From an uncultured Porphyromonadaceae bacterium (GTDB lineage: Bacteria; Bacteroidota; Bacteroidia; Bacteroidales; Muribaculaceae), in assembly GCA_947178215.1 (NCBI GenBank), contig CAMWXJ010000012.1, positions 26,134 to 90,133 on the forward strand: a stretch of 64,000 nucleotides of DNA, read 5' to 3'. Numbering within the stretch: position 1 is the stretch's first letter; the number at the start of each line of letters is the position of its first letter. Both the position numbers and the translations under genes were made by a program. Below the pieces are notes generated by a model. The model ran no database searches. It was given only the letters and a program-made list of their open reading frames with translations, and was not told the DNA's origin. Shown here piece by piece: positions 1 to 64,000 of the stretch.

Positions 1-1
1 C

Positions 2-1441
2 TCATATCTCGAAGTACACCGTCTGCGCGACACATTTCCCGACGCCCCGGTGCTCGCCCTCACAGCGTCGGCCACACCCGAAGTGGCCGACGACATACGC
101 CGTCGCCTCGCTTTCCGTCCCGGCCACGTCACATTCTCGGCCACATTCGCAAGGCCAAATATATCATATATAGTGAGGCGGGCCGACCACAAGGACGAGA
201 TGTTGCTGCGCGTGCTCCGCTCGACACAGGGCTCGGCGATAGTCTACGTACGCTCGCGGCGGCGCACGCGCGAACTGTCGCAGATAATCACCGACGCCGG
301 CATATCGGCCGAGTATTATCATGCCGGCCTCGACCCCGACAATAAGAACGATCGCCAGGACCGCTGGAAGAAAGGGGAGGTGAGGGTAATGGTCGCCACA
401 AACGCTTTCGGCATGGGCATTGACAAGCCCGACGTACGCACGGTGGTGCATTTCGACCTCCCGTCGTCGCTTGAAGAGTATTATCAGGAGAGCGGACGCG
501 CCGGGCGCGACGGCCTACCGTCGTGGGCCGTAGTAATCGTATCGGCTCACGACAAAGCCACTCTCTCGCGCCGCCTCAACGAGGCTTTTCCCGACAAAGA
601 GGTCATACGCCGCGTCTACGAGCTCGCCGGCAACTTCCTCAACGTAGCGGTAGGCACAGGCGCCGGCCGCCTGTTCGAATTCAATTTCCCGCTGTTCTGC
701 TCCACCTACAAGTTGCAGCCGCTGATAGCCCACAACTCGCTCCAACTGCTCTCGCGCGCCGGATATATCGACTATATCGACGAGACAACCACACGCTCGC
801 GTGCCATGGTAGTAATGGACAAGCACGAGCTCTACGCGCTACGCATCGGTGCCGACGCCGATGCCGTGCTTCAGACACTGCTGCGCAACTACACCGGCCT
901 TTTCGCCGATTTTGTGTATATATCCGAGAGCCTGATAGCGCGCTCTACGGGGCTTACCGAACAGCGCACATACGAGGCGCTGCTTGAATTGCGCCGCGAG
1001 GGAGCGGTGAGCTACGTGCCACGCACCACCACGCCGTTTCTGCTCTATACCACCTCACGCGAGCTCCCGCGATACATACAGCTCCCGCTGGCGGTATACG
1101 AGGAGCAGCGCGAGCGTATGGCCCGACGGCTCGAAGCCATGAAAGGATTTGCGTTCGACGACACCCGCTGCCGCGTGGGCGCCATGCTCGAATATTTCGG
1201 CGAAAGCGACACAGCCGACTGCGGCAAATGCGACGTGTGCCGCTCGCGGCGCATCGTTGAGCCTGACTATGAGGCAATAGCGCGACGCATCAACAGTCTA
1301 CTCGAAAGCGGACCGCAGAGCGTAGCACAGTTGGCCGCCTCACTCGGCATCGCTGCCCTCACGGTAGCCGAAGCGAGCCGCCTGCTGCTCGACCGTGGCG
1401 CCGCACGTCTCGACACAGCCGGAACGTTAGCCCGCGTATAG
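2..1441 (+). CDS. recQ: ATP-dependent DNA helicase RecQ, C-terminal part (truncated by window start)
   Basis: Frame is open from base 2 (SYLEVHRLRDTFPDAPVLALTASATPEV); helicase C motifs GSAIVYVRSRRRT, ATNAFGMGIDKPDVRTVVHFDLPSSLEEYYQESGRAGRDG; Zn-binding Cys cluster CRVGAMLEYFGESDTADCGKCDVCR. Confidence 0.95.
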   Translation, partial: SYLEVHRLRDTFPDAPVLALTASATPEVADDIRRRLAFRPGHVTFSATFARPNISYIVRRADHKDEMLLRVLRSTQGSAIVYVRSRRRTRELSQIITDAGISAEYYHAGLDPDNKNDRQDRWKKGEVRVMVATNAFGMGIDKPDVRTVVHFDLPSSLEEYYQESGRAGRDGLPSWAVVIVSAHDKATLSRRLNEAFPDKEVIRRVYELAGNFLNVAVGTGAGRLFEFNFPLFCSTYKLQPLIAHNSLQLLSRAGYIDYIDETTTRSRAMVVMDKHELYALRIGADADAVLQTLLRNYTGLFADFVYISESLIARSTGLTEQRTYEALLELRREGAVSYVPRTTTPFLLYTTSRELPRYIQLPLAVYEEQRERMARRLEAMKGFAFDDTRCRVGAMLEYFGESDTADCGKCDVCRSRRIVEPDYEAIARRINSLLESGPQSVAQLAASLGIAALTVAEASRLLLDRGAARLDTAGTLARV

Positions 1442-1459
1442 ACCCATTAAACTGATATA

Positions 1460-3904
1460 TCAGTTGATTACAGCTATTTTAGCCACCGAGCCTGAGGGCG
1501 AGGCAACATCCATGCCGGTGCGGGAGGCAAGTATGTGATATATGCCGGATTTTACCCGTCGACCTCCCATGTCGGTGACCGGCCAGCGACACATGCCCCC
1601 CTCTGAGCGGCCCTGCCACACCACATGGCCGCCAGCGTCGGCTATTTTCACGAGCGAACCCTCCATAAGTCCGGTTATGGTGACATCGCCGGAATAATCT
1701 GGGCGAACAGGATTGGGATAAGCAAGAATATCGTAGGCCTCCAAAGCGGGCGAGGCGTCGGACTCATACTCCACCAGACCGTAAGCACTACCGAAATATA
1801 CAGAATTTGTGAGCGGCGCTACGTAGGCCGACATGACGCGATTAGACGGGAGAGGGGAGTTTGACGCATTGAACGATGCAATTATCTCGTCGCCGCGAGG
1901 CGAGACAAGAAACACGCCCGAGCCGTCGGTCGTGAGCCACTTGCGGTCGGCATGGTCCACAGCTATGCTGTAAACCAGATCGGTTTCAAGCAGATAATCG
2001 GCCGAGTTAGTACCGTCGCGCCGTGGTACTTTGAGGCGGTTGACGGTCATCGACGGCTCTATGGCCCGCGTCGGGTCGGTAATCTCCACCACGCCGCCGT
2101 TGGTGCCGAGCCACACACGTCCGTCGCGGTCCTCAGCGAGCGCCGAATGACGCTCAGGCGCCAACGTGCGGCCATCCTGGTCGGTAAGGCTTTCCCACAC
2201 CATTACACGGTCATCGGTGAGATCGTCGAATGTGCCGCGTGTGTCGATTGCCACGAGCACCGGACTGACATTGGAATCGGTGATGAAAATCATGCCCGTC
2301 TTGGCGCAGTGGAGCGTAATCACATCCTTACCCGAAGAGTAGCCGGGAATATTTACGACGTACCAGTCAGCGGCGGTGACCTCCGACGGGTCACGACGAC
2401 GCTTGTCAGCAGGGAGCACGGCAATGCCCGACGTGCCGTCGCCCGTATGACTCGCCACCCACATGTTGCCTCCGCGGTCGAAGCTCACGTCATATACGCG
2501 GCAACCCCATTGCGGCACGAAAGGAGCGTTGTCTTGGTCGTAGCGCCCGGCGAACTTGCCGGAAGTGATGCGGTAAAGGCCGTCGTTGCCCGTACAGAGC
2601 CAATAGGTATCAGGGTCATCGGGATCCTCGGCCAGACGCACAGGGGCGACGGGATAAGGCCCGAAACGCTTCTGGGCGTCGGCGATATCGACTTTGGCCT
2701 CGACACCGGATGCCGAGACATCGGTAAAACGGCCGTCGGCGTCGAGCCGCGAAGTGGTCTGAATGGTGCTCAGGCCCTCGTCGCTGTAACCGAAGCGGTA
2801 GTTCGTAGGGCCGAGATTGGTGAGATAGGCCCGTCCGTCGGAGGCGGGTATTATGTAGGCCACACTCTTTACGCTCAGTGCTTCGGGCTTCACACGCTCC
2901 GACCTCACTGTCCAGCCCGAGCCGGGAGTGTAGCCGTAGCAGGCGAAGCCGTCGGGCCCGGCGGCATATATGGCATCGGTGCTACCGGCGCACGCTATGG
3001 CGTCGCCGGAGGCAATATCTTCGTGGAGCGCAGCCAACTCCGAGGTGCGGCCGTCGGCGTCAATCCCATAGAGGCGGCCGTCGGCCACATACCTCACAGC
3101 CCCCTCCGGCGTGAATATGAGCGGCTGCGCGGAGCGATAGCCGTTGTCTACGGAAGCCGACCCGTATATGCGGCTGCAATCGGCGGGAAAAGTGATGGTC
3201 ATGAGACATTCGCGCGAGGTCACGGCGCGGCGCATAAGCAGGCGTGTGGGCGACAGGGCAGTCATCTCGGCCACGTCGCTCCACGGCGTCATCACGGTGA
3301 AGTCGGCTATCGATGATATGCGTTTGCCGCGCGGCAGCGAGCGCACGGCACCGTCATGCTTTATTATGATATGCGTGGGGGTGAGCGCCACACCCTCGAC
3401 TCCCGACGGATATATGCCCGACGCGAGAGTCTCGCCCCGCGACGCATCAAGCATCACCAGCCCAAACTGCGTGGCGACATAAACGGTGTCGCCTGCAAAT
3501 GCCACATCATTAATCGCGCGCGCCGTTCCCACGGTCGACGCGTTGGCTATGTCGGGGAGATTGATGACACGCTCCGGCGACGACGCGCCGTCGAGCAGAT
3601 CGATGTTGCCGTCGGCATAGGCTATAAGCAGGCGGTCGCCCTCATAATCATAGAAAATGTTGTCGATGTCGGCCGATGACGAAAGCAGATTGTCGGTCGT
3701 ATAGCTCAGGCGTTCGTCGCGCTCCTTGTCGTAGCCGAACAGGGAGCCTCCGGCCAGATAATAGACATCTGTGGCGGTCTCCACAGCGCGGGTTACCGGG
3801 CGCGAGAACACAGGATGTACCGTCCAGCGGTCGGCGGCGCTGACTATTGTTGTCGATACTGTGAGGAGAGCGAGAAGAGAAGTGATATGACAGCGAAAGT
3901 TCAT
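1460..3904 (-). CDS. porZ: Type IX secretion system protein PorZ-like (two-component-regulator-type beta-propeller with C-terminal sorting-like domain)
   Basis: Signal peptide MNFRCHITSLLALLTVSTTIVSA; N-terminus WTVHPVFSRPVTRAVETATDVYYLAGGSLFGYDKE; propeller repeats DRDGRVWLGTNGGVVEI; C-terminal YPNPVRPDYSGDVTI...GIYHILASR. Start moved to internal Met at 3904. Confidence 0.8.
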   Translation of the reverse strand: MNFRCHITSLLALLTVSTTIVSAADRWTVHPVFSRPVTRAVETATDVYYLAGGSLFGYDKERDERLSYTTDNLLSSSADIDNIFYDYEGDRLLIAYADGNIDLLDGASSPERVINLPDIANASTVGTARAINDVAFAGDTVYVATQFGLVMLDASRGETLASGIYPSGVEGVALTPTHIIIKHDGAVRSLPRGKRISSIADFTVMTPWSDVAEMTALSPTRLLMRRAVTSRECLMTITFPADCSRIYGSASVDNGYRSAQPLIFTPEGAVRYVADGRLYGIDADGRTSELAALHEDIASGDAIACAGSTDAIYAAGPDGFACYGYTPGSGWTVRSERVKPEALSVKSVAYIIPASDGRAYLTNLGPTNYRFGYSDEGLSTIQTTSRLDADGRFTDVSASGVEAKVDIADAQKRFGPYPVAPVRLAEDPDDPDTYWLCTGNDGLYRITSGKFAGRYDQDNAPFVPQWGCRVYDVSFDRGGNMWVASHTGDGTSGIAVLPADKRRRDPSEVTAADWYVVNIPGYSSGKDVITLHCAKTGMIFITDSNVSPVLVAIDTRGTFDDLTDDRVMVWESLTDQDGRTLAPERHSALAEDRDGRVWLGTNGGVVEITDPTRAIEPSMTVNRLKVPRRDGTNSADYLLETDLVYSIAVDHADRKWLTTDGSGVFLVSPRGDEIIASFNASNSPLPSNRVMSAYVAPLTNSVYFGSAYGLVEYESDASPALEAYDILAYPNPVRPDYSGDVTITGLMEGSLVKIADAGGHVVWQGRSEGGMCRWPVTDMGGRRVKSGIYHILASRTGMDVASPSGSVAKIAVIN

Positions 3905-3914
3905 AAACAGGGGT

Positions 3915-4526
3915 TCAGCGCAGGAGATAGTCGGCCAGAGCACGTATGGCGCGTCCTCGATGCGAAATGGCATTCTTGGCCTCCTGGTTCATCTCCGCAA
4001 AGGTAAGACCCGGAGCCTCGAAAGGCGCAAACACGGGGTCGTAGCCGAAGCCTCCGTGCCCGAGCTGACGGGTGGTGATGATGCCTTCGACCTTACCTTC
4101 AAAAAACTTCACCGAGCCATCGGGGCAGGTGAGCGCCACCACGGTGACGAAGCGCGCCGTGCGGTCGTTGCGCTCTATCCCTTCGAGATTGCGGAGCAGC
4201 AATTCGGTGTTGGCCTGAGAATCGTGTCCGGGACCGGCATAGCGTGCCGAATGCACGCCCGGCGCGCCGCCGAGAGCATCGACAAGCAGCCCCGTGTCAT
4301 CGGCTATGCAGTCGAATCCGTAATGCTCTTTCACATATCGCGCCTTTATCTCGGCATTGCCTGCAAGAGTCATGGCTGTCTCCGGAATATCCTCGAAACA
4401 GCCTATGTCGGCAAGCCCCTTGACTGTAAAGTTGCGCGACAGTATGGCGCGTATCTCAGAGAGTTTGTGGGCATTATTGGTAGCTACCACGAGAACAGGC
4501 AGCGAGTTGTCGTTAAAGTCGGGCAT
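3915..4526 (-). CDS. rdgB: Non-canonical purine NTP pyrophosphatase, RdgB/HAM1 family
   Basis: LPVLVVATNNAHKLSEIRAIL, DDTGLLVDALGGAPGVHSARYAG, GFGYDPVFAP, KNAISHRGRA. Confidence 0.95.
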   Translation of the reverse strand: MPDFNDNSLPVLVVATNNAHKLSEIRAILSRNFTVKGLADIGCFEDIPETAMTLAGNAEIKARYVKEHYGFDCIADDTGLLVDALGGAPGVHSARYAGPGHDSQANTELLLRNLEGIERNDRTARFVTVVALTCPDGSVKFFEGKVEGIITTRQLGHGGFGYDPVFAPFEAPGLTFAEMNQEAKNAISHRGRAIRALADYLLR

Positions 4527-4678
4527 TTGGCTATATAACGTTGGTGAGTGATTATTATTGTAATGGCGCGCTCGCTCTTGAAAAGAGCGTGATGTTCCTT
4601 ATGCGATAACAAGTTCGCAAACGAGAGTGTTGTAGGCCTAAATAATTAGGCACGTCGTAGGATTCCGGAGTTATTGTG

Positions 4679-6352
4679 TCAATATCTGAACGATGAACCT
4701 CCGAGAAATTCGCGCAGCAACGAGGTGGAGGGGATAAACTCGGGCGAAATTGGGGTGAAGTAGCTCAGGAACTTGCGCAGACGGTAAGCCTCGGAATACT
4801 CGGGGATATCGCGGGGCACGGCTTCCAGCACTTTCTCGGCCTGCTCCTTGATGACGGCGAGCTCAAACAGAAGCGAGGAGTTGAACATGGCGTCGGCATT
4901 TTCCTGGTAGGGGAATATCCAGCGGTCCTCGCCGCGGCGCACCGAGGGCCAGCGGCGTATAGTGTCGACGGCCGACGTGCCGCGGTACTTGTGGTCGCGC
5001 ACAATACGACGGAGCAGACGGTTGTCGGTGGTGGGAATCCAGTTGTGGTCGTCGATAGCAATAGTGGTGAGCGCCGAGATGTAGATTTTGAATTTCATGC
5101 GCTCCTCAATCTGTGCGGTAAGCTCGGGATTAAGGCCGTGTATGCCCTCGATGAGCAGCACGGAGTTTTCTTCGAGCCTGATACGGTTGCCGCGATATTC
5201 GCGTGTTCCTGTCGCAAAGTTGTAGTAGGGGAGTTCGACCTCCTCGCCGGCAAGCAGCGCGTTGAGGTCGGCGTTGAAGCGGTCAAGATCGAGCGCATAC
5301 AGGCTCTCGTAGTCCCTTTCGCCGTCGGCATCGCGCGGAGTGTGCTCGCGGTCCACGAAATAGTCGTCGAGCGAAATCATCTTGGGCCGCATGAGATTTG
5401 TCATGAGCTGTATGGCGAGTCGCTTGGTAAACGTAGTCTTGCCCGACGACGACGGCCCGGCCACCAGCACTATTCGTGCGCCACCCTCCTCGAAGCGTTC
5501 GGTTATCATGTCGGCAATCGTGGATATGCGCTTGTTGTGGAGCGCCTCGGCCACGTTGATGAGGTCGGCCGAACGCCCGGCTGCCACAGCATCGTTGAGC
5601 TCGCCCACATTCGTCACGCCGATGATATGGTTGAACTCCTGATAGTCGGTGAAAGCCCTGAACATCTTCTCCTGCGCCACAGGGGTGCAGGGTGCGCCGG
5701 GCACGAGCGGGTCGCGCGGGAGCAGCAGCATTCCGTCGTGGTAGGGGAGCAGGTCAAATGTGTCAATCATGCCGGTATGAGGCGCGAGAGAGCCGTAATA
5801 TGAGTCGGCGAGAGAGTCGAGTGTGTAGTAGGTGGTGTAGAGGTCGTGGAGACTCTCTATGAGGCGCACCTTGTCGGCAAGACCCTGCTTGCGGAATATA
5901 TCGGCCACGTGCTCCGACATGCGCTCCTTGCGCACAAATTGGTAATCGGCGCGCACGAGCTCTTGCATGCGGTGACGCAGTTTTACCACCGTCTCGGGCG
6001 TGAGCGGTCCGTCGATGTCGAGCAACCGACAGAAATATCCGTGCGAGATAGAGTGTTCTATTTTCAGTCGGGCGCCCGGAAGGGTGTCGTTGACCGCCTT
6101 ATAGAGCATCATGCATAGCGAGCGCGTGTAGACGCGTCGTCCTGAGTCGGAAGCATAGGGCAGAAACTCCACCATTTTGGGGCGGAACAGGCGGTAGCCG
6201 AGGCCCTCGTTCTTGTTGTTGACGCGGGCGCATATCGCCTCGAAGCCGAGTTCGGGAGCAATCGTATTGTAGATGTCGAGCAGCGAATCTCCGCCGTTGA
6301 AGTCGATATATCGTTGCAGGTTGGTACAGTAGATTTTCAGAAGGTCGCTCAT
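4679..6352 (-). CDS. Nucleoside kinase (uridine kinase/phosphoribulokinase-like)
   Basis: P-loop VLVAGPSSSGKTTFTKRLA; ISLDDYFVDREHTPRDADGERDYESLYALDLDRFN; LIEGIHGLNPELT. Confidence 0.88.
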   Translation of the reverse strand: MSDLLKIYCTNLQRYIDFNGGDSLLDIYNTIAPELGFEAICARVNNKNEGLGYRLFRPKMVEFLPYASDSGRRVYTRSLCMMLYKAVNDTLPGARLKIEHSISHGYFCRLLDIDGPLTPETVVKLRHRMQELVRADYQFVRKERMSEHVADIFRKQGLADKVRLIESLHDLYTTYYTLDSLADSYYGSLAPHTGMIDTFDLLPYHDGMLLLPRDPLVPGAPCTPVAQEKMFRAFTDYQEFNHIIGVTNVGELNDAVAAGRSADLINVAEALHNKRISTIADMITERFEEGGARIVLVAGPSSSGKTTFTKRLAIQLMTNLMRPKMISLDDYFVDREHTPRDADGERDYESLYALDLDRFNADLNALLAGEEVELPYYNFATGTREYRGNRIRLEENSVLLIEGIHGLNPELTAQIEERMKFKIYISALTTIAIDDHNWIPTTDNRLLRRIVRDHKYRGTSAVDTIRRWPSVRRGEDRWIFPYQENADAMFNSSLLFELAVIKEQAEKVLEAVPRDIPEYSEAYRLRKFLSYFTPISPEFIPSTSLLREFLGGSSFRY

Positions 6353-6365
6353 GTGTGTTTATGTG

Positions 6366-7112
6366 TTAATGTTTTACTGATTTCTTTCGTTTGCGTGACG
6401 TGAACGCATTCCATCGTTTCATGGCTGTGGCAAACACCTTGTCGGCGTCGCGGCCCGTAGCCTCGGCGTAGGCGCGCGTGGCGGCGGCTATCTGTTCGGG
6501 GACGAAGAGTATGCGCTCCCACATCCTGTCGAGATGCGCCGGGTCATGGTCGTCGAAACGGATGCGGTTGAGGTCGACATAATAGAAGTCGAAGCCCCCC
6601 GTAGACGGATTGCGGCGAAACAGTACGTTGCCCGGCGAGAAGTCTTTCATCCACACCCCCGCCGCGTGGAGCCGCGCAATCTCGCGACCGAGTGCCGCCA
6701 TAAGCTCGCCGCAAAAATCGTGACGCTCCGGCGAGCGCATTTCGGTAAGCCCGAAAACATGTTCGGATATGAAGAAGCTGCGGCGGAATGTCAGCGCCGT
6801 GCGCTCCTCGATAAAAGCGAGCGGCGCTGGTACCAGGAAGCCGAGGCGCGTGAGCCGCTGCGAATTGGCAAACGAGCGCCTTGCTTTGCTCTTGCGTATT
6901 CGGCCGTAGACATAACGGTTGACTATGTTGGGCAGCGCAAACGACTTTATATTCACCGTGATGCCACCCGACGGAATCGTCGCCACAGTGTTGCGCTGCT
7001 TGAAGATGACGGTGGCTTCGGGAGGGATACCCTCTTTCACCACACGTTCAACGAGAGCGCGGTGACGCGCCTCTCCTTCGGGGCTGTAATAGATTGTCGC
7101 GGTCGCTTTCAT
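6366..7112 (-). CDS. Lipopolysaccharide (Kdo/WaaP-like) kinase family protein
   Basis: Kinase-like motifs GREIARLHAAGVWMKDFSPGNVLF and FYYVDLNRIRF. Confidence 0.8.
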   Translation of the reverse strand: MKATATIYYSPEGEARHRALVERVVKEGIPPEATVIFKQRNTVATIPSGGITVNIKSFALPNIVNRYVYGRIRKSKARRSFANSQRLTRLGFLVPAPLAFIEERTALTFRRSFFISEHVFGLTEMRSPERHDFCGELMAALGREIARLHAAGVWMKDFSPGNVLFRRNPSTGGFDFYYVDLNRIRFDDHDPAHLDRMWERILFVPEQIAAATRAYAEATGRDADKVFATAMKRWNAFTSRKRKKSVKH

Positions 7113-8191
7113 GCCATGAGTGAGGTATAGAAGTCGTTGAGGCGGCTTACGTTAAACCGCAAATCATATTGCGCCTCGGCCTTGACTCGCGCCGCCTTGC
7201 CGAGTTCGCGCCTCTTGTCGGGCTTGCCGGCGAGCGTGCGCAACACTGCCACAAGGCTCTCCCGGTCGGCGGGGTCGTAAAACATGGCATTGATGCCGTC
7301 CTCGCCCAACTCCCGCATGCGCTCGCACATGGCAATGATGAGCGGCACGCCACACGCCATTCCCGCCACTCCTGCCTCTACCGCCACGGCCGACTCTCCG
7401 TCGGGAATGATGAGGGCGTCGGACTTCATTATCAATTCGGGACTGAGGGCTATGTCGCCGAGCCACTCCACGCGGGCGTCTATGCCCAGCGCCTTGGCGC
7501 GACGCACAAGCGGCATAGCCTGACGCGCCTCACCCTGCCCCGCAACAACGAGCTTTACGGGTGTGTGGTGGGTCATGCCCATGGCCTCAATCACATGGTC
7601 GAGTCCGCAGCCTGTGGTGATGCGTCCGCCCCATGTCACGACGAGCTCGTGCGAGTCGTCGCCGTCAACGGCCTTGTCGGGAATCCGTATGCCCGGCGCT
7701 ATAACTTCGCTTCGGGTCATCGCTGCCACTCCCGTTCCCGACGATGCGGCGTAGCGCTCGCGGTCATATTCAGTGTGGAATATCATTCCGTCGATATTGG
7801 CGAGAGTGAAGCGGGCCGAAGGGGTATCGGGAGGCAGATGCCCCGACGACAGTTCAAGCACTACCTTTATGTCGCACCCCGACATCGACCGCGCGAGAAG
7901 CAGGGCACGCTCGGCATGGTCAATACGGTAGGTGTGGATTATTATGCGGTCGGCATCGCCGCAAAGCCTCCTCACTTTCATCGGGAAAGTAAACATGCGC
8001 ATTCCCACTCCGAAGTCCGAAGTCTGGACTTCTATTCCGGACTGCGCGGCAAGGCTGTCGGCCACGGAGCCTTTGCGCCGGAGCGCGCCCAAGGGCTGCC
8101 CCTCGCCGGCCATGAGGCGCAGGCGGTCGCATATCATCACGTCGGGCAGCGAATTATAGCCGCCGTTGTCGTAAACATCTATTATCTTCAT
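7109..8191 (-). CDS. Glycosyltransferase (GT4-like)
   Basis: VTWGGRITTGCGLDHVIEAM, KLVVAGQGEARQAM, RVEWLGDI, AVAVEAGVAGMACGVPLI; ATG overlaps upstream gene stop. Confidence 0.8.
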   Translation of the reverse strand: MKIIDVYDNGGYNSLPDVMICDRLRLMAGEGQPLGALRRKGSVADSLAAQSGIEVQTSDFGVGMRMFTFPMKVRRLCGDADRIIIHTYRIDHAERALLLARSMSGCDIKVVLELSSGHLPPDTPSARFTLANIDGMIFHTEYDRERYAASSGTGVAAMTRSEVIAPGIRIPDKAVDGDDSHELVVTWGGRITTGCGLDHVIEAMGMTHHTPVKLVVAGQGEARQAMPLVRRAKALGIDARVEWLGDIALSPELIMKSDALIIPDGESAVAVEAGVAGMACGVPLIIAMCERMRELGEDGINAMFYDPADRESLVAVLRTLAGKPDKRRELGKAARVKAEAQYDLRFNVSRLNDFYTSLMA

Positions 8192-8946
8192 GTCAGGGTA
8201 CGGGCTTTACGGTAGGCGTGGAGGGCCGAATAGAAGCAACGCCGGCTTATGGCGCGTCCTATCGTGCCGTCCATCCATCCTCCTTGACCGATATAACAAT
8301 TAATGAAGGCTTTCATCCCTTGCCAATATGGCTCAAAGGCTGAAATATGTCGCCGCGACGACACTATGCGCTCGGCTTCCAGGGCGGCATGTGCCTCCTG
8401 GGTAGCCTCATATTCCTCCGGCGAAGAGCAGCGGTAATGAAGTATGTCGCCGTCGACAGGCTCCGGCTCCACGTCATCGTGGAAAATCACACGCTCGTCG
8501 ACACCACGCAGATTCCAGTTGGCATAACGCTTGTCGAAAAGCCTCACCTGGGTGTCGGGATACCAGCCGCAGTGCTTCACCGGCTGACCGCAGTAGAAGT
8601 TGAGGCGTGAAAAGGAATATCCACGATGGCCGAAACCCTCGGCTTTGAGCCGCAGCAGACTCTCGCGCACGGCGGGCGACAGCTCTTCGTCGGCGTCGAG
8701 CGCCAGCACGTAGGTATGACCGGCAAGCGAGGTGGCATACTGCCGCTGCGCCCCGTAGCCTTTCATGGGGCGTGTCACGACACGGCATCCGCGACTGCGA
8801 CATATATCGACAGTGCCGTCGGTCGAACCACTGTCGACAACTATTATCTCGTCGGCTATCCCGGCAAGAGAATCTATACACGCACCTATATGTTCCCGCT
8901 CGTTGAGGGTAAGTATGGTGGCCGTGATGTGATGATGTAGTGACAT
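8188..8946 (-). CDS. Glycosyltransferase family 2 (WaaE/KdtX-like)
   Basis: ITATILTLNEREHIGACIDSLAGIADEIIVVDSGSTDGTVDICRSRGCRVV, VLALDADEELSPAVR, CGWYPDTQVRLFDKR. Confidence 0.88.
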   Translation of the reverse strand: MSLHHHITATILTLNEREHIGACIDSLAGIADEIIVVDSGSTDGTVDICRSRGCRVVTRPMKGYGAQRQYATSLAGHTYVLALDADEELSPAVRESLLRLKAEGFGHRGYSFSRLNFYCGQPVKHCGWYPDTQVRLFDKRYANWNLRGVDERVIFHDDVEPEPVDGDILHYRCSSPEEYEATQEAHAALEAERIVSSRRHISAFEPYWQGMKAFINCYIGQGGWMDGTIGRAISRRCFYSALHAYRKARTLT

Positions 8947-8949
8947 GGT

Positions 8950-9720
8950 AGTTTCAGTGGATTGACAACGACTTAGTAATCATAAGGCAAAAATAATCAT
9001 CATTTCCCGCCTGTGCAAATTATAATCCCTGCCAGACGTGATATTTATAGGCCGGATCCAACGAGCAGGCATTATCAACCGATGTAGACACAGGTTGTCA
9101 ACATCATGTTGATAACAGATTCAATACACTGATTTATCGCATATTGAGATGATGATAACCTGTCGACATCCATGTTTAAAGCCACAACATACCTTGTGCG
9201 CAAAGCTATGCTAACAACACCGCGGGATGAGGCTTACGCACTATGCGGCGTAAGCGTGTGAACAACTCCGCGCCTACATTGTTTATCTTCATGTTGACAA
9301 CGGTGTCAATAACTGTTGAAATCTCTTTCCATACTTTTCAACAACTCGATTTGGATATTTGGAATGAGTCGATTAAGCCCGGTCCATACCCCGGATTGCA
9401 AATAAGATAGCGCTTAATTATCGAGGCGTTTTCAGTAGGGTTATCAACTGTTTTCAGTAATTTTAGGTTATCAAAATATCTACACGCACCTGTTATCAAC
9501 ATGGTGTTTACAACAGTGCCAATAGGCTTGTATGCAACGACATGACATGAAGATAACGTGTAGATTCGTACAGTCAGAATAATGATAACCGTTTTTCCAA
9601 ATCCGGACATGTATTTTTATCACAGCTATCAACATCCATTATTATTGCTATTGGGATAAAGGTTAATTAAATTTTTTCTTTTCATAATTCTACAACAATA
9701 ACAACTATATGTCGACAACC
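8950..9720. other. Non-coding region with clustered TTATCAACA-type motifs; candidate replication origin or DnaA-box cluster
   Basis: TTATCAACC 9072-9080, TTGTCAACA 9095-9103, TGTTGATAA 9107-9115, TGTTGACAA 9292-9300, TTTTCAACA 9335-9343, TTATCAACT 9441-9449, TTATCAACA 9493-9501, CTATCAACA 9626-9634; no credible ORF; nearby genes diverge from it. Confidence 0.5.
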
Positions 9721-9870
9721 CCGCTCCCGGGCTGTACCTCGGTGCCGCTTCCCGGGGTATAGCCGTAAGACCCGGTAGGAGTCTTCACGGCCGCATCCGT
9801 CCGCGCCGCCAACTGTTTACGGAGGCTATAAGCAACCAAACAATTTCCCGCATTATTGGGCTACATACGA

Positions 9871-10670
9871 TTATATTTTTATTAAGTACATGACACAAAT
9901 TTGCAGTTCAGGCACGCCATCGGAGTTTTTCAGCATGGCTCCGGAATTCAGCTTTAAGGAGAAACAGCTTGTCGTAGACACGCTCCTGTCCGAGCTTGAG
10001 GCCGTGAAACAGATGCCATGCCCTGACATCTTCAGAGGACTTGGGATTACGCAGCAAAAAATTCTGCTTGATTCGCAGGTAGTATCGGATGCGCCTGTTG
10101 TTGAGATACTCGACCCATTCCTTTCCGACAAACTCGCGGTCGGCGACGAGGGAATCGATACACTCGGCACCGAACAGCCGTATAAATCTATCAATCATCC
10201 GTGTCCGCTCTTTCCAATTGGAATTGCCGCGCTTGTCAAGCATGGTAAAGAGCAGGGGAAATGCAACACCCTTGTATGTCACTCCAAGCATAAGGATATT
10301 GATGTTGACCTCGTCGAATTTCCAGTTGGTGCGGTCGAGGCTCAGAACAAGTCCTGTCTTGACTGGCAGAAGCGCAAATATCACTTTGGCGATAAGGTCA
10401 AGGTTGAGAGCATATCCGGCAAGAAATCTCTGCACTCGCCTCAAATTGGAATCACGTTCAACGCTCGTAGGCATTGCTGCCGCTATCTTGTGCAGACTGA
10501 CCGTCTGCACGACACAAAGGGCATGAAGAACAAATGCAAGCAATTTTATGCGAGCCAAATTCTTGCTAGCAAGCGCTTCGCGATGACATTACCGGGCCAA
10601 GATGCTCTTGCATAATCGGGACGATTTGATTAAATTTGTCGCAGTCTCTGGTAGTTGTCGTAACTTTCAT
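9871..10670 (-). pseudogene. IS4-type (DDE) transposase remnant, frameshifted and C-terminally truncated
   Basis: MKVTTTTRDCDKFNQIVPIMQEHLGPVMSSRSA (start at 10670), then a frameshift into ASKNLARIKLLAFVLHALCVVQTVSLHKIA; DDE-type segments LVLSLDRTNWKF and SLVADREFVGKEW; second frameshift near 9908 into GVPELQICVMYLIKI. Confidence 0.85.
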
Positions 10671-10833
10671 GGAAAAAGCGGTCAAACTTTTCTTTAAAGT
10701 TGCTAATTTTCAGGGATTTTCACATGAAAAACTAATTAATAATCAACAACATAACCGACAAAATTTAATTTTTGTCATCTACTAAAACGACACATAATCC
10801 AAAATGTTATCAATTAATTATTATCGTATTCGT

Positions 10834-12288
10834 ATGAATAAAATCATCAAAGCACTTATGGTGGGACTTGTACTCACCATGCTTGCCTCATGCAGCGACA
10901 ATGATGGGCAGCCTTTCGATGAGCCTGAGGTAAACTCGGCCACTCTATGCTATGTGACGGTTCCCGATACCGCCAAAACACTTACCGCTGAACGCGCCAT
11001 GATGATTGCCGCCCGTCATTCAGGCACAGGTGCTGACTCGCGCACTGCCGGTCGCCTTCCGGCATCCATTGATGCAGTCAACGATGAGGACGGAAATCCC
11101 CTCATGTATGTTGTCAACTACACTGACAATAAAGGATTCGTAATCTTGTCGGCATCAAAGGAATATTATCCCATTCTCGCCGAAAGCGATGAGGGTAGCT
11201 TTGATCTTCGCAATCTCGAACCGGAACATCCGGTCAACCTTTGGTTAGACGAACAGAAGTTTCTTGTCGAGCACATAGACGCATTACCCGACTCGGTGAA
11301 GAGCCGCGCAGCTTCCTTATGGATGGAATACAACTATGATAGAGCTGCCATATCGGCGGCTATTGACTCGCGTGCCAACTATCCGGAGAAACCTCAAGTC
11401 TACTACGATAGCCTTCGTCGCTGGACTCTCGACCCCAATATCGAAGTTTATACCTATGAGGACTACATCAACACTGAAGAATACAGTCATTTATCTGATG
11501 AAGTTAAACGAGATATTAAATCAAGTATACACTATTTGGGGAATAGCCAATATGGTACTGTCGAGAGTTCGACTCTTGTATTAAGGAAATCATTATACAA
11601 GGAATTTCGGAATCAACTGATCCAGACTAAGTGGGCACAAGGCGAGCCATACAACGGCATGATTCCAGGCAAGAAGCTTGGATGTACGACTGTTGCAGTA
11701 GGCCAGATTATGAAGTATCATAAATTCCCAGTATATTTTGCTTGGGATAATATGCCCAATATTGGTGCTACTATAGTTACGCAATCATTCTTGTATGAAC
11801 TTGGTAAAGAAATAAATGGGGGTGATTTTGGAAGTAAAAAAACTGGCGCTAGTATAGGAGAAGTAAAATCCGCACTAAAAAAATATGGCTACCGTGTTTC
11901 GGAACATTCCCATAACCCAAATTCCGTCTCGTCTCAATTATCATTAGGAAAAGGCTTTCCTGTATGTATGTTCGGAGATAATCGTGCAGGGGATGGTTCG
12001 CATGCATGGGTATGTGATGGCATAGACACGCGTTCCAGCCACATCGAAATTCGCTTTATGACCCTTGAGTATCGTCCGACCACAGTTTCCATTCCTCCAA
12101 TGATTGAGGCGTATAAGATAATGAATTTAGAATGGACGTACACTAAATTTCACTATATTTGGGGAGCGAATGGTGACTTTGACGCTTTTTTCTATGATTC
12201 TGATATAAGTTTCACGGATGGAAAGGGAGATGTGAAAGATTATAGTAAGAATCGTAAAGATGTACATGTTTCACCAAATTATCAATAA
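10834..12288 (+). CDS. C10 (streptopain-like) cysteine peptidase with Spi-type propeptide, lipoprotein
   Basis: Lipoprotein signal MNKIIKALMVGLVLTMLASCS; propeptide ...YVVNYTDNKGFVILSASKEYYPILAESDEG; catalytic-like GCTTVAVGQIMKYH (Cys) and GDGSHAWVCDGID (His). Confidence 0.8.
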   Translation: MNKIIKALMVGLVLTMLASCSDNDGQPFDEPEVNSATLCYVTVPDTAKTLTAERAMMIAARHSGTGADSRTAGRLPASIDAVNDEDGNPLMYVVNYTDNKGFVILSASKEYYPILAESDEGSFDLRNLEPEHPVNLWLDEQKFLVEHIDALPDSVKSRAASLWMEYNYDRAAISAAIDSRANYPEKPQVYYDSLRRWTLDPNIEVYTYEDYINTEEYSHLSDEVKRDIKSSIHYLGNSQYGTVESSTLVLRKSLYKEFRNQLIQTKWAQGEPYNGMIPGKKLGCTTVAVGQIMKYHKFPVYFAWDNMPNIGATIVTQSFLYELGKEINGGDFGSKKTGASIGEVKSALKKYGYRVSEHSHNPNSVSSQLSLGKGFPVCMFGDNRAGDGSHAWVCDGIDTRSSHIEIRFMTLEYRPTTVSIPPMIEAYKIMNLEWTYTKFHYIWGANGDFDAFFYDSDISFTDGKGDVKDYSKNRKDVHVSPNYQ

Positions 12289-12885
12289 TTGCACAAAATG
12301 AGGCTACAGTTTATCATTCTCATTATCATGGCCGTGCTTTATCAGCAGAAGGCAATGGCCTTACAACCGACAGAACAAGGTATCACAACCGGTATCTATA
12401 CCGGTCTCAACAGATGGGAAAGAGCTGACCACAATAAAGTCGGCTTCTCAGTCACCCCACAAATAGGTTATCGTTTCAACAGCAAATGGGAAGCCGGGGC
12501 TATGTTTAAGTTTGACCACTATTCATATTTGGTCAACTATTACGGAATAGGGGCTTACGGAAGATATAACTGCGTGCTGACATCCAATGGCGCTTTCAGG
12601 CTATTTGTCGATGGACAAGCCTACTACAGCATAGGCGACTATGAAAAGTATTATGGAGGTGATTTAACCGATAACTCCGTCAATCCTGTTGAAATAGGTC
12701 TGACACCTGGTATCGCCTATCGTATTCACGGCAGCAAGGTAGACCTTAAGCTCCGCTATCTCTTTATCGGTTTCAACAACAACGACCGATGGTATAAGGA
12801 AATGGGCGGCTGCGTAGGTCGCGGCGACTGGATTCTTGACGCGGGATTGCGTCGCCTTGAACTCGGTGTGGCCGTCAACTTCTGA
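12289..12885 (+). CDS. Small outer-membrane beta-barrel-like protein
   Basis: Signal-like N-terminus MRLQFIILIIMAVLYQQKAMA; alternating aromatic strands; ends LELGVAVNF. Confidence 0.6.
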   Translation: MHKMRLQFIILIIMAVLYQQKAMALQPTEQGITTGIYTGLNRWERADHNKVGFSVTPQIGYRFNSKWEAGAMFKFDHYSYLVNYYGIGAYGRYNCVLTSNGAFRLFVDGQAYYSIGDYEKYYGGDLTDNSVNPVEIGLTPGIAYRIHGSKVDLKLRYLFIGFNNNDRWYKEMGGCVGRGDWILDAGLRRLELGVAVNF

Positions 12886-13140
12886 GCCACCATTCTTAGA
12901 CGATAAACCTTAATCATCAATATAATAATCGCCCGCATCCGGTATTTTCTGCGCCCGGATGCGGGCGTAATAGTGTTTTCCTGTTTTCCATAGGACCACA
13001 TGGAAAACAGAAAACAACGCAAAAAAAGTTATAAACCTCTTTTCGGTAATGCAAAGCGCAGGTGATTGGAAAATAATGTGTAACTTTGTGACACATCAAT
13101 CATTACTTAAATCACATTCTTACACTCTTTTCCACGCCTG

Positions 13141-15477
13141 ATGAATCGCAACATACTGTGCATTGCTACGATCATGGCTCTCGCAGCAATATCATCAACA
13201 GCCGTATCGGCGACTGATCCAGTCGACTATGTAAGTACCCTTACGGGTACCCAGTCGAAACACTCGCTTTCGACCGGCAACACTTATCCCGCAGTGGCTA
13301 TGCCGTGGGGCATGAATTTCTGGACGCCCCAGACCGGCAAAATGGGCGACGGCTGGGCCTATACCTACGATGCCGACAAACTACGCGGCTTCAAGCAGAC
13401 TCACCAGCCAAGCCCATGGATCAACGACTACGGCCAGTTCTCGATTATGCCCGTTACGGGTAGTCCGGTGTTTGACGAGAACGAGCGTGCGAGCTGGTTC
13501 TCGCACAAGGCCGAGGAGGCCCGCCCCTATTACTACAAAGCGTATCTAGCCGACCACGACGTAGTGACCGAGATAGTTCCCACCGACCGTGCCGCCATGT
13601 TCCGCTTCACTTTCCCTGAAAGTGACAGCTCGTTTGTGGTGGTCGACGCTTTCGACCGCGGCTCGGAAGTGACGATTGACCCCTCCGGACGACGCATCAC
13701 CGGTTACACCACACGCAACAGCGGCGGCGTGCCCGACAATTTCCGCAACTACTTTGTGGTTGAGTTCGACAAGCCGTTCAGCTATACCGCTGCGGTGACC
13801 GACGGCAATGTAGACACCGGCTCGCTTGCCTCCACGGCCAACCATGCCGGGGCGATAATAGGCTTCGCTACTTCAAAGGGCGAAAAGGTACACGCGAGAG
13901 TGGCCTCGTCGTTCATAAGCCCCGAACAGGCAGTCGCCAACCTCAAAGAGCTCGGCACGGGCTACGACTTCGAGACCGTGAAGAGCGCGGGCCGCGACAA
14001 ATGGAATGAAGTGCTCGGCCGCGTCGAGATTGACGACAACGACCTTGACCGCCTCCGCACATTTTATTCCTGCTTCTATCGCGCCGTGCTGTTTCCGCGC
14101 AGCTTCTATGAGATAGACGCCCAGGGCAACCCCGTGCATTACAGTCCCTACAACGGCGAGGTGCTCCCCGGCTACATGTTTACCGACACCGGCTTCTGGG
14201 ACACATTCCGCGCCCTCTTCCCTTTCCTCAACCTGCTCTATCCGTCGATGAATGTAAAGATGCAGGAGGGCCTTGTCAACGCATATCTCGAAAGCGGCTT
14301 CCTGCCTGAGTGGGCCAGTCCCGGTCACCGCGGCTGCATGGTGGGCAACAACTCGGCTTCGGTAGTGGCCGACGCATGGCTCAAAGGCCTTCGCGGCTAT
14401 GACGCCGACAAGCTCTGGGAGGCTGTGGTACACGGCGCCAACGCCGTGCATCCCGAAGTGTCGTCGACAGGCCGCAAAGGCTACGACTACTACAACACTC
14501 TCGGCTACGTGCCCTACGACGTGAAGATAAACGAGAGCGCGGCCCGCACTCTGGAATATGCCTACGACGACTGGTGCATCTATCAGTTTGGCAAGGCGCT
14601 CGGCCGCCCGGCCAAGGAGCTTGCTCCCTATAAAGAGCGCGCACTCAACTATCGCAACCTCTTCGACGCCGAGCATAACCTCATGCGCGGCCGCAACGCC
14701 GACGGCAGCTTCCAGGCGCCGTTCAATCCGCTCAAATGGGGTGACGCGTTTACCGAGGGTAATTCGTGGCACTATTCATGGTCGGTGTTCCACGACCCGC
14801 AGGGACTTATCGACCTCATGGGCGGCAACGCCACGTTCACAGCTATGCTTGACTCGGTAATTACGGTTCCACCGCTGTTTGACGACAGCTATTACGGCGG
14901 CGTGATTCATGAGATACGCGAGATGCAGATAATGAACATGGGCAACTACGCCCACGGCAACCAACCCATACAGCACATGCTCTATCTCTACAATTATGCC
15001 GGCGAGCCATGGAAGAGCCAGAAATGGATTCGTGAGGTCATGGACCGCTTCTATCTTCCCACCCCCGACGGCTATTGCGGCGACGAAGACAATGGCCAGA
15101 CTTCGGCATGGTATCTATTCTCGGCAATGGGATTCTATCCTGTGTGTCCCGGTTCGACACAGTATGTCATCGGCACCCCTCTTTTCAGCCGCATGACGCT
15201 CAACCTCGAAAACGGCAACAAGCTCATTCTCGACGCTCCCGGCAACAGCCGCGACGCGCGCTATATCGACAGCATAACCATCGACGGCACGCCTACCTAC
15301 CGCAACTACTTCACTCACGACGAGCTTACGGCGGGCGGCCGCATCGAATACCGCATGAGCGAAAAGCCCAATATGTCGCGTGGTACTTCGGCCGAATCGG
15401 CTCCCTACTCGTTCAGCACCGAGCTCGCCGCCGAACGCCCCTCAAAAAAGAATAGTAAAAAGTCACGACGTAAATAA
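13141..15477 (+). CDS. GH92 family alpha-1,2-mannosidase
   Basis: PVDYVSTLTGTQSKHSLSTGNTYPAVAMPWGMNFWTPQTG; GYMFTDTGFWDTFRALFPFLNLLYP; NSWHYSWSVFHDPQGLIDLMGG; GYCGDEDNGQTSAWYLFSAMGFYPVCPG. Confidence 0.95.
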   Translation: MNRNILCIATIMALAAISSTAVSATDPVDYVSTLTGTQSKHSLSTGNTYPAVAMPWGMNFWTPQTGKMGDGWAYTYDADKLRGFKQTHQPSPWINDYGQFSIMPVTGSPVFDENERASWFSHKAEEARPYYYKAYLADHDVVTEIVPTDRAAMFRFTFPESDSSFVVVDAFDRGSEVTIDPSGRRITGYTTRNSGGVPDNFRNYFVVEFDKPFSYTAAVTDGNVDTGSLASTANHAGAIIGFATSKGEKVHARVASSFISPEQAVANLKELGTGYDFETVKSAGRDKWNEVLGRVEIDDNDLDRLRTFYSCFYRAVLFPRSFYEIDAQGNPVHYSPYNGEVLPGYMFTDTGFWDTFRALFPFLNLLYPSMNVKMQEGLVNAYLESGFLPEWASPGHRGCMVGNNSASVVADAWLKGLRGYDADKLWEAVVHGANAVHPEVSSTGRKGYDYYNTLGYVPYDVKINESAARTLEYAYDDWCIYQFGKALGRPAKELAPYKERALNYRNLFDAEHNLMRGRNADGSFQAPFNPLKWGDAFTEGNSWHYSWSVFHDPQGLIDLMGGNATFTAMLDSVITVPPLFDDSYYGGVIHEIREMQIMNMGNYAHGNQPIQHMLYLYNYAGEPWKSQKWIREVMDRFYLPTPDGYCGDEDNGQTSAWYLFSAMGFYPVCPGSTQYVIGTPLFSRMTLNLENGNKLILDAPGNSRDARYIDSITIDGTPTYRNYFTHDELTAGGRIEYRMSEKPNMSRGTSAESAPYSFSTELAAERPSKKNSKKSRRK

Positions 15478-15482
15478 AGGTA

Positions 15483-16958
15483 ATGATTCATAACCAGTTT
15501 CAGCGTATATTCGGTGCCACGGCTATTGCCGTGACACTGACAGCGTTTTGTCCGGTAGCCGCCCGCGGCGCCGACTCCGCGTCATCATCCCTTGCCTGCG
15601 CGACCGACGCAGTGCGTGTGAGCCGCCGCCCGGCCGAGGCCGACAGGCTGTTCCGTTCGGAGGCCGTCGAGGCCGAGATAGCCCGCGTTACAGCGTTGCT
15701 CACCAATCCCAAGCTCGCGTGGATGTTTGCCAACTGCTACCCCAACACGCTCGACACCACAGTACATTTCCGCCGCGATGCCGACGGCAGGCCCGACACA
15801 TTTGTCTATACAGGCGACATACACGCCATGTGGCTACGCGACTCAGGCGCGCAGGTGTGGCCTTATGTGGCGCTCGCCGAACGCGACCCGGAACTGAGGG
15901 AGATGCTCGCCGGCGTAATCCTGCGGCAGTTCAAGTGTATTAATCTTGACCCATATGCCAACGCTTTCAACGACGGTGCGGTGCCCGACGGCCCGTGGAT
16001 GAGCGACATGACCGACATGAAGCCCGAACTGCACGAGCGCAAGTGGGAGATAGACTCGCTGTGCTATCCGGTGCGCCTGGCCTACGAATACTGGCTGCGC
16101 ACGGGCGACACAAGCATCTTCGGCGACGAGTGGGTGAACGCTGTCAAGAACATACTCGCCACTTTCCGCGACCAGCAGCGCAAGACCGACAATGGCCGTT
16201 ATAAGTTCCAGCGTGAGACCGAAGCCGCTACCGATACCCGCAGCAATGGCGGCTACGGTCACCCGGTGAAGCCGGTGGGGCTTATCGCTTCAGCTTTCCG
16301 CCCGAGCGACGACGCTACCACTTTCCAGTTTCTCGTTCCCTCCAATTTCATGGCGGTGTCAAATCTGCGCAAGGCGGCACGAATACTCACGGAGGTGAAC
16401 CATGACGAAAAGCTCGCTGCCGAGTGCGCCGCGCTTGCCGACGAAGTGGAGGGCGCGCTTGGTAAATATGCCGTGAATCATCATCCGGAGTTTGGCGATA
16501 TATACGCCTTCGAGGTCGACGGCTTCGGTAATCAGCTGCTAATGGACGATGCCAATGTGCCGAGCCTGCTCGCCATGGCATATCTCGGCGATGTAGACTG
16601 CGATGACCCTGTGTACCGCAACACCCGCCGCTTTGTGTGGAGCGACTCCAACCCCTACTTTTTCCGTGGCAAGGCGGGTGAGGGCATAGGCGGACCGCAT
16701 GTGGGCTATGACATGGTGTGGCCCATGAGCATCATGATGAAAGCCTTTACTTCCGACGACGACGACGAGATAGCCGGCTGCGTGAAGATGCTTATGAACA
16801 CCGACGCCGGTACGGGATTCATGCACGAATCGTTTCACAAGGATGACGCGTCCAACTTTACGCGCGACTGGTTTGCCTGGCAGAACACGCTGTTTGGCGA
16901 GCTTATCATCAAGCTCATAGCCGACGGCCGTCTCGATCTGCTCAACTCCCTCGACTGA
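15483..16958 (+). CDS. GH125 family exo-alpha-1,6-mannosidase (metal-independent alpha-mannosidase)
   Basis: TFVYTGDIHAMWLRDSGAQVWPYV, CINLDPYANAFNDG, KWEIDSLCYPVRLAYEYW, GYGHPVKPVGLIASAFRPSDDA, TGFMHESFHKDDASNFTRDWFAWQNTLFGELI. Confidence 0.93.
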   Translation: MIHNQFQRIFGATAIAVTLTAFCPVAARGADSASSSLACATDAVRVSRRPAEADRLFRSEAVEAEIARVTALLTNPKLAWMFANCYPNTLDTTVHFRRDADGRPDTFVYTGDIHAMWLRDSGAQVWPYVALAERDPELREMLAGVILRQFKCINLDPYANAFNDGAVPDGPWMSDMTDMKPELHERKWEIDSLCYPVRLAYEYWLRTGDTSIFGDEWVNAVKNILATFRDQQRKTDNGRYKFQRETEAATDTRSNGGYGHPVKPVGLIASAFRPSDDATTFQFLVPSNFMAVSNLRKAARILTEVNHDEKLAAECAALADEVEGALGKYAVNHHPEFGDIYAFEVDGFGNQLLMDDANVPSLLAMAYLGDVDCDDPVYRNTRRFVWSDSNPYFFRGKAGEGIGGPHVGYDMVWPMSIMMKAFTSDDDDEIAGCVKMLMNTDAGTGFMHESFHKDDASNFTRDWFAWQNTLFGELIIKLIADGRLDLLNSLD

Positions 16959-16983
16959 GATTTCAGGTCATCGATACGTTAAC

Positions 16984-17028
16984 AATCAGTAGGCTTAGGC
17001 GTGATAGACACGCCTAAGCCTACTGATT
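16984..17028 (+). terminator. Rho-independent terminator, perfect 20-bp stem
   Basis: AATCAGTAGGCTTAGGCGTG - ATAGA - CACGCCTAAGCCTACTGATT followed by TTTG. Confidence 0.88.
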
Positions 17029-17134
17029 TTGTAATCGCTTTGCAGTTTCTACCTTGTGGAGACCGACTTTTACTGCATGAAATTTGACTCCCGGAGTTAA
17101 TGGTGTGCCATATTATAATCTCGATTATTTTTCA

Positions 17135-17142
17135 TAACTTTG
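17135..17142 (+). promoter_or_regulatory. Bacteroidetes-type -7 promoter element TAACTTTG
   Basis: Matches TAnnTTTG consensus upstream of the regulator. Confidence 0.6.
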
Positions 17143-17185
17143 CAGTATGAAAAGACCTTATAATAGTCTGGTTATTAACGTGGTT

Positions 17186-18847
17186 ATGAGTAAACTGTCA
17201 TACAGAGCCCCGCTGCTGCTCCTGTTTGTCGCATTGATTGTCACAGGCATGATGTCTTCCTGCTCATCTTCAAATCGCCATATGCAGGTTATTTCCGAAG
17301 CCGAAAGGCTTGCTGACGCATATCCTGACAGTGCTTTGGCTCTGCTTGATGAAATTGAGCCTTCGGAATTGTCAATTGATTCGCTAAAAGCCAAATACCA
17401 TCTCCTTAAAGCTTTAATTCATGATAGTCGGGGACATCTGATGCTGTCTGATTCTTTAATCAGGTATTCTGCGAGTTATTATAAGGATAAAGATTTAAAT
17501 AATTCCATACGCAGTGCATCCCTTTCGGCCCTTTATGATTATTGGGTAAGGGGTGACAGACACGCTATTTTGCAATTGGATTCCTTAGCTAATCAGCCAG
17601 GTTTGCCCGACAGTCTTGCTGTCTTTCCTTTGCGTAAAAGAGCTTACTGGAGTACAAAAATATTTGATGTCGAAGGGAATAGACATGCTATAAAGCGATT
17701 GATTTCGATAGATAAAGATTCAGCGTGGCAACAAACATACAAGTACTGGCTGTATACTGATTATCTATTTGAAAATAAAAGCGATTCTATTCTTATCATT
17801 ATTGATGATCTTATAGAGCAGTCTGTCCGTGCCAGATCTTCTACCAAACAATTCAGTTATGAATATGAGAAGATAGGTGCGTTGGCAGAACTGGGCCACT
17901 ATGACGAAAGTTTGGCATTAGCTGATAAATTTCTTGAAAAAGCGCCCGGAAATTCAATACAGCATTACATTCATCTGTGGAAATCAGTAGTATTCTTCAA
18001 TATGGGGAATCGGAATCTCGCAATTCAGGAATTAGGCAAAGCCGACAGTTGCGCATCAGTGATTTCTGAAATAGAAAGAGGGTACTATAATAGTTTTGCA
18101 TATGTTCTAACCACGGTATATGATTATCAAAAGACCGGAAAATTAAAATTGATTCCTATGGCGACGATTAACAATCGCCAGAAGGATATTATGTATCGTG
18201 ACCAATCCATACAGCAGGAGTCAGAGCAGAGTGCCCTGATGATTGAAAATAAGAGATTGAATCTTAAAGCCAGAAATGACCGACAATTGGCAATCATAGT
18301 CATTGTCATACTTGTAGGTATGATTATATCCGGGCTTTCTATCTGGTATGCCCTAAACAAACGACGTAAGACTATCGAGGCCGAGGACCGTGTCGAATCC
18401 CTGCAAAAAATGGTGGAGGAGATCAAAGAACCTGTCACAGCATCTTCTAATCAGGAATCCTTACGCCGGGCTATGCTCCGGCAACTTGGCATAATAAAAA
18501 TGGTGGCGGAAACCCCGACAGAACAGAATCGAGAGATGCTCCGCAAAATATCTTCTATCGGTTATGACACGCAGGGCGCTCTTGTGAACTGGGAAAATGT
18601 ATATGAGATAATCGATAATCTTCATTCCGGATTTTATACCGAGCTTCATAAGCGTTTCGGTGACACCCTCTCCGTAAAGGAGGAGCAGATAATCGTACTT
18701 ATGATAGCCGGATTCTCAACAAAAGAAATCAGTGTCATCACTGCGCAAACCACGGCTACCATCTATGTACGTAAATCGTCAGTACGAAAGAAGCTCGTCA
18801 TCCCTGAAAAGGAAGATATAGTAGCTTTTTTGCGAGGAGTCGTTTAA
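17186..18847 (+). CDS. Membrane-tethered TPR-type regulator with C-terminal HTH (LuxR-like)
   Basis: Lipoprotein-type signal LLLLFVALIVTGMMSSCSSS; helical repeats; TM segment AIIVIVILVGMIISGLSIWYAL; C-terminal LSVKEEQIIVLMIAGFSTKEISVITAQTTATIYVRKSSVRKKL. TAACTTTG promoter box at 17135-17142 makes the ORF-track Met (17147) less likely. Confidence 0.75.
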   Translation: MSKLSYRAPLLLLFVALIVTGMMSSCSSSNRHMQVISEAERLADAYPDSALALLDEIEPSELSIDSLKAKYHLLKALIHDSRGHLMLSDSLIRYSASYYKDKDLNNSIRSASLSALYDYWVRGDRHAILQLDSLANQPGLPDSLAVFPLRKRAYWSTKIFDVEGNRHAIKRLISIDKDSAWQQTYKYWLYTDYLFENKSDSILIIIDDLIEQSVRARSSTKQFSYEYEKIGALAELGHYDESLALADKFLEKAPGNSIQHYIHLWKSVVFFNMGNRNLAIQELGKADSCASVISEIERGYYNSFAYVLTTVYDYQKTGKLKLIPMATINNRQKDIMYRDQSIQQESEQSALMIENKRLNLKARNDRQLAIIVIVILVGMIISGLSIWYALNKRRKTIEAEDRVESLQKMVEEIKEPVTASSNQESLRRAMLRQLGIIKMVAETPTEQNREMLRKISSIGYDTQGALVNWENVYEIIDNLHSGFYTELHKRFGDTLSVKEEQIIVLMIAGFSTKEISVITAQTTATIYVRKSSVRKKLVIPEKEDIVAFLRGVV

Positions 18848-18848
18848 G

Positions 18849-18963
18849 ATTAAGACTCATTTGGAAACATTGCGGCCATATTAAGACTTTTAAGAATTGG
18901 CAATATTGAAAATCAACGTGTTACGAGTTTGAAATTAAGACTCGCTTATTTGTCGTTAAGATT
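18849..18963 (+). promoter_or_regulatory. ATTAAGACT direct repeats in regulator/OM-barrel intergenic region
   Basis: ATTAAGACT at 18849-18857, 18880-18888, 18934-18942 and variant GTTAAGATT at 18955-18963. Confidence 0.55.
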
Positions 18964-19014
18964 GATTTAGATATAATTTTGCGGTACGAAACCAATAAAA
19001 ACCCGTATCGCAAT

Positions 19015-21105
19015 ATGACAAGAAAAATAAACAAAATCGTGATGATGGTAGCGGCGCTAATACTGTTGCCTGTCATCGTAGCCGCACAAGAAACAGCTGA
19101 TACCATCTCGGCGCAGGAACTCAATGAAGTTGTGGTGCAGGCACCGAAAGTCATTCGCAAGGCTGATATGGAAGTATATCATCCATCGAAAAGCGCGGTC
19201 GAAAACTCAAAGAATGGAATCCAGCTCCTAAGCAACCTGATGATTCCTACACTGACCGTAAGTGAGGCTCTTGGTTCAATTCAGGCATCCGGACAATCTG
19301 TGCAGGTTCGTATCAACGGAAGAGAGTCGTCTATCGACCAAGTACGAGCCTTACTGCCTGAAACTATCAAACGCGTAGAATGGATTGACAATCCCGGACT
19401 TCGCTACGGAGGGGCCACCCATGTTCTGAATTTCATTGTCGCCAATCCTACTGTCGGAGGTTCGCTGATGACTGCGGCACGCCCGGCTTTGAATGTGGCA
19501 TGGGGTGACTACATGGCTGATGCCAAATTCAATGTAGGCCGTTCACAATGGGAAGTCGGAGGAAACTACAAGTTGACCAATAGAATAAAAACGCATCGTG
19601 ACTACACCGAAACCTTTTCATATACTGACGGAACATCGGTAACCCGCGATGAGACCTCTCTCGGAGGGTTGCTCGACAACTCGCTGGCAAATATGTGGGC
19701 ATCTTATAATTATATAAAGCCTGATACCACTGTATTTATGGCAGAATTCGGATTTCATCAGAATATTAATGAGCGATGGCTATATAACGGTCTTTTACGT
19801 TTAAGCAATGGCACAGACGATATTTTATTAAACGATACAAAAGGGGCCGACGGCAGTACTCCGACTTTGTCACTTTATTGGCAGCAGAGTTTCCGAAACA
19901 AGCAGATGCTTGTATTGAATTTCAACAGCTCATTTTATTTCGGTCGTTCATTTTCTGACTATTTAGAGCAACTTCCCGGTGCCCAAAGCTATCTGACTGA
20001 CATTCATACCAACATCAAAGACCGCAATCAGGCTTATGCTGTCGAAGCAAATTATATAAGGAACCGGCGCAATGGACGATTCACCGCCGGAGCTTCATAC
20101 ACTGCAAACCGCAATCGCTCGCAGTATGAGAATCTTGGCGGAGATATATTCCACCAGCGACAGGATAAAGTATATCTATTTGCCGAATACTTTCATCGCT
20201 TCGGTAAGTGGACTGCCACTGCCGGCATGGGCGTCCAATACACAGACTTCCTTTTCAAAGAGACAAACCAAGACAATCACACCTGGAATCTGCGCCCACA
20301 AGCAACAATTACCTATTCACTGAATCAGAACCACAATTTCCGGCTCAACTTCACATCTTGGCAGTCAACACCTTCGCTGGCTGAAACCAATATCGTGCCC
20401 CAACAGCTTGATGGTTTCCAGTGGCGTGTAGGCAACCAAAATCTAAAAACTGCCAACTCATATATGCTGACATTCCGCTATGGCTTCAACCTGCCTCGCG
20501 TCAATAGCTCATTCGGTGTCCGCGCCTTTGCCTCTCCCAATGCCATCACCCCGATTTTGCAATGTGAGGATGATAAACTTATCACCACATATGAAAACAG
20601 TCGTGGATTGCGGAATCTTTCATTTTTCCTTGCGCCTCAAATCGACATCATACCGGACTGGCTTATGGCGAGTGGTTATATAGAGTATCGAATGGAACGT
20701 ATGCGCGGAACGGGATATACTCTAAACAGCAACTCATGGAGTGGCAACGTCTCCATTGGACTGATGCACTGGGGATTTGTCCTCAGTGGTCAATACAAGC
20801 GGGCTCAGCGCGACCTTTGGGGTGAAAAAATCTCATGGGGCGAAGACCTCAATATCATCGACCTCAGCTACAACTGGAAATCATGGCAGTTCTCTGCCGG
20901 AATAATAATGCCTTTCGGGAAATATGACCAGGGCAGCAAATCGCTCAGCAAATGGAATAGCAATGAGCAACACATGCGCCTCGACATGCGCATGCCCTAT
21001 ATATCTATAAATTATAATCTACAATGGGGCAGGCAAAAACATGGTGCTCGAAAGCTTGTAGATATTGATGCCAACGCTGACCGTTCAACCGCCGGAGGAA
21101 GATAG
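19015..21105 (+). CDS. Outer-membrane beta-barrel protein, TonB-dependent-receptor-like
   Basis: Signal MTRKINKIVMMVAALILLPVIVAAQ; plug-like VQVRINGRESSIDQVRALLPETIKRVEWIDNPGLRYGG; long barrel. Confidence 0.78.
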   Translation: MTRKINKIVMMVAALILLPVIVAAQETADTISAQELNEVVVQAPKVIRKADMEVYHPSKSAVENSKNGIQLLSNLMIPTLTVSEALGSIQASGQSVQVRINGRESSIDQVRALLPETIKRVEWIDNPGLRYGGATHVLNFIVANPTVGGSLMTAARPALNVAWGDYMADAKFNVGRSQWEVGGNYKLTNRIKTHRDYTETFSYTDGTSVTRDETSLGGLLDNSLANMWASYNYIKPDTTVFMAEFGFHQNINERWLYNGLLRLSNGTDDILLNDTKGADGSTPTLSLYWQQSFRNKQMLVLNFNSSFYFGRSFSDYLEQLPGAQSYLTDIHTNIKDRNQAYAVEANYIRNRRNGRFTAGASYTANRNRSQYENLGGDIFHQRQDKVYLFAEYFHRFGKWTATAGMGVQYTDFLFKETNQDNHTWNLRPQATITYSLNQNHNFRLNFTSWQSTPSLAETNIVPQQLDGFQWRVGNQNLKTANSYMLTFRYGFNLPRVNSSFGVRAFASPNAITPILQCEDDKLITTYENSRGLRNLSFFLAPQIDIIPDWLMASGYIEYRMERMRGTGYTLNSNSWSGNVSIGLMHWGFVLSGQYKRAQRDLWGEKISWGEDLNIIDLSYNWKSWQFSAGIIMPFGKYDQGSKSLSKWNSNEQHMRLDMRMPYISINYNLQWGRQKHGARKLVDIDANADRSTAGGR

Positions 21106-21111
21106 AGATAG

Positions 21112-21157
21112 CGATGTGAGGCTGAGACGTAATTGATTATGCCTCAGCCTCACATCG
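21112..21157. terminator. Bidirectional terminator hairpin between convergent genes
   Basis: CGATGTGAGGCTGAG (21112-21126) / CTCAGCCTCACATCG (21143-21157), perfect 15-bp arms. Confidence 0.75.
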
Positions 21158-21192
21158 TTTACGGAGTTATTCAGTATTGTTTACGGGCTTAT

Positions 21193-23556
21193 TCAGCGAT
21201 TGATTGCGCGGCGGCGGCCGAGAGCTTCGAGATAGTAGTAGTCGGCGTAGTTGAGCGGTACGTCTATCTCGCTGCCGGCGGGATGATGACCGGTGGAGTG
21301 GAGCAGCAGGAAGCCGTAGTCGCCACCCATTGTGGCATGGTAGCCGTCGGTAAGGCTGTCGGTGATGCGGTCGGCTGCGGCGAGGTAACCGGCTGCACGG
21401 TCGCTGTCGGTATATCCCGCCAGTTCATACAGTGCCGACGCTATGATTGCGGCGGCCGATGCGTCGCGCGGTATGGCGGGATCGGCCTTGTCGGGAGTGA
21501 GATTGTCGACAGCCGGCATGTGCATGTCCCAATAAGGCACACCGTCGGACGGCATGTTTTTCATGCCGAGAATGAAGTCGGCTATGCGTTCGGCGAGTCG
21601 GAGATAGCGCGAATCGGCTGTGAAGCGGTAGCACATGGTGTAGCCGTACAGTCCCCATCCCTGGCCGCGACTCCAGAATGAGTCGTCGTCGTAGCCCTGA
21701 TGTGTCACGTGTAGGCGCGCTTCGCCCGTCGAGGTGTCGTAGTCCACCACGTGATACGACGAAGCATCGGGGCGGAAATGATTGCTCATGGTCTTGTCGG
21801 CATGGTTGACGGCAATCCGATAGTAGGTTGAGTCGCCTGTAAGCTGTGTGGCGTGAAACAGCATTTCGAGATTCATCATATTGTCAATGATGACGGGATA
21901 TTGCCAGATGTCGCGGTTGAAGTCCCATGAGCGGATGAGCTTCATGTCGGGGTTGTAGCGTGTACACTGGCTCTCTGTTGCGCGTAGCAGCACGTCGCGG
22001 TACGAGCGTTCGCCGGTAGCGTCGAGTGCGCGACCGAAGCTGTTGTTGACCATGAAGCCTATGTCGTGGTTGCCGGTGTAGTTTTTAGCGTCCTCGATGC
22101 GCCATGTCCACGACACGGCAAGCTGGCGGTGCTCGGGGTTGTTGGTGTAGTCGTAAAGCTGCCACAGCGAGCCGGGAAAGAAGCCTGAACACCAGTCGTA
22201 TGCGTCAATCATAGCGAGGGTGGAGTCCTTGGCTATCGAGCGTGGCATGAGGCGTGCCCGCAGTGCGTTTTGTTCCTTGCGGGCTTCTTCCGCTGCGACG
22301 GTTACGGCGTAGGGGAGTTGCATTGTGGCGAAAGCGTAGCCGTTGTCGGCTGTTCCGGCCTCGACATACAGCAGATTGAACGGGTCGGCGGGGTCGTAGA
22401 TGCGTGTATCGCGCCATGCGCGCATATATGCGGCGCGGCGGTCGGCGAGGAGGGTGTCGGCGGGGTCGATGAGATACTGCGCGGTGCGGTAGAGGGTTTT
22501 GGCGAGTTCTTGCGAGGGGAGGGCCATTCCGGTAATTTCCTTATACGGCCACGGCTGCGGATTGCGTCCGATATAAGGCATGAGGTAATCGGCTGCGGCG
22601 TAATAGAGCTTGCTGTCGGGCGACAGGCCGAGATTGCGCGCCATAGAGAGTATGTCGAGAAAATGCGACAGGTTGTAGTGCGAGTAATGGAAAGCGCGCG
22701 TGCGGGTGAGCTCGCGCGGCTGCGCTCCATTGTCGTCGACCTGAGCGGCGAGGCGGCGGCCGGGCATTGCCTCAATCACTTCTATCGCCTTGTCGCGGCG
22801 GCCGGCGTAGAGCGAGAAAGCTATTATCTGGGCGTCGTAGGCCACGCTGTGGTTGTTTGTCGCTTTGTCGTCCTTGCGGCCGTTGGGGCTTGTGGTCATC
22901 CAGTCGGCAAGCGCTCCAAACCATTTGCGTAGCGCCCGGTCATCCTTTTTGGTCCAGCTTCGGGAGTCGTTGAGAAGCGCCACGGCGTCGAGCATCTCCA
23001 CAAACGAGTATGTGTCGATAAGACCTGCGAAATTGCCTTTGTTGCCGTTGTGGCCGCGGGCTACCTGCGAGTATTCGAGATGCGGGTTCATGCGGGTGTC
23101 GCGGTCGAGAAACCATGTGCGCAACAGTCGGGCGGCTTTGGCCGCATAGCGTTCGTCGCCGCTCAGATACCACGCCAGGGCGAGGGTCTGGACGCGTTCG
23201 GCGGTCGTGCCGAGGCGGTTGCGGTCGTATAGGGCGAGTTCGGGTGTGGATTCTCCGTCGCGGTAGACATATGGGAGTCCGTCGGGCTTCGAAGGGTTTG
23301 GCCAATAGTAGCGCGAAAGGCTCATGTAGTCGTGCATGTCGCCGCTGAGAGGGGCGGCGGGTTTCATCATCACCGACAGCGGCTCGACATCAAGCAGCGA
23401 GTCGGCCTGTTGTTTCAGTCGCTCGAATGAGGCGGCGTAGTAGGGTTGCGTAATAGAAGCCTTGACGCGCGCGAGGTGTCCGCTGTCCCATATTGCCTGC
23501 CCGCTGGCTGTCAGTGCGGCAATGCACGCCGCCAGTGTTATGAGTATTTTTTTCAT
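21193..23556 (-). CDS. Fusion: N-terminal alginate/glucuronan lyase-like domain (PL38-type) plus C-terminal GH88-type unsaturated glucuronyl hydrolase
   Basis: N-terminal: SRYYWPNPSKPDGLPYVYRDGESTPE, NPHLEYSQVARGHNGNKGNFAGLID, NNHSVAYDAQI; C-terminal: DWCSGFFPGSLWQLYDYT, HDIGFMVNNSFG, IIDNMMNLEMLFHA, DSFWSRGQGWGLYGYTMCYRFT, PRDASAAAIIASALYEL; signal peptide MKKILITLAACIAALTASGQ. Confidence 0.8.
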   Translation of the reverse strand: MKKILITLAACIAALTASGQAIWDSGHLARVKASITQPYYAASFERLKQQADSLLDVEPLSVMMKPAAPLSGDMHDYMSLSRYYWPNPSKPDGLPYVYRDGESTPELALYDRNRLGTTAERVQTLALAWYLSGDERYAAKAARLLRTWFLDRDTRMNPHLEYSQVARGHNGNKGNFAGLIDTYSFVEMLDAVALLNDSRSWTKKDDRALRKWFGALADWMTTSPNGRKDDKATNNHSVAYDAQIIAFSLYAGRRDKAIEVIEAMPGRRLAAQVDDNGAQPRELTRTRAFHYSHYNLSHFLDILSMARNLGLSPDSKLYYAAADYLMPYIGRNPQPWPYKEITGMALPSQELAKTLYRTAQYLIDPADTLLADRRAAYMRAWRDTRIYDPADPFNLLYVEAGTADNGYAFATMQLPYAVTVAAEEARKEQNALRARLMPRSIAKDSTLAMIDAYDWCSGFFPGSLWQLYDYTNNPEHRQLAVSWTWRIEDAKNYTGNHDIGFMVNNSFGRALDATGERSYRDVLLRATESQCTRYNPDMKLIRSWDFNRDIWQYPVIIDNMMNLEMLFHATQLTGDSTYYRIAVNHADKTMSNHFRPDASSYHVVDYDTSTGEARLHVTHQGYDDDSFWSRGQGWGLYGYTMCYRFTADSRYLRLAERIADFILGMKNMPSDGVPYWDMHMPAVDNLTPDKADPAIPRDASAAAIIASALYELAGYTDSDRAAGYLAAADRITDSLTDGYHATMGGDYGFLLLHSTGHHPAGSEIDVPLNYADYYYLEALGRRRAINR

Positions 23557-23610
23557 CGTATGATTCATCGAAATGCTGATTGGTTATTTCTACACGTACT
23601 AATACAAGAA

Positions 23611-23647
23611 TATCTCCTCTCTGACCGATAGTATCAGAGAGGAGATA
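23611..23647 (-). terminator. Terminator hairpin downstream of tRNA-Leu
   Basis: TATCTCCTCTCTGA (23611-23624) / TCAGAGAGGAGATA (23634-23647), perfect 14-bp stem. Confidence 0.75.
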
Positions 23648-23653
23648 AACGGA

Positions 23654-23739
23654 GTGCTCGAAGCGGGACTCGAACCCGCACAGCCGCAATAGCCAAGGGA
23701 TTTTAAGTCCCTCGTGTCTACCATTTCACCATTCGAGCA
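23654..23739 (-). tRNA. tRNA-Leu (UAA)
   Basis: Reverse complement TGCTCGAATGGTGAAATGGTAGACACGAGGGACTTAAAATCCCTTGGC...GCGGGTTCGAGTCCCGCTTCGAGCAC; acceptor TGCTCGA/TCGAGCA; anticodon loop CTTAAAA. Confidence 0.92.
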
Positions 23740-23848
23740 TCATCAACCTTTCGGCATCCATGTTGCTTGATGCGATAGTTTGCACGGCAAAGTTAACCCG
23801 ATTTTTGCAAACCTGCAAATTTTAAGTGGATAGAACATGCCTTAAACG

Positions 23849-23885
23849 AAGAAAGTCTCCGAGATTATCTCTCGAAGACTTTCTT
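23849..23885 (-). terminator. Hairpin downstream of tRNA-Pro
   Basis: AAGAAAGTCT (23849-23858) / AGACTTTCTT (23876-23885) with further imperfect pairing inside. Confidence 0.65.
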
Positions 23886-23888
23886 ATG

Positions 23889-23963
23889 TCGGGGTGAGAA
23901 GATTCGAACTTCCGACCACACGCCCCCCAGACGCGTACTCTAACCTGGCTGAGCTACACCCCG
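23889..23963 (-). tRNA. tRNA-Pro (GGG)
   Basis: Reverse complement CGGGGTGTAGCTCAGCCAGGTTAGAGTACGCGTCTGGGGGGCGTG...GGAAGTTCGAATCTTCTCACCCCGA; anticodon loop CTGGGGG. Confidence 0.92.
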
Positions 23964-24077
23964 ATTGGGCTTAAAAGCGATGCAAAGGTACGCCGATTTG
24001 GCGGTGTGTGCAAATTTTTTGGCAATTATTTTATCGAAAAGCGCAATTTTTAATTTTGCATATTTATGTAAAATATT

Positions 24078-24596
24078 TTAATGGGTTGATTGATTGCGGG
24101 TAGCTGTTCGTGTGACTATCCTCTTCAAAATCGTGTTCAACCCCAAAAGCATTGCTCCCACTACGGAAATGACGCCGATAAGCCATGCGGCCGATGCCGG
24201 CAGTGCAGTGCGGGCCGCCATATCCATATATTGGCTGTCGTGTGTAAAAATGTCGGCCACTATCCGGGGCAGATTCGGCACGGCTATCGCTACGGCGGCT
24301 ATTGCGGCCACGACGGCGGCGGCGGGGATGAGGCGCGACAGCAGCCGCTCGCGTCGCTCCGTGCGGGCTCGGCTCTCGGCGGCTTCGGCGGCGGCACGCA
24401 TTGCCGTACGGTAGGCGAAATTGCTCGGCAGGCCGGGCGAACGGTCGAGTTGCGACACGCTGCGCGAGATGAGGCTGTCGAGAAGCATGTCGTCGCTATC
24501 GTCGGCATCGGTGTGGCGGGTTGCGTCGGGATTGAAGCTGTCGGGCAGACGCCTGGCGAGGTGTCGTTCGCCCTGGTTGTGGAATATCTGTTTCAT
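24078..24596 (-). CDS. Putative anti-sigma factor / single-pass membrane protein paired with sigma factor
   Basis: Overlaps sigma gene by 4 bp; soluble N-terminal region, then hydrophobic segments LIPAAAVVAAIAAVAIAV and AWLIGVISVVGAMLLGL. Confidence 0.55.
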   Translation of the reverse strand: MKQIFHNQGERHLARRLPDSFNPDATRHTDADDSDDMLLDSLISRSVSQLDRSPGLPSNFAYRTAMRAAAEAAESRARTERRERLLSRLIPAAAVVAAIAAVAIAVPNLPRIVADIFTHDSQYMDMAARTALPASAAWLIGVISVVGAMLLGLNTILKRIVTRTATRNQSTH

Positions 24597-25192
24597 AAGC
24601 CGGATGAGAGGTCGGAGTTGATTGATTCGCGAAGTCGGTTGCGGAGGCGCATGAGTCGCACCTTTACGTTAGATGCCGTCATGTGCATTATCTCTGCTAT
24701 CTCGGCAACTGAGCGCGAGTCGTAATAATATAAGGTGAGGAGTGCCCTGTCGGCCGCTTCGAGCCGCTGCATGGCGGCTTCGAGTACGGCGAGGCGTGGG
24801 TCGGCGTCGCTTTCGTCGGCGGGGTGGAGGCGGCTGTCGAGGTCGCTGAGCGGAGTGTCGGCAAGCGTATGGTCGGGACGTGCCGCCGTGCTACGCGTGT
24901 AGTCTATCGCCATATTGTAGGCGATACGGAATATCCATGTGCCCACGGCCGATCGCCCGTCGAAAGCTATGGCGCGGTTGTAGACACGCATCATGACATC
25001 CTGCGTCAGCTCCTCGGCGTCGGGAGCCGACCCCACTACGCGCACTATGAGCGCAAACACGCGTCGCGAGTAGCGCTCGACAAGCGTCTCGAATGCCGAC
25101 ACACTGCCAGTGGCGGCCACCGAAGCGAGAAGTTCGTCGTCGGTGTCGCGCGGGCGTCTGTTGCGTGATGAAGTGAAGTTGAAGAGTGTCAT
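24593..25192 (-). CDS. RNA polymerase sigma factor (ECF, sigma-70 family)
   Basis: FETLVERYSRRVFALIVRVVGSAPDAEELTQDVMMRVYNRAIAFDGRSAVGTWIFRIAYNMAIDYTR; region 4 ADRALLTLYYYDSRSVAEIAEIMHMTASNVKVRLMRLRNRLRE. Confidence 0.92.
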   Translation of the reverse strand: MTLFNFTSSRNRRPRDTDDELLASVAATGSVSAFETLVERYSRRVFALIVRVVGSAPDAEELTQDVMMRVYNRAIAFDGRSAVGTWIFRIAYNMAIDYTRSTAARPDHTLADTPLSDLDSRLHPADESDADPRLAVLEAAMQRLEAADRALLTLYYYDSRSVAEIAEIMHMTASNVKVRLMRLRNRLRESINSDLSSGL

Positions 25193-25353
25193 GTCGCTCT
25201 TTTTGACGCAAGAGCCCGCTTTGCGGTTACACCGGGATGAATAAAAATTTTTTTTCTGGGGAAGTGTAACCGTCGGCGGGGTAGCTGCGTCAAACAGTTA
25301 CAAACTTACAAAAAACGTTTCAAACTCCAACCCTATAACCTCATTATAATAAT

Positions 25354-25803
25354 ATGGATTTCATCAGTGTACCCTTCGTTCTCTTCATCATCGGCGAGAC
25401 CCTCTACCGCATCATCAAGCTCTATGCCACCCGTCGCGAGCGCATCCTCTATATAGAGAAGATGTCGGAGATGCCTACCGTGGCTCCCGGCACCCCTATG
25501 CCGGCGGTCTGCTATCCCCCCATGCCCGACAACATAGGTTCGTCGTCGGGACGTTTCACCGCTCTCCGCTGGGCCATGGTACTCGTAGGTATCGGCGTTG
25601 GAATGTTGTTTGGCATCTTGATTGACCTGGCGTTCAATCCCGACCTCATAAACCATCCCTACGACTTTACCCACGGCATATACAGCGTGATATTCGCTTC
25701 GTCGATGTTCATCTTCGGCGGCCTCGGACTCGTAACGGCCTATATCATCGAAAGCCGTCAGATAGCCCGTCTCAACGATAGCGCGGATAATAAAGCCGCC
25801 TGA
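25354..25803 (+). CDS. DUF6249-like small membrane protein
   Basis: N-terminal FVLFIIGETLYRI, VLVGIGVGMLFGILIDLAF, IFASSMFIFGGLGLVTAYII hydrophobic segments. Confidence 0.6.
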   Translation: MDFISVPFVLFIIGETLYRIIKLYATRRERILYIEKMSEMPTVAPGTPMPAVCYPPMPDNIGSSSGRFTALRWAMVLVGIGVGMLFGILIDLAFNPDLINHPYDFTHGIYSVIFASSMFIFGGLGLVTAYIIESRQIARLNDSADNKAA

Positions 25804-25927
25804 GATTAGTTCTTACATCAGAGTGTGTGTGCGTTACACACACGGTAAAGTATCCTGTCATGACCCGGCGGCCGTGACGGGATACGGCCCGTATCTGCAA
25901 CAACAGCAACAAAACACTGAGGAAAGC

Positions 25928-26725
25928 ATGAAGATAGCAGTAATAGGCGCCGGCAATATGGGCTCGGCAGTTGTGGCCGGCATTGCCGGTTCGCTCGCCG
26001 ATGTAGAGATTGCAGTGTCGAATCCGTCGGTCGCCAAGCTCGACAGACTCAAAAACAGATTCCCGTCGATAACGACGACCGCCTCCAACACCCAAGCGTG
26101 TGTAGGCGCGTCGGTCGTCATCCTGGCCGTCAAGCCGTGGATATTGCCCGGAGTCGTCGATGAATTGCGTGCTGTGATAGAGCGCGATATGCCGGCCGTG
26201 GTGTCAATGGCCGGAGGTATAGGGCTCGATGATCTCGAACGGATGCTCGGCGAGGGTTGCAGCCCAGCGTTGTTCTACGTGATACCCAACACTGCGGCAG
26301 CGGTAGGCGAGAGCATGACATTCATGGCTCAGCGCCGTGCTTCCGGTGAACAGGTATCGGCAGTAACGCGTCTGTTCGGAGCCTGCGGCAAGGCCGTCAT
26401 GGTAGAGGAGCGAATGATGAACGCCGGCATGGTGACGGCTTCGTGCGGCATAGCTTTCGTGATGCGCTATATGCGTGCCATGGAACAGGGGGCAGTAGAG
26501 CTCGGCCTGCGCCCAGACGAAGCGCGGCAGGCCATTATCCAGACCGTGCTCGGCGCCGCGAAGCTGCTTGAAGCGACAGGGGCGCACCCCGAAGACGCGA
26601 TTGACGCGGTGACAACCGCCGGCGGACTGACTATCCGCGGCCTCAATGCAATGGAAACAGGCGGCATGACAGCCGCCGTGGAGGCCGGAATGAGGGCCGC
26701 CATGCCCGCCGGGCGACAGTCATAA
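25928..26725 (+). CDS. proC: Pyrroline-5-carboxylate reductase
   Basis: MKIAVIGAGNMGSAVVAGIAGS, VVILAVKPWILPGVVDEL, VVSMAGGIGLDDLERML, YVIPNTAAAVGESMT, TTAGGLTIRGLNAMETGGM. Confidence 0.92.
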   Translation: MKIAVIGAGNMGSAVVAGIAGSLADVEIAVSNPSVAKLDRLKNRFPSITTTASNTQACVGASVVILAVKPWILPGVVDELRAVIERDMPAVVSMAGGIGLDDLERMLGEGCSPALFYVIPNTAAAVGESMTFMAQRRASGEQVSAVTRLFGACGKAVMVEERMMNAGMVTASCGIAFVMRYMRAMEQGAVELGLRPDEARQAIIQTVLGAAKLLEATGAHPEDAIDAVTTAGGLTIRGLNAMETGGMTAAVEAGMRAAMPAGRQS

Positions 26726-26777
26726 AATAGCTTCACCGACGGCTGTAATACGGGATTATTGCGTAAATTTGCAGCAT

Positions 26778-27260
26778 ATGGAAAAGATAGCAAGCTTTAC
26801 AATAGACCACAACCGGCTTGAACCGGGAATATTTGTATCGCGTCGCGACATCACTCCCGGCGGCGACACAATCACGACGTTTGACATACGCATGACCCGC
26901 CCCAACCGCGAGCCGGCCCTCACGCCGCGTGCTCTCCATGCTATGGAGCACCTTGCCGCAACCTATCTGCGCAACAATCCCTCGTGGCGCGACAGGATAG
27001 TCTACTGGGGGCCTATGGGATGCTGCACCGGCAACTATCTGCTCGTGCAGGGCGACTGTGACAGCGAGGCCATACTTCCGCTCATTCGCGAGACCATGGC
27101 GTTTATAGCCGAGTATGAGGGGGAAATACCGGGAGCATCGGCACGCGACTGCGGCAACTACACGTTTATGGACCTTGACGGCGCCCGCAAGGCAGCCCGT
27201 CGTTTCCTGCTTGACACCTTGGTCGACCCGAAGCCTGAAAATCTCAATTATCCGGCATGA
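26778..27260 (+). CDS. luxS: S-ribosylhomocysteine lyase
   Basis: MEKIASFTIDHNRLEPGIFVSRRD, TTFDIRMTRPN, ALHAMEHLAATYLRN, YWGPMGCCTGNYLLVQGD, ARDCGNYTFMDLDGA. Confidence 0.95.
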   Translation: MEKIASFTIDHNRLEPGIFVSRRDITPGGDTITTFDIRMTRPNREPALTPRALHAMEHLAATYLRNNPSWRDRIVYWGPMGCCTGNYLLVQGDCDSEAILPLIRETMAFIAEYEGEIPGASARDCGNYTFMDLDGARKAARRFLLDTLVDPKPENLNYPA

Positions 27261-27829
27261 CACCGGAGCCGCGATTGCCTCGCGCACTCGTCGAGGCTGT
27301 CGATGACTGGCACACCCACTGCCCGGGTCGCCGAAGAGCCATAATCAATGCTCCGTCGCTCGACGAGCCGCTCAACGCCGACCTGCTGTGGTCGGCGGGC
27401 ATACACCCGTGGGAGGCCGACAAGGCCACACCCGAAATGCTCGATTTGCTGCGCCGTCGCGTAGCCGAGCCGCAGGTCGTGGCTGTGGGCGAGGCCGGGC
27501 TCGACCGTGTCAAGGGGCCTTCGCTCGTAGTTCAGGAGGAGGTGTTCAGAGCTCAGGCGCGCATAGCCGACGAGGCGGGCAAGCCGCTCATCATCCACGC
27601 CGTGCGTACTATTCCGGAAATAATAAGACTGCATAAGGAAATGAAGCCGCGCGTGGCGTGGATTATCCACGGTTTCCGCGGCGGCAAGGAGGCGGCGCGT
27701 CAGCTGCTTGCGCGTCCCGGAATATACATTTCGCTCGGGAGCCGCTACCGGGCCGACGCCGAAGCGGTGATTCCGCCCGACAGGCTGCTGCGCGAGAGCG
27801 ACACCGACTGTCAGGGTACGGGGTCATAG
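27257..27829 (+). CDS. TatD family hydrolase (short C-terminus)
   Basis: [68 protein letters not shown]. Confidence 0.85.
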
Positions 27830-28056
27830 CCGCTGCCTCCCCATGGATGACAGCGCGACAGTCGCCTGACCGTAAGCCACAGCCCCTTTATCGGGCCGTG
27901 TCTGCGTAGCGCCTCAATGGCATAACTGCTGCATGTTGGTGTGAACCTGCAGGACGGAGGGAGCATGGGCGAGATGCTGAGTTGATAAAACCTCACCGGA
28001 AGGATGAGAACCCATGCCGCTCCCTTACTTATTGCCCGCGCTGTCCGTTTCATCAT
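27811..28056 (-). CDS. yidD: Membrane protein insertion efficiency factor YidD
   Basis: [65 protein letters not shown]. Confidence 0.95.
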
Positions 28057-28483
28057 GAGCAGGTGGAGAGGACGGCGCGACGGTAGCGGCCATGCGGCCG
28101 AGCAGTCGCGTCATGGAGGCTGCCGTGCGGTCGTAGGGGGTAAGGCTGTCGCCCACATAAATGAAAGCGATGTCGAGTCGCGACGACTGTGGCAGCAGAT
28201 GCCGACTCAGCCGATACGCCTCACGGCAGCGTCGCCGCATGGTAACGCGGTCTACGGCGTGGCGGAGCCTCTTTTTCGGTACGGAGATAAGGAATTGGGC
28301 CACATCGGCGTTGCGGCGGGTGTTGACGCGCCACACCGCACGCCATGGCCATGCCATGGCCGAATGTGACTTAACGGCGTCGCCCGGGACACCGCTTGGA
28401 GCGGTACCCGGGCGGGCAAAGAGGAGCTCCGTAGCGGTAGTGCTGCAAAGCTTCTCGATTTTATAGAGCCTGAGACCCTTCAT
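28025..28483 (-). CDS. rnpA: Ribonuclease P protein component
   Basis: [32 protein letters not shown] plus position upstream of yidD. Confidence 0.87.
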
Positions 28484-28509
28484 GTCGTCATGAGGTGTGT
28501 CGCGGCGTG

Positions 28510-29307
28510 TCAAGACGCGGCTTTGTGCGAGCCGTCGTCGTCATCTTCGTCATCTGGGGCTTCGCCGTTGTGCTCGATAATACACTTCTCGATAGCCTTC
28601 ACAATGGAGGGATTGGCGGCGGTGCCTGCGAGGAAATCGAGGCGAAGCGAGGCGGCCTCAACGGCCTTGGCCGTGGCCTGGCCGAGACATCCTATCACAA
28701 TCTCTTTCTGGTCGAAGTCGGGGAAGTTTTTCAGCAGACTTTCGATTCCGGCGGGGCTGAAAAAGATAATCATGTCGTAGTCAAACGCTTCGTCGGGGCC
28801 GAAGTCGTTGCTGACGGTACGATACATCACAGCTTTGGTGTAGTTGACGCCGAGCTTGTCGAGAAGGTTGGCACCCTCGTCGCGGTGCACGTCGCTCACG
28901 GGGTAGAGGAACTTCTCCTTGCTGTGGCGGTTGAGAGCGGCTTGAAGCTGCGCGTCATCGAGCTTTCCGGTAGCGCCAAAGAATATCTTGCGTTTGCGAT
29001 ACACGATATATTTCTGCAAATAGTTGGCTATCTGTTCCGAAGTGCAGAAATATTTCATAGTATCAGGGATGGTGATACGCATTTCTTCGCAGATGCGGAA
29101 AAAGTGGTCTATTGCAGTCTTGGCGGTGAAGATGATGGCAGTAAACTCGGGGATGCTGATTTTCTGCTGACGAAATTCTTTGGCCGACAGACCCTCGACC
29201 TTAATGAACGGACGGAACACCATCTCCACGCCATAGCGCTCTGCTATTTCGAGGAAACGGTCGTCGGTCGGTTTTGGTTGTGAGATTAAAATTTTCTTGA
29301 TATTCAC
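28510..29307 (-). CDS. hemD: Uroporphyrinogen-III synthase family protein
   Basis: KKILISQPKPTDDRFLEIAERYGVEMVFRPFIKVEGL, AIIFTAKTAIDHFFRI, FFSPAGIESLLKNFP, IGCLGQATAKAVE. Confidence 0.88.
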   Translation of the reverse strand: MNIKKILISQPKPTDDRFLEIAERYGVEMVFRPFIKVEGLSAKEFRQQKISIPEFTAIIFTAKTAIDHFFRICEEMRITIPDTMKYFCTSEQIANYLQKYIVYRKRKIFFGATGKLDDAQLQAALNRHSKEKFLYPVSDVHRDEGANLLDKLGVNYTKAVMYRTVSNDFGPDEAFDYDMIIFFSPAGIESLLKNFPDFDQKEIVIGCLGQATAKAVEAASLRLDFLAGTAANPSIVKAIEKCIIEHNGEAPDDEDDDDGSHKAAS

Positions 29308-29371
29308 GTCAGAGGCTGATTTCGGAGTGTGAGGTGAAGTAGAGGAGAGTATGTGTTACGTGTATGTATGT

Positions 29372-30175
29372 CTATAATTTTGAGCTCATTTCTACGCTTA
29401 TACGCCATAAAAAAGCGAGGGGCGCGATTTCGAGCGTGCAAAGGTACAAAATAAAGTAGACAAGCGAGAATATATTAGTGTAAAAAAACCTAAATCCCTT
29501 ACAGATGAACATGAGCCGCGCCATTATATAGAGCCCTATGCCCGCTCTCACGGCCACGGCGGCTGCTCCCGGGTAGAAGAGCAGCATCAGCGCCGGGAGA
29601 GTGAGGAAGAGCCCGAGCAACGCCTGAGAGGCAAAGAGTCCGCGGAGCCACTGCGAGGTGTCGCCGGCGTGGGTCGAGAATGCGTAGCCGGTGACGAAGC
29701 AAGCGGCTGTCTGGAAGCACATCATGGCTACTGCTACGGCTGTGCCGGCCGCTATGCCGGTAAAGGGGGCCAGGGGGGCGCCGGTGGCAAAATAGAGCAG
29801 TATGCCCTCGCAGATGCAACACATCACGAGCAGCGCGCATGTGATGCGGCTCTCGTCTACGGTATGGTCGTCGAAAGTGTTGTTGCGGCGTCGCCCTGAG
29901 AGCAGAGCCGAGGCAAATGTTTTCAGATAGGTGGTGTGGCGGCTTACGCTCACGGCGAGCAACACGAACGAGCCTATGAGCATGGCGCTGACGCCGTCGT
30001 CGTAGCCCGGCAGCTTGGGGCGCCCTGCCGGCTCGATGCCGAGCACATATTCCACTACACCTGTATGTGCGCCTGCGCCCTCGGCACCCGCGTGGGGAGC
30101 CTCTTCCTCATGACACACTGCCGGCACGAAATGTCGTGCGGCTCCTGTGCTGTCGTTGAGTGCGAGTATCCTCAT
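29372..30175 (-). CDS. DUF4271 domain-containing membrane protein
   Basis: Multi-pass hydrophobic protein ending FYTNIFSLVYFILYLCTLEIAPLAFLW; conserved position next to hemD. Confidence 0.8.
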   Translation of the reverse strand: MRILALNDSTGAARHFVPAVCHEEEAPHAGAEGAGAHTGVVEYVLGIEPAGRPKLPGYDDGVSAMLIGSFVLLAVSVSRHTTYLKTFASALLSGRRRNNTFDDHTVDESRITCALLVMCCICEGILLYFATGAPLAPFTGIAAGTAVAVAMMCFQTAACFVTGYAFSTHAGDTSQWLRGLFASQALLGLFLTLPALMLLFYPGAAAVAVRAGIGLYIMARLMFICKGFRFFYTNIFSLVYFILYLCTLEIAPLAFLWRISVEMSSKL

Positions 30176-30200
30176 ATCGCTTGGGCTTGCTTCGGGGGGG

Positions 30201-30806
30201 TTAAAGGGCGTTGATTAGGGCTATGGCTTCGGACGGTGTGGCGACTACGCTGTAAAGCGGAGCGTCGCTCTCGCAACGGCGCATGAAGTGACGCTCTTCC
30301 GCGCGGTCGAGCATAGCGAGCAGCGGGTCATAGTAGGCGGCTGTGTTGAGTATTATCACGTTGCCGCGATACAGGCCGAGCTGACGCCATGTTATGATTT
30401 CCATAAGCTCCTCAAAGGTGCCTATACCTCCCGGCATGGCTACGACGTCGGAGGCGAGCGCAGCCATCATGGCTTTGCGGAGGTGCATTGTGTCGACAGT
30501 CACCATTTGTGTCAGCGCGGTGTGCTGCCACCCCTTTTCCACCATGAAGCGCGGCAACACGCCTATGGTGATGCCGCCGGCCTCAGATGCTCCCTCGATA
30601 GCGGCGCCCATGAGGCCTTGACGGCCGCCTCCGCTTACGAGCGGACGGCCGGCGCACGCCACAAGGCGTCCCAGCTCTCGGGCCGCCGATTTATATATGT
30701 CGTCGATGCCGGCCGACGAGGCTCCGTAGACCGTCACCGCACGGCCCCTTGCTTCGGCCGGCAGGTCGGCGGCAGATTCGGTGTCTGTTATGTCGGGAAA
30801 GGTCAT
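30201..30806 (-). CDS. TIGR00730/LOG family Rossmann-fold protein
   Basis: VTVYGASSAGIDDIY, LVSGGGRQGLMGAAIEGASEAGGITIGVLP, MVTVDTMHLRKAMM, VAMPGGIGTFEELMEIITWRQLG. Confidence 0.92.
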   Translation of the reverse strand: MTFPDITDTESAADLPAEARGRAVTVYGASSAGIDDIYKSAARELGRLVACAGRPLVSGGGRQGLMGAAIEGASEAGGITIGVLPRFMVEKGWQHTALTQMVTVDTMHLRKAMMAALASDVVAMPGGIGTFEELMEIITWRQLGLYRGNVIILNTAAYYDPLLAMLDRAEERHFMRRCESDAPLYSVVATPSEAIALINAL

Positions 30807-31297
30807 TTGTCGTTGGGTTTGAGGGCGGAGTGAGGTTTGACGGTGGTTACTTCGATGCGGCAACGAGGCCCTTTGACCACCACAAGCGACGATATGGCGT
30901 TGGCGGGTATGTCGGTAAATGCGGTGCGGTCAACTATCGTTCCGTCAACTATGTAGTCGACGTCGTCGGGGAGCGAGTCGGGTTCGAGCGGCTGGATGGC
31001 GGCGCGTCGTGTCACCACCTCAATGAGGTTGGCGGGCTCGGGGGTGACGATGAGCGAACGAATGTCCTTTCGGTCGAGCTTGAAGAACTGCTCGCGTGTC
31101 ACGGTGTCGCCGTCGATCATGAATGTCATTTCGGCAAGCTCGAGGCTGTCGCCCGGAAATACCATCATGGCGCCGCGCTCCGACGAGAACAGAGGCCTCT
31201 GTGGAAGCGCGAGGATAAGAGTGGCTCCGGCAGCTATAGCGGCGATGCATGTCGCTGCCACGCGGCGTGATTTGTCGGTTTTGGTTAGGTTTGTCAT
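30803..31297 (-). CDS. Hypothetical protein with N-terminal TM segment
   Basis: Open frame with TM segment CIAAIAAGATLILAL; overlaps downstream gene. Confidence 0.5.
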   Translation of the reverse strand: MTNLTKTDKSRRVAATCIAAIAAGATLILALPQRPLFSSERGAMMVFPGDSLELAEMTFMIDGDTVTREQFFKLDRKDIRSLIVTPEPANLIEVVTRRAAIQPLEPDSLPDDVDYIVDGTIVDRTAFTDIPANAISSLVVVKGPRCRIEVTTVKPHSALKPNDK

Positions 31298-31338
31298 AAT
31301 GATATTTCAACGATTGCCGGCTCCGGGTAGTTCAGGAA

Positions 31339-32370
31339 TTAATCAAGGAAACCGTCGATGAAGCGCCTGGCTTCGGCGGCAGAGCGTGTGCGCAGACGCA
31401 TGGTGCCGGTGGAGTCCGACACAATGAAATAGGGACGGGCCGGTATGGCATAGCTTTTCCACTGTCGGTCGGCAATGGTGTAGGGGGTCCAGGTGCGGTG
31501 CCACTTTGCGGTGGAGTCGCGGCGCACTCCCACGGCCCAGGTAAGCGAGTCGGGTGCGCCTGAAAGCTCTATGGCTTGCAGGCGGCTGTCGGGCCAACGC
31601 TCCGTGAGCTCGCGTAGAATTATCTCTGCCGAATCGGAGCCGATAGTGCGCGATGTGCCGAAAGCGAGCAGGGTGAGCGACGCCTTGCGGGGGTTGAGGC
31701 GCACCGAGTGGTCGCGGTCGGTGCCGGGTAGTGTGCGTGAGGTGATATTGGCTGTGGCGTCGACGGCGAGCTGCATGGCGAGCAGGGTAGGGTAGGTGCC
31801 GAGTATGGCGCGTGAGCGTGCTTTGGCGGTAAGGAGGCGCAGCAGCGAGTCGGCCTGCTCCTCATGGCCCGGCGTGCGGAACACCGATGTGAGCAGGGCG
31901 GTGGAGGCGGGACTGTCGGGATTTTCGGCTATGAATTTCGCCACGGCGGCATTGATGGCGCGGATGTCGCCCGTCACGAGCGGCCCTGCGTTGTCGGCCA
32001 TGAATCCGCTGAGCTTCTCAGTGGGCTTGTTGCCCTTGGCGCGGCTGTTGACAGGCTCGGCGGTGTCGAGTGTAAGTGAAATCTCGTCGCCATTGGAGGC
32101 GATGGCCTGAGTGAGCTGCCGGTTGTCGGCGTCGGTAAAGGTGAGCAGGGCGGGCGACATGGAGCGGCCGCGCAGATTAAACTCGCCCTTCAACGTGCTG
32201 ACCTCCTCGCGGCGCATGGCGGAGCCGTCGAAATAGGTCATGTAGAGGGTAAGGTCATCGCCATTCTCCGTCTTGCCTTTGACCTTGAAGTCGGTGGGCT
32301 TCGAGCAGCCCGCAAGCAGTATGGCGATAAGCATCAGGCAGCCCGTGATTGTCGCATATTTCATATTCAC
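31339..32370 (-). CDS. DUF4369-like lipoprotein
   Basis: Lipobox ATITGCLMLIAILLAGCS; DFKVKGKTENGDDLTLYMTYFDGSAMRREEVSTLKGEFNLRG. Confidence 0.65.
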   Translation of the reverse strand: MNMKYATITGCLMLIAILLAGCSKPTDFKVKGKTENGDDLTLYMTYFDGSAMRREEVSTLKGEFNLRGRSMSPALLTFTDADNRQLTQAIASNGDEISLTLDTAEPVNSRAKGNKPTEKLSGFMADNAGPLVTGDIRAINAAVAKFIAENPDSPASTALLTSVFRTPGHEEQADSLLRLLTAKARSRAILGTYPTLLAMQLAVDATANITSRTLPGTDRDHSVRLNPRKASLTLLAFGTSRTIGSDSAEIILRELTERWPDSRLQAIELSGAPDSLTWAVGVRRDSTAKWHRTWTPYTIADRQWKSYAIPARPYFIVSDSTGTMRLRTRSAAEARRFIDGFLD

Positions 32371-32461
32371 TCGCCAAAATTACTCCATTTTTGTCAGCTG
32401 TCAAAGAAAAAACCGTCACTTGCCCCTCTCTCTCACCTTAATTATCTATCTTTGCAGTGTA

Positions 32462-33304
32462 ATGAGCCATCTGAAGCTGCTTTTCATCACACTGCTGGCG
32501 GTTATCGCCATGCCTCATATCACACACGCCCAGATAGTGCGTGGCGATGTCGCCGTAAGTTCCGACAGCATCCGTCGGGCTTTCGACGACGGCCCTTATT
32601 TCGGTCTCTACAAAGACAACTATTTCATCTTCGGCACGTCGGTAGGGCCCAAGCCCACGGTCTACAACACCAATATCAAGTTTCAGATTTCAGTAGCCCA
32701 GCGTCTTACCAAGTCGACGTTGCCGCTAGGCACTTACCTTTATCTCTTCTATTCGCAGAAGTGTTTCTGGAACGTGCTGGAAGAATCGTTTCCGATGACC
32801 GATCTCAACTTCAATCCGGGCATCGGCCTCACCAAGCCGCTGTTTGTCAAAAACCGCTTTGTGGGCAAACTGAGCCTCATAGCCGAGCATGAGAGCAACG
32901 GCCGCGACGGCGTCGAAAGCCGCTCGTGGAACCGCATCTCCCTCTCCGGCTCCATAATGATTGACCCCCGCTTCATAGTCCACGGCAAGTTCTGGATTCC
33001 TATTGTTGACGGCGAGAACAACCGCGACATCCTCAATTACAGCGGCATCTATCAGGTGGGCACGTCGTTGCAGAGCTCCGACAACCGTTTAGGCATGAGC
33101 GTGATTCTCACAAAGCGCCGTGGTTGGAATCTCAATTACAACACCGTGGTGGAATTGTCGTACCGCCTGTTCAAGCGCGACAATCAAAGCATCTTCCTGC
33201 AATACTACAACGGTTACGGGGAGGGCCTGCTGGCCTACAAGGAGTTCCACTCTCAACTGAGAATAGGCATAGTCATAAAGCCATCGCTCTTCTCGGAATA
33301 CTGA
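32462..33304 (+). CDS. pldA: Phospholipase A (PldA-like outer-membrane phospholipase)
   Basis: Signal MSHLKLLFITLLAVIAMPHITHA; active-site-like LIAEHESNGRDGVESRSWNRISLSG; YLFYSQKCFWNV. ATG 7 nt after TATCTTTG. Confidence 0.85.
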   Translation: MSHLKLLFITLLAVIAMPHITHAQIVRGDVAVSSDSIRRAFDDGPYFGLYKDNYFIFGTSVGPKPTVYNTNIKFQISVAQRLTKSTLPLGTYLYLFYSQKCFWNVLEESFPMTDLNFNPGIGLTKPLFVKNRFVGKLSLIAEHESNGRDGVESRSWNRISLSGSIMIDPRFIVHGKFWIPIVDGENNRDILNYSGIYQVGTSLQSSDNRLGMSVILTKRRGWNLNYNTVVELSYRLFKRDNQSIFLQYYNGYGEGLLAYKEFHSQLRIGIVIKPSLFSEY

Positions 33305-33499
33305 TTTTTTGTGCCGGAAGTGAAACATATCACGAATTTTTCTTAACTTTACCGCAATTTACTATAAAGGGTGGATATAGGGCATGCCGGCGGCGAACTT
33401 TCGACCCGCCCGTATGTTAGACTAATGAAGCGGCTCCCCTCCGTGGGTGCCGACTTCGCTATCCTTCTTCTTGTTCACCCTTTTCAACTATAAATCATT

Positions 33500-33748
33500 A
33501 TGGGAAGCATCCGTAAACAGACCGGCACCCCGCAGACAATGCGCAATATATTCGGCATCATCATGATTATCGTGTATATCGGCATGGGCATCCTTTGCTT
33601 CTGCGGTGTATTCGACTGGCTCACCGGTAGCTGGGCATGGCTCCGCTGGGTGGCCGGCGCACTCTTTGTGGTCTACGGCATCTGGCGCGCCTACCGTCAG
33701 TTTGCCGGCATTGACGACCCCGACGCCTCGTCGGACAGCGATGACTGA
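33500..33748 (+). CDS. Small conserved membrane protein
   Basis: Two TM segments (IFGIIMIIVYIGMGILCFCGVF; WLRWVAGALFVVYGIW); tightly upstream of PstS-like gene. Confidence 0.55.
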   Translation: MGSIRKQTGTPQTMRNIFGIIMIIVYIGMGILCFCGVFDWLTGSWAWLRWVAGALFVVYGIWRAYRQFAGIDDPDASSDSDD

Positions 33749-33783
33749 CAATCTATTCCTCCACTCACCCTCAGCCGAGCTAC

Positions 33784-34782
33784 ATGAACATTACTCATCT
33801 CAATCCTCTTCGCATTGCAGCCATAGCCGCCATAGCGGTTATGGCCGTTGCGGTGTCATCGTGTGACAAGAAGCCTAAATCGACAGCTTCGAGCGGAATA
33901 GCCACCATAGCCTGCGATGCCTCTTTCGAGAACATCATACAGCAGGAGATAGACGTATTCGAGTTCAATTACAAGCAGGCCTCGATAATACCTTATTATA
34001 TCGACGAGCGCGCCTGCATCGACTCGCTGCTTGACCTCGGCACCAAACTCGCCGTGACCACCCGTCCGCTCACCGACAAGGAGGAGGCATATCTCAAAAG
34101 CAAGGACCGCCAGGTTCGCCAGAGCCGCATCGCTGTCGATGCCCTCGCCCTTATAGTCAATCCCGCCAACAATATAGAGCAGCTTTCCACCGCCGAGCTT
34201 GCCGAGATACTCTCGGGCAAGGAGCAGGAATGGAACAACGTGTGGCCCAACGACGGCCTCGGCCGCATAGAGGTGGTGTTTGACCACCAGGGCTCATCGA
34301 CAGTGCAGTATATGCGCGACTCGCTTCTCGCCGGCGGACAGCTCGGTGACAATGTGTTTGCCCAGAAGTCGCCCGAAGAGGTGTTCAAGGCTGTGGCTTC
34401 CAATAAGAACGCTATCGGCGTGATAGGCGTGAGCTGGATTTCGACCGACATGGCCACCGCCAACATGACCACCGAAGAGCGCGTCAAGGCCCTCAACGAC
34501 ACCACCGGCTCTGCCCCCGACCAGCAGTTCCGCCAGGAAGTCAAGGTGCTCAAAGTGTCGCGCCCCGACGAGGTGACGGCCTTTGCCCCCTACCAGTATT
34601 ATATTTACAGCGGACAATACCCCCTCATACGCTCAATTTATCTGATATGCACCGGAGCCGGCGGCACCATAAGCCACGGTTTCTACTCCTACGTGACCGG
34701 CTTCCAGGGTCAGAAGCTCATCCAGAGCACCGGAGTGCTGCCCAACATGATATATACACAGCGTGTGGAGGTACACCGTTAA
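33784..34782 (+). CDS. PstS-like phosphate-binding/substrate-binding lipoprotein
   Basis: IAVIAVSSCDKK-type lipobox; YYIDERACIDSLLDLGTKLAVTTRPLTDKE, VDALALIVNPANNIEQLSTAELAEILSGKEQEWNNV, HQGSSTVQYMRDSLL. Confidence 0.8.
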   Translation: MNITHLNPLRIAAIAAIAVMAVAVSSCDKKPKSTASSGIATIACDASFENIIQQEIDVFEFNYKQASIIPYYIDERACIDSLLDLGTKLAVTTRPLTDKEEAYLKSKDRQVRQSRIAVDALALIVNPANNIEQLSTAELAEILSGKEQEWNNVWPNDGLGRIEVVFDHQGSSTVQYMRDSLLAGGQLGDNVFAQKSPEEVFKAVASNKNAIGVIGVSWISTDMATANMTTEERVKALNDTTGSAPDQQFRQEVKVLKVSRPDEVTAFAPYQYYIYSGQYPLIRSIYLICTGAGGTISHGFYSYVTGFQGQKLIQSTGVLPNMIYTQRVEVHR

Positions 34783-34874
34783 ACTCATTTAATGGCTGCG
34801 CGCCCAGGCAATAAAGGCCGTGGCCTCAACGTTGCAATAAAAAAAAATAATAAAATAAGCCTCATTAACACAAG

Positions 34875-36503
34875 ATGAAACTGAAATCGTTTGTCTCACT
34901 TGCCGCTGCCCTTATCCTCGGCGGCTTCGGTGCAATCAACGCACAGGGCTATCAGGACGGCGTCGATAACTACAACGCCGGCCGTGAAGATGTAGCCAAG
35001 ACCATTCTGACCAATACCCTCAACGACGCCTCTACCGACAAGGCCGTGAGCTACTACTATCTCGGTCAGATTGCTTTCAACGAAAAGAACGTAGCAGAAG
35101 CCGAGAAGCTCTTCAACCAAGGCGTGCAGGCCAACGGTGCATATGCTCCCAACCTCATCGGTCTCGGTCAGATAGCTCTCGCCAAGAACGACAAGAAGGG
35201 CGCCGAAGACTACTTCAAGCAGGCTTCATCACTCAACAAAAAGGACGCCGCCATTACCGCTAACATCGCACGCGCTTACTGGATGGTCGACCCCGCCGTA
35301 TATCAGAAAGACATCGAAAAGAATATCGCCAAGGCTCTCAAAGACTCCAAGAATCAGGAATCGGCAGTGTATGTGCTTCAAGGCGACATGGCTGCCGACA
35401 ATGACCCCGGCGAAGCCGCTTCGCTTTACGAGATGGCTATCTCGATGGACGAAGGCCGCAACCGTGTGAACCGCGAGGCTTACGTGAAGTATGCCCAGAC
35501 CTACTTCCGCGTCAATCCCTCGTTTGCAATCAAGAAGCTCGAAGAGCTCAACGAGAAGGAGCCCAACTCGGCCCTCGCTCAGCGCGAACTTGCTGAGAAG
35601 TACTACGACAACAACCAGTACGGCAGCGCTTATCTCCAGTACAAGAAGTACATGGCCAACCCCAACCACTTCCAGAACGACGAACAGCGCTATGCCGGAC
35701 TCGCCTTCTCGGCCAAGGAGTATCAGGAGAGTCTTGACATCGCCAACAAGGTGCTCGCCAAGGACCCCGAGAATCCCTTCATGTATCGCGTGCTGATGCT
35801 CAACAACAACGCCCTCAAAAACTATGCAGCAGCCGAAGAAGCCGGCCGCAAGCTCTTCTCGATTCCCGGCGCCAACCTCATCCCCAACGACTACACCCTC
35901 TACGCCGACGCTCTCGCCGACCAGGCCAAGTATCCCGAAGCAATCGAAATCTACCAGAAGGCCATTGCCGCCAATCCCGAAAACGGCGAGCTCGTGAAGA
36001 GCCTCTCGGCCGTGTATGACCGTGCCGGTGAAGGCGCCCTCGCCGTAGAGACCATGAAGAAGTATCTCGATGCCGGCAACGGCTCGACCACCGACCTCGT
36101 GAACATGGCCCGTCGCTATGACAACTACGCCCGTCAGCTCCCCGAAGGCACTCCTGAGCGTCAGGAGGCAGCCAACGAAGGTCTCAAATATATCAACCAG
36201 TCGATTGAGCGTGTGCCCGACAACGCCACCATATACCGCATCAAGGCTCAGCTCCTCCTCTCGGCCAACGACAACAAGCCGAGCGAAGATATGGTGACTG
36301 CCTACCGCACCATGCTCGACCTCCTCGACGCCGACCCCGCCAACAAGGAGAAAGCCGCAAGCTCATACCTCGGCGCTTACTATCTCATGGGTGCCTACTA
36401 CCTCCAGAACGGCGACAAGGACAAGGCCCGTGAGTACTACACCAAGTATCTCGAATACCGTCCCGACGACGCTCAGGTACGCAGCATGCTCGAAAAGCTC
36501 TAA
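34875..36503 (+). CDS. Tetratricopeptide repeat protein
   Basis: Signal peptide plus repeated TPR-like units (AEKLFNQGVQANGAYAPNLIGLGQIALAKNDKKGAEDYFKQA...). Confidence 0.88.
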   Translation: MKLKSFVSLAAALILGGFGAINAQGYQDGVDNYNAGREDVAKTILTNTLNDASTDKAVSYYYLGQIAFNEKNVAEAEKLFNQGVQANGAYAPNLIGLGQIALAKNDKKGAEDYFKQASSLNKKDAAITANIARAYWMVDPAVYQKDIEKNIAKALKDSKNQESAVYVLQGDMAADNDPGEAASLYEMAISMDEGRNRVNREAYVKYAQTYFRVNPSFAIKKLEELNEKEPNSALAQRELAEKYYDNNQYGSAYLQYKKYMANPNHFQNDEQRYAGLAFSAKEYQESLDIANKVLAKDPENPFMYRVLMLNNNALKNYAAAEEAGRKLFSIPGANLIPNDYTLYADALADQAKYPEAIEIYQKAIAANPENGELVKSLSAVYDRAGEGALAVETMKKYLDAGNGSTTDLVNMARRYDNYARQLPEGTPERQEAANEGLKYINQSIERVPDNATIYRIKAQLLLSANDNKPSEDMVTAYRTMLDLLDADPANKEKAASSYLGAYYLMGAYYLQNGDKDKAREYYTKYLEYRPDDAQVRSMLEKL

Positions 36504-36528
36504 TAACAGATTATTCAACGAAAGGCTC

Positions 36529-36566
36529 AAAGGCCCTTGTTCCGGTCGACCGGGACAAGGGCCTTT
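36529..36566 (+). terminator. Rho-independent terminator
   Basis: AAAGGCCCTTGTTCCGGT (36529-36546) / ACCGGGACAAGGGCCTTT (36549-36566), 18-bp stem with one G-T pair. Confidence 0.85.
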
Positions 36567-36641
36567 ATAAATAGTGAGACTTGCAAATCTTGGCGGCATA
36601 CGCTCGCTATGTCGTGGAAAACCGCTATCTTTGCATTTACG

Positions 36642-37346
36642 ATGATTACTGCGACCGACATAACGAAGCGTTTCGGCAGCCTTACGGTGCTACGCGGCAT
36701 CTCGCTCGGTATACGCCGCGGCGAAGTCATGGCTATCACCGGACCGAGCGGAGCTGGCAAGACCACGCTGCTCCAGATTCTCGGTACGCTCGACCGTCCC
36801 GACGGCGGCAGGGTGGAGTATGGCGACACCGACGTGTTCCGCCTCAACGACACCCGCCTCGCGCGTTTCCGCAACGCCAACATAGGCTTCGTGTTTCAGT
36901 TTCATCAGCTGCTCCCCGAGTTTACAATGCTCGAAAATGTGGCTATGCCGGCGCTGATTGCCGGAAAGTCGCGCTCCGAGGCCTTTGCCCGCGCCCGCGA
37001 GCTTACGGCCTATCTCGGACTGTCTGACCGCGAGAACCACCGTCCGGCCGAGTTGTCGGGTGGTGAGCGACAGCGTGCTGCTGTGGCGCGTGCCCTTGTC
37101 AACAACCCCGCCGTGGTGCTTGCCGACGAGCCGTCGGGCTCGCTCGACTCGGCTAACCGCGCCGAGCTCCAACGGCTGTTTTTTGACCTGAGGCGCGACA
37201 TGGGGCAGACATTCGTAATCGTGACCCACGACAGCGAACTCGCCCGACAGTGCGATCGCATGGTGAGCATGGCCGACGGCCGCATCACCTCCATTACCGA
37301 CAATATCGTCGACAACCAGCTTAACACCAATCCTTTATCTATCTAA
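36642..37346 (+). CDS. ABC transporter ATP-binding protein, LolD/MacB-type
   Basis: [80 protein letters not shown]. Confidence 0.92.
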
Positions 37347-37349
37347 ACA

Positions 37350-38081
37350 ATGACCAATCATCTCATGCACGCTTTCCGCATCGTGCGCAGCGCCGTTGTT
37401 GCGCTCGCTGTTGCCATACCGGCACTGGCGATTCTCACGTCGTGCGACGACACCGAGTACGAGAGCGTGTCGCTCCCGGCTTACAGCATCATAGCCACTC
37501 TCGACAGCAACCGCCAGGGAGCCGGCTCGGTGTTCACCTACCGTACAGGCGAGACGACTCCGCTCGTCACCGTCACCTCCAAGATTATGCTCGACACCGC
37601 CTATCATGTGTCGGTGGGCGACCGCCTCGTGATATATTTCAACACCGAGGATAACCGCAGCATAGAGCAGAGCGGCCCAATCGACCTCCGCATGATAACC
37701 CGTGTGTACAACGACACCATACGCCCCGCCACATCCACCATAATATCCTCATGGAAATCGGCCCCTGTGTCGGGTACGCAGGTATGTCGCCGCGGCAACT
37801 ATATCGACGTATGGGCCTATCTGCCCCTGATGCAACAGCAGCAGTACCTCCGCCTTTATGTCGATGAGAACTCCATAGCGGGAGGCAAGGCCGACATGTA
37901 CCTCACCCTCGACAATCCCAACCTCGCCCCCGGGCAGAGCGCATTGTTCTACTCGTCGTTCCACATCGAGGAGTTTCTGCGTGCCCACCCCGACGTAAAC
38001 TCTTTCCACATCAGTGTGGCGGGAGCGCAGTCGGTCAACCCGGTGGTGGAGCTCAACGGTATATCCCTCCTCCCCGACTGA
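37350..38081 (+). CDS. NigD-like/hypothetical lipoprotein
   Basis: Lipobox AVAIPALAILTSCDD. Confidence 0.55.
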   Translation: MTNHLMHAFRIVRSAVVALAVAIPALAILTSCDDTEYESVSLPAYSIIATLDSNRQGAGSVFTYRTGETTPLVTVTSKIMLDTAYHVSVGDRLVIYFNTEDNRSIEQSGPIDLRMITRVYNDTIRPATSTIISSWKSAPVSGTQVCRRGNYIDVWAYLPLMQQQQYLRLYVDENSIAGGKADMYLTLDNPNLAPGQSALFYSSFHIEEFLRAHPDVNSFHISVAGAQSVNPVVELNGISLLPD

Positions 38082-38140
38082 CCCCAAGCAACAACACACA
38101 TAAACAGAATATAAAACACTAAATCAAAACCCCGTCCATC

Positions 38141-38467
38141 ATGGAAAATAACAACAAGCAGCAGGAGCTCAAGATAGAAGTGACCCCTGAAATTGCTCAG
38201 GGCAACTACGCCAACCTCGCAGTGATTTCACACACTCCCAACGAAGTGTTCATCGACTTCATCGCCATGGTTCCCAACATGCAGCAGGCCCGCGTACAGA
38301 GCCGCATCATCATGACTCCCGAAAATGCCAAGAACCTCCTCTTTGCCCTTGGCGACAACATCAAGAAATATGAGGCCGCCTTTGGCGAAATCAAGCCCCG
38401 CACTCCCAAGGCTCCCGCCAATCCCGGCGAGATACGCAATCCCTTCATGACCGGCGGCAAGGCTTGA
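38141..38467 (+). CDS. DUF3467 domain-containing protein
   Basis: [71 protein letters not shown]. Confidence 0.9.
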
Positions 38468-38546
38468 ACACGGCCCTGCCCCCGCTCTCTCCTCACCCCT
38501 TTCTCTTTCCTCACCCACCTCATCCAACCACAACCATATATCGGCC

Positions 38547-40046
38547 ATGCATCCCCATCAGTTACTCATCTACAACTCACTGACACGCCGCAAGGAACTC
38601 TTCAAGCCCATTCATGAAGGCAGAGTGGGCATGTATGTCTGCGGTCCTACCGTATACGGCGACGGCCATCTCGGCCATGCCCGCCCTGCAATTACGTTCG
38701 ACATAGTGTATCGCTATCTCACCCACCTCGGCTATAAGGTGCGCTACGTGCGCAATATCACCGACGTGGGTCATCTGGAACACGATGCCGATTCGGGCGA
38801 GGACAAGATTGCCAAGAAGGCGCGCCTGGAACAGCTCGAACCGATGGAAGTGGTCCAGCACTATCTCAACCGCTATCACAAGGCCATGGAGCGCCTCAAC
38901 GTGCTTCCTCCTTCGATTGAGCCTCACGCCTCGGGCCATATCATAGAGCAGATAGAGTATGTGAAGAAGATACTCGAGGCCGGATATGCCTACGAAAGCA
39001 ACGGCTCGGTATATTTCGACGTGCGCCGCTTTGACGCCGACCACAAATACGGTCGCTTGTCGGGCCGTAACCTCGACGAGATGCTCGCCACCACACGCGA
39101 CCTCGACGGCCAGGAGGAGAAGCGCTTCCCCGCCGATTTCGCGCTCTGGAAAAAGGCCGCGCCTGAGCATATCATGCACTGGCCCAGCCCATGGAGCGAG
39201 GGATTCCCCGGCTGGCACCTCGAATGCTCTACCATGAGCGAGAAATATCTCGGCTGCCCGTTTGACATCCACGGCGGCGGCATGGACCTTAAATTCCCCC
39301 ACCACGAGTGCGAGATAGCGCAGAGTGTGTCGTGCAACGGCCATGACGCCGTAAACTACTGGATGCACAACAACATGATTACCATCGAGGGACAGAAGAT
39401 GGGCAAGAGCCTCGGCAACTTCATCACGCTCGACGAGTTCTTCACCGGCTCGCATCCCAAGCTCGATCAGCCTTACAGTCCCATGGTGATACGCTTCTTC
39501 ATCCTGCAAGCCCACTATCGCGGCACCGTCGACTTCTCCAACGACGCCCTCAAAGCAGCTGAAAAAGCCCTCGAACGTCTGCTTGACGGCTTCCGCCGTC
39601 TCCAAGGCCTCCAACCGTCGGCCGAATCGGCTGCGGGTCTCGCCGACAGTATCGCCGCACTCGAACGCCGTTGCTACGATGCGCTCGATGATGACTTCAA
39701 CACCCCCATGGTGATAGCAGCCCTCTTCGAAGCCTGCTCGATTGTCAACAACATCAACGACGGCCGCACGCCCGCCTCGCAGGCCGACATTGACGCGCTC
39801 AAAGCGCTGTTCGGCACCTTTATGGTCGACATTCTCGGCATCGTGCCCGACACCGCCGCCGGAGCAGAGGGGAGCGGCTCGCTAAAACCGTTTGAGGAGG
39901 CTGTGGACCTGGTGCTGGAACTCCGCTCAAAGGCAAAGGCCGAAAAGAACTGGGCCGTATCCGACATGATACGCGACCGCCTCGCCGAGATAGGCTTCGA
40001 TGTTAAGGATACCAAAGGCGGCTTCGAGTGGAGCCTCAAAAAGTGA
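38547..40046 (+). CDS. cysS: Cysteinyl-tRNA synthetase
   Basis: [85 protein letters not shown]. Confidence 0.98.
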
Positions 40047-40053
40047 TATACAG

Positions 40054-40521
40054 ATGCGTACCGAAACCGAACTCACAGGTGTGACGTCGCTCGGCCAGAG
40101 CGGCACATCCTACCCCTCCGACTACTCCCCCGAGTTGCTTGAAACCTTTGTCAACAAGCATCCCGAAAACGAATATCTCGTGACGTTCAACTGTCCGGAG
40201 TTCACGTCGCTGTGTCCCAAGACCGGTCAGCCCGATTTCGCCAAGATAATCATCAACTATATCCCGCGCGAGCGCATGGTCGAGAGCAAGAGCCTGAAAC
40301 TCTATCTCTTCTCGTTCCGCAACCACGGCGACTTCCACGAGGACTGCATCAACATCATCATGAAAGACCTCGTGAAGCTTATGGACCCGCGCTATATCGA
40401 GGTCACCGGCATCTTCACTCCTCGCGGCGGTATTTCGATATATCCCTTTGCCAACTACGGCGATGCCGAGCACCAGGATATGGTGCGCGCCCGCCTGCTG
40501 GCGTCGTTTCGCAACGAATAA
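40054..40521 (+). CDS. queF: NADPH-dependent 7-cyano-7-deazaguanine reductase
   Basis: [57 protein letters not shown]. Confidence 0.95.
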
Positions 40522-40530
40522 TCACATTTA

Positions 40531-41226
40531 ATGAAAGATACCCTTCTTGTACTGTCGGGTGGAATGGACTCCACCACGATGCTCTATGAGTTTGCCGACC
40601 GCATCGCCGCCGCCGTGACGTTTGACTACGGTTCCAACCACAACGCACGCGAGTGCAAGTGTGCCGAGGCATCGTGCCGTCGGCTCGGCATCGAGTGGAT
40701 TTGCATCCCCCTCGAATTCATGAAGCGCTATTTCCGCAGCGCGCTGCTCGACGGGCCCGGGGCAATACCCCTCGGCGACGACTATAACGCCGAGAACATG
40801 GCCGCCACGGTGGTGCCTTTCCGCAATGGCATCATGCTTTCTATCGCAGCCGGTCTGGCCCAGAGCCTCGGGCTCACCACCGTGATGCTCGCCAACCACT
40901 CCGGCGACCACCATATCTATCCCGACTGTCGTCCGGCCTTTGTCAGTGCCATGAACTCGGCAATCTCGGAGGGCACCGGCGAAAAGGTGGTGCTTGAAGC
41001 CCCTTACACCCACCTCACCAAAAATGAGATTGCCATACGCGGTGCAAAAATCGGTGTGGACTATTCGCTGACTTACTCATGTTACTGCGGCGGGGAGCGC
41101 CACTGCGGCCGATGCGCCACATGCCGCGAACGCGCCGAAGCCCTCGCCGCCGCCGGTCTGCCCGTCGACTGCCTCCCCCTCGCTGACGACCACGCCTCCG
41201 ACACAACCCCGACAGCTCAGGCATGA
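40531..41226 (+). CDS. queC: 7-cyano-7-deazaguanine synthase
   Basis: LLVLSGGMDSTTMLYEFAD, VTFDYGSNHNARECKCAEASCRRLGI, VPFRNGIMLSIAAGLAQS, TYSCYCGGERHCGRCATCRERAEAL. Confidence 0.93.
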   Translation: MKDTLLVLSGGMDSTTMLYEFADRIAAAVTFDYGSNHNARECKCAEASCRRLGIEWICIPLEFMKRYFRSALLDGPGAIPLGDDYNAENMAATVVPFRNGIMLSIAAGLAQSLGLTTVMLANHSGDHHIYPDCRPAFVSAMNSAISEGTGEKVVLEAPYTHLTKNEIAIRGAKIGVDYSLTYSCYCGGERHCGRCATCRERAEALAAAGLPVDCLPLADDHASDTTPTAQA

Positions 41227-41663
41227 GACTCGTGATTCAACGCGTGAGCCGCGCATCGGTCGACATCGACGGCGTCACGGTAGGTGCGATAGGCCGGGGC
41301 CTGATGGTGCTCTGCGGCGTAGGCCACGACGACACTCCGGCCCAGGCTATGAAGCTGGCGGCCAAGACTGTGGCCATGCGCATATTTCCCGACGAGCGCG
41401 GCGTGATGAACCGCTCGGTGAGCGATATAGGCGGCGACGTGCTTGTAGTGAGTCAGTTCACTCTGCTTGCCGACGCCACCAAGGGTAATCGTCCGAGCTA
41501 TATCCGGGCCGCCGGCCATGAGCTTGCAACTAAGTTGTATGAGCTTTATGTGGCCGAACTGCAACGGCTGCTCGGTCGTCCTGTGCCTACCGGCCGCTTC
41601 GGCGCCGATATGGCTGTGAGTCTCGTCAACGACGGCCCCGTTACAATCGTGCTCGACATCTGA
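41223..41663 (+). CDS. dtd: D-aminoacyl-tRNA deacylase
   Basis: MRLVIQRVSRASVDIDGVTVGAIGRGLMVLCGV, VVSQFTLLADATKGNRPSYIRAA, GRFGADMAVSLVNDGPVTIVLD. Confidence 0.94.
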   Translation: MRLVIQRVSRASVDIDGVTVGAIGRGLMVLCGVGHDDTPAQAMKLAAKTVAMRIFPDERGVMNRSVSDIGGDVLVVSQFTLLADATKGNRPSYIRAAGHELATKLYELYVAELQRLLGRPVPTGRFGADMAVSLVNDGPVTIVLDI

Positions 41664-41747
41664 CGGCTTTCCGGTCACGCATCCGGGGCGTTTAGGATTG
41701 GGTGCGGCTCTGATATTAGATGAAAAATTAGTAACTTTGCGGTCACT

Positions 41748-42290
41748 ATGGATAACTCAACGAAGAAAACATTAGCTTACAACGACGAAGCTGACCGTGC
41801 CTACGGAGCCGCGGGCATGACGGTCGCCATTGTGGTGTGTAACGCCGAAGACCTGCTTGTGGGGGTCAACCTCGACGCCGACGAGCCTTCGGAGATGATG
41901 GAGCTTTCCGACGACTACTATTACGCCGGAAGCAACGCCAAGTCGGTGCGCGCGTCGTGGCAGCAGACTCTCTCGGCCTATCGTGCCGGTCTGGTCATGG
42001 CAGCGGGCAACGTTATCGCACGCAGCATGGCGGGCAACAACAAGCCTGTAAGCGCCGGTATGCGCCTTGACCTTCGGGAAGCCATAGAGCCCGACGGCCT
42101 CGACACCTGTCAGCTCGAGGTCGACGAGATTGACGAGCTTTTCGACCAGATTTTCTCTTATCTTCAACGGGTGTTCAGCAACGCAGGCGTGATTCGTATC
42201 ACCAACGACTTCGCCGGACTGCTCCGTCGTGAGCGCCGCCTCGGACGTTCGGATATTCTCTACGCCCTGCGTCCCCTCGCACGTCTGTAA
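41748..42290 (+). CDS. Conserved hypothetical protein
   Basis: Long ORF with TAACTTTG (41732-41739) 8 nt upstream of ATG. Confidence 0.6.
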   Translation: MDNSTKKTLAYNDEADRAYGAAGMTVAIVVCNAEDLLVGVNLDADEPSEMMELSDDYYYAGSNAKSVRASWQQTLSAYRAGLVMAAGNVIARSMAGNNKPVSAGMRLDLREAIEPDGLDTCQLEVDEIDELFDQIFSYLQRVFSNAGVIRITNDFAGLLRRERRLGRSDILYALRPLARL

Positions 42291-42296
42291 ACAGGA

Positions 42297-42352
42297 GGCA
42301 CCGTCAAACGGTGCCCGTGGCGGAGCCGCGCGCGTGACGGTTGCGCGCGGCT
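42297..42352. terminator. Tandem terminator hairpins between convergent genes
   Basis: GGCACCGT/ACGGTGCC (42297-42304/42308-42315) and AGCCGCGCGC/GCGCGCGGCT (42324-42333/42343-42352). Confidence 0.7.
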
Positions 42353-42359
42353 TCACGGG

Positions 42360-43064
42360 TCAGTCTTCGAGATAGTAGGTTAGCGAGGTCACCACGCGCA
42401 CTGTCTTTATATAAGGTGTGTAGGCGTCGCGGTCGTCGATGCTGAACTGACCCTGGCGGGCGTTCTTTATTTTGCCGAGCTGGGAGTCGGAGTCATCGGA
42501 AAATTTCTGTGCTGCCTCGCGGGCGTTTTTGGTAGCTTCGGCTATCATGGCCGGCTTGATGTCGTTGAGGCCCGTGAACTCGTATGATATTGTGTTGCCG
42601 TAGTCCTGTGCCTGTACCGGTATGCCCATGCTCAGGAGGTCGCCCTGGCGGAGTATGAGCGAGCGCACTTTCTCCACCTGGTCGGAGCTTACGGTTACAA
42701 TCGAGGTGATGACGTAGCGCGACGATATGCCCGGCTTATAGTTGTAGTTGTCGATATTGTCCTGCATCTTGGGGGCACCCACGGAAATCTCTTTGTCGTT
42801 AAGGCCGTTGTCTTTGAGGAATTGTACTATCGTGGCGTTGGTGGTGTTGATGCGGTCATAGACCGACGGCAGGTCGTTGCCGTTGAAGCTGAACACGATA
42901 GGCCATGTGACATGGTTGGCGGGCACTTCGCGTTCGGCAAGGCCGCGCACTTCCACGGTGCGTGAGTTGTCGGTAAACGATTTGAGGCCGCTGCGGACAG
43001 CCAGGCCGAGAGCGAGCAGTCCTCCTGCGAGGATTACGGCTGCGATGATGTTGCTTGTTTTCAT
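42360..43064 (-). CDS. SIMPL domain-containing protein
   Basis: TVEVRGLAEREVPANHVTWPIVFSFNGNDL, VGAPKMQDN, RYVITSIVTVSSDQVEKV. Confidence 0.85.
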   Translation of the reverse strand: MKTSNIIAAVILAGGLLALGLAVRSGLKSFTDNSRTVEVRGLAEREVPANHVTWPIVFSFNGNDLPSVYDRINTTNATIVQFLKDNGLNDKEISVGAPKMQDNIDNYNYKPGISSRYVITSIVTVSSDQVEKVRSLILRQGDLLSMGIPVQAQDYGNTISYEFTGLNDIKPAMIAEATKNAREAAQKFSDDSDSQLGKIKNARQGQFSIDDRDAYTPYIKTVRVVTSLTYYLED

Positions 43065-43111
43065 TCCGGTTATAGTGTGCTTATGAGTGTTACCGATTAT
43101 ATAACACCGGC

Positions 43112-44800
43112 TTAGTCGTTAATGTTAAGGAGATATTCGACATTGGATTTGTTGCCCTTGATTTTGAGGTCTTTCACGCCACGGGCCTCTACAATGACCG
43201 GCTTGCTGTCGGCGGGTGTGTTGAAGGTAAACTCGTTGTCGATGATTCGTATGCCGCTGTGTACCGGACCGAGGTTCTTGTCGTTCTCGGGCGCTATGAG
43301 TATTACCGGCGACGAGCAGTCGATGAAGCGGTTGTCGCGGATGGTTACGTCGCGCACAGGCCCTGACTCGTACCAGCTGCGTGCGTCGTCGGCTATGAGT
43401 ATCGCGGCCATCGGTATCTTGATGAAGGTGTTGCGGGCTATCACGGCCTTACGCGAGGTGGTGAGCAGTATGCCGCGTGTAGGGGTGAGGGTGAAAGTGT
43501 TGTCGATAATCTCTACCTCCGGGTTGGCCGAGATATTGTCGATAACGGCATCTCCTCCGAGAGCGTCAACGGCTTCGCTCAGGCTGCGGTCGAGGGTAAG
43601 GCGGTAGTCGGTGTCGCTGAGCTGAGTTACGGTTCTGACTTTGGCGCGGGCGCCGCGCAGGAGTGAGTGGGGATCGGTCACGGCTATCTCGTCGCCGGGC
43701 AGATAGTTTTCGAATCCGCGGGTCTGTCCGTGCATGAAGCGTACATCGATGCTGTTGCCTTCACATTTTACTACTTTGAGGTGAGTGCCGTGGATATTGA
43801 TGGGGTCGTCGTGGGCGCCGGCGAAGTCGCAGCGGGTGATTCTTACCTTACCGCGACAGCCTGATACCTGCATGAAGTCGGCGAATCCGGCGCATGTTCG
43901 GCCGCTTTCAGGAGCGGGGCGGCACGACACTCCGTCGTAGGTGATATCGCTGCTCATCTGGGCCACTATGCCGAAGTTGCCGAGGAAGCGGTAGTTGATG
44001 TCTCGCAAAGTGACCCGGTCGCTACGGTTGATGAATGTGGCGACCTCGTTGCGAATGGAGTGACGCATCTGGAACACGTTGCCCGGAACGCATTTGGGTG
44101 CCTCTCCCGGTTTGTAGTGCCACACTATGTTTCCTGCGTCGTCGGTCGAGGCGTAGCGGTAACGGTCCATCGGCGAGGGGCAGCGCAGGGTGTAGCCGTC
44201 TCCCCATATCTGTGCTATGCCGCCGGTGAATCTCCAGCCCTCGCCCTCCCAATAGAGCTTGCCTTCGGGAGTGATGGAGTAGCGTGACGGGGGTGTCACA
44301 CGCGCTGTAAGTGTAGAGTCGGTGCGCGACACCACTGTCATCTCCGGCACCGATGGATCGGCCGAGTCAATGTTGAGATTGGTTATGACGACGTTGGTGC
44401 AGCTGTCGATGCCTATGGCGGTCATCTCGCCGTGGGTGAGCAGTGTGGCGCCTCTACCGTCGATGGTAACGTTTTTCATCCCTTTGAGCCATAGTCCGAA
44501 GTGTTTGGTCGGGTCGGGATTCTCCTGACGGGTGGTGGTGTTGGATACATAATGTATAAGTGCTGTGGCTTCGGTGCGCGAGATATTGTAGACGGCTCCC
44601 GGCTGCATGGCTATGGTGACTTTGCCGCTGCCGGCAGCTGCGGCGCTGTCGATGGCGCGCTGTATGGCGGCGGTCATGTCGGCTCCCGGTGTCGGGGCGG
44701 CGATTTCTATCACCTTATCGGCGGCATACGCATTAGCGCAAAGTGCAAGTGTTGCGACGATTGTGGTGCAACGGCTTAGGATTCTGTTTTTAGGCATCAT
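43112..44800 (-). CDS. Right-handed beta-helix protein, GH110 alpha-1,3-galactosidase-like
   Basis: GLWLKGMKNVTIDGRGATLLTHGEMTAIGIDSC, FADFMQVSGCRGKVRITRCDFAGAHDDPINIHGTHLKVV, NPEVEIIDNTF; signal peptide. Confidence 0.75.
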   Translation of the reverse strand: MMPKNRILSRCTTIVATLALCANAYAADKVIEIAAPTPGADMTAAIQRAIDSAAAAGSGKVTIAMQPGAVYNISRTEATALIHYVSNTTTRQENPDPTKHFGLWLKGMKNVTIDGRGATLLTHGEMTAIGIDSCTNVVITNLNIDSADPSVPEMTVVSRTDSTLTARVTPPSRYSITPEGKLYWEGEGWRFTGGIAQIWGDGYTLRCPSPMDRYRYASTDDAGNIVWHYKPGEAPKCVPGNVFQMRHSIRNEVATFINRSDRVTLRDINYRFLGNFGIVAQMSSDITYDGVSCRPAPESGRTCAGFADFMQVSGCRGKVRITRCDFAGAHDDPINIHGTHLKVVKCEGNSIDVRFMHGQTRGFENYLPGDEIAVTDPHSLLRGARAKVRTVTQLSDTDYRLTLDRSLSEAVDALGGDAVIDNISANPEVEIIDNTFTLTPTRGILLTTSRKAVIARNTFIKIPMAAILIADDARSWYESGPVRDVTIRDNRFIDCSSPVILIAPENDKNLGPVHSGIRIIDNEFTFNTPADSKPVIVEARGVKDLKIKGNKSNVEYLLNIND

Positions 44801-44821
44801 TATTATTTAAGGTGTCTTGGA

Positions 44822-46339
44822 TTATTTTCTCATCATGTCGGTAAGTTGGTCGATCATGTCGGGTGTGGGGGAGAGGCGCGGTATCTTGCGTTGTCCGCCC
44901 AAGCGTCCGCCGTTGAGGGCGAGCCAGCGGTCGAAGAGTCCTTCGGGTGCCGCAGCCACGGTGAGCGGGTCGAGGAATATGTTGCCGGAGCGCTTTGCGG
45001 CATAATCGGAGTTTTCGGCGCAGAGGGCTTCATCGAGTCGCGAGGCGAAATCAGCGGTCGACAGCGGAGGGCGTGAGAACTCGATTATCCAGTGATGACG
45101 TCCGCGACGGCCTCCCGAAGCGTATACCGGGCCTGCCGTGTAGTTGGCAACGGAGCATCCCGTGGCCCGGCACACCCGCTCTATGGCGGCATCGGCGTTG
45201 TGTACCATCAGCTCCTCGCCGAATGCGTTGATGAAGGCTCGTGTGCGACCGGCTATAGTTATCTTTAACGGTGCAGCGGAGGTTATCTTCACAGTGTCGC
45301 CTAAGGGGTAGCGCCACAGTCCGTTGCAGCTTGTGATGATGAGCTCGTAGACCTTGCCCTGCTCTACCTGCCAGGCAGCGACAGGTTGGGCGTCGGGGTC
45401 GGTCACAGGACGGAACTCGTAGAAGGTGCCGTGGTTGAGCAGCATGAGCATTGATGGATCAGCGGGGTCGTTCTGCACTGCGAAGAATCCTTCCGAGGCA
45501 TTGTAATTATCGACATAGTGCATAGGACGCGAAGGGTCGGTCATGGCGCGGTACTGCTCACGGTAGGGGCCGAAAGCTATGCCGCCGTGGAAAAACACTT
45601 CGAGTCCGGGCCACACATCATGGATGGTCGACGCTCCTGCGCGTTCTATTACGCCCCGCAGCACTGTCATGAACCACGACGGTACTCCCGAGATTCCGGT
45701 GATGTCGGCATGAAGCGACGCTTCAATAAGGCGCGGCAGCTTTGAGGTCCAATCGGCCATGAGCGCCACGTCGCGCGACGGCACCCTGACGAGGTTGGCC
45801 AGCGGGTTGATGCGCCGTATAAGGGTTGCCGACAGGTCGCCTACATGCACTCCTGCCGGAATGTCGGGGTGTGTCGAGGCGAAGCTGCCTCCGAGGATGA
45901 AGTTCTTTCCCGCAAACATCCGCGAGCGCGGATTGGATGCGAGATAATGGGCCACAACCTCCGAGCCGCCGGCATAGTGGCTCTCGCGCAGCGATGCATC
46001 GGTCACCGGGATGTACTTCGAACGTCCGTCGGAGGTGCCGCTGCTCTGGGCATACCACCGTGTCGCTCCGGGCCACAGAATGTCGCGCTCACCCGCAATC
46101 ATCCGCATCACGAGCGGACGGATGTCGGGGTAGGGCGTCACAGGCACGCGCGAGCGAAAATCGTCGTATGAGCGAATCGATTCGTAGCCGTGAGCGTTGC
46201 CCCACAGCGTGTCGGCGCCGCGCCTTATCAGCGAGGCAAGCACGCCCCGCTGCGTCGCCTTGATGTTGTCGCTCCAACGCTTCGAGGCCTCGACCCGCCG
46301 CATGAAAAGCGGCCTCACTACCGGTGTGAAATCAATCAT
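44822..46339 (-). CDS. GH3 (auxin-responsive promoter) family acyl-amido synthetase-like protein
   Basis: WYAQSSGTSDGRSKYIPVTDASLRESHYAGGSEVVAHYL, YVDNYNASEGFFAVQNDPADPSMLMLLNHGTFYEFRP, ELIITSCNGLWRYPLGDTVKI, FINAFGEELMVHNADAAI. Start moved to 46339 because TATCTTTG lies just upstream. Confidence 0.85.
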   Translation of the reverse strand: MIDFTPVVRPLFMRRVEASKRWSDNIKATQRGVLASLIRRGADTLWGNAHGYESIRSYDDFRSRVPVTPYPDIRPLVMRMIAGERDILWPGATRWYAQSSGTSDGRSKYIPVTDASLRESHYAGGSEVVAHYLASNPRSRMFAGKNFILGGSFASTHPDIPAGVHVGDLSATLIRRINPLANLVRVPSRDVALMADWTSKLPRLIEASLHADITGISGVPSWFMTVLRGVIERAGASTIHDVWPGLEVFFHGGIAFGPYREQYRAMTDPSRPMHYVDNYNASEGFFAVQNDPADPSMLMLLNHGTFYEFRPVTDPDAQPVAAWQVEQGKVYELIITSCNGLWRYPLGDTVKITSAAPLKITIAGRTRAFINAFGEELMVHNADAAIERVCRATGCSVANYTAGPVYASGGRRGRHHWIIEFSRPPLSTADFASRLDEALCAENSDYAAKRSGNIFLDPLTVAAAPEGLFDRWLALNGGRLGGQRKIPRLSPTPDMIDQLTDMMRK

Positions 46340-46393
46340 CTTGCAAAGATAATCCATCTTGCTGTCACTGCGTCATATTCCGCCCGAAAAATC

Positions 46394-46454
46394 CGCTATC
46401 CCCTATCCGCTATCGCATGGGCGGGAACTCACGATAGCACGATAGCTGATAGTG
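46394..46454. repeat. Heptad repeat array: three CTATC heptads facing three GATAG heptads
   Basis: CGCTATC CCCTATC CGCTATC (46394-46414), then GATAGCA C GATAGCT GATAGTG (46433-46454). Confidence 0.6.
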
Positions 46455-46559
46455 TCACTCCGACAGCGTCGGGCTTCCACGCGCTATTTCGCGATATTTC
46501 GGCTGATTGTTTGCGCGGAATTGATTATTTGTTTAGTTTTGCCGGGTATAATCCCGCCT

Positions 46560-46901
46560 ATGCATATTATCCGCGTTTTATTTCACCTCATCGTCGCAGG
46601 ACTGTCGCTTCTTGTTCTTGCGGGATGCTCCCATGCTCCCGAAGAGATCGACCTCAACAGGGCGGAGTCGGTCATCGAACAGCATCCCGACTCCGCACTC
46701 GCCATACTGCAGGCCATCGACGGCGCCGCCCTCAAGGGCGAACTCCGGGCACGACACGCACTGCTTACAGTCAAGGCAACCGATAAAGCATACATTCCCC
46801 ATTCATCCGATAGCCTTATCCACATTGCATATAATTATTTTTGTAATAGCATAATCATAGCTTACACACCGCAGAATAATATTACTACTTTGGTAGAGTA
46901 A
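46560..46901 (+). pseudogene. Truncated TPR/HTH regulator (N-terminal fragment, paralogous to the downstream gene)
   Basis: MHIIRVLFHLIVAGLSLLVLAGCSHAPEEIDLNRAESVIEQHPDSALAILQAIDGAALKGELRARHALLTVKATDKAYIPHSSDSLIHIAYNYF resembles the 47001 product (GALAALDSIDPATLGEADRHFRDLLSVKAADKEYVRHTSDSII) then stops. Confidence 0.65.
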
Positions 46902-47000
46902 ACACAGATTGCACACAAATCAATGTCAAGCGTCATCGAGAAACTTATGCAGAATTACATCGCATACAGCATCGACTGATGCGGACTATAGACAGACATA

Positions 47001-48665
47001 ATGAACCTACTTCCTTTCCTCCTGTTATTATTTCCGATGATTCTCGTCGGATGCTCCGACAGTCACGACCGGAGGCTTGAGTGCGTCAACGCAATGACGA
47101 TCACCGACACGCGAGGAGCACTGGCCGCGCTCGACAGTATCGACCCTGCCACCCTCGGCGAGGCCGACCGACACTTCCGCGACCTGCTCTCCGTCAAGGC
47201 CGCCGACAAGGAGTATGTCCGCCACACATCCGACTCCATCATCCTCGATGTGATCGATTACTACAGCAACGCCGGCGATGACACACTCTGCGCCGAAGCT
47301 TTTTACTACGGGGGACGGGTGTACAGCGACATGGGCGATTATCCCACGGCTCTGCGCTACTTCCAGAACGCACTCGACATCCTGCCGAAGAATACCCCAC
47401 AGCAATCTTTGCGCTCCTGCGTACTCAGTCAAACCGGACGTCTGCTCACTCAGATAAGGCTGAACGAGCAGGCCATCCCATATCTGAAAGAAGCCATCAG
47501 CATCGAATTAAACACCAAAGATTCTGTTGGACTGATGTGGGACTATGAATTATTAGGGTCTATCTATCTGCGTCTAAAAGACTACTCCAAAGCACAAGAA
47601 CTATATACTCAAGCTCGGAATCTGGCCAAAATAATTTCCCCGAAAGATATACCGGGAATAGAGATCAATCTGGCCATAACAAAATTGTATCAAGGCGACA
47701 ACAGCGGCGCCCTTAATCACATCCGTTCCAATGTTGGTAAGATAGATTCTCTTAGCCGTCGTTGGGCTTTGTCACTTGCCGCCAAGATATATCATGAGGC
47801 CGGTGTCATTGACACAGCTGCCATCTATGCTCGAGAGCTGATAAACGATACAACCGACTCCTATCAGATGAACGGCTACGACATCTTGCTCTCGCGGGAT
47901 ATGATCTCTACAGTTCCCCCGGATTCTATTGCGGCTTACACTTTGGACTTCCGTAAGGCCATGCTGCGGTATCTCCGCAGCAATTCGGAAACCGATGCCT
48001 TTATCCAAAACTCCATGTTCAATTACCAGAGTCATCTTCAGAAGCGTCTTGCCGCCGAGAAGTCCCGGTCACGGCTCGAAAGATGGATTACTGTCATCAT
48101 CATACTTTCATTGCTGATATGTGTCGCTTTTCTCTATATCCGGAAACGGAATATATGCAGAATCATGAATCTGAACACCCGCATTGAATCTCTAAACGAA
48201 GCCATAACAACACAAAGCAGCTCCAAGCTCGACCCGGATGTCTGCATGGATCTGAAAACACGTCTGATCTCCAATCTCAACAGTCTTAAGACCGGAAAGC
48301 TGAAGGAACCGGGAGTGCATCCTGACATTCTCAACTCCAAGACCATTGAAAAAATAAACAAACACATAGACAACAAAGAGAGTATCCCCGAAAACAGCGA
48401 CCTATGGAAAGAAATTGAAACGCTCGTTCTTGAACATTCCGCGAATTTCAAACTCAGTGTTCAGATTCTTAACGGCACCGCTTTGGATGACGTGAACTAC
48501 CGGTTTCTGCTGCTGCTCAAGTGCGGATTCACATCAAATAATATAGCGATATTGTGCGGAAGAGCCAAGAGCGCGTTGACTCCCCGCAGAAAAGGCTTGA
48601 GCAACCGCTTTTTCGGCCAGGAATTGAACGCAAAGGACTTCGGAGTTTTAATACGCTCGTTCTAA
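47001..48665 (+). CDS. Membrane-tethered TPR-type transcriptional regulator with divergent C-terminal HTH
   Basis: Lipobox LLFPMILVGCSDS; TPR repeats (DYPTALRYFQNALDIL, DYSKAQELYTQARNLAK); TM WITVIIILSLLICVAFLYI; C-terminal DVNYRFLLLLKCGFTSNNIAILCGRAKSALTPRRKGL. Confidence 0.75.
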   Translation: MNLLPFLLLLFPMILVGCSDSHDRRLECVNAMTITDTRGALAALDSIDPATLGEADRHFRDLLSVKAADKEYVRHTSDSIILDVIDYYSNAGDDTLCAEAFYYGGRVYSDMGDYPTALRYFQNALDILPKNTPQQSLRSCVLSQTGRLLTQIRLNEQAIPYLKEAISIELNTKDSVGLMWDYELLGSIYLRLKDYSKAQELYTQARNLAKIISPKDIPGIEINLAITKLYQGDNSGALNHIRSNVGKIDSLSRRWALSLAAKIYHEAGVIDTAAIYARELINDTTDSYQMNGYDILLSRDMISTVPPDSIAAYTLDFRKAMLRYLRSNSETDAFIQNSMFNYQSHLQKRLAAEKSRSRLERWITVIIILSLLICVAFLYIRKRNICRIMNLNTRIESLNEAITTQSSSKLDPDVCMDLKTRLISNLNSLKTGKLKEPGVHPDILNSKTIEKINKHIDNKESIPENSDLWKEIETLVLEHSANFKLSVQILNGTALDDVNYRFLLLLKCGFTSNNIAILCGRAKSALTPRRKGLSNRFFGQELNAKDFGVLIRSF

Positions 48666-48688
48666 ATTATTTACCCCTCCACATTTTA

Positions 48689-48731
48689 GTTCAGAAAAAG
48701 TTCAATTGTCGCTTTTGAACTTTTTCTGAAC
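48689..48731. terminator. Perfect 17-bp inverted repeat (terminator or operator)
   Basis: GTTCAGAAAAAGTTCAA (48689-48705) - 9-nt loop - TTGAACTTTTTCTGAAC (48715-48731). Confidence 0.65.
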
Positions 48732-48763
48732 CATTTTCTTGCGATTCCGTGACGCTGATGAGT

Positions 48764-48771
48764 TAAATTTG
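48764..48771 (+). promoter_or_regulatory. Bacteroidetes-type -7 element TAAATTTG for the RiPP operon
   Basis: Matches TAnnTTTG, 22 nt upstream of ATG at 48794; TTTTCTTG about 23 nt upstream as possible -33. Confidence 0.55.
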
Positions 48772-48793
48772 CGGACATAATATTTCAACCCGC

Positions 48794-49186
48794 ATGAGAA
48801 CATTCATCACACCACTGCTTCTCTCTCTTATGCTTCTGCTCGGTGCAGCCGCACAGGCCTCAGAACAGACATACACCGTGCCACTTGAGGAGTCATCTCC
48901 AACTGACACTGACCCTGATTATGTTGATGTAAGGGACAAAGGCCATCGGATGCCTCCCCGCCCTATAATCTGCGTCATCAGCGAGAACGAAGGCGTCACA
49001 ATTTCCACAGTAAGTGTGGAAGATATCGACACCTTTGAGCTTTACAATCAGAGCGGCACCTGCCTCGGCCGCTTTACCGAGGCCGACAGCTTTGTCACCG
49101 GTCTCTTTTCTATCAACGCCTCCACAGTCGAAATCCGATTCGTTACAGCCAACCATACTTACTATGGTTACCTCACCTTAAACTAA
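48794..49186 (+). CDS. Small secreted protein, DUF3244-like
   Basis: Signal MRTFITPLLLSLMLLLGAAAQA; C-terminal EIRFVTANHTYYGYLTLN. Confidence 0.6.
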   Translation: MRTFITPLLLSLMLLLGAAAQASEQTYTVPLEESSPTDTDPDYVDVRDKGHRMPPRPIICVISENEGVTISTVSVEDIDTFELYNQSGTCLGRFTEADSFVTGLFSINASTVEIRFVTANHTYYGYLTLN

Positions 49187-49282
49187 CCTTTCATTTATCC
49201 TCCAAAACAGTCTTCTTTTGGGGTGGATTGGGTAGTGTAATATCCAACTCGGTGAATATCAACCTCAGCAAAACAACTGACA

Positions 49283-51655
49283 ATGTCAACTACTCCCAAA
49301 ATATCGGTTGCCATGTCCATGCGCAATGCCTCGCGCTTTCTGCGTGAGTGCATGGATAGTGTGCTGTCGCAGACATTCACCGACTTCGAGCTGCTTATCG
49401 TTGACGACGGCTCCACCGATGGCAGTGTCGACATCGTGCGTTCCTACTCCGACCCGCGCATACGTCTTATATGTCGTCCGCACGATTTCATAGAGTCGCT
49501 CAACACCCTGCTTGAGGAAGCCCGCGGTCAATATATCGCCCGCATGGACGCCGACGATGTCATGCTGCCCGACCGTCTGCAGGCGCAATACGATTATCTC
49601 ACCGGTCATCGGGAAGTGGCCGCAGTCTGCTCGCAGGCCGACAGGATTGACCAAACCGGAACCGTGATAGGCCGCATAGGCCACGGCGATGACATCATAC
49701 GTATTACGCCGCGCATGATGTGCGAGACAAATCATATCTGCAATCCTTCCACCATGATGCGGCGCGACATCGTCAGGGCATCAGGACTTCGCTATGAGCG
49801 CGAATATGAATTTGCCGAAGATTACCGCTTCTGGAGCCGCGTAGTGTCGGAGTGCGGACCGGTTGACTGCCTGCCGAAGCAACTGCTCAATTACCGCATA
49901 AGCGACACACAGGTCACGGCTACCCGGTGGGATGAGATGATGGAAGCGACCGACAGAGTAAAACGGGCACTGACCGACCGGTTGGTAAGCCTGGCCAATC
50001 CCGGCTACCATGACCCCGTGATACCTGAGAGCGACCGGCAGCTGTCGCTCATCATACCGTTCCTTAACGAAGGTGAGGAAGTGGAGCGTACCGTGAAGTC
50101 CTTCCTGGAACATGGCGGCGCCGGCAATGTCGACGTCATCGTAATCAACGACTGCTCCTACGATTCATATCCATACATGGAGTACCTTGTCGCAATCCCC
50201 GGAGTGAGCTACTTCCTGAACCGCGAGCGCCTCGGTGTGGCCGGCAGCCGCGACAAAGGCGTAGCACTGTGCCGCACACCCTACTTCCTGCTGCTCGACG
50301 CACACATGCGGGCCTACGACGATCTCTGGACCACAGAGATTCCGCGCCTGCTGCGCGAAAACGACCGCCGCATCCTCTGCTGCCAGACAAAATTTCTAAG
50401 AAAACTTTCCAATAATATCATTGAAGAGATCCCTGAAGCCCCAAAATCATTTGGCGCAAGACTTGTTTTTTCTACCAATACCCCAATCCCCAGCATTGAA
50501 TGGGTCAAATCTGAAAGAGACAAAACATCGCCAACAGAACGGATACAAGCTGTTTTAGGCGCAGGATATGCAACGAGTACCATATATTGGACTCATATTG
50601 ATGGGTTAAAAGGTCTTAAACAGTTTGGTTGTGACGAACAACTTATCTCGCTAAAAACATGGCTAGAGGGTGGCGAATGCCTTCTTATCAAAAATGTTGT
50701 TTTAGGGCATATCTATCGTGACTATATGCCATATTGCCTATCTCCTACGATTCTTACCTATAACCATCTCTTTATATCTGAAACTATATTCCCACTTAGA
50801 GTTCGTTGCAAAGCAAGAGCTATCGCCTATTGTACAGATAAAGCTAAATTCGAAATCGCTTATAATGAGCTCACAAAACATCTTACAACGCACCAAAACA
50901 GCATAATTATAGACGAGAACCGATTCTATAAAGTTATTTGTATTGATCGTATTGCTAATTCCCCCGAACAAGAACTTCAGAAAGCAATTAAAGAGCGTAT
51001 TGTGGACCTATCGTCTTATTTGACGTCGTTCAAACCAAATAATTGTGGCATAGTAACGGGAAAGATAGGATTGGCCATTTGGTTTTTACACTACTCTCAA
51101 TTTTCTCAAGAGCACCACTACAAAATAGTTGGCGAGAAACTAATTCGAGAAGTTTGCGAATCGTTGCCTTTGAATGACTTTTCTTTTGCAAATGGGCTCA
51201 CAGGTATATTATGGGGACTGACATATGTCGATCGTAACGAATTAGCGTGTGACTATACATCACAAATTAACGCAATTCGTCCATTGATCACAGACTATAT
51301 ATGTCGCCAGTCCCTTGCTGATTATTCTTTTTGCCAAGGAGCAGGTGGTATGTTAGCATATGCATGTTCGCAATATATGTATTACCAGCTACAATCACAG
51401 ATTTTTGAAAAATTAGATAGCATAGCCCACAAGACCATACTCCATGCGGTAGATGTCACAAGTGTATATTATGCGATGTTATGGCTAGAATTGCGTACCC
51501 ATACAGACATAGATATTGCCAAAACATCATTAAACCCTTTTCTAAGAGATTGGATAAAACCATCGAATTACATTCCATCTGATTTCCGTTTTTGGAAAAT
51601 ATCGCTTTTTGACGGTGTACTTGCCACTTCTATTAACTTCTTATTAAATCAATAA
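49283..51655 (+). CDS. Double GT2 glycosyltransferase with C-terminal LanC-like domain (RiPP-associated)
   Basis: GT2 #1 ISVAMSMRNASRFLRECMDSVLSQTFTDFELLIVDDGSTDGS, ARMDADDVMLPDRL; GT2 #2 LSLIIPFLNEGEEVERTVKSFLEHGGAGNVDVIVINDCSYDS, RLGVAGSRDKGVALCRTPYFLLLDAHMR; C-terminal GLAIWFLHYSQFSQ, FANGLTGILWGLTYV, YSFCQGAGGMLAYA. Confidence 0.75.
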   Translation: MSTTPKISVAMSMRNASRFLRECMDSVLSQTFTDFELLIVDDGSTDGSVDIVRSYSDPRIRLICRPHDFIESLNTLLEEARGQYIARMDADDVMLPDRLQAQYDYLTGHREVAAVCSQADRIDQTGTVIGRIGHGDDIIRITPRMMCETNHICNPSTMMRRDIVRASGLRYEREYEFAEDYRFWSRVVSECGPVDCLPKQLLNYRISDTQVTATRWDEMMEATDRVKRALTDRLVSLANPGYHDPVIPESDRQLSLIIPFLNEGEEVERTVKSFLEHGGAGNVDVIVINDCSYDSYPYMEYLVAIPGVSYFLNRERLGVAGSRDKGVALCRTPYFLLLDAHMRAYDDLWTTEIPRLLRENDRRILCCQTKFLRKLSNNIIEEIPEAPKSFGARLVFSTNTPIPSIEWVKSERDKTSPTERIQAVLGAGYATSTIYWTHIDGLKGLKQFGCDEQLISLKTWLEGGECLLIKNVVLGHIYRDYMPYCLSPTILTYNHLFISETIFPLRVRCKARAIAYCTDKAKFEIAYNELTKHLTTHQNSIIIDENRFYKVICIDRIANSPEQELQKAIKERIVDLSSYLTSFKPNNCGIVTGKIGLAIWFLHYSQFSQEHHYKIVGEKLIREVCESLPLNDFSFANGLTGILWGLTYVDRNELACDYTSQINAIRPLITDYICRQSLADYSFCQGAGGMLAYACSQYMYYQLQSQIFEKLDSIAHKTILHAVDVTSVYYAMLWLELRTHTDIDIAKTSLNPFLRDWIKPSNYIPSDFRFWKISLFDGVLATSINFLLNQ

Positions 51656-51665
51656 TTATAACAAA

Positions 51666-52985
51666 ATGATGCATTTTAGTAAGTATGTTCACTTGCTTGA
51701 GATTGAAAGCAATAGATTTATCTATAATATCGCTAACGGAATTGCGATAGCCTTACAACCAGAACTATTTAATCTTGTTAACACATTCAAATGTAATCCA
51801 GCTAGGTTACAATTAATTCATCCTGAGTTGTTTGATGCGTTCCAAACGACCGAGATGGTTATTAATGATGAAATTGATGAAGCAGAGCGATTAATACGGC
51901 GTTTTGAACAATTAGACAATGATCCATCTAAATTTGGTATCATAGTAAACCCAACTCTTGACTGCAATCTACGTTGCTGGTATTGTTATGAAACACATCA
52001 AAGCGGTTCCATGATGAAGCCTGGGGTTATTGAATCAGTCAAGAAACTGATAGATGACAAAGTCTCGGACGACCGAATGACTAAACTGTCGCTCTCGTTT
52101 TTTGGAGGTGAGCCATTGCTTGGATGGAGCAAAGTCGTTATACCTCTGCTTGATTATGCTGTGAAAGTATGCCGGAACAGATCAATATACTTCAGCACAG
52201 GCTTTACAACCAACGGCGTGCTTCTGTCGGACCAAAAGTTTAATGAGCTATCCGACCTCGGTCTAAATAACACTTCATTTCAGATTTCCTTTGATGGCAA
52301 CCGCGTTTTGCACGACTCATCACGGGTAGGAATATCAAAGCAACCTACCTACGACAAAATTATGCGAAATGTGGCACTTGGTGCCTCAAAAGGCTTCTTA
52401 ATGAATTTACGTTTCAACTACACTCCGTTGACTATAGATTCTTTCTTCGATGTATTAACGGAACTTGAAAAGTTACCTGAAGCCTCAAAACAACAAATAA
52501 TATGTAATTTTCAACAAGTTTGGCAGACTAACTCTTCTGGCAGAGATGCTCATAAAAAAGCCTTATTGTTGCAAAACGCTTTCATCGATAGCGGAATACA
52601 AACAGAAAGCGATACACTCTTTCATCGTCAGGTGTGTTATGCTGATAGCCCTAATAACATAGTCGTAAATTATAATGGAGATATATATAAATGCACAGCA
52701 AGGGAATTTTATCCAGCATCCCGTGAAGGCGTTTTAACTCCCGACGGCAAAATAGAATGGAACGAGCGATTCCATGCTCGAATGGCAATCAAACACATCA
52801 ATAGTGCCTGCCGAGAATGCGAAATAATGCCCATATGTGACGGTGGATGTTCTCAAAAAAAATTAGACAGAGACAATACTACCACCTGTGCCTACAATCG
52901 CACAAAAATTGATAAAAGAAAATTTATAATTGGCTCCCTTTACAAAAACATACTCAAACGCACCATAGATATAGACAATATATAA
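51666..52985 (+). CDS. Radical SAM/SPASM peptide maturase
   Basis: CX3CX2C motif DCNLRCWYCYET (Cys codons 51963-51986); LSFFGGEPLLGW; SPASM-like CRECEIMPICDGGCSQKKLDRDNTTTCAYN. Confidence 0.9.
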   Translation: MMHFSKYVHLLEIESNRFIYNIANGIAIALQPELFNLVNTFKCNPARLQLIHPELFDAFQTTEMVINDEIDEAERLIRRFEQLDNDPSKFGIIVNPTLDCNLRCWYCYETHQSGSMMKPGVIESVKKLIDDKVSDDRMTKLSLSFFGGEPLLGWSKVVIPLLDYAVKVCRNRSIYFSTGFTTNGVLLSDQKFNELSDLGLNNTSFQISFDGNRVLHDSSRVGISKQPTYDKIMRNVALGASKGFLMNLRFNYTPLTIDSFFDVLTELEKLPEASKQQIICNFQQVWQTNSSGRDAHKKALLLQNAFIDSGIQTESDTLFHRQVCYADSPNNIVVNYNGDIYKCTAREFYPASREGVLTPDGKIEWNERFHARMAIKHINSACRECEIMPICDGGCSQKKLDRDNTTTCAYNRTKIDKRKFIIGSLYKNILKRTIDIDNI

Positions 52986-53051
52986 TGCAGTGTTGTGAAT
53001 TAATGCAATAAGCACTAATAGCTAAATAAACAATCTCTTAATCAATAAAAC

Positions 53052-53324
53052 ATGAGTACGAATCTTAAGCTTAACAAGCTTTTTATTGAGCTTGAAAGCA
53101 TCCAAGAGACCTCTGAAGGTCTACTCCGTGGCGGATTTGCCGTCATGGGCGGAGAAACAGATGTTACTCCATTAGACTACAATGGCAACTGTGGAGAGAA
53201 CTGCAACTGCGGCAAAAACTGCGGCTGCACGAACGCCAATTGTGGCAAAAACTGCAATTGCGACCCGACAAGTCCCACCTCAGAAAAAAGTGGAGTCATA
53301 CCCGGCTTTACTCTTCCTTTCTGA
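53052..53324 (+). CDS. Candidate RiPP precursor peptide: GG leader plus Cys/Asn/Gly-rich core
   Basis: MSTNLKLNKLFIELESIQETSEGLLRGGFAVMGGETDVTPLDYNGNCGENCNCGKNCGCTNANCGKNCNCDPTSPTSEKSGVIPGFTLPF; LKLNKL-type leader, GG at 27-28 and 33-34, 8 Cys in C-X3-C-X-C-X3-C-X-C-X4-C-X3-C-X-C; directly 3' of radical SAM gene. Confidence 0.8.
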   Translation: MSTNLKLNKLFIELESIQETSEGLLRGGFAVMGGETDVTPLDYNGNCGENCNCGKNCGCTNANCGKNCNCDPTSPTSEKSGVIPGFTLPF

Positions 53325-53343
53325 CATCTAACCTCTCATCATT

Positions 53344-53376
53344 ATTCTCTGCCAGCACAAAAAGCTGGCAGAGAAT
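53344..53376 (+). terminator. 13-bp hairpin after precursor gene (attenuator/terminator)
   Basis: ATTCTCTGCCAGC (53344-53356) - ACAAAAA - GCTGGCAGAGAAT (53364-53376) followed by ATTAAAAA. Confidence 0.7.
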
Positions 53377-53396
53377 ATTAAAAATATCCATTAATT

Positions 53397-56315
53397 ATGC
53401 TACATTCCAATCTTTTACAGATAATCGTTAGTTGTCTTATAACATTTATCATCATAAGCCATAGCCCTGAAGATTGTATTGCCGAATCCAGAACACAATT
53501 TCCAGAACATATTGTCTCTGGTAAAATTATTAATTCCGTTACTGGACAATATTTACGAGATACAGTTAATATTGACATTATGACTCTTGACAGCACAGTC
53601 ATCATGCATTCTAAAGCTCGTATCTGGTATAAAAATTGGCCTGATGAATCAAGCATTGTATGCGATTACGAATTACCTGTTCATACCGATGGGAGTAACC
53701 TTATTATAAAACTAGCACATCCCGATTATGAAACTATTTATTACCGGATTAAATCTGATAAATTTCATAACGACAACGGATACTTGAAAATTCGTCGTCT
53801 AAGTCGTTTTGAAAAGAGTATAATGTTAGGAGAGGTAGCGGTACAGGCATCTATCGTGCAGTTTGTCAACAAGGGTGATACGATTTCATATAATGCTGAC
53901 GCCTTTCAGGTAGCACAAGGGTCGATGCTCGATGTGTTGCTCCAACAGATGCCGGGTGTAAAACTTAATGAGGGCCAAATCACTGTCAACGGTCGTTTTG
54001 TAGATAAGCTCATGCTCAATGGTAGCGATTTTTTTCAGGGCGATCAGCTTGTGTTGTTGCAGAATTTGCCGGCTTATACCGTCAAGAGTATCAATGTATA
54101 CGAGGAAGCGGGCGGCATAACCGAGGTACTTGGCAAAGCCGCCATGGATCTTAAAGACAGAGACAAGTATGTGATGGATGTCAGGCTCAAAAAAGGTTAC
54201 AATGCCGGATGGATCGCTAATGCAGAGGCCGGAGGCGGCACTCATGGACGTTATCGCGCACGTGCTTTCGGATCAGGATATACCCGTTCTATAGCGCTAT
54301 CGGCCTACGGATATCTCAACAACCTTAACGAAGACCGCACACCCGGTAATCAGGGGAGGTGGAACAGCGCAAACAATAGTCAAGGAATAACAGAGGCAAA
54401 GGGACTTGGCATAAGTTACTCATATAAATCACCTTCGCGTAACTTGGAAATCGCAGGTGATGCGGCAGCCCAGTATGGCAAAGAGAGGCTCGATAAAATC
54501 ATCAGCAGTCAGAACTTCCTTGTCGGCGGCGACACTTACAGCCGCCAATGGAGCAACCGCCTTAACCGAGACCTGATGCTGAGGACTAACCACAAGCTCG
54601 TATTGAGACCAAAAACAGGTAATGCCTATTACAACGAGCTTAGAGTCTATTTCAACAGAAATACCAACCGCGACCGTCAGAATGAGGTTAAGGGAGAATT
54701 TGCCGATAATCCCGACTCAATCGACGACCTCCGCAGAAAACTGATTGACGGATGGCTTGAACAGGGCAATCCGCTCAACCGCTATAATTATCTTCAGCAT
54801 ACCGATATAAAATCGACTTCCGTTCGCTGGAATCAATCGAGCACATTTGCTATCGGACGGTCATCGAACGGCATCACCATAAGCAGCGACGGATTTGTCA
54901 GAAACAATCATACAGATGGCGATGATAGCTACCTGTTGCAATATGCCGGCTCGGATCCCTCGCTGCGCAACCGCACCAATCCACGTAAGGGCCATTCTTA
55001 TCGTTATTGGATCGGGACACGCCTTACTTTCAGGCTTAATGCATGGCTGACCATAAATCCGTTTTACGCATTCTGTCATGAATATCATAACGATGACAAC
55101 CGGTGGTATATCGAAAACGCCGATGCGTCGAAGCTATTGCCCTCTATGCGATCCGAGACGATGATGCAACTTGACCCGCGCAACAGCTATTATACAAGAC
55201 GACACCACACTCACCATTATATTAGTCTTCCAATTGGATATTACCGTGAGATGCTAACAGATGGTCAAACAAATTCGAGCGTTTCGCTCCATTTTCAGCC
55301 GGGTATGAATATAATGACTCCCAAACTTTACTACCATGGTTGTGTTGATGAAGTCATAAGCCGAAAATATGTTACTCCTGAAGCTTACTTCGAATTCTTC
55401 TGGTTTCTCCCGGGGATGGCGCCACGTTTCAATTTAGAATACAAGATATTGAGTAAATCTATTGACTTGACCAATCTCGTCAATGTGACATACGACTCCG
55501 ATCCTCTCAATCTACGTATGGGAAATCCGGATCTGAAATACTCCTATACCCACCGTTTCGACGCCGGCTATCAGTCAGAAAAGTGGATTTTTGACCGACT
55601 ACTGGTCAACGCCTATCTCGCCGCTGAAATCTATGAGCGTCAGGTAGCCATGAGTTATGCCTATGACGAGGCTAAAGGTGTGCGTACTTACCGTCCTGTC
55701 AATGTCGATGGCAACCGCACCGGATGGTTCAGCCTCCAGACTGATCTGATGCTTGACCGACAGAAACGATTTAAATTTAGCAACTGGCTTTGGCTTCAGC
55801 CTGTAAGGAGTGTGGATATGGTTTCAACCGATGACTTTGCCTCCACCCAAGAAAATGTGGTCAACAGTTTCGTGGTACGCAACGATGCGAGCATCGAATA
55901 CAATCGGTCTGGCTATATGGTAGCCGTTGAAGGCGGCATCAATACACGTCGGGCCAGCTCGTCAAGCCTCGGTTTCGACCCGTTCCGAGTAACACGCTTC
56001 AACTATGGTATCCGCGGGCGTGCCGCTCTTCCGGGCGACTTCGAAATTTCAACTGATTTGAAGATGTACTCGACACGCGGATTCGATGACAGATCTATGA
56101 ACGTGAATCAGCTCGTATGGAATGCACGTATTACAAAGTCGATACTCAACAACTCTCTGATGTTTATTCTCGATGGCTACGATATGCTTGGAAGAATCAA
56201 GAATATAAGCTATAATGTCAACGCTCAGGGCCGTACAGAGACATGGGTCAACAATATTCCGAGCTACGTCATGCTCTCCCTGCGCTGGAACTTTGCCAAG
56301 AAGCCCAAAGAATAA
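53397..56315 (+). CDS. Outer-membrane beta-barrel, TonB-dependent-receptor-like (RiPP locus)
   Basis: Plug-like LGEVAVQASIVQFVNKGDTISYNADAFQVAQGSMLDVLLQQMPGVKLNEGQITVNGRFVDKLMLNGSDFF; long C-terminal barrel ending WNFAKKPKE. Confidence 0.8.
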   Translation: MLHSNLLQIIVSCLITFIIISHSPEDCIAESRTQFPEHIVSGKIINSVTGQYLRDTVNIDIMTLDSTVIMHSKARIWYKNWPDESSIVCDYELPVHTDGSNLIIKLAHPDYETIYYRIKSDKFHNDNGYLKIRRLSRFEKSIMLGEVAVQASIVQFVNKGDTISYNADAFQVAQGSMLDVLLQQMPGVKLNEGQITVNGRFVDKLMLNGSDFFQGDQLVLLQNLPAYTVKSINVYEEAGGITEVLGKAAMDLKDRDKYVMDVRLKKGYNAGWIANAEAGGGTHGRYRARAFGSGYTRSIALSAYGYLNNLNEDRTPGNQGRWNSANNSQGITEAKGLGISYSYKSPSRNLEIAGDAAAQYGKERLDKIISSQNFLVGGDTYSRQWSNRLNRDLMLRTNHKLVLRPKTGNAYYNELRVYFNRNTNRDRQNEVKGEFADNPDSIDDLRRKLIDGWLEQGNPLNRYNYLQHTDIKSTSVRWNQSSTFAIGRSSNGITISSDGFVRNNHTDGDDSYLLQYAGSDPSLRNRTNPRKGHSYRYWIGTRLTFRLNAWLTINPFYAFCHEYHNDDNRWYIENADASKLLPSMRSETMMQLDPRNSYYTRRHHTHHYISLPIGYYREMLTDGQTNSSVSLHFQPGMNIMTPKLYYHGCVDEVISRKYVTPEAYFEFFWFLPGMAPRFNLEYKILSKSIDLTNLVNVTYDSDPLNLRMGNPDLKYSYTHRFDAGYQSEKWIFDRLLVNAYLAAEIYERQVAMSYAYDEAKGVRTYRPVNVDGNRTGWFSLQTDLMLDRQKRFKFSNWLWLQPVRSVDMVSTDDFASTQENVVNSFVVRNDASIEYNRSGYMVAVEGGINTRRASSSSLGFDPFRVTRFNYGIRGRAALPGDFEISTDLKMYSTRGFDDRSMNVNQLVWNARITKSILNNSLMFILDGYDMLGRIKNISYNVNAQGRTETWVNNIPSYVMLSLRWNFAKKPKE

Positions 56316-56328
56316 GTCCTCACTGACT

Positions 56329-58503
56329 GTGAAATTCACACGGCAATACGACGCTATGGACTGTGGGCCGGCATGCGTACGCATGGTGGCCTCGGCCCAC
56401 GGCAAGCTCTTCCCCCTCCCTTGGTTACGCAGCCTCGCCTGCCTGACAAAGGAGGGGGTCAGCGTTGCCGGCATACGCCACGCACTCTCTGAGGTGAAGA
56501 TGGAGAGCGCCGCCTTCCGCATGACTCCCTACGAACTGGCCAACAAATGTCCGCTACCGGCAATCCTGCACTGGAACCAAAACCACTTTGTGGTACTCGA
56601 AGGGGTGCGTCAGCGCCGGGGGCGCCGTGTATGGCGCATAGCCGATCCGGCTTTCGGCCAATATGAGGCCACCGACGACGACCTGACCGCGCACTGGCTT
56701 GCCGGCGACAAGGGGGTGGTGGTGGCCGCAGAGCCGGGCGAAGGCTTCGGAGAGCAGCGTCCGCCCCGTGAGGCCCACAGCTTCATGGACTTTGCCAGGG
56801 AACATGTGTGGCCCTACCGCGCCGAGATGGTCAAGTCGGCGTTGGTGATGTTTGCCGGGCTGCTGCTGTCGCTCGTCTTGCCTTATCTAACCCAGGCGAT
56901 GGTCGACAAAGGGATAGGAGCCGGAGACACCAACCTGATATTCGCCATACTGCTCGCTCAGCTCGCCATCGTGGCCGGATCGTTTATCATACAGCTCATC
57001 GGCAACAGGGTGACTCTCTATATGAGCACACACATATCCATAAGCATTATCACGTCGTATCTGACCAAGCTGTTGCGGCTACCGATAACATTTTTCGACA
57101 CCAAGAGTGCAGGCGACTACCGCCAGCGCATAGCCGACCACACGCGACTGCAAGATTTTCTCACCATAGGATCGCTACAGACACTGTTTTCACTAATATC
57201 GGTGCCGTTTTATCTCGCTATAATAGGCACTTACAATCTTGTGGTACTGGCGGCCTACATTGTGTTTACGGCGCTGTCGGTGTGGTGGTCGGCGACATTT
57301 TTCAAGCGGCGACGGGTGCTCGACTTCGAGCAGTTTCAGCTCAACGCCCTGGCTCAGAATCGTATGTATGAGATGACAAGCGGCATTGTCGATATCAAGG
57401 TCAACGGCTTTGAGCAATACAAGATCGACCAGTGGCGTAAGGTGCAGCAGCAACAATATGGCATGTCGCTACGCGTGATGAAGCTCGACCAGAAGCAAAA
57501 CGCCGGGTTCATGGCCATCGGCCAGGCCCGCAACCTGTTTATCATGTGCTGGATTGCACTCCTTGTGGTCGACGGACGCATGACGCTCGGCATGATGATG
57601 AGCGTGAGCGTGATCATAGGCATGGTCACGGGCCCGCTCGGGCAGCTCGTCGACTTCCTGCGCCGTGTGCAGGATGCTCGCATAAGCCTCGAGCGTAGCG
57701 ATGAAGTGCGTATGGCCGACGATGAGGACAGCCCCGGCATGGCCGCGGTCGACCCGTCGCGGCCGATGGATATCGAGCTGCGCGGAGTGACGTTTGCCTA
57801 CGGCGGACGCCTCGGTAAGCCCGCGGTGAGCGACATCACCTTCACCATCCCGGCAGGCTCATTCGTGGCCATAGTGGGCGAAAGCGGCAGCGGCAAGACT
57901 ACGCTCATGAAGCTACTGCTGAAATTTTACGAACCGCAGGAGGGAAATATCATGCTCGGCGGACGCCCCATCGGCGACTACAGCGCGGCCTCGCTCCGCA
58001 GCGCATGCGGTATCGTGTCGCAGGACAACTTCGTGTTTTCCGACACGATAGAGCGCAACATAGTGCTCGGGGGCGAATATGACGCCGAGCGGCTGGCCGA
58101 AGCCGTCGACACAGCATGCCTGGCCGATGTGGCCAAGGCGCGGCCATTGGGACTGCACACCAAGATAGGAGCCGAGGGGGAGGGACTGAGCGGCGGAGAG
58201 CGACAGCGCGTCATGATGGCCCGAGTGGCCTACAAGCGACCACCTTACATCATGCTCGACGAAGCGACATCCAATCTTGACGCGCAGACAGAGCAGCGTA
58301 TCACCGACAATATCGCCCGCCGCTTTGCCGGAGCCACACGCATAGTCATCGCCCACCGTCTGAGCACCGTACGCGACGCCGACCTCATAATCGTGATGCG
58401 CGGCGGACGGGTGGTCGAGACCGGCACACATCAGTCGCTCGTCGATGCCCGGGGGTACTACTACGAACTCATACACAACCAGCTCGACCTGCCCGCGGTA
58501 TAA
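56329..58503 (+). CDS. Peptidase C39-containing ABC transporter (PCAT, bacteriocin/RiPP exporter)
   Basis: GTG start; C39 motif KFTRQYDAMDCGPACVRMVA, His region [84 protein letters not shown]. Confidence 0.95.
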   Translation: MKFTRQYDAMDCGPACVRMVASAHGKLFPLPWLRSLACLTKEGVSVAGIRHALSEVKMESAAFRMTPYELANKCPLPAILHWNQNHFVVLEGVRQRRGRRVWRIADPAFGQYEATDDDLTAHWLAGDKGVVVAAEPGEGFGEQRPPREAHSFMDFAREHVWPYRAEMVKSALVMFAGLLLSLVLPYLTQAMVDKGIGAGDTNLIFAILLAQLAIVAGSFIIQLIGNRVTLYMSTHISISIITSYLTKLLRLPITFFDTKSAGDYRQRIADHTRLQDFLTIGSLQTLFSLISVPFYLAIIGTYNLVVLAAYIVFTALSVWWSATFFKRRRVLDFEQFQLNALAQNRMYEMTSGIVDIKVNGFEQYKIDQWRKVQQQQYGMSLRVMKLDQKQNAGFMAIGQARNLFIMCWIALLVVDGRMTLGMMMSVSVIIGMVTGPLGQLVDFLRRVQDARISLERSDEVRMADDEDSPGMAAVDPSRPMDIELRGVTFAYGGRLGKPAVSDITFTIPAGSFVAIVGESGSGKTTLMKLLLKFYEPQEGNIMLGGRPIGDYSAASLRSACGIVSQDNFVFSDTIERNIVLGGEYDAERLAEAVDTACLADVAKARPLGLHTKIGAEGEGLSGGERQRVMMARVAYKRPPYIMLDEATSNLDAQTEQRITDNIARRFAGATRIVIAHRLSTVRDADLIIVMRGGRVVETGTHQSLVDARGYYYELIHNQLDLPAV

Positions 58504-58731
58504 GCCCGGCCCGACAGGTCACTGGGGCTGTGAGCAGAGCACTCGGAGCGCTCAGAGTACTCTGAGGCGCCTGCCAAAGAAGACCGCGGAGCGGTCGCCC
58601 GATGCCACGCGCCAAGGTTATCTGTCCGGGAGGTGCGCCGGCGGGGGATGTCACTTTTCGGGGCGAGGAGGGGTCAACTGTCGGCCATTTGTTTTAACTT
58701 TGCAAATGAAAATGTTATCAATCCGTATAAG

Positions 58732-59520
58732 ATGACCCAGCAATCGCAGCAACAGCCTCCGGCCCCGGCGTCGAAATCAGAGAAGTGGACCGAGATAGAG
58801 CATCTTCCCGAGTGGGACGAGGATTTCTATGACGTCTACACCGCCAAGAAGTACGGAAAGTGGGTTATGCTCAAAACGCTCAAAGAGCCGTTTAAGGACG
58901 ACCCCCGTTTCCGTGCCATGATAGAGAAGGAGTTTGACGTGCGATATCACCTCGCGTCGCCCAACATCATCATGATTAACGACTTGGAGGAGGTGCCCGG
59001 GGTGGGTCTCAGCATCATCACCGACGACGTGTACGGCCTGTCGCTTCGTAAGATTATCGATTCAGGCAAGGTCAAGCCCGCACATCTCGACAAGGTGATG
59101 CACCAGCTTGTCGACGCGATAGAGTATATCCAGACCAATCACCTGGTGCACAAGCCTATCCGCCCCGAGACAATCATCTTTACCGAAAACATCGAAAATC
59201 TTAAACTTATCGACGTGGGTTTCGACCAGCTCGACCAGCTCACCCCGGCCGAGGCTACCGACGACATCTATGCCTTCGGTGTGGTGCTCAGGGAGGTGCT
59301 GGCCCAGGTGCCCGGTGTGCCCGGCTGGCTCAACCGAGTGGCCGACAAATGCACCGACCCCGACCCGAGCAAGCGTTACCGCGACGTGGTGCAGCTGCGT
59401 CTGGCACTCCTCCACCGCACCGACCGCAAGCTCTATATCGCCGTGATAGCGTTTCTCGTTGTCATGATTGGCGTGCTGCTGTGGTTCACCTCGATTCCGG
59501 CTCCTCATCCCGGGGCCTGA
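58732..59520 (+). CDS. Protein-kinase-like (probable pseudokinase) with C-terminal TM anchor
   Basis: VMLKTLKEPF, VDAIEYIQTNHLVHKPIRPETIIFTENIENLKLIDVGFDQLD, DDIYAFGVVLREVLAQVP, KYRDVVQLRLALL-type C-lobe, TM IAVIAFLVVMIGVLLWF. Confidence 0.75.
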   Translation: MTQQSQQQPPAPASKSEKWTEIEHLPEWDEDFYDVYTAKKYGKWVMLKTLKEPFKDDPRFRAMIEKEFDVRYHLASPNIIMINDLEEVPGVGLSIITDDVYGLSLRKIIDSGKVKPAHLDKVMHQLVDAIEYIQTNHLVHKPIRPETIIFTENIENLKLIDVGFDQLDQLTPAEATDDIYAFGVVLREVLAQVPGVPGWLNRVADKCTDPDPSKRYRDVVQLRLALLHRTDRKLYIAVIAFLVVMIGVLLWFTSIPAPHPGA

Positions 59521-59555
59521 CGCTCCTCAATTCATTTAACCGCATTATCATCCCT

Positions 59556-60689
59556 ATGTCCGTAGAAATACGCCAGGTAAATATCCGCAGCCGCCGCGAG
59601 CTCAAGAAGTTTGTGGAGTTCGGCAATTCACTGTACAAGGGCAACGACTGCTACGTGCCGCCGCTGCTCATGGACGAAGTAGAGACATTCAATCCCGACA
59701 AAAATCCAGCTTTCGAGTTCTGCGACGCTCAACTCTTCATGGCTTACCGCGACGGCAAGCCCGTGGGGCGCATAGCCGCAATAATCAACAACAAGGTCAA
59801 TGAGACGAAGGGGAGCCGCGAGGCGCGCTTCGGCTGGATTGAGTTTGTTGACGACAACGAGGTTGTCGACGCGCTTATGGACGCCGCCGAATCGTGGGCG
59901 CGCGAGCGCGGCATGACCGACATGATTGGCCCCATGGGCTTCACCGACATGGACCACGAGGGTATGCTCACGTTTGGCTTCGACGAGCTGGGCACCATAG
60001 CCACCATCTACAATCATCCCTATTATCCGGAGCAGATTGAGCGTCGCGGCTACAACAAGGACGCCGACTGGGTGGAATACCGCATGACGGTGCCCGACCG
60101 CGTGCCCGAAAAGTATGTACGCATCGCAGAGATTGTGCAGCGCAAGTACAAGCTTGAAGTGGTGAAGTTTGACAAGATTGCCGACCTCGCCCGCGAATAC
60201 GGCCGCCCCCTCTTCCACCTCATCAACCGCGCCTACAAGGACCTCTACGGCTACTCGCCACTCTCCGACCGCCAGATTGACTTCTATATCAAGCACTATA
60301 TCAGCGTGCTGCGCCTCGATTGCATCTGCGTCATTGTCGACGAGAACCGCAAGCTCGTGGGCCTCGGTATCTCGATGCCATCTCTGAGCCGTGCGCTGCA
60401 AAAGAGCGGCGGCAAGCTGTTTCCCTTCGGGTGGTTCCACCTGCTCAAAGCACTTAAAGGTCACAACGACATCGTTGACCTCATGCTCGTGGCAATCGAG
60501 CCGGAATATCAGAACAAGGGCGTCAACGCCATGCTCTTCAACTATCTGCTGCCCAACTATATCGCCAACGGCTACAAGTGGGCGGAGAGCAATCTCGAAC
60601 TTGAAGACAATGCCGCTGTGCAGCTTCAATGGCAATACTTCGACCGTCGTCTGCACCGTCGCCGTCGAGCATACCGCCGCAAGATATGA
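59556..60689 (+). CDS. GNAT-like N-acetyltransferase domain protein
   Basis: FVEFGNSLYKGNDCYVPPLLMDEVETFNPDKNPAFEFCDAQLFMAYRDGKPVGRIAAIIN, MIGPMGFTDMDHEGMLTFGFDE, VDLMLVAIEPEYQNKGVNAMLF. Confidence 0.8.
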   Translation: MSVEIRQVNIRSRRELKKFVEFGNSLYKGNDCYVPPLLMDEVETFNPDKNPAFEFCDAQLFMAYRDGKPVGRIAAIINNKVNETKGSREARFGWIEFVDDNEVVDALMDAAESWARERGMTDMIGPMGFTDMDHEGMLTFGFDELGTIATIYNHPYYPEQIERRGYNKDADWVEYRMTVPDRVPEKYVRIAEIVQRKYKLEVVKFDKIADLAREYGRPLFHLINRAYKDLYGYSPLSDRQIDFYIKHYISVLRLDCICVIVDENRKLVGLGISMPSLSRALQKSGGKLFPFGWFHLLKALKGHNDIVDLMLVAIEPEYQNKGVNAMLFNYLLPNYIANGYKWAESNLELEDNAAVQLQWQYFDRRLHRRRRAYRRKI

Positions 60690-62278
60690 CACACAACGGA
60701 TTCTTTACCGTCGCACGCCGGATGCTTCTGGCCGTAGCCGCTCTGCTGATGCTGCCCGGCGCGGTATCGGCGCAGCTCCCCGTGATTCCTACCCCCGCAA
60801 AGGCCTCGGCCGGCCGGGGCGCTCTCGCCTTAGGCACCGCCACAGCCGTGAATGTGTGCGGAGGTGCGTATGCCGATGAGCTCGCCGACTCCGTGAGGGC
60901 TTTCATCGCGCCGTATGGAGCAGGTGAGGGGAGTGTCACGCTCATGCTCGCCGACTCGTTGCGCCTGCCCGACGAAGCCTACACTCTCGAAGTGTCGCCC
61001 GATGGCGCCACTCTTGCCGCCTCGTCACCGGCAGGGCTGTATTACGCGTTTGAGGCGTTCAGGCAGCTTGCGCGTGCCGGCAACGGCAAGGTGCAGTCGT
61101 GTCGGGTGAGCGATGCCCCGCGTTTCGCATGGCGCGGCTTCATGCTCGATGAGAGCCGCCACTTCTTCGGCAAGGAGAAGGTGAAGCAGTATCTCGACAT
61201 CATGGCGTCGCTGCGCCTCAATGTGCTCCACTGGCATCTTGTCGACGAGCCGGGCTGGCGCATAGAGATAAAGCGTTATCCGCGTCTCACCGAGGTGGGA
61301 GGACGCGGCAACTGGCACGACCCCGAAGCGCCCGCGCAGTTCTACACTCAGGACGACATACGCGAGATTGTGGCCTACGCCGCCGACCGCCACATCATGG
61401 TGGTGCCGGAGTTTGACATGCCCGGTCACGCATCGGCTGCCACGCGCGCCTATCCCGAGCTGTCGGGCGGAGGCGAGGGGCAGTGGGCCGGCTTTACGTT
61501 CAATCCCGTGCGCGACTCCACATTTACTTTCATCGCCGACGTAATCGACGAGCTGGTAGAGCTTTTCCCCGCTCCGTATATCCATATCGGTGGCGACGAG
61601 GTGCATTACGGCAACTCATCGTGGTACACCTCGCCCGAGATTCAGCAATATATCGCCGACAATAAGCTCGACGGCCCGGTAGGGCTGGAGCGCGAGTTCA
61701 TACGCCGCGTTGCCGACATTGTAGCGGCCCGCGGCAAGACCGTAATAGGCTGGGACGAGATTATCGATGCCGGCATCTCCCCCTCCAAGGCGGTCATCAT
61801 GTGGTGGCGCCACGACAAGGCCCACCGTCTGCTCATGGCCCTCGAAAGCGGTTATCGGGTGATAATGACCCCGCGTCGACCGCTCTATGCCGACTTTGTG
61901 CAGGACCCCGGCCACAGTGTGGGCCGCTTCTGGAACGGTTACAACCGCATCGAGGATGTCGCGTCCTTTCCCGAGCCGGTGATGTATCTCGCCAAGGGCT
62001 ACGAAGAGCAGCTGCTCGGCTTGCAAATGTCGTTGTGGACTGAGCGTGTGGCCGATACCGGCCGTCTCGACTTCATGACGTTCCCGCGTCTCGCGGGTGT
62101 CGCAGAAGCGGCCTGGACCCCCGCGGCATCCAAGGAACCCACGCTTTTCATGCGCAAGTTGCCCCGATTCCTGCGCTGGCTCGACACCAAAAACATCCGT
62201 TACTTCAACCCCTTCGACCCCAAATCCACTCCCGAGCCTTCGGCTCCCGACAAGGCCGATGTGCTTAAAAACGGCTGA
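60686..62278 (+). CDS. GH20 beta-N-acetylhexosaminidase
   Basis: FAWRGFMLDESRHFFGKEKVKQYLDIMASLRLNVLHWHLVDEPGWRIEIKRYPRLTEVG, PEFDMPGHASAATRAYPEL, YIHIGGDEVHYG, VIGWDEIIDAGISPSKAVIMWWR. Confidence 0.96.
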   Translation: MTHNGFFTVARRMLLAVAALLMLPGAVSAQLPVIPTPAKASAGRGALALGTATAVNVCGGAYADELADSVRAFIAPYGAGEGSVTLMLADSLRLPDEAYTLEVSPDGATLAASSPAGLYYAFEAFRQLARAGNGKVQSCRVSDAPRFAWRGFMLDESRHFFGKEKVKQYLDIMASLRLNVLHWHLVDEPGWRIEIKRYPRLTEVGGRGNWHDPEAPAQFYTQDDIREIVAYAADRHIMVVPEFDMPGHASAATRAYPELSGGGEGQWAGFTFNPVRDSTFTFIADVIDELVELFPAPYIHIGGDEVHYGNSSWYTSPEIQQYIADNKLDGPVGLEREFIRRVADIVAARGKTVIGWDEIIDAGISPSKAVIMWWRHDKAHRLLMALESGYRVIMTPRRPLYADFVQDPGHSVGRFWNGYNRIEDVASFPEPVMYLAKGYEEQLLGLQMSLWTERVADTGRLDFMTFPRLAGVAEAAWTPAASKEPTLFMRKLPRFLRWLDTKNIRYFNPFDPKSTPEPSAPDKADVLKNG

Positions 62279-62408
62279 TGCCTATCAACGAGCGCTATTT
62301 GCATATTTGTTAAAAATAATGGCCGTTTAGTTAATTCATACGGAAATACTTTCGTGGCGTGTGTTATCACGATAGAGACGCAAACTCTTTTATCGGATAG
62401 CGCACGCC

Positions 62409-63905
62409 ATGTTTCATCTCCTCATTCATCGTTCATTGCTGATAGTGGTGGCTCTGCTCGCAGCGGTCGCCGCCCGGGCCCAGATGCCTATCCACATGAG
62501 CGTCAGGACGCCTGTGGCCCCCGACTCTGTCGATGTGGCCCGGCTCTCGGAGAAGCATTTCTGGCGTGCCGCCGGCACGGTGTTCGGCTCCAATATGTCG
62601 TTGTGGGCGTTTGACCGCTATGTGCAGCACGGCGACTTTGCCTATATCAACCTCCACACCATAAAGGAGAATTTCCGCCACGGCTTCAAGTGGGACAACG
62701 ACAAGCTCGGCACAAATATGTTTCTCCACCCCTACAACGGATCGCTGTTCTACAATGCGGGGCGTGCCAACGGCTACTCTTACTGGGGGAGCGGCCTCTT
62801 CGCTATCGGCGGCAGCGCAATGTGGGAGCTGTTTATGGAGAATGAGTATCCGTCGACCAACGACATTATAGCCACTCCTATCGGCGGAATGGCGATAGGC
62901 GAGGTGTGTTTCCGCGCAAGTGATATCATTCTTGACGACCGCGCCACCGGGTGGGGACGCTTCGGCCGTGAACTCGGCGCGTTTATCGTGTCGCCCATGC
63001 GCGGGCTCACGCGTATATTCAACGGCGATGCTTGGCGACACCGCGCCACCTCAGGGCGCCGCTTCGGTACGCCCGACGTCGGCATAGAGTTCTCAGCGGG
63101 CGCGAGGGTGCTCACTTTCGGCAACCGCGGCGCCAACGACACACGTACCGGAGGCGCGATAGAGATGAATCTTGAATACGGCGACCGCTTCGACCTGAAA
63201 GAGTCCCGCCCCTACGACTATTTCACCATACGCGCCGGCCTTAATATAATAAACAGTCAGCCGGTGCTCGCACGCCTTAATATAAAAGGGCGTCTTATGG
63301 GGACAGAGCTTCACGAGACCCGAAACACGCATCTGTCGCTCGGGCTCTATCAGCACTACGATTACTACGATTCCGACACCACAAACTCAATCGTCGCCAA
63401 ATGCCCTTATAAGCTCGGTGTGCCCGCATCGCTCGGCGGGGGGCTGCTCTACCGTCATGTGATGAACCGATTTTGCACGGTCGACGCCTATCTCCACGCC
63501 AACGCGGTGTTTCTTGGCTCCATTTTGTCGGACCACTATATGCTCGACGAGCGAAATTATAACCTTGCATCGGGATACTCTGTCAAGGGAGGAGCGCATT
63601 TTGTGTTCGGACGCGACCGCCTGTCGGTGTCGCTTTCTCACGAGCTTTATCATCTTTTTACATGGAAAGGCTACAAATGGGGCACAAATTTTTCGGATGT
63701 CGACTATCGGATGCTGAATGTTCAGGGCGATAAAAGTCGCGCATTGTTCGGCGTGACCGAGCTTCAGATAAATCTGCTCATCACCAAGCGTCTTTATTTC
63801 TCTATCGGCGTCGATCATTATTTCCGAAACACCGTGTATCGTGACTATCCCGACGTAAGGTCTTGGACCATAGCCGAAAGGATGATGCTCACGTGGAAGT
63901 TCTGA
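62409..63905 (+). CDS. DUF3943 domain-containing outer-membrane protein
   Basis: Signal peptide; FRHGFKWDNDKLGTNMFLHPYNGSLFYNAGRANGYSYWGSGLFAIGGSAMWELFMENEYPSTNDIIATPIGGMAIGEV; C-terminal barrel. Confidence 0.85.
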   Translation: MFHLLIHRSLLIVVALLAAVAARAQMPIHMSVRTPVAPDSVDVARLSEKHFWRAAGTVFGSNMSLWAFDRYVQHGDFAYINLHTIKENFRHGFKWDNDKLGTNMFLHPYNGSLFYNAGRANGYSYWGSGLFAIGGSAMWELFMENEYPSTNDIIATPIGGMAIGEVCFRASDIILDDRATGWGRFGRELGAFIVSPMRGLTRIFNGDAWRHRATSGRRFGTPDVGIEFSAGARVLTFGNRGANDTRTGGAIEMNLEYGDRFDLKESRPYDYFTIRAGLNIINSQPVLARLNIKGRLMGTELHETRNTHLSLGLYQHYDYYDSDTTNSIVAKCPYKLGVPASLGGGLLYRHVMNRFCTVDAYLHANAVFLGSILSDHYMLDERNYNLASGYSVKGGAHFVFGRDRLSVSLSHELYHLFTWKGYKWGTNFSDVDYRMLNVQGDKSRALFGVTELQINLLITKRLYFSIGVDHYFRNTVYRDYPDVRSWTIAERMMLTWKF

Positions 63906-64000
63906 TGATTTGCGACTGTTAACGAATATTAATTTTTGAATTTTCTTGCGTCAGGATTTGGTGGGAAACGAAAAAGTCTCTACCTTTGCACTCGCTTTTC

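Follow-up and report, generated by a model that had tools for sequence, protein, structure and literature searches.

A candidate glycosylated, ranthipeptide-like RiPP precursor with five Asn-x-x-Cys motifs in a gut Bacteroidales operon

The window analysed here is a 64,000-nucleotide stretch of DNA that corresponds to positions 26134-90133 of contig 12 in a 2.55 Mb assembly of 48 contigs. Judging by its named relatives, the genome probably belongs to Muribaculaceae (order Bacteroidales). It carries, in this order, genes for a TPR protein, a small protein with a signal-like start, a fusion protein, a radical SAM (rSAM)/SPASM enzyme, a cysteine-rich precursor peptide, an outer-membrane barrel protein and a C39 exporter. 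These features, their parts and the related loci in other genomes are collected in Table 1.

Table 1. Features of the operon, with window positions, and loci elsewhere that carry the operon gene set in whole or part
Feature	Position	Strand	Remarks
TPR protein, probable regulator	47001..48665	+	Weak BT3442-family match; also adjoins two related clusters
Small protein, signal-like start	48794..49186	+	Homologue in L197; similar-looking one in L130
Tri-domain fusion, 790 aa	49283..51655	+	GT2 / GalNAc-transferase-like / LanC-like
GT2 domain, aa 1-220	49283..49942	+	DAD motif at 89-91
Polypeptide-GalNAc-transferase-like domain, aa 258-500	50054..50782	+	D339-A-H341 and H476
LanC-like C-terminal part, aa 580-790	51020..51652	+	LANC_like match, E 1.5e-8
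Radical SAM/SPASM peptide maturase, 439 aa	51666..52985	+	Profile matches, alignment, structure model
RiPP precursor peptide	53052..53324	+	90 aa plus stop; translation and homologues in synteny
Leader, aa 1-28	53052..53135	+	Ends in family-wide LxGG(F) double-glycine motif
Second GG, aa 33-34	53148..53153	+	Only some homologues have one
Cys core, aa 44-70	53181..53261	+	Five NxxC motifs; C51, C57, C68 spare
Tail, aa 71-90	53262..53321	+	Ser/Thr/Pro linker DPTSPTSEKSG, hydrophobic end ...LPF; predicted glycosylation region
RNA hairpin just 3' of precursor stop	53343..53377	+	Strong; folding energy of the entire 72-nt gap -24.5 kcal/mol, z -9
Outer-membrane beta-barrel protein	53397..56315	+	Same-operon homologues match PF14905
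C39 peptidase-containing ABC exporter (PCAT)	56329..58503	+	Probable GTG start 56329; listed ORF begins 56215
L189			Genome G132; operon gene set
L190-L194			Genome G080, five contigs; operon gene set
L195			Genome G157; operon gene set; rSAM read as two ORFs
L059			Prevotella sp. MGM2; gene set, altered gene order
L060			Bacteroidaceae STF2_127; gene set; contig cut or gene shortened at fusion

Retranslation of the precursor gene returned, letter for letter, the 90-residue sequence given by the first-pass annotation, whose eight cysteines, their spacing and the double glycines at residues 27-28 and 33-34 also proved exact. The cysteines occupy positions 47, 51, 53, 57, 59, 64, 68 and 70, a span of 24 residues with the spacing X3-X-X3-X-X4-X3-X (steps of 4, 2, 4, 2, 5, 4 and 2). 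The peptide belongs to no family in Pfam or NCBIfam, its relatives gave no match above cutoff where this was tried, and the literature searched contained no published NCGxNC peptides. The source genome contains three matches to a degenerate DNA pattern for NCGxNCxC; of 393 other genomes of the order, only 17 contain a match, and each of these has just one. The rarity of this pattern, together with homologous precursors that lie next to homologous rSAM genes in the corresponding place in other genomes, argues that the cysteine pattern is not a product of chance.

The exporter gene probably starts directly 3' of the barrel gene, and the barrel protein itself has no sequence match in the PDB. According to a study of Bacteroidales clusters (PMC10352776), a C39 exporter and an outer-membrane protein without a gene for a membrane fusion protein is a layout found in several of them. 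The small protein with a signal-like start (48794-49186 in the window; L197:5823-6233; L130:7969-8352) is encoded, in several clusters, upstream of either the precursor gene or the fusion gene. The G+C content of the window drops from ~0.57 to 0.33-0.40 in the interval from 50.5 to 54 kb, and the maturase-precursor segment may thus be a late arrival; a plasmid search returned no close copy. Five other loci also have hairpins (z -3 to -7) in the gap between the precursor and barrel genes, although their sequences are unrelated, and no Rfam RNA element matched. The hairpin might be a device that lifts the level of precursor mRNA above that of the genes behind it.

Protein searches with the 90-residue peptide found few and weak relatives in the family, and the rSAM protein was the productive query instead. 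The rSAM search (297 genomes of the family) yielded 80 loci from the Bacteroidota of the genome collection. Most of them have a C39 exporter and, adjoining the rSAM gene, at least one small ORF that combines an LxGGF-type leader with a Cys-rich core. The nearest relative of the window rSAM protein is 41% identical. Nine loci from five further genomes (Muribaculaceae, Prevotella and Bacteroidaceae) have the fusion/rSAM/precursor/barrel set, whole or in part, usually with a C39 exporter alongside. The distribution is patchy, with the full fusion in only four of the 297 family genomes (the source genome, G132, G080 and G157). In the rSAM tree the window protein and its G132 counterpart form a strongly supported pair, next to a weakly supported group that contains the remaining rSAM proteins of this kind. 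The peptides of this operon form a scattered and previously unnamed family.

Other arrangements were seen around related rSAM genes. In L138, L094, L084 and other loci, 5 to 10 paralogous LxGGF Cys-rich precursors lie upstream of one rSAM gene; these arrays come from Flavobacteriaceae, Saprospiraceae and Chitinophaga, and gave no NCBIfam match above cutoff where tried. Precursors with five N(N/D)CxC-type repeats occur upstream of a related rSAM gene in two short loci, L044 and L045 (G281 and G057). GCGC-rich precursors are located beside an rSAM gene and a separate or truncated GalNAc-transferase-like ORF in L196:8943-9185 and 10349-10633 (G113) and in L200:682-894 (G047), and by eye their cysteines fall off the NxxC rule described below.

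The hallmarks of a RiPP precursor are present in the window, namely a conserved double-glycine leader, an adjacent C39 exporter and a modifying enzyme in synteny. The identification of the ORF as a precursor peptide is backed by synteny with the rSAM gene, the glycosyltransferase (GT) fusion, the barrel gene and the exporter gene, and we consider it near certain from these comparisons that the peptide is a RiPP precursor. The dense CxC and CxxxC cysteines, taken alone, would suit metal binding, and the product could be imagined as an unprocessed, metallothionein-like protein with free thiols. However, such a protein would hardly account for a conserved double-glycine leader or for conserved synteny with the rSAM enzyme, GT fusion, C39 exporter and barrel, and the homologous core of L190 has evenly spaced NxxC motifs with no CxC at all. 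We regard this explanation as barely credible.

C39 exporters cut their substrates after a double glycine. Two such sites, GG28 and GG34, had been put forward for the window peptide. The LxGGF motif that contains the first is found in 10 of 10 operon-type precursors, whereas the second is missing from several homologues (L190, L192, L193 and L194). Because of this difference in conservation, the predicted cut after G28 is favoured over one after G34. The calculated monoisotopic mass of the unmodified core would be 6364.64 for a cut after G28 and 5802.39 for a cut after G34.

The NCGxNCxC repeat noted previously is present in the window peptide, but comparison with homologues reveals that the family does not conserve this repeat as such. 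The conserved signal is instead an Asn three residues before Cys, which is kept across different cysteine spacings. When the non-Cys letters of ten cores were shuffled with the cysteines fixed, Asn was found at -3 of 50 of 77 cysteines against 21.1 expected (z 8.1), an excess that draws on the homologues, five of which come from one genome, and is weak in the window peptide alone (5 vs 2.9, p 0.08). The residue at -3 depends on the class of cysteine. It is N in 13 and D in 2 of 15 cases for the second Cys of a CxC pair, N in 37 and D in 3 of 47 for a lone Cys, and N in none and D in 1 of 15 for the first Cys of a pair (Fisher 2e-9). Excluding the first Cys of each CxC pair, Asn or Asp stands at -3 of 55 of 62 cysteines despite the differing Cys spacing among loci. 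The rule holds with cysteines 5 or 6 residues apart as well as in CxC pairs, and so is not a by-product of a single repeat length.

Asn is also enriched at +3 (33 vs 21), in part because of a six-residue periodicity. A CxxN rule with the acceptor downstream was considered and rejected, as the +3 excess is absent from NCxC-type peptides whereas the -3 signal holds in both types. Relatives in the same family that lack the GT likewise have an excess of Asn at -3 (35 vs 15.9, z 6.1), and in other Bacteroidota the excess is spread over -3 to -5. In the window peptide the motifs are N44-C47, N50-C53, N56-C59, N61-C64 and N67-C70, and each of the spare cysteines C51, C57 and C68 has G at -3.

The maturase carries the core cluster cysteines C100-C104-C107 and SPASM cysteines at 324, 343, 382, 385, 391, 395 and 408, all of which are invariant in 32 homologues. 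Its structure model (pLDDT 90) has N-terminal strands and helices (aa 1-84) that resemble an RRE, and the closest PDB fold is CteB, a thioether-forming maturase. The assignment of this enzyme as the partner of the precursor is supported by synteny. The locus has an rSAM/SPASM maturase gene adjoining a Cys-rich precursor, as expected for a ranthipeptide, and an Asn-x-x-Cys motif conserved in the core, as expected for an NxxC RaS-RiPP. However, the maturase scores 143 bits against a cutoff of 525 for TIGR04463, its best NCBIfam maturase model, 133 against 600 for CefB (NF038107), where the precursor spacing is also not Cys-every-fifth, and 103 against 340 for PapB (NF047865). No NxxC-named NCBIfam model is among its best 25 matches, and three of its relatives likewise fall below every curated NCBIfam cutoff. 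With scores this far below every cutoff, the reaction of the maturase cannot be read from its family.

Thioether rings in the product are likely from these features. Links from cysteines to alpha-carbons had been suggested for this enzyme, and thioether formation remains the expected chemistry, but C-beta links of the ranthipeptide, NxxC type are predicted to fit better because of the Asn or Asp at -3 of nearly every cysteine outside the first position of CxC. A known example is NxxcA, in which Cys23 is joined to Asn20 by a C-beta thioether (PMC8326336; PMC13361665); in freyrasin the counterpart is Asp, in the opposite direction and with Cys-X3-Asp spacing (PMC8172795). A sactipeptide with links to the alpha-carbons of other residues, in a hairpin or small-ring topology, would keep the same leader and export and perhaps the glycosylation, and would suit a SPASM maturase of thioether-forming fold. 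Thurincin H and ruminococcin C are indeed known to use Asn for links at C-alpha (PMC8172795). However, acceptor side chains in sactipeptides are varied, whereas the fixed -3 position found here has the strictness of side chain and spacing seen in NxxcA (Asn) and freyrasin (Asp), and a sactipeptide is unlikely. For rings of the NxxC C-beta type we see about even odds. The corresponding prediction for the window peptide, from position statistics rather than enzyme family membership, would be five N-x-x-C rings and a shift of -10 Da.

The glycosyltransferase proposed as a second partner of the precursor is supported by synteny, and its C-terminus includes a LanC-like domain that was absent from the first-pass annotation. 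Its second GT domain is homologous to several polypeptide GalNAc-transferases, GALNT10 among them (6e-13), and in the alignment D339-A-H341 and H476 fall on the DxH...H residues of GALNT10/GALNT1. An AlphaFold model of the fusion made from three sequences (pLDDT 37) was unusable. The LanC-like part, of ~205 aa, covers only positions 2-138 of the 350 in LANC_like and lacks the zinc-ligand CH motif and the full-length LanC toroid. Owing to its size and lack of zinc ligands, it is probably not a cyclase and more likely a platform that holds the substrate. A lanthipeptide variant, in which this part would close lanthionine rings, could appeal to the LANC_like match, but the same shortcomings weigh against it, as does the lack of a dehydratase among the genes examined around the cluster; we give this reading almost no weight. 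PMC10352776 likewise reports no LanB dehydratase gene from the genomes that it screened.

Both Ser/Thr and Cys had been named as possible sites of glycosylation. The resemblance of one of the two presumed GT2 domains to polypeptide GalNAc-transferases favours Ser/Thr of the tail as the predicted sites over Cys, and we rate O-glycosylation of the tail as somewhat better than even on homology grounds. The tail after the last Cys has a median of 17 residues at GT loci versus 4 elsewhere (p 4e-6), with 5 versus 0.9 Ser/Thr (p 6e-4) and a hydrophobic last residue in 11 of 12 versus 29 of 119 cases; these comparisons ignore common descent and are not independent evidence, because the rSAM genes that go with a GT fall into only one or two adjacent clades. 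Plainly mucin-like tails are found in L193 (TPTPEPTPTPPPVTTTTT) and L060 (TTTPTASPTPSSSGSG). Against the tail pattern, the Thr/Pro stretch of L059 and L195 precedes the last Cys. Two loci with a barrel but no GT, L125 and L130, lack the long tail, which suggests, in small numbers, that the tail tracks the GT rather than the barrel. L189, the only homologue with a broken GT triad (NPH; LRKLSD), could serve as a natural control; its tail has one Ser and no Thr.

A glycocin-like product, with the GT domains acting on C51, C57 and C68, the other cysteines in disulfides and the rSAM enzyme otherwise employed, would explain why three cysteines per peptide are outside the NxxC rule. The first GT2 domain does match the SunS S-glycosyltransferase, albeit weakly (24 bits vs a cutoff of 350), and PMC10352776 counts peptide S-glycosyltransferase domains beside rSAM/LanC genes in other Bacteroidales. 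Yet L190 and L060 keep the fusion enzyme without having CxC pairs, and the second GT domain is GalNAc-transferase-like, a type that O-glycosylates, which makes this a quite improbable alternative to tail O-glycosylation.

The fusion gene also bears on how the clusters might diversify. Among the five paralogous loci of G080, its first 260-500 bp share ~90-97% DNA identity before a sharp drop; the first 100 aa of the encoded proteins are 88-100% identical and the following sequence 32-64%. The window fusion shares 75-85% of residues with those of G080 at the start and 13-34% just behind. The G080 contigs break off within the shared 5' segment, as they would in a tandem array of exchangeable cassettes. 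In G267, from the genus of the window's organism, two 129-aa GT2 fragments (L198:7360-8551 and L199:5605-6910) show 79% identity with the beginning of the window fusion and are directly followed by pieces of a barrel gene, with no rSAM or precursor gene there. By sequence these loci appear to be a decayed or emptied cassette. Exchange of cassettes downstream of a common 5' segment of this gene would explain both the conserved start with sharp divergence behind it and the G267 copies.

Taken together, the features shown here (a conserved operon, its leader motif, the NxxC rule and the homologies of the GT domains) are consistent with a glycosylated ranthipeptide-like RiPP precursor, and we assign this overall model a probability of about 0.5. 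The rSAM/SPASM enzyme would grip the leader through its N-terminal RRE-like part and link every Cys preceded by Asn at -3 to that residue's beta-carbon, so that as many as five N-x-x-C thioether rings of four residues each would form one after another (about -10 Da in all). C51, C57 and C68 might persist as thiols, form disulfides or act as minor sites. With the LanC-like part holding the substrate as a platform, the GalNAc-transferase-like domain could add HexNAc or hexose to Ser/Thr of the tail linker, and the N-terminal GT2 domain could extend this sugar. Judging from family rules, the C39 exporter would then cut after G28 and pass the peptide to the periplasm, where the outer-membrane barrel would either carry it out or serve as its receptor.

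Peptides of this kind are usually expected to act in antagonism or signalling among gut Bacteroidales. More tentatively, the operon might represent a new gut-Bacteroidales RiPP subclass that combines tandem Asn-Cys C-beta rings with mucin-type O-glycosylation, is made by an rSAM and a three-part enzyme, is secreted through a C39/barrel route and is diversified by exchanging cassettes with a common 5' start of the fusion gene. If so, the product would be a glycosylated ranthipeptide-type peptide with several tandem NxxC rings, neither of which was found in the literature searched, and the -3 Asn rule would make ring positions predictable across the whole family. The operon would also provide a GalNAc-transferase-like enzyme from bacteria whose substrate is small and defined, and would give a use to the zinc-less LanC-like proteins that have puzzled Bacteroidales genome miners.

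Several known systems resemble parts of this one. The Bacteroidales clusters of PMC10352776 share zinc-motif-less LanC-like proteins, double-glycine leaders, a PCAT with an outer-membrane protein and an occasional GT. However, those clusters are described with LanC-like and GT genes as accessories and with pseudo-rSAM, and the accessible text describes no GT-GT-LanC fusion, GalNAc-transferase-like domain or NxxC core. The polypeptide GalNAc-transferases (CAZy GT27, eukaryotic GALNTs) share catalytic-domain homology with the DxH...H residues, whereas the window domain is bacterial, is fused to GT2 and LanC-like parts and has no lectin domain that we could see; no published pairing of a GalNAc-transferase with an rSAM RiPP was found in the literature searched.

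Among rSAM systems, CefA/CefB ('Cys-every-fifth') and TIGR04463 ('rSAM vs C-rich') provide the maturase models that score best, though far below curated cutoffs, with the rSAM of the window and with its relatives; CefA weakly matches the L059 precursor but not that of the window. Freyrasin (PapA/PapB) likewise has several C-beta thioethers from Cys to acid side-chain residues in one peptide, although the PapA acceptor lies downstream in Cys-X3-Asp and the Asn here lies upstream. NxxcA/NxxcB, the Streptococcus orisratti RaS-RiPP and ranthipeptide, shares with the window system the Asn-x-x-Cys spacing, an rSAM maturase and, by prediction, an upstream Asn acceptor (PMC8326336, PMC13361665). NxxcA has one ring, whereas the window peptide has five tandem NxxC motifs, and the window system adds a double-glycine leader, a glycosyltransferase fusion and an outer-membrane partner.
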